From Nannochloropsis salina CCMP1776 (Eukaryota > Sar > Eustigmatophyceae > Eustigmatales > Monodopsidaceae), in contig SDOX01000188.1 of assembly GCA_004565275.1 (NCBI GenBank), positions 6,271 through 27,395 on the forward strand: a DNA stretch of 21,125 bases, written 5' to 3'. This document shows, in pieces, positions 1-21,125 of the stretch. A program made the position numbers and the translations under genes. Numbering within the stretch: position 1 is the stretch's first letter; each line of letters opens with the position of its first letter. The notes below the pieces were generated by a model. It was not told where the DNA came from and did no database searches. It saw nothing but the letters and a program-made list of their open reading frames with translations.

Positions 1-3000
1 CCCAGAAAGATAATTTTCCCTCCCTCCCTCCCTCCCTCCCTCACCGATGCTCGTGGATATTCTTGTAAGGGGGCTCGCAGGCTGGGTCCATGTATTTCTC
101 CACGTCGATGAAAAAATAACTTTTCTTCAACAGCCGCGACAAGGTGAAGGCGGTGGAGGCAAAGATCCCGGTCTCCATGACGATGTCTAGCAAGCTCCGG
201 CTTCCGGTCTGGTGGTACCGAAGGAGGAAGGGAAGGGGGGAAGGGGAGGGAGAAGACCCTGGCCAGTAGGCAAAACACATGTGGGAAGCTGCCCGCCGGG
301 GGGAGGAGGACGACCGGAGGAGGGAGTGGTAGGTGGCGGCGGCCCAGTTGCCGAGGGAGGGCGGGAGGGAAGCCCGGGAGGGAAGAATGTAGCAGGTCAA
401 GACTTGGCTGGTTTCTTGCCAGAGCCGGTAGAGACAGTAGGCAAGAAGGGAAGTTTCCAGGAGGAGGAAGGTTCCAGGAAATTTCCGCGTGGGGTAGGAA
501 GCCGGGGCGGTGGAGGAAGGCAGCGCCTCCACCGCCTTCCCGCCCTCGGTCCAACCGTCCTCCTCCTCCCCTTCCTCCGGACCCTCTGGATCTGATCCCT
601 GGAATATCGCCCAGAAAAAGGCGTGGCTCTTGGGATCCGCCGCCCCTCTCCCTCCCTTGTCCCTTCGGTCCGCCATGGGCGGTCCGCCCGCCGCAGGAGG
701 TGGCGGGGGATCCCCCCCCCTCTCGTCCTTCCTCAGCACCGCGTCCTTGGTATGACGCCCCTGATTATTCCACCCTTTGGGCCCATATCTTCCCCAACAT
801 CCCCTTGAGGTACCCCGAGCCTGCCCCTGCCCCCGCTGCTCTGGTTGCCGTCGGCGTCGCTGTGCGGCTTGGCTCCGGGACGCGTGCCGAATCACCATGT
901 TGGGCACGTAGACCGCTTGCAAGTGGTTCGCGATCTTCATGTACTTGAGTTCCCGGACTTTTTGTACCAGCTCCCAGAGGGCCCACACGAGGAAGGAGAT
1001 GTAGATGAGGAGGACGCCAATCTGGTCCGGGTGGGGGGGGAGGAAAGGGTTCCGAAAATGGATCCCAGAGACGTGAATGGCAGGTTAAAGCGCGCCGTGC
1101 TCTGTCCACGAACAAGACGCATGCGAAGCCCATTCTTTCGGCCCATGTTAGCGGCCTGAGACGCGTGCTGCGACGCTCTATTTGCCTCCCCCTTTCTTTT
1201 TTCCCCTTCCCCCCCAAGGAAGGACCCGCCTGCCTCCCGTGTGGCCCTTTACCATAGTCCCCCGGATTCTGTACCTGAGGCCACGTCGCCAGCCCTTTGA
1301 TCCCTTCGCTGAGCGTGCACTTCCCCTCCGTCATCTCCTCCCGCAACGGGTTGGTGTAGTAACGTCCCGTTCCTGGATCCCGGGCATTCCCTTGCCAGAA
1401 GGCGTGGCTCACCCACATGTAGTCCCCGCCGTCCGCCGCGCTCTGCCGGACTGTGAGGTCGAAAGGACAGGTGCGGCTGGTGGTTTCATAGGTAGGGGGG
1501 AGGAGGGTGGTGCAAGACTGAGCATCAAGGGCCCAATGCTGGGAGGCCATGATGCCCAACGTGGCCTGGAGCAGGGAAGGGAAGAGGGGAAGGACAGAGA
1601 GCGCGACGAATTGAAAAGTGTAGAAGGTGATTTCATCGTCCAGGTTGGCTTGCCAATAGGACGGGGTCAGGTCACGGGGGAGGGCCGGGCGGAGGGAACG
1701 AGGGAGGCAGCGACAGCAGCAGCAAGCCAAGCAGGAGAAAAAAGCCAGAAGAACCGGACGTAGGAAGGGGGGGCAGATGCCGTTGAGGAGGATGGTCAGG
1801 TAGGGTGTGTTGGAGGCCTCCAGCACGTCGAGGACGACCTGAGGAAGGAGGAAGGGAAACGGGAAGAAAGCAGGGTGAGGGCCGGGAAGGGGAGGGGGGG
1901 GGGCAAGCAATAGGGAGGACTCAGGAGGGAACGACGAGGGAGGATGCATCGGCCACATTACCTCCTTGTGCAGCCAAGCCACGGCTGGGTCCCGCCCGTG
2001 GCATTTCAAGAGTCCTTCGTACTGCTCGTTCAGGACGTCGCGTTCCGCCTGCGTGTACAGGCGGACGTAATTTCGCGCAATTTCGAATCCGATTTGGCGG
2101 GCATCGTAGGATTTCAACAAGGCGGGGTTGAGAGCCGAAGACGCAGAGGGCTTCATGGCGGGAATGGAGGCGGGCTGCTGGGAGGGCGGAATGCCGGAGG
2201 CAGGAAGGGAGGAGGAGGAGGAGGGAGAGGGGGAGGTGGGGGAAGGGGAAGCGGGTTGGAAGCGGAAAGAGATGCGGCGGCCGGTTAAAATCGTTGGATA
2301 GGATAGGGAAGGGGATGACGGGGGTGATGCGATGGCGGTTGAAGGAGGAAGAGTTGAGGGGAAGGGAGCAAGGCCCTGCCCGCTTCCGGTCGGTACGGCG
2401 CCTTGGGCACGGGAAAGGTGCCGGCTGGCTGCGTCGTCGCCGCTACACATGCGTTCGTTGCTTTCTAATGGTAATCCTAGCTGTGATCTGTTGTCTTGAT
2501 GGGAGGGGTGCGCCTCCTCATGGCACGGCCGAGGGGTTGGTCCCGTGTGGCCCCCTCCCGCCTGGCTTCGTCCGAGGGAAGCCAGGGGGGTAGTCGGGTA
2601 TGTACGGGATGAAGGGAGGGCAGACGGGGCCATAATACCACGTGCCGTATTTTGGCGTGGATATCGGACATAAGGGTTCGGGACGCCCGAAGAGAGGCGA
2701 GGAAGATCTTCACTTCCATGGGCATCTCCACTGTGGACCTCGAGTAGTCGCACCGGCGCACACGACGTTTGCTTGCGCAGCAGGTCAGGGTCTATTCTGT
2801 AATGAGGCATTGCTTGTATCTCATTTCGCTCGTCATCGGAAGGGTTCAAGCTATTGCGCTTTATTCCCGGGCGGCTCGTCCCTTTTCTGCTCGCGAAAAG
2901 TCGTGGAAGACCTGGCATGGGTGAGACTGGTGGAGATGGCGGTGACTGTGGGCGGTAGGCAGCATGCTTGTCAGGTCGAGAAAGCTCTACGTCTGTAGAG

Positions 3001-3125
3001 AGTGAAACTGCTATTAGAGGAGAAGGAGTTGGCGAAGTGGGAGGCGGAGAAGGGATGGATGTGTCGTTTGAGCGTGGTTGTGGGAGTGGTCGCGGCGCTT
3101 TTGCTGGCGGCGATTCCCCAGGCAT
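1..3125 (-). CDS. Multi-pass membrane protein of unknown family, 3' end beyond the window
   Basis: Three exons are inferred: 3125-1962 (388 codons), 1838-1275 (188 codons) and 1021-45, with introns 1961-1839 and 1274-1022. Donors GTAATG, GTACAG and GTGAGG and C/T-rich acceptors keep one frame, so over 900 residues lie in the window. I start at the first ATG (3125); the frame also opens at a GTG four codons earlier. The first 330 or so residues are Ser/Pro-rich and probably disordered. A more ordered part follows (SYDARQIGFEIARNYV), then hydrophobic segments: one with a Cys cluster (LACCCCRC), one around FQFVALSVLPLF, one opening exon 3 (IGVLLIYISFLVWALWEL), and weaker ones near 570 and 160. 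A Pro/Gly/Glu-rich loop lies between the helices of exon 3. The exon 3 acceptor was chosen because only that frame continues the membrane helix. I do not recognise the family. The gene is divergent from its right neighbour. Confidence 0.7.
18..42. repeat. CCCT tandem repeat at an intron donor
   Basis: About six CCCT units. On the minus strand, the coding strand of the membrane protein, it reads as GGGA repeats directly after the donor GTGAGG, so this intron begins purine-rich rather than having the tract before its acceptor. Confidence 0.85.
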
Positions 3126-4157
3126 GATGTGTTCCACTCAGCTTTCCTATAACTAAAGATGGTTTGGAGGATAATTGAAAAGACTGAAATGTGCGTCATA
3201 TTGTCTAAAAAGCTCATGAAGCGAAGAATATGAGGCAGTGTGCCTTCGTCCTAGCGGCAAGTCCACCTCTGTCAATTGAAATCAAGAAAGCGCCTTCCGT
3301 CCAGTCACATGAATTATGTAAACCAATTATTATATTATCCAAATCAATCAATTTTTCATCATAATTTGTTGGAGCATAGGTGAATATAAATGTCAAATGC
3401 ACGTAAGAAAACTTTATCGAGGTCTGTGGAGGAGGCCTAAACGGTCGCCTGTCCGTTTAAATTTGAAATGAGCCGTTTCTACAAGTCTTTCTCGATGCCG
3501 CTTCAGCTTTAGGATGCGTTTCACTTCTTCTGCGAATCGAGCTAATACTATTCTTCTCATGCACTTCATGGTACAAAGTCTTCTTGTTTCTTGTTTCACG
3601 CCTTGCTATATTGAAACAGCTGGTGCAGAATGTAGTCCATTCTGCTGCGGCAGTACTTGATTGATTCATCATTTCTTGTGGCTTCCTTTTGATTCGTTTC
3701 GCCCCCAATTTTGCAGGAGATCCCTGAGTTATGACATACCCGTCCTTTCTCGCGAATTTGTGGAGTGGATTCTTTACTGGAGGGAGCAGTCAAGAAAAGC
3801 AGACTGGTGATTCTGTCGCAGATGTCCTGCCCGTCGACTTCAAGGTAGACAGCTTGAGCACGAGCATGACTACAACCCCACAAGGCAGGTTGCAAGGACC
3901 CCCCAACTTGAAAGAAGGGTACGTGACAATGACATCGCGCATAAGAAAGGGAACAGTTTTTTTCAGGAGCCTGACAACTTGACACGATTAACTTCAATCG
4001 CGAAAGATAAAGAGTAAAGCTTGTCACTTTTATACTGTGATATGTTCCTCGTCAAACCACCCGTCACCCTCTCCCTCCTGCCCATTCCTGACTCGCTCAC
4101 AGCAAGAGCCCATTCCTTCGCGAAGCTGCTTCCCCGTGCCTGGATAATCAAGAGCGG
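3126..4157. other. Intergenic region between two divergent genes
   Basis: About 1 kb, less GC-rich than the flanking genes, with an AT-rich core near 3290-3400. It presumably holds both promoters, but I see no convincing core element. A plus-strand frame at 3731-3982 starts with ATG and encodes 83 residues without a recognisable motif; it could be a small gene or chance. A minus-strand frame at 4027-3596 starts with GTG only and I do not support it. Confidence 0.5.
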
Positions 4158-5012
4158 ATGGACGTAGAATCAGGCAAAGACAACCGTCGTTCAACCCTCG
4201 TGAGGCAAGCTCGCTTGCTTGCTCATATGGAAGTGCGAGATGCGGAGGCTTCTGCCTACGTTGCACGTCGAGGCCGTCTGCCTCACCTTCGACAGCGCGC
4301 ACTTCAACGACGTCTAGTTTGCTGCGTCCTCGCCATGCCTTGTCTCTTCCTTGGCTGGATGACCATCCCCTTTGCCGTTTCTACTACCGAAGAGAGCGCT
4401 TACTTAATGACATATCTCTGCACGGGACTGTTTCTGGCAGGCGTAGGTTTTGCAGTCGGGGGTTACGTTGTGGGGGAGTCTTGGAAGCAGGCGATGAGGT
4501 CCATGAGCGAGCAGGAGATGATGGAAAAAATTGAGGCTCGGACACAAGAGATTTTGGCCCAAGAATTGATGACTGAGGAAAAAGAGATGGAGATGGAGGC
4601 TGCAGAGAGGCAAAGGATGGAACGAGAGGAAATGGAGCGAGAGAGAAAGACGATGGAGGAGGAAGAGATTGTACGATCCATTGAGAGGGAGGTGAGAGAG
4701 AGGGAGGAAGGGGGAAAGGGGCTAAAGGCAAGGAGGATGGGAAGCGTGAGTTGCACCGACATCAAGGTGACCGAAAGAGGGTCAACGACAGAGGAAGGAA
4801 AAGAGGAAGGAAAAGAGGGAGAGAAGGAGCGGGAGGGACTTCCAAAGCGGGAGGCAATGGACGCGGCAGAGCTTGATGAAATTGAGGGAGGTACCACGAG
4901 CAAGGATGTTGTAGTCGGGAAGATGAAGGATAGATGGGATGAAGAAAGAATGGAAGAGGTAAGTAGGACATTGGGTATGAGTGAAAGGACATGTGAGCGA
5001 AATACATTCTGA
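4158..5012 (+). CDS. Two-helix membrane protein with a charged coiled coil
   Basis: A single-exon reading frame of 284 residues starting at ATG 4158 and ending TGA. The first 50 residues are basic. Two hydrophobic segments follow, about residues 53-74 (around CLFLGWMTIPFAV) and 82-104 (around TGLFLAGVGFAVGGYVVG), joined by a short loop and so forming a hairpin in a membrane. From about 112 to 187 the chain is almost all Glu, Lys, Arg, Met and Gln with heptad-like spacing, which predicts a long helix or coiled coil. The rest is polar and Glu/Lys-rich. The layout suggests a membrane-anchored scaffold or tether, but that is inference from shape. I recognise no family. It lies about 930 bases upstream of the transporter gene on the same strand. 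Confidence 0.75.
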   Translation: MDVESGKDNRRSTLVRQARLLAHMEVRDAEASAYVARRGRLPHLRQRALQRRLVCCVLAMPCLFLGWMTIPFAVSTTEESAYLMTYLCTGLFLAGVGFAVGGYVVGESWKQAMRSMSEQEMMEKIEARTQEILAQELMTEEKEMEMEAAERQRMEREEMERERKTMEEEEIVRSIEREVREREEGGKGLKARRMGSVSCTDIKVTERGSTTEEGKEEGKEGEKEREGLPKREAMDAAELDEIEGGTTSKDVVVGKMKDRWDEERMEEVSRTLGMSERTCERNTF

Positions 5013-5946
5013 AGGTATTTGAGCCAGAGTAATTATTCATAGGGGACTTTGTCATTATGCGAATAGAAGATATGTAGCGTTTAAAAACGGTGCTTGGGGG
5101 GCACCATGTAGAACAGATAAAAAGAATTGGCTAAGTCCTTCGAATCGTACCGCATAAAGTTAGTTGAAGATGAGAGGACGGGTGCCATGGGAAAGAACAA
5201 ATGAAAAGGAAGGAGATCAGGCGTGACTTCAGTCAACACCTTATTCGCTGAGAGCACGCATTTGGCAGCTTGGTGTTAAGCTGAATGCTCGCGGCAAGTA
5301 AGTTTTTTTGGTCTTCTATGTTGCCGCAAACATGCTGAAACAAGTATTCAACTCCGCCTCTGCCAACCCAAAAGCTAGGACATAATGGCGCACACCACCG
5401 CGCGAATAATCCTATCTGATTCTCCGACAATAAGAGAGCAAAAAAGTCCTTACCATCTCCATTTCGCCTTCAGTATTTATTTTTGCAATAAGGGCGCGTC
5501 GGACATTTTCGGGGGAAGTTCGGGAGAGTCGGCGAAAGCCCACCACACGGTTACAGGGCGGCAAACCTTGCCAAACTTCACATTAGCTTGGAACATCGAA
5601 ACATGCCCACCACTTTGATGAGCTGAGTATCTTGTCGATCAAAACGTGACATGTGTTGATTACCATACGCTACCCCTACATGGGGATGCGTTCACTACAA
5701 GTAAATAAATAGCTAGGTGATGTTTCTCCAGGAGTACGTATGTATGAAGACATGTCGTTGATATCTAAACAATGTCTTACCAAGGCTTATTTTGTTTCAT
5801 TCAATACAAACGGAAATAAAGTTTAATTTGAATCGATATATCAAATCATCCAAAAGCTTTCTCCTGTATCTCTTTGTTTAGATTGCACTTCACGTGGGCG
5901 CAGTGCAGCAGGTAGTGGACGGCTGAAGCGGTTGCTGGTCAGGACG
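5013..5946. other. Intergenic region upstream of the transporter gene
   Basis: AT-richer sequence with no frame I would support; an 83-residue-or-shorter class of chance ORFs only. AT-rich stretches lie near 5690-5720 and 5800-5860. A CACGTG hexamer lies at 5891-5896, about 50 bases before the transporter start, listed separately. Confidence 0.5.
5889..5900. promoter_or_regulatory. G-box-like element before the transporter gene
   Basis: TTCACGTGGGCG contains the palindrome CACGTG, the core bound by bHLH and bZIP factors in many eukaryotes. It ends 46 bases before the proposed start codon. The same 12 bases occur again at 8456-8467. A regulatory role is inference. Confidence 0.25.
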
Positions 5947-8228
5947 ATGGAGGAACCGAGAGGGAAAGAAGTATCGCACGATGCCCCATCAACACCTACT
6001 GCTCAAGCCTCGCCATCTATGGCAAAAGTCATCTTTCTATCTTCCTTTGGCTCTATCTTAGAGTTGATGGATTTTAGGTAAGCTTTTTCCGACCTCAACT
6101 TTTCTGTTATCATTCGCTAGCTTTACATTTTCGATTCAGCACGAGACGTTCAGAGAACTCACAAATGCACATACGAGCGGGGTTTTGAAGAGACAAGAAC
6201 AAACATTACATGCGATGGATCTTGCAGGCAGGGGTACTTCCTAACAAGATGCGTGCATAACCAAGGCATTGCTCCCGGCATGCCCAATATGGACGACACT
6301 TTAACACATCTCCTTTTACTGAAATATAAGGCAACTGCTCCCTGACACCTGCGTTTTGTCTTGACCATCCTCACAGCGCCTACGGCTTTTTTGCCGAAGA
6401 GATCGGCCAGGCATTCTTCCCTCCTTCCACCTCTTCCACAGTTCGGCTCATCCGATCCTTCGCCGTCTTTTCTGGTGCTTTTTTATTCCGTCCAATCGGT
6501 GGCCTTTTTTTCGGGTGGCTGGGAGACACTTACAGCAAGAAACACGCCCTCGTTTTGTCCCTCTCCCTGATGGCCCTGGCCACCACAGGCGTCGGTTTCC
6601 TCCCCCCCTACTCCTCGATTCACATACTTTCTCCTATCCTGCTTACCCTGCTTCGTCTCCTGCAAGGCTTTTCAGTGGGCGGGCAACTCGTTGGCACCAT
6701 GGTTTTCGTCGCACACCATGCCTTCCAGCCCCCTCTACCCCCTCCCTCAAGCTCTTCCTCTGGTTCATCGCCCTTCCGTCCCTCTCCCCCTCCATCCTCC
6801 CTGCAAGGATTCTACGGGGGTATGGTCGTCTTTGCGGGGACGCTCGGCCTCGTTTTTGGCGCCTTCCTCTCTTTTCTCCTCCACCGCTTCCTTCCCCACA
6901 CCTTCCTCCGGACCTGGGGCTTCCGGATCCCTTTTTTGATGGGCGTGGCCGTCGGACCTGCGGCCTACTTCCTCCACCGCGACATCCCCACAGACCTTCG
7001 GGCCAGTACCACCGAAGGCCAGCATCCTGCGGTCGGTTTGGTGGCTCCGTCTGCTCTGCCCCCCACCGGGTCTCCCCACACGGACGCCGGTCCACCGTCG
7101 GGCATTTCCACCCAGGCGGCCCCGAGGGATAAAGACCGAGAGGGCGGGGAGGAAGACGAGAACCCTATCGGAGCCGTTTTTCACGAGCACTTGCTCGAGA
7201 TTGTCCTGGGCATAGGGGTGACAGCCCTGTGGTGCGGAGGTAAGGAGGGGGAATCCCAGGCGGCGCCTTAAGGGTGTATAAACGTCGTCATACATTGAAG
7301 GCCCGACTAAGCGACGCTTTCTATACGCCGCTTCAACTATCTGTCTTTTGCGCTATCCCTCCTTCCCTCCTTTCACAACCCCTTGCCAAGGTGTCTACCA
7401 ATGCTTTATCTGGATGCCCACCTACCTCACCGTGCTGGCCCCGCACGCCCCGGTTCCGGGTACCTTTTCCATCACCACCGCGTGGTTGGTCCTGTTCACC
7501 TGCCTCCTGCCCGTCTCGGGGCATCTGGCCGACCGGTTAGGGTTCTATCCCGTCATGCTCACTGGAGGTAGAGTCCTTGCCCCCCCCCCTCCCCCTCGTT
7601 TTGCTCCCCCTTCCCGTCCAATCTTCTTCCTTAGTTGATGTTCTAGCCCCACCTTGTGTCCTTCCGTGTCCTTGTCCCTTATGCCTCGCCTCTCCTCCCG
7701 CTTCACCGACCCGTGACTTCCCCACCCCCGTCCTCCGTCGCCCCCTTCTTGGGTGCACAGGTCTCATCACCGCCTTGACGGCCTGGCCTACGTTTTTCCT
7801 CCTGCGCCTCGGCCATCCCCTCGCCACCTCCTTCGCGCCAATTTTCTATACTGTGGGCCTCTCTCTCTTCGGCGGCCCCATCCCATATTTCCTCACGGTG
7901 CATGCCACACCCTCCTCCTCCCTCCCTCCCTCCCTCCCCCCCCCATCTCTTCACGTCCGTCTCGATCATCTACAACTTCACCCAAGCCTTGTTCGGGGGA
8001 ACGGTCAGCATCGTGGCCACGGCGCTGGTGAAGACGAACGGGGGCCTTGGGCCCGAATGGCTCTTGATGGGAACGGCCTTGTTGTCCTCCGGGTGCCTGG
8101 TCGTAGGCTGGAGGCCCGCAGGCGTCGTTGCTCGGCGGAAACGGAGAGGACGGAACGCGTGGAAGGCGCTAGTGCTTGCCATGAAGAGCATGACGACCAC
8201 ATGCCATGCGGCGAGGGCGGAGGTTTAG
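5947..8228 (+). CDS. MFS transporter, metabolite:H+ symporter (ProP-like) type
   Basis: A membrane carrier of the MHS branch of the major facilitator superfamily, which moves small metabolites such as organic acids or betaine with protons; the substrate cannot be told. Exons: 5947-6077, 6377-7239, 7391-7567 and 7761-8228. Joins restore family motifs: ILELMDFSAYGFFAEEIG across intron 1 (family: LEWYDFxxYG), LLRLLQGFSVGGQLVG in exon 2, and LWCGGVYQCFIWMPTYLT across intron 2. The loop motif GDTYSKKHAL stands where most members have GDRxGRK. A Ser/Pro-rich insert sits in the loop after the SVGGQLVG helix, and the central loop after the sixth helix is long and polar. In exon 4 the frame changes between PIPYFLTVHAT and SVSIIYNFTQALFGG, inside a CCCT tract ending in nine C (7911-7954). 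No AG acceptor is present there, so this is probably a homopolymer or repeat-length error, or a lost piece of intron, rather than a dead gene. Length near 540 residues, longer than the usual 430-450. Confidence 0.85.
7911..7954. repeat. CCT/CCCT tract ending in a C run, inside the transporter gene
   Basis: CCTCCTCCTC followed by CCCT units and a run of nine C. The transporter reading frame changes across this tract. It is either in-frame coding for a Pro/Ser loop with a length error or the remains of an intron. Confidence 0.8.
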
Positions 8229-9075
8229 TTGGGTAAAAAATAGGCGGGGGGAAAGGTGTGATGAAGGTGTCGCCACCGGACAAGCTTGCTCTTTACATCT
8301 AATGTATATGTATGAGCAATAAGCGTGCAGGGTTTTGCTTCTTGCGTGCGCTTTCAAAAAATTAAATAAACATGAATAGAAGCCTGCCTTTTTGTCATCG
8401 GTTGGGCTGAATGGGGCCGACGGGATCATAATTTGTATCGATTCGCTTGTGACGGTTCACGTGGGCGATGGCCTCCTAGGAGATAGCTCGCCGGGCATGG
8501 ACTCAAGCTGCCCCAACCGAGCATGGCAAGGGAGGCAACAACAGCAATGCTGTCAGGTGGTTTAGCTTTAAATTCGTTCCTTCTTTCCACAGGGGACACA
8601 TACTCACAGAATGACTACGACTTTAAATTTCTCAACAACCCCCCCCTCTTTTCCTTCCCGCACACGATACCATGGCCGTCGACTCTTAATTGGTTTTCGA
8701 GTTTCCCCCACGCGTTTCATTGCACTGCGCTTTCATGCTGCTTCTCCCTCTGACCCTCCCCAGCCCTCCCGGATTTCCGCCTTCTTTGCATATATGTGGA
8801 TCGCAGTATTTATTAATATATATATTGTGCCGGTGGCTGGCCTGGTGCTTTGGAAATTTTACCTTTTTATATCGTCCTCCTCCGTCCCTCCCGCCACCGA
8901 GACGGCTGGGCCCCCGTGTTGTCCCCACATCCGGGTACCCTCGGAGGACTCTCCTGGGAGTTAACAGTGTAGCTTCGCCCCGGGAGGATGCTACAAGACT
9001 TGTCTTCCCCCATCGCGGATGCCACCGGAGCTTCTGCCGCCTGCTCGCATTTGCCGCTTGCACTGACTTTGCCTC
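8229..9075. other. Region between the ends of two convergent genes
   Basis: The transporter (plus) and the HDAC-like gene (minus) both end here. The stretch is mixed in composition, with an AT-rich patch at 8805-8830 (alternating TA) and C/T-rich patches. I support no gene in it. A frame at 8690-9412 on the plus strand is Pro/Ser-rich and is largely the shadow of the HDAC-like gene. Confidence 0.5.
8456..8467. promoter_or_regulatory. Second copy of the TTCACGTGGGCG element
   Basis: Exact 12-base match to 5889-5900, about 230 bases after the transporter stop codon. Its role is unknown; it may be chance, as CACGTG occurs elsewhere in the window. Confidence 0.15.
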
Positions 9076-10321
9076 TCATTGGCTCGTCCGGCACACCAGG
9101 GTCGTCTGTACACCCCCGCCCTCCCCCACGCCCTCCTTCCCGCCCTCCCTCCCTTCCTCCTTCCTTCCCTCCTCCTCCCGCCCCGGGTCCAGCAAGGCCC
9201 CGACCACGCTCAGCACCGCCTCCTCTTCCTCCTTCCCGCCCTCCCCCGCACCCTCCATCACCACCACCACCTTCCCCCCTCCACAGGCATCCATGGCGCG
9301 CAAGACCTGCTGGGTCACCCGCCCGACCTCCTTCCCCTTCCATCCCCCTCCCTTCCCCGGTTTTCCCACCAGTTCCAAGCCCCACGACAGGAATATAAAT
9401 CGAGGGGAATAGGCTTGAAGGCGGGGAAGGAAGGCTTCTTCCACCATCCGCCGCACCGCTTCCTCCCTCCCGCCTTCCTTCCCGCCCTCCTCCCGGCCTG
9501 GCGCCAGGCTGAAGACATGGACCCCGTCCTCTGCCCCGCCCTCCCTTCCTTCCTCCCCTCCCGCTTCCCCAAAGAGGGAAAAGACCTGGAAGATCCCGTG
9601 CGCCGTACGTCCTTGTTGCACCCACCTTAAGCAATCCTCCGTCCCTTTCGCGCGCTTTTCATGGAGGGAGACCACCGCCACCCGGTCGTAGCGCTCTGAG
9701 GCCCGAGCAGCGGCGGCCGCCACCGGGTTGAGCAGGGAGGGCGGGAGGGAGGGCGGGAGGGAGGGCGGGGGGCAGGTAGCCTGTGGGCCCCACCAAGTGG
9801 TGGGAGGAAGACATGGCGGTGGGGGAGGAGGAGGGGAGGAGGCAGAGGGCGTTTCGTTTTCGCCCCGCCAAGAGGTGGTCCGTGGCGAGGTAAAGGCCCG
9901 ACAGAACCCGTTGCTCCGAAGCCAGGAGGGAGGGCGGGAGGGAGGGCGGGAGGGAGGGCGGGGTCGGGGTAGGGGTGTTGGGGAGGGAGTGGAGGAAGGC
10001 CAAGTAGGCAGGAGAGTGGATCCGGCTGAGGGCCGAGCCCGTTTCCTCCTTCGTGCCCTCCCTCCCGCCTTCCCTCCCGCCCTCCACAAAGGGGACTTGG
10101 GGCACGTGGGAGACAACGTGCAGGCGATGAGACGGGAAGAGCGAGGAAGAGCGGAGGCGCGTGAGGAGGGAGGAAGGAAAGGCGGGCACGGGTAGACCCT
10201 CCGGGGAGGGGAGGGGGCGAGGGAGGGGGGGAGGGAGGGGGAGGGGGAGGGGCGTGGGCTGGGGGGGGGAGCGTGATCGGGTCGGGCGAGGGGGAGAGCA
10301 CGGTGGCCGCCGAGGTCGCGC
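9076..10321 (-). CDS. Histone-deacetylase-like protein with a degenerate active site, 5' end in the gap
   Basis: Blocks of the arginase/deacetylase fold appear in order on the minus strand. Block A, 10040-9981: SRIHSPAYLAFLHSL (family: vHsxeYixxL). Block B, about 9930-9780: LSGLYLATDHLLAG, then SSSHHLVGPTGY where active members have GHHAxxxxxGFC. Block C, from about 9735: NPVAAAAARASERYDRVAVV, then SLHEKRAKGTED where active members have DxDxHHGxGTxD. Next comes VHVFSLAPG (family: NxPLxxG), FLPRLQAYSPRFIFLSWGLE (family: PxxxxPxxxxxSAGFDA) and KVVVVMEGAG (family: VxxxEGGY). The usual zinc ligands Asp, His, Asp and the catalytic Tyr all appear replaced (His, Lys, Glu, Gly by my alignment); the HH pair is retained. 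Blocks A/B and C lie in different frames, changing across the 12-base repeat at 9735-9772, where I find no usable splice acceptor. The Gly/Arg/Glu-rich C-terminus ends at TGA 9078-9076. Probably a pseudoenzyme or chromatin-complex scaffold. Confidence 0.65.
9735..9772. repeat. 12-base minisatellite (CCCGCCCTCCCT on the minus strand)
   Basis: About three copies of GGGAGGGAGGGC on the plus strand, inside the HDAC-like gene, at the point where its reading frame changes. The same unit recurs at 9926-9963 and 20355-20400. Confidence 0.85.
9926..9963. repeat. 12-base minisatellite, second copy in the HDAC-like gene
   Basis: About three copies of the same unit, between blocks A and B of the HDAC-like protein. 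The frame stays open through it as Pro/Ser/Leu repeats, so it may be translated or intronic. Confidence 0.85.
10054..10085. repeat. Minisatellite in inverted orientation in the HDAC-like gene
   Basis: CCCTCCCTCCCGCCTTCCCT-like sequence on the plus strand, opposite in polarity to the copies at 9735 and 9926. In the coding direction it would give Gly-Gly-Arg-Glu repeats before block A. Confidence 0.75.
10195..10270. repeat. G-rich low-complexity tract beside the assembly gap
   Basis: Runs of three to eight G separated by A or GA over some 75 bases on the plus strand, directly before the gap. Such a tract could form G-quadruplexes and explains why the assembly broke here. Confidence 0.7.
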
Positions 10322-10421
10322 NNNNNNNNNNNNNNNNNNNNNNNNNNNNNNNNNNNNNNNNNNNNNNNNNNNNNNNNNNNNNNNNNNNNNNNNNNNNNNN
10401 NNNNNNNNNNNNNNNNNNNNN
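10322..10421. other. Assembly gap of 100 N
   Basis: Exactly 100 unknown bases, the usual placeholder for a gap of unknown size. It separates the MYB-type gene from the HDAC-like gene, both on the minus strand, and hides the 3' end of one and the 5' end of the other. Confidence 1.
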
Positions 10422-11935
10422 GCGTCACTCATCCACCCTTCCTCCTCCTCCTCTTCTTCCTCTCCCTCCCCGTCCTCCTCTCCTTCCTCCTCGCCTTCCC
10501 CCTCCAGACCCTTGGCACGCTTCTCCTGCCTCCACTTGCCCTCCCCTCGCCTCCCCCCCCTCCCCTCCCCTCCCTCCCCCCCCCTTCCTTCCTCCTCGAC
10601 CCCGACCTCCCCGCACCTCCCTCCCCTTCCTCCTCCCCACCCCCCGTGATGAATGTGGAAGGCAGGTGGCCGCCGACGGGGGTGGGGGGGAGCGAGAAGA
10701 TCGGATCGGGTTGGATCGTCCTTTCCCCTGGGAGGACGCGGGCGGGAGGGCGGAGGAGAGGGAGAGCGAACGTTGCTTGGTACCGCTCACCCATTCCTCT
10801 CCGCTGGACCCTTCCCCTCCTCCTCCCTTCCCTCCCCCGGTGCTCCCTGCCCGAGCTCGAGGGCCTCCCCGTCCTCCCCCCCCGCCTCCACTCGCGGTGG
10901 AATTGCTTCGCTTCCGCCCGCTCCCATTGTTCCCACCTCCTTTTCTCGCCTCCCCCCCCGCTCGCCCCGCTCCCCTCCCCCCCCTGCCTCCCCACGGGCC
11001 CGACCCTCCTCCCTCCCCCCCCCTCCCCCTCCTTCGTCCTCGTAGTCACTGTCCTCCTTGCTCGCTTCCACCGCGTCCTCCAGACTCGCCCCGTTCGCCA
11101 TTTGCTTCTGCAGCTTTTGGAAGTACTTCTGGGCGTGTGTCCGAGTTTGCACCACGGTTCGCGTCCCCACCTCCCCAGCCACCCGTTTCCATTCTTTGCC
11201 CCATTTCTTCAGACCGTCCACGAATCGATCGTGCTCCAGTCGGGACCAACGCCCGGTGTGCTCGGCGCCCGGGGCACAGACAGGAGCGAGGGAGGGCCCG
11301 AGGGAGGGCGGGGGGGAAGGACCGAGGGAGGGAGGGGAATGGCCCTCCCAGGCCTGAACCAGGGCAGGACCGTCCTCATCCGGGTATCCTAACTGCCGGG
11401 CTTTCTTTCGCGCAATGTGTTGGACTTGGGCCGCCATTTGTCCGAGCGTGGGCACCCCTCGCTTGCTCCCGTGACTGCTGCTGCCGGTCTGGGGTTCCGA
11501 GATGGGGGGATGCGAAGGGAGAGAATGTAGCTGCGAGGGCTGCGGTTGGGGCGGATGCGGGGGAAAGTCGGGGACGTAGGGAGACAGCTGGTGGCTTCCC
11601 CCGTTGCTGTTGCTCCTCCGCCGACTCTTCCCCGCCGCAGTGGCAGGGGGAGGAGGGAGGGGGGGAGGGAGGCCCAGGAGGTGGGGCGGAGGGGGAGGGA
11701 AAGGAGGCGGGGGAGCACCGTTAAAGGAGGGGAAGGAGGGAGGAAGGGGAGGCTGGGAGCCACCGGGCAGGAGGAGGTCGGGGTGGGAGGAAGGGAGGGG
11801 ATCCGGAGGGGAGAGTAGCAGGGAAGGGTGCGACGGCGGGAGGTGGGACGATGCGCCTCCCTCCCCTCCCCTGGGCCCTCCTTCCCTCCCTCCCGCTCCC
11901 TGCGAAAATGGGTCAGACGCTGCCAATGCCTCCAT
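10422..11935 (-). CDS. MYB-related SHAQKYF-class DNA-binding protein, 3' end in the gap
   Basis: One MYB/SANT repeat lies at about 11250-11106: GRWSRLEHDRF, then GLKKWGKEWKRVAGEV, then GTRTVVQTRTHAQKYF. The three spaced Trp and the THAQKYF end place it in the SHAQKYF class of one-repeat MYB-related factors, known in plants and other eukaryotes as nuclear transcription regulators. I start at ATG 11935 (MEALAAS). The frame stays open upstream to about 12211 with a Gln-rich stretch, but begins there only at GTG, so an upstream exon is possible. Residues before the repeat are Pro/Ser/Gly-rich. After it comes an acidic patch (SKEDSDYEDE) and Gly/Arg/Glu repeats up to a TGA at 10789-10787. Splicing from 10791 (GTGAGC) to 10727 (CCCAG) removes 63 bases and the stop and leads into about 100 further open codons ending in a Glu-rich tail at the gap. 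That intron is shorter than the others, so this join is less sure than the MYB repeat. Confidence 0.8.
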
Positions 11936-13893
11936 GGTCGCGATCGGATCCTTTTCTCTCGTGGGTCCCGTTGTCAGGCCTGCGGAACCGACGTCTAAGC
12001 TGCCGTACGGGCGCTCAGGCTGGTGCTGCTGCTGCCGGGGCTGCTGCTGCTTCTTTTTCGATCTTTTTACCCCCTCGAAACCTCTAATTCCCGCGGTAAA
12101 GGCCCGTGGGACAAGCAAGGTAGATGGAGACCAAAGACAATGGGGACGTTCAACGTCGCGCTTTTGGGTTGAATGCTGACGTGCGAGGCTGCCAGGTAAT
12201 TCAACAAGCACAGCTCGTGCTTGTGGCCATCAGGAATTTAAAAACTGCGTGGATCGGTGCGGTCGACTTGTAATGTAGTGGGAAGTTGGGCGAAAGCCAG
12301 ATTGGGACGGCTGGAAGAGACAGGATGAGGCCGGTACCGTCCCTGTCCTTGCTTATCTCGTCAATGGACTAGTTAGTCAGTCTCCTGTGAGTACAATCCG
12401 GGAGCAATGTTGATGAAAAAGCATGAGGTACGGGTAAAATGGATATGCCGTGAGGTAGGATGATATCCCCAAGACGAGGAACAAGAGCGAAGACGCAAAT
12501 GGGTGCGCCTTTTTCCCTCCCCACGAAGTCCAGAGAGCTGACAGAACGTCGTAAAGAGCATATATACTCGCACATGAACATTGCCGATGTAGACTTGAGG
12601 TCTAAGAGGATTTCAGCCTCCATTATGCCGGGTCCCAAAAGCACAGAAAATGGGAGAGAAAAGAATCTCGGCCCCCGTTTCTTCTCTCGTCTCAAGCCAA
12701 TATCAGAAAATGCTTCCTCACCCTCACACCCAGGAAGCCATCCCGGTCACGAGTAGATGATCACATTTGCGAACAGATCAAGAGAAAGACCGCTTCGTGT
12801 GGTGCATGTCAAACCCCCGCTGGGCATTTTTAAAAGGATTGCCAGGGCGGCTTTCGGTCCTACGGGCGCCTGAAGGTCTAATTGATTCTCAGTGGTCACC
12901 CTCCTTTCATTTCCACGCACGACCCGACACAAACATGCACACCTTCAAACGTCACGACGGACAAACACCGCATTCGTCCCGTTTCGTCCCCGGGCGTGGG
13001 GGCCTGGGGAATAGTGGATTAGATATGATACTAAAAGCGACACTTGGCGAGAGAGGTCGTAGCTGAAAAAGCGACCAGAAGCCTCACAGGCATAGGGAAA
13101 ACCCTCGTCCCGCCCACTTTGGCGCACAACCACGACGCGCGCGGGTGAGCTTCGCACACTGTGTGCGACCATTGTTTCTCCTAGCGCTGGAGCAAAGTGC
13201 AGGAAATGCCTGCATGAACGCATCTTGGATTGAATTTATAGATATGTGGTCAAGGCCGCCTGAAAATTTTCATTCCGACGGTCCGGGTAGCTTTTTGCGG
13301 AGGAAAGAGGAGGGGGTTTAAGGACGGCAGTAGGCGTGGCACTGTCCTTGTTGCATGTTCCGTGTGTGTCGCGCGTGTATATGTTGATCGTACTGAAATT
13401 AATCATCGGCTTTCTGCTCTGTGGTATCACTTATGCTACGGGGCCACGAGCAAATCGATCTTGACATAGCACGACAGCTAGCCCTGTAGTGTTCCATACA
13501 GAAAGCAAATCCATTTAAATGAAGCGTGTAACATTACCTCCGTCATCACAGTGCATGATGCAAAGAGAAAATGTTGGGGTTAAATTCTTCATGCGGTCCC
13601 GAACTCTCGACGTACCTTGAAAATGTTTCTCGATAATCCAATTTCAAGTTTGTGGGTAATTTGATAAGGGGCGGTCTGCAAATGCTATTAATCACCGCAA
13701 TGCCGGAGTCCTGTACAGTCATAAATAAGCGGGGGTATACACTTATAAATCAAAAGCAAGGTCGCACACATCACGCTCGAGCATGAGCTAGACTCCTGTT
13801 CTCCGAACACTCCCGCACGGCCTGTTTTTGATTTCTTCTTTCTACTCCCACAAAAAACGGGAGAGGGATATCATGTGTGTACTATATAAAGGC
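11936..13893. other. Region upstream of the MYB-type gene
   Basis: From 11936 to 12211 the MYB frame remains open on the minus strand (Gln-rich, QQQPRQQQHQPERP) and may be coding or 5' leader. Beyond it I see no supported gene. Frames at 12695-12369 (minus, 108 codons) and 12460-12756 (plus, 98 codons) overlap each other and show no motif. AT-richer sequence lies at 13370-13780, presumably the 3' flank of the cyclin gene. Confidence 0.45.
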
Positions 13894-15376
13894 TCAGGGA
13901 CTCTCTTGTCGGAAAACAGGGAGCTTTTTGTACTGCAAGGCTTTCGTTCCGTAAGCAAACAATTGATGGGGCGGGACGACAAGGTCGTACTGCAACATCC
14001 GAAGCATCTCCATTTCGAGAATCTGAGTGCGTGGAGACAAGCAAGCAAGAAAATGGAAGAATAAGAGGTCGCACGAGAAAGAAAAGGTTAAAAAAGGGTG
14101 CAATCGCGGGGGAAAGGAACTCAAAAGTAGCTGCAAAAAACCAAAAGGGAGGGCGCGGGAGCACCAATAAAAGTGATTGCAAGGGAGAAAAGAGAGAAAC
14201 AGGGAGCCTTCTTACCTTGAGCTCTCCTACGGGCACGCCTGTGGCCCGTGTGTAGATGTCGTAAGACCAGGAGCTGTTGCCGTCTCCGGTGTGCTTCGCA
14301 GCCAGCATGACAGCGGCCAAGAGGAGACTGGCAGGAGGATGACAAGAAGAAAAGGAGGCAAGCAACGTCATAAGTGGGGTGAGCAAGGAATCGCAGAGGG
14401 CATGCAATTGCATAGGAGGTGGGGGGAAGGCATGCAGAAGAGAGGATCGGGGGAGGTAGGGCAACATGTGAGAGCAAGGGGATCATGAGCGAGGAAGCCT
14501 GGGGGGGGAAAATACCGATGCACTGTTAAAGAAGAGGGGTATTCCTTGGCGGAGATGCGGTCCAGATAAACCAAGGCCGTGATGAGACAACGGGTGGAAG
14601 GCCCAGTGATCCTGGTGAGAGAGAGAGAGAGAGAGGAAGCAAGAGGGGGGGGGGGCGAGGTATGAGGACACCACGGGAGGCAAGCACCTGACCGAGCGCT
14701 TTCCTCCCGCCCTCCCGCCCTCCTTTCTTGCTCCCTCCTCCCTACTCGACAATGCGGGAGAGGTACGCCTTGATGGAAAGGGAAGGTCGACGCTGGAGCC
14801 GGAAAATGGCTTTCCGAGGAGGAGGTTGGGCGCCTGCCTGCTGCAACCGCTCGTTCGCATCGACGACGGTGTCCAGCAGAGGCGCCAGACAGCGAGAGGC
14901 CACTTCAGCCGGGTCTTTCTCGGGAAGCGTGCGTAGGAAAGCCGCGATGGGTCCGGAAGGGGAAGGAGGGGAAGGGAGGGCGAAGGGGGGGGGGCGGGGG
15001 GGAGGTAGGGAGGATGGTGGCCAGCCTGGGGAAGGGGAGGCTCCGGGGAAGGGAAGGAGGGAGAAATGTACTCGTGTGCGGAGGAGGAGGGGAAAGGGCC
15101 GGAGGACGGTGGGAAGGAGTGGTATTCCGGACTCGAGAGAGAGCGAGCCCCGGAGGGAAGGAGGAGGTGGAGGACCGCACCTAGGACGACACTGGGGGGA
15201 AAAGCGCGTGAAAAGGCGGCGCAAGACCCTTGGCGTCGTTTTGTCTTGCTGCGTGGGCTTAATGTTGATTCGAATGGGCCCTTGTCTCCCTCGTGCGTGA
15301 CGTCGGCTATCCCAGCTGATCGCGTACTCCTCGGCCGTACGCTATGCCTCTTTATGCTCCTGTTACTCTCGCCCAT
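13894..15376 (-). CDS. PHO80-type (P/U-type) cyclin
   Basis: Cyclin-box protein of the PHO80-like kind, which partners a cyclin-dependent kinase; in fungi and plants members act in phosphate signalling or cell-cycle control. Sure exons: about 14955-14746, 14611-14516, 14327-14216 and 14022-13894, with introns of 134, 188 and 193 bases. Their phases fit exactly. The spliced chain gives PIAAFLRTLPEKDPAEVASR, then RRPSLSIKAYLSRIVEITGP, then CLITALVYLDRISAKEYP, then SLTVHRLLLAAVMLAAKHTG, then YTRATGVPVGELK joined to ILEMEMLRMLQYDLVVPPHQ. These match the family pattern: SIxxYLxRI, YLDRI, HRLLxxxxMxAAK, GxxxxEL, LExxxLxxLxxxL. The protein stops 22 residues after the last match, so it is compact. 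The 5' end is unresolved: the first domain exon has no ATG in frame. The frame opening at ATG 15376 (MGESNRSIKRHS) is a candidate first exon, but I cannot place its donor. Confidence 0.85.
14941..15065. repeat. G-rich low-complexity tract in the cyclin gene 5' part
   Basis: GGGA-like repeats with a run of nine G. On the coding (minus) strand it is C/T-rich and could be the pyrimidine tract of an intron ending just before the cyclin box, or a Pro/Ser-rich linker. Confidence 0.6.
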
Positions 15377-16262
15377 CTTCACGCAATGTCTCCCGCCAGC
15401 GGGTATTTGAATGGCAATAGTTTCGCAGATTTCTACTCTGTGCTGCGTCTTGCGGCGTCTGCCTTTTGAGGTGACGGTGCCAAGGACTAATCACGCTTGA
15501 GTTTGATGAGAGAGAGGCGAGACCCGCTGCCCGGCTCAGGAGTCAAGGGGAATGCCTCTTCTATTTCCTGCCAGTACACGGAAAAGTTTGTTTAATATGA
15601 GATTCGGTCACGCTTAAGCTGTAATGGCGCACGTCAGACATATGCTCCGCGTACTGGTCCTGTTACTTTACTACAGGAATGGGCTTGCACCTGCTTGAAG
15701 GAGGTGGTCCACGCACGCTTTTTCTACTTTCACATTATTTGGGGGGAAACGATATGCAAGCGTTGTCTACCTGCACACAGTGTGCGTGTGTGTCGGCACT
15801 ACAAAGCACAGGCTTTTCAAAAAAGACTCCATTATGCATTTCACAAAGAGGGGGGGGGAGGTCGCTCGCTCTCCGTCGAAGGCAAAGAGGGGTTACGTGA
15901 GAGTCTGCTTCCCACGCAAAATGGGGACGAGATTACCTAGATCTGGGCAGAAGACGAATCGCTTACCTCGCATTAAACACCAAGCGCCTGGCACACCCTT
16001 TTTTACCTCCTTTCTTTGCCTGGGCAGCCCGTTTATAGGATTTGGAATGCCTCGCAAGGCATGGCCCCAGGCTTTTGGTCGGTTATATGCGAGTGCTAAG
16101 TGCATGTACACGCACGGAAAATGCGCTTTGACAGTCAATATTCTCACCGATTATGTATTCATGAGTTCTTTCAACAATATTATGCCTTAGGGGTGCCGTA
16201 GGGGCGGAGCAGGGTAAAGTGACTGTGGCTGATACCCAGAGGCCTCCAGACTAGTAGCCCTG
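15377..16262. other. Intergenic region between divergent cyclin and PTH2 genes
   Basis: No supported gene. Plus-strand frames of up to 136 codons near 15780-16190 begin at GTG or at internal ATGs and show no motif. A perfect 6-base stem with a 4-base loop (ATGCCT-CGCA-AGGCAT) lies at 16047-16062; it is small and may be chance. Both promoters presumably lie here. Confidence 0.5.
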
Positions 16263-17228
16263 ATGGCGCTTGAGGCCTGTTCTGGCATTCTTTCCTCCGC
16301 ATCAAAAGCATTTCGAGAAGCAAGCTCCACGACCCCGGGGTGGATAGTCTTTCTTTCATTTGGTGCGGGGGCGCTTGCCAGCAGCTTTCTACCAAGCATG
16401 CGAAAGACGGGAAGAAAAAAAAGAGGCTGGCAGTGGCCCTCAGAGGCCTTGGAGGAGGAAGCGGACGAAGGCAGTGACAGTGAGAGGAGCGACACAGAGG
16501 AGTCTGCCGATGGAATGACCAGTGCTAAGACGATTCGGGATTTTCCTCTGGTATCTGGCCCATTCAAAATGGTATTGTGTGTGAACATGGAGCTTTCGAT
16601 GGGCAAAGGCAAGATCGCCGCTCAGTGCGGGCACGCGACGTTGGGAGCGTACAAACGGGCACGTCGACTGGCTCCCAGGACTCTGCAAGGGTGGGAATAC
16701 ATGGGGTAGGTGGTGTTGAGCCAGGGGGAACGGGACGCAAAGGAAAGAGGGCTTGGGAAGGGCGGGGAGAAGGCAAGGAGACAGAGCATGGTGGGGAGGG
16801 AGCTTCGTGACCCGGCCCAGAGGGACGGCCTCGCTTGCGCTGGTACGCCAGGGACGCTGCATGCCCCTTCAAGAGCCTGGCCGAGGCTTGACAGAGCGTC
16901 CTTGACCGTCCATCTCGACCCCTGTCTCGTTCTTCCTACTCCCTGCCTTTCCACTCCCTCCCGTCTATCCTTTTTTCTCTCTCTCTCACACACACACCCT
17001 CCAATCCCCTTTCCCTTGCTCAGTCAGGCCAAAATCTGCCTCAAAGTTCCCGATCAGGCGGAGCTGGAGCGGCTCCGTGTCCTGGTTAAGAAAGCGCATT
17101 TGATCTCCTATCAGGTCGAAGACGCTGGTCGGACGCAGATTGCAGCCGGCTCTCAGACAGTCTTGGCCATCGGACCTGCCCCCGTCCAAGAAATCGACCG
17201 CATCACGGGGCACCTCAAACTGTTGTAG
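16263..17228 (+). CDS. PTH2: Peptidyl-tRNA hydrolase 2 (Pth2/Bit1 family) with N-terminal anchor
   Basis: Releases tRNA from peptidyl-tRNA that drops off the ribosome. Two exons, 16263-16705 and 17024-17228, give 215 residues; the intron (318 bases, donor GTAGGT, acceptor TTGCTCAG) is joined in phase 2 and yields [13 protein letters not shown], as in the family. The catalytic domain spans about residues 101-215: [32 protein letters not shown], then [19 protein letters not shown], then the C-terminal TGHLKLL. All the family's hallmark segments are present, so it should be active. Residues 27-43 ([17 protein letters not shown]) form one hydrophobic helix, followed by basic residues and an acidic linker (60-85). 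This resembles animal Pth2/Bit1, which is anchored in the mitochondrial outer membrane; the location here is inferred. Confidence 0.95.
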
Positions 17229-17714
17229 GCCACGCTTTTTGCTCTTGTCAAGGGAAAGGAAAGCCATAAATAGAAGGTAGGGGGGACCAAATCAAGCATG
17301 GCAGCGGTCGCGTACCTCTCGCTTTGTCGTCTCCTCGTCGGTTCCGTTCCTTTTGCTTACTTCTTTTCGTACACAAACTGCGCCCGAAAATGTCGTGGAT
17401 GTTAAGGTCAACGAAACACGCGCCCGAGAAATCTGATTTCTACGGATCGGATACCCCGCCCCCCCCCTCCCAGGCCACCCCGATCGCGAAGCCCTGCACG
17501 CCGTTCTTGTCCTTTTCACACGTATTTTCTCCGCATTCGACGGCTCTTTGCGCCCTTTGAATGTTAAGCAGCATCTTCTTGCCTCCCCCGTCGGGCCGCT
17601 TTGCCCCTCTTTCCCACTTCCTTTCCTACACGGCCATCCTGGCAGGAGCCACGGGCTCTGCAGCTGGAACCCTGCAACCTTGCTAGATGTCCAATCGCCA
17701 TCCTCGACCGACTC
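17229..17714. other. Short region between convergent PTH2 and a minus-strand reading frame
   Basis: No supported gene. Small frames on both strands (57-78 codons) have no motif. It presumably holds the 3' ends of the two flanking transcripts. Confidence 0.45.
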
Positions 17715-18809
17715 CTACCCGACCAAACGTCTCAGCAATTGTTTGTACCTGCGCGAAGGCAAGGCTGTCGTGAGACTGACGCCGTCGGCCCCTCCTGGGC
17801 CGCGGCTGGGACAAGCGACAGGCCTAGTCGCCCTCCTGTCGCACCCCTTGCTCCCGTTAATGATGCCCGCATGGGATGGTGACCGCGGTGGCGAATGATT
17901 GTCCCCCGCTTTCGTTTGATGAGCACCGGCTCCTTTCCTGTGCCCGAGGCGGGCCTGCCCCTCCCGGTCCACAGACAGGAGGGTACCGACTGGACGAGGC
18001 CCGTGCAGGTGGTAAGGGTAAGGCGCAGGACGGGCGGGGGCCTTGTTGCCCAGCGGTTTGGGGCATTGCCGGGGAGAAGCCTCGCTGACCTTGTTCTTCT
18101 TTGCAGCCCCTCGCAATCCTTTCTGAGCCTGGGATTCCGCCCCGTGTCCCGTTTTAAATTGTCCTACACCGTCCGGCTTAGCTCGGTCATTACCGGCTTT
18201 TTCTGTCACGTTCCCACCCCCATCGTCCAGGTCCGGCATTTTCTTGCCTTTTCCTTTGTGAGGGGGGCATTTTGGGGCGGACGGGGCCGAACGGGTCCAC
18301 AAAGGCGGTTGCCAAGGCAAGGAGGGTGCAGGCGGGCCCAGGACACGTGGCACGCATTCCCGCAACAGACGGTCCACGGGGAAGGTGGGTAGTCCAGGAT
18401 GCGAAGGACGAGAAGGGATAGACGGAACTAGGTGTTGCTGGGAAGGGAAGACAAGGTTGATGATCCTGGCGGGCTTCGAAAGGCTATAGGAAGGCGATAC
18501 ATCCGGGGAGACGGACCATTCGCCTTGCTCTTTCTGTTCGCAAAATGTGCCACTGTGATAGCAACCACCACCAGTCTGATTCGTACCATCTACGCCTTGG
18601 GATGCACTGTCTCCTAATTTTAATGTTCGACTGCTGTCAATTTTATTGCGTTCAGGTTCATCATGTTGCACTTCTTTTCCGACCCCGCGTGCCAATACAC
18701 CGCGAATCAATGCCTGTATGGTTTGCGCCGCAAGATGGTACACCAGCGTCTGTTGACCTTGCCATGTCGTGTTGTCAGGATCACTGTGCAACGTCAAGTG
18801 TGTGTGCAT
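17715..18809 (-). CDS. Hypothetical protein with an IQ-like motif
   Basis: An open frame of 364 codons from a true ATG (18809) to TAG. In sequence of moderate GC content, and with no supported gene on the other strand, so long an open frame is unlikely by chance, which is my main reason for calling it. Residues 27-41 read AAQTIQALIRGVLAR, close to the IQ calmodulin-binding pattern IQxxxRGxxxR. The rest is polar, rich in Pro, Gly, Lys and Ser, with no membrane helix or domain I recognise, and is probably mostly disordered. An undetected intron or a longer spliced gene is possible. It is convergent with PTH2 and divergent from the DOMON gene. Confidence 0.45.
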   Translation of the reverse strand: MHTHLTLHSDPDNTTWQGQQTLVYHLAAQTIQALIRGVLARGVGKEVQHDEPERNKIDSSRTLKLGDSASQGVDGTNQTGGGCYHSGTFCEQKEQGEWSVSPDVSPSYSLSKPARIINLVFPSQQHLVPSIPSRPSHPGLPTFPVDRLLRECVPRVLGPPAPSLPWQPPLWTRSAPSAPKCPPHKGKGKKMPDLDDGGGNVTEKAGNDRAKPDGVGQFKTGHGAESQAQKGLRGAAKKNKVSEASPRQCPKPLGNKAPARPAPYPYHLHGPRPVGTLLSVDREGQARLGHRKGAGAHQTKAGDNHSPPRSPSHAGIINGSKGCDRRATRPVACPSRGPGGADGVSLTTALPSRRYKQLLRRLVG

Positions 18810-19800
18810 TAAGAAAAGATCAAAACGAATGAATGAATACGGACCGGCCCATTCCCAAATTTGTGCCGCCGTTGCAACGTCACTTACCTGGCCAAGAAAA
18901 AATCGTCAGGAAAAGACACCTGCATTCCCCTGTCCATATGAGCCAAAATAAGGCTTAGTACAAGAATACAAACGGCGACTGGACCGCCTGCGATGGGTTT
19001 ATTCCCTGCCTTGTCCTGGCCCGGGTCGTTTTCCCGTCTGCGGTAACGGTGCATGCGTAGATATCTCCGAGTATCCCTCGCTCCATCTCCCTGCTGTCAC
19101 CGCCAGGTCGGACGTTTGGACACATACACGCGCCTGGAGGCCTGGAAGGTGCCCTGACAACACTCTCTTGGTGATGGGTGGGAGTCTTGGTGCGTTGGAT
19201 TCTTTGGATGCAACCTTTATGCCACTTGTGTCCAATAGGACGGAGGGTTTGGCAATTATCGCACAACCCGCCGCTTCGTCAGTGCCTCCATAAGGAGGTA
19301 ACTTTGGCACGATTTTCTTGTTTGGAAGAGCCTCGTCGATTATGTCTTCACGAGTGCTCTCGTTCCTGGTCTCATGCCTGAAAAAGGCGCCATGATGCCT
19401 AGGCCGTAATGTTGACGGAAAGTGCTCTCTCGTGCATCGCGTGGGGCATCAGCTAATGGCCTCAGACAAGCCACACGGGCAATTACCGCCTGTGCTGGAC
19501 CTCATGACAGAGGTCGTGTTTGTTAGAGAGGTCGCTGTCACTTGGAAAGCTGCGCGTACATGATAGACGCAGACTGGCACTCCCTCACTGGATCAATACG
19601 ATTTGCGTGCTGCCCTATTATCCTTACCTTCCCCCTATTTCAACTCCTCCCTACCTCTCTTACTCTGTAGGGGCAAAATGCGTCCCCTTCCGGCACCCGA
19701 ATGGTGCAGCCTCAGCGTTTTTAAAGGAAGAAGTCATGGTCGTCGGTTCGAAGAGGAGAAAAGAACACGAGGGCGAGGTCCGAATCCTAAGAAGTGCAAG
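18810..19800. other. Intergenic region upstream of the DOMON gene
   Basis: No supported gene. A minus-strand frame near 19266-18955 begins at TTG and contains CDNCQT and HKWHKGC, a faint echo of a zinc finger, but has neither ATG nor the second Cys pair. The DOMON gene frame is open from an ATG at 19678, so its 5' end could start there. Confidence 0.4.
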
Positions 19801-21125
19801 ATGAAGCCGCCGTCGCCACGGGAGGAAGGATTGCATCCAAAGCAGCACTTAAAGGGGCAGCAAGACGAGGGGTACCACTGTGTCCGCTGCCGCTGTAGAC
19901 CACACCTAGCCCTGACGTCCTTGCCGCTCGCCTCCTGTGTTCTTCTTCTCCTCCTCCCCCTCCTCCCCCTTACATGGGCCTACCCCTCCTACCTCCTCAA
20001 TCCCGACGGCTGCCGCTCCCAGAAACTCGAGGTACGACCGTGGTAGATCCCTCTTCCCGACAATTTCCCTTCATCCCTCCCCCTCTTCCTCCACCTGCCC
20101 CTTCGCCCCGTTCCTCACACCCACGGCCCGTGCGTGCCAACCTCCAACCTCCTCATCCCGCGTTTCCCGTGCCACCCGTCCAGGTCGGTTTCGACATAAT
20201 GGGCTCCCCCGTCGTGGAAGAAAAAGCTTTGAAAGAAAGCCCCATCGTGGTCTTGCGGGGAGACACAGCCTTGCACTCCGGGAGCGAATACAAGAGCGGC
20301 GAGACCCTCTCTGTCAAGTTGGAAGGGCGGGCGGGCATGTACTGCATGGAGGTCCGTCCCGCCCTCCCTCCCGCCCTCCCTCCCGCTCTCCCTCCTTCCC
20401 TCGCGTTGCTCTCTTTATCCTTCTTCATCCCCGCATCTTCCTTCTCTCTCCTCCATTCATCCTCTATCCCTACTCCTCCTACGCTCTGCCCACGTGCCTC
20501 TCCTCCCGCCTTGCTCCGTGTTCACCCATTCAAACATGCCCACATTCAAAAAATCAAACTTTCAAACCCAGGTCCGCGGTGGTGCCGCCATGTTCTCGGG
20601 CGGCGCCTGCGACGGGACCCGGGTGACCGAGCCCGACGTCTTGGCCCTCCCTATCGGGGACAAGGAGACGTTGCAAACCGTTACGCTCCACGTGGGCCTC
20701 GCCAGCCGTTACGGACCGGTGACTCTCCTCCCTCCCTTCGTCCTCCATCCCCCGGGGAAAGGTGGCGACGATCCCGCCCCGTCCGAGGAGGAGGGGAGGG
20801 AGCCCGTCCTCTCCCTCGTCCTCCCTCCCTCCCTGCCTCGCTTGGAGAAGACAGTGCTGGTGGAAAGGGAGAGCGGGATGGAGCTTTCCTGGACCGTGGA
20901 GGAGGGCGGGAAGTGGGTGGACATCCAGGTAAGGCAGAAGGAGAGCCTGGCTTCGACGTCGGGGTGCCCTATGCTTTCCTCAACTTCCCTCCCTCCCTCC
21001 CTCCCTCCCTCCCTCCCTCCCTCAGGTGGCCGCCCAGGGACCGTCTTGGGTGGGCGTGGGTGTGATTGAGGGGAGGAATCTTATGGTGACTACGCCCCCG
21101 CACGAGGTGGGAAGGGAGGGGGGAG
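19801..21125 (+). CDS. Secreted or membrane DOMON-domain protein, 3' end beyond the window
   Basis: Exons: 19801-20031, 20184-20351, 20572-20928 and 21026 to about 21106 (a GTGGGA donor follows) or the window end. Every join is phase 0. A hydrophobic segment of about 25 residues (LASCVLLLLLPLLPLTWA) ends in a signal-peptidase-like site before YPSYLLNPDGC. I prefer ATG 19801, though the leader before the hydrophobic core is then long; ATG 19678 is in the same frame. The mature N-terminal module (about 110 residues; SGETLSVKLEGRAGMYCMEV, MFSGGACDGTRV) with paired Cys recalls a reeler-like fold, weakly. The next part matches a DOMON domain: MELSWTVEEGGKWVDIQVAA, then GPSWVGVGVIEGRNLMVTT (family: Wxxxxxxxxxxxxxxxxxx GWxxxGF, then M). 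DOMON domains bind heme or sugars in the lumen or outside the cell, often next to a cytochrome b561 domain; whether one follows is not visible. Confidence 0.75.
20355..20400. repeat. 12-base minisatellite in the second DOMON-gene intron
   Basis: About three units of CCCGCCCTCCCT directly after the donor, the same unit as in the HDAC-like gene but here in an intron read on the plus strand. Confidence 0.8.
20985..21025. repeat. CCCT tandem repeat forming the pyrimidine tract of an intron
   Basis: About nine CCCT units running straight into the acceptor CAG of the third DOMON-gene intron, so the microsatellite itself serves as the polypyrimidine tract. Confidence 0.9.

What the first reader, a model, noticed from the sequence alone, without database searches (positions are those of the whole stretch)
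9076..10321. Histone-deacetylase-like protein that seems to have lost its zinc site
The scaffold motifs of class I/II deacetylases occur in order, yet DxDxHHG is replaced by SLHEKRA, SAGFDA by SWGLEL and EGGY by EGAG. By my alignment all three metal ligands and the catalytic Tyr are changed, while the HH pair and the structural strands remain hydrophobic and orderly. A kept fold with a lost metal site points to a pseudoenzyme, perhaps a regulatory subunit or reader, rather than random decay.
Basis: partly seen in the sequence, partly recalled or inferred. Interest (0 to 1): 0.75.

Follow-up and report, generated by a model that had tools for sequence, protein, structure and literature searches.

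The report
Dead deacetylase domain, perhaps MYB-fused
An algal-looking gene carries a histone-deacetylase-like domain whose metal-binding and catalytic residues are nearly all replaced while its folded core looks preserved, and it may be joined to a DNA-binding MYB domain, suggesting a binding module rather than an enzyme.

Summary
On the minus strand, 9079-10213 encodes a diverged class II-like deacetylase domain: read across one frame change it passes Pfam Hist_deacetyl (31.2 bits, cut-off 27.9). Against 47 relatives with an intact site, DxDVHHGN is replaced by SLHEKRAK, GFD by GLE and EGGY by EGAG; of the catalytic residues only the HH pair survives. The motif patterns searched for DxDxHH, GFDA and EGGY match nowhere in six frames of the window. 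Not in the finding: the HH pair and the DxDVHH position lie in different reading frames, near a 12-nt repeat array, and a 100-N gap hides the start. Decay alone fits poorly: the hydrophobic core is kept at 0.85, while simulated neutral decay of matching divergence keeps 0.56-0.63 (0 of 288 runs reach the window). The upstream MYB-SHAQKYF frame ends in a donor-like sequence, and the one pyrimidine-led acceptor before the gap restores an open frame through an acidic linker: a MYB fusion is plausible, unproven. No orthologue, transcript or read data were available. Pseudodeacetylase domains are known (HDAC10): a new variant of a known kind.

The parts
9079..9768 (-). Second half of the deacetylase-like domain (230 codons, one open frame)
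   Evidence: Pfam Hist_deacetyl 24.4 bits, E 2.2e-5; 5ji5 E 0.0018; no stops, shuffle expectation 4.8, P 0.005
9785..10213 (-). First half of the deacetylase-like domain, in another frame (RIHSPAYLAFL, ATDHLLAGRKRNALCLL, HH pair)
   Evidence: Weak collinear match to the relatives' profile (0.6-1.2 bits) and to 5ji5 residues 60-128 (8.8 bits, i-Evalue 6.9); no Pfam match alone; adding it lifts Pfam from 24.4 to 31.2 bits
9797..9802 (-). Codons of the retained HH pair
   Evidence: HH in all 48 rows; kept
9734..9784 (-). Stretch between the two halves in which the reading frame changes; holds a perfect 3-copy 12-nt tandem repeat at 9734-9769
9646..9669 (-). SLHEKRAK in place of D(W/F)DVHHGN: two metal ligands replaced
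9370..9387 (-). SWGLEL at the GFDA motif: third metal ligand Asp -> Glu
9241..9255 (-). EGAGE in place of EGGY: catalytic Tyr lost
9076..9078 (-). Stop codon ending the frame of the second half
10322..10421 (.). Assembly gap of 100 N upstream of the domain
10422..10727 (-). Acidic linker: candidate second exon of the MYB gene, open into the gap
   Evidence: The only one of three frames without a stop, though the other two have one stop each, within 10 bases of the gap; spliced translation
10728..10790 (-). Candidate 63-nt intron: donor GTGAGC overlapping the MYB stop, pyrimidine-rich tract, CAG acceptor
   Evidence: Of two CAG/TAG sites before the gap, the one with a pyrimidine-rich lead (0.85); phase-compatible
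10791..12229 (-). MYB-SHAQKYF reading frame (MYB domain at about 11120-11254)
   Evidence: PF00249 E 8.9e-10; TIGR01557 E 3.8e-8, 33.5 bits against cut-off 29.3

Best explanation
The stretch encodes a deacetylase-fold domain, class II / HdaH-like, that has lost catalysis and probably metal binding but still folds: a pseudodeacetylase. Most likely it works as a protein-binding module. It could pair with an active deacetylase through the domain-domain surface, as the pseudodeacetylase half of HDAC10 does with its active half, or hold an acyl-lysine or corepressor partner without cleaving it. If it is the C-terminal half of the MYB-SHAQKYF protein upstream, the MYB repeat would bring it to DNA. 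Shown by computation: homology, residue replacements, core retention. Inferred: expression, the partner, the MYB link, and that the frame change near the repeat array is an assembly error or otherwise tolerated.
For: Pfam score above cut-off on the read-through. Alignment with 47 relatives having an intact site: 19 of 51 columns conserved at 90% or more are kept (4 of the 32 lost are gaps in the window), but of the catalytic set only HH. Hydrophobic columns in the second half: 38 of 44 kept, against 67 hydrophobic of all 163 residues there. Simulated neutral decay at matching divergence keeps 0.56-0.63 against 0.85 observed; 0 of 288 realigned runs reach the window's value. No stop in 230 codons of the second half, P 0.005. 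Codon usage: the second-half frame leads in 6 of 6 windows starting from 9706 down; between the two homology frames the first leads in all 5 windows starting 10246-9886. AlphaFold2 with the alignment: pTM 0.78, mean pLDDT 70.4; the 50 PDB rows shown are deacetylase-family chains. Without any alignment the model is poor (mean pLDDT 40.6, pTM 0.38), yet its first 21 Foldseek PDB rows, and 40 of the 50 shown, are deacetylase-family chains.
Against: The frame is broken as assembled. No orthologue, transcript or read was available, so selection is inferred from one sequence. The comparison set is bacterial and viral-contig, and was found through its intact DVHHGNGT motif, so it holds no pseudo-members by design; eukaryotic relatives were not available. 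The simulation ignores indels, starts from enzymes like these relatives, and does not cover a long constrained divergence followed by a short decay. At lower divergence decayed sequences do reach the observed core value: 6 of 144, and 117 of 400 at d 0.2 in the fixed-column version. Codon usage is mixed in the first half: a third frame scores highest in 2 of the 5 windows, and the window 9796-9617, mostly second half, favours the first-half frame. Block 1 has no stop in any frame, so its openness says nothing (P 0.22). The single-sequence structure matches are weak: none at E 0.001 or below, TM-scores 0.14-0.23, and Foldseek also uses sequence.
Confidence: 0.6

Rival explanations
1. A decaying pseudogene of a deacetylase: catalysis lost, frame broken, no product.
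For: Frame change inside the domain; 32 of 51 highly conserved columns not kept; no relative of this version found in the collections searched.
Against: No stop in 230 codons of the second half (P 0.005); core retention 0.85 against 0.56-0.63 under neutral decay; coding-like composition in the homology frames (G+C at positions 1/2/3 of 0.75/0.50/0.79 in block 2 and 0.66/0.57/0.84 in block 1). The frame change lies near a repeat array, where assembly errors are common (inference).
Confidence: 0.25
2. An active enzyme with a rebuilt metal site: His and Glu in place of the two Asp ligands, together with the retained HH pair, bind a metal and support a different reaction.
For: HH pair kept; Asp -> His and Asp -> Glu are potential ligands.
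Against: The middle ligand His becomes Lys, and the catalytic Tyr and the flanking Asp, His, Gly and Asn are also replaced.
Confidence: 0.07
3. An artefact: low-complexity GC-rich sequence that matches the deacetylase profile by chance, or a local sequence error hiding an intact site.
For: Repeats throughout and an assembly gap.
Against: 2000 shuffles reach at most 9.9 bits against 22.2; two stretches match collinearly; the other frames of the window do not hold the missing motifs.
Confidence: 0.06

Closest known systems
Pseudodeacetylase domain of HDAC10
   Same: Deacetylase fold, catalytically inactive, inside a deacetylase-family protein (PMC5454378, passages read; PMC11532494, passages read).
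   Different: In HDAC10 it follows an active domain and lacks several active-site helices and loops; here no active partner domain is visible (a gap precedes it) and a MYB gene lies upstream. HDAC10 was not among the sequence matches.
HdaH / class II bacterial deacetylases (5ji5, 9glb and relatives)
   Same: Closest by sequence and by alignment-guided predicted fold.
   Different: The 47 aligned relatives keep the metal ligands and the catalytic Tyr; identity to the window is 18-24% in A2.
HDA15 (plant)
   Same: Top Foldseek row for the single-sequence model; a MYB protein, MYB96, interacts with HDA15 in Arabidopsis (PMC6461653, abstract in search listing).
   Different: There the MYB and the deacetylase are two proteins; here the catalytic site is lost and the MYB may be in cis.
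Arginase-like protein of Trypanosoma brucei (recalled; its paper was not found or read)
   Same: Same fold superfamily, metal site lost.
   Different: Arginase side of the superfamily.

Membership tests
Zinc-dependent histone deacetylase family (Pfam PF00850) | Profile score at or above the curated cut-off | tested here: met
   31.2 bits against 27.9 on the read-through P0001; the one-frame second half alone gives 24.4, below the cut-off, and the first half alone no match
Zinc-dependent histone deacetylase family (Pfam PF00850) | Three metal ligands DxH...D | tested here: not met
   His, Lys, Glu at these columns; no DxDxHH or GFDA pattern elsewhere in six frames of the window
Zinc-dependent histone deacetylase family (Pfam PF00850) | Catalytic Tyr of EGGY | tested here: not met
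   EGAGE
Zinc-dependent histone deacetylase family (Pfam PF00850) | HH dyad | tested here: met
   Kept, but in the other reading frame
HDAC10-type pseudodeacetylase | Lies C-terminal to an active deacetylase domain | not testable with these tools
   100-N gap upstream, true size unknown
HDAC10-type pseudodeacetylase | Deacetylase fold retained without catalytic residues | tested here: inconclusive
   Alignment-guided model pTM 0.78; single-sequence model poor, with weak deacetylase matches
MYB-SHAQKYF (upstream gene) | TIGR01557 score above cut-off | tested here: met
   33.5 bits against 29.3
MYB-pseudodeacetylase fusion | One continuous transcript across 10790-10322 | not testable with these tools
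   Candidate intron and open frame only

The most novel reading that the evidence does not exclude
One gene encodes a MYB-SHAQKYF DNA-binding domain, an acidic linker and a catalytically dead deacetylase domain: a transcription factor carrying its own deacetylase-shaped docking module, which holds a deacetylase complex or acylated chromatin at DNA without hydrolysis.
Probability: 0.35. Interest if true: 0.72.

Novelty: new variant of a known kind. Interest (0 to 1): 0.5.

Why it matters
Deacetylases are studied as enzymes; a family member kept by selection without its metal site would show that the fold itself is used for binding, as in HDAC10. If it is joined to a MYB domain, it would be a cis version of the MYB-deacetylase partnerships reported in plants and a direct test case for non-catalytic deacetylase function.

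Tried and rejected
Orthologues: the second-half protein found no relative in viral contigs, genome contigs or plasmids; P0001 found none in phages or plasmids; the MYB domain stretch and the first half found none in viral contigs. No own genome is held. NCBIfam gave no family for the domain. A GT-AG intron as the cause of the frame change was considered by eye only: I saw none of ordinary length that keeps the homology on both sides. A bacterial-type promoter and terminator scan of 8200-9100 was uninformative. A first codon-usage run trained with the MYB stretch in a wrong frame was discarded and repeated. An earlier count said that codon usage switches exactly where the homology does; on re-reading that is too strong, and the report states the mixed result. 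Literature: the listings of ten searches showed no report of this gene, of a pseudodeacetylase in an alga or of a MYB-deacetylase fusion; the listings are capped (for example 25 of 54 papers, 12 of 17,737, 10 of 45), and the library lacks most subscription journals. Passages only were seen of PMC13325672, PMC5454378, PMC8854648, PMC11532494, PMC2993927, PMC3145265 and PMC10707265; none of these passages describes such a protein.

Full report
What is there. The minus strand of 9079-10213 encodes a diverged deacetylase domain in two collinear pieces. The second piece (9079-9768) matches Pfam Hist_deacetyl at E 2.2e-5 and the PDB deacetylase 5ji5 at E 0.0018. The first piece (9785-10213) lies in another frame; alone it has no Pfam match and matches the family weakly (1.2 bits on the relatives' profile; 8.8 bits to 5ji5 residues 60-128). 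Read through as P0001, the domain scores 31.2 bits, above the curated cut-off of 27.9, and matches 5ji5 at E 7.1e-6, the other PDB matches being at E 0.16 or worse. Shuffles of P0001 (2000) reach at most 9.9 bits on a profile of 87 relatives where P0001 scores 22.2.

The active site. In an alignment with 47 relatives having an intact site, the window has S, H, E, K, R, A, K where all 47 have D, D, V, H, H, G, N (the variable second position aside); E for the D of GFD; and E for the Y of EGGY. The HH pair is kept. Of 51 columns conserved at 90% or more in the relatives, 19 are kept and 32 are not, 4 of these being gaps in the window.

Decay or retained fold. The second piece has no stop in 230 codons; dinucleotide shuffles expect 4.8 per frame, and 0.5% of 5000 have none. 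The first piece is uninformative (P 0.22, no stop in any frame). Codon usage trained on four coding stretches of the window (403 codons) puts the second-piece frame highest in 6 of 6 windows of 180 bases starting at 9706 to 9256. In the five windows starting at 10246 to 9886 the first-piece frame beats the second-piece frame in all five, but a third frame is highest in two, and the window 9796-9617 still favours the first-piece frame although it lies mostly in the second piece: support, but mixed. Hydrophobic columns of the second half are kept in 38 of 44. When relatives' sequences are mutated without selection and realigned by the same program, retention at matching divergence is 0.56-0.63 against 0.85 (0 of 288 runs reach the window's lowest value); at a lower divergence 6 of 144 reach it, none of them free of stops. 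The first version with fixed columns gave 117, 2 and 0 of 400 at d 0.2, 0.4 and 0.6. This argues for selection on the fold during or after loss of catalysis. It rests on one sequence and on bacterial and viral-contig comparators; the simulation has no indels and does not model a constrained divergence followed by a short decay.

The frame change. The switch falls between the two pieces, in or beside a perfect 12-nt tandem repeat (9734-9769). Whether it is an assembly error, a real break or something else cannot be told here. If it is real, the product is truncated or altered and the pseudogene reading gains.

Structure. AlphaFold2 with the 48-row alignment gives pTM 0.78 and mean pLDDT 70.4, with deacetylase-family chains in all 50 PDB rows shown; this is guided by the relatives and is weak evidence by itself. 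Without an alignment the model is poor (mean pLDDT 40.6, pTM 0.38); its first 21 PDB rows and 40 of the 50 shown are deacetylase-family chains, but at E 0.0035 and above and with TM-scores of 0.14-0.23.

The MYB neighbour. The next gene upstream on the same strand is a MYB-SHAQKYF protein. Its frame ends at a TGA that lies in GTGAGC, a donor-like sequence; 36 of 491 TGA triplets in the window have the GTGAG context. Between there and the gap two CAG/TAG sites exist, and one has a pyrimidine-rich lead (0.85; 43 of 857 such sites in the window reach 0.8); using it restores a frame that runs without a stop through an acidic linker into the gap. The other two frames hold one stop each, within 10 bases of the gap, so openness is weak evidence. 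The gap is 100 N, a length often used for unknown size (recalled). A fusion is plausible, at about one in three. In five model organisms the Hist_deacetyl domain has 0 to 1 partner domains, and in the human network it is one of three chromatin domains that tend not to co-occur with the others (PMC2993927, passages), so such a fusion would be unusual.

How it most likely works. Without its metal ligands and Tyr, the domain is not expected to use the family's mechanism. The known use of such a fold is pairing: in HDAC10 the pseudodeacetylase half packs against the active half (PMC5454378, passages). By analogy the domain here would bind a deacetylase or another partner, and the MYB, if joined, would place it on DNA. 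Plant MYB proteins work with separate deacetylases (MYB96 with HDA15, PMC6461653, abstract in the listing; AS1 with HDA6, PMC3521718, abstract in the listing). These steps are inference.

Verdict. A real deacetylase relative with a lost active site: high confidence. A functional pseudoenzyme rather than a pseudogene: moderately favoured (0.6 against 0.25). It is a new variant of a known kind, the pseudodeacetylase domain; the possible MYB fusion is the novel part.

Noticed in passing
6330-7271 +: Reading frame of a sugar/MFS-type transporter (PF00083 E 1.9e-9), convergent with the deacetylase-like gene.
   Followed up: no
16560-17225 +: Peptidyl-tRNA hydrolase PTH2 in two pieces (PF01981), apparently split by an intron between about 16706 and 17022.
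   Followed up: partly
9115-11715: Dense GC-rich tandem repeats, many of 12 nt, within open frames, encoding PPALPP- and GREGG-like tracts.
   Followed up: partly
10508-10525 and 9643-9660, -: The peptide EKRAKG occurs both in the acidic linker and at the lost metal site, with different codons; probably chance.
   Followed up: no
41-3137 -: Two overlapping long reading frames (347 and 790 aa) without a Pfam match at E 0.01.
   Followed up: no
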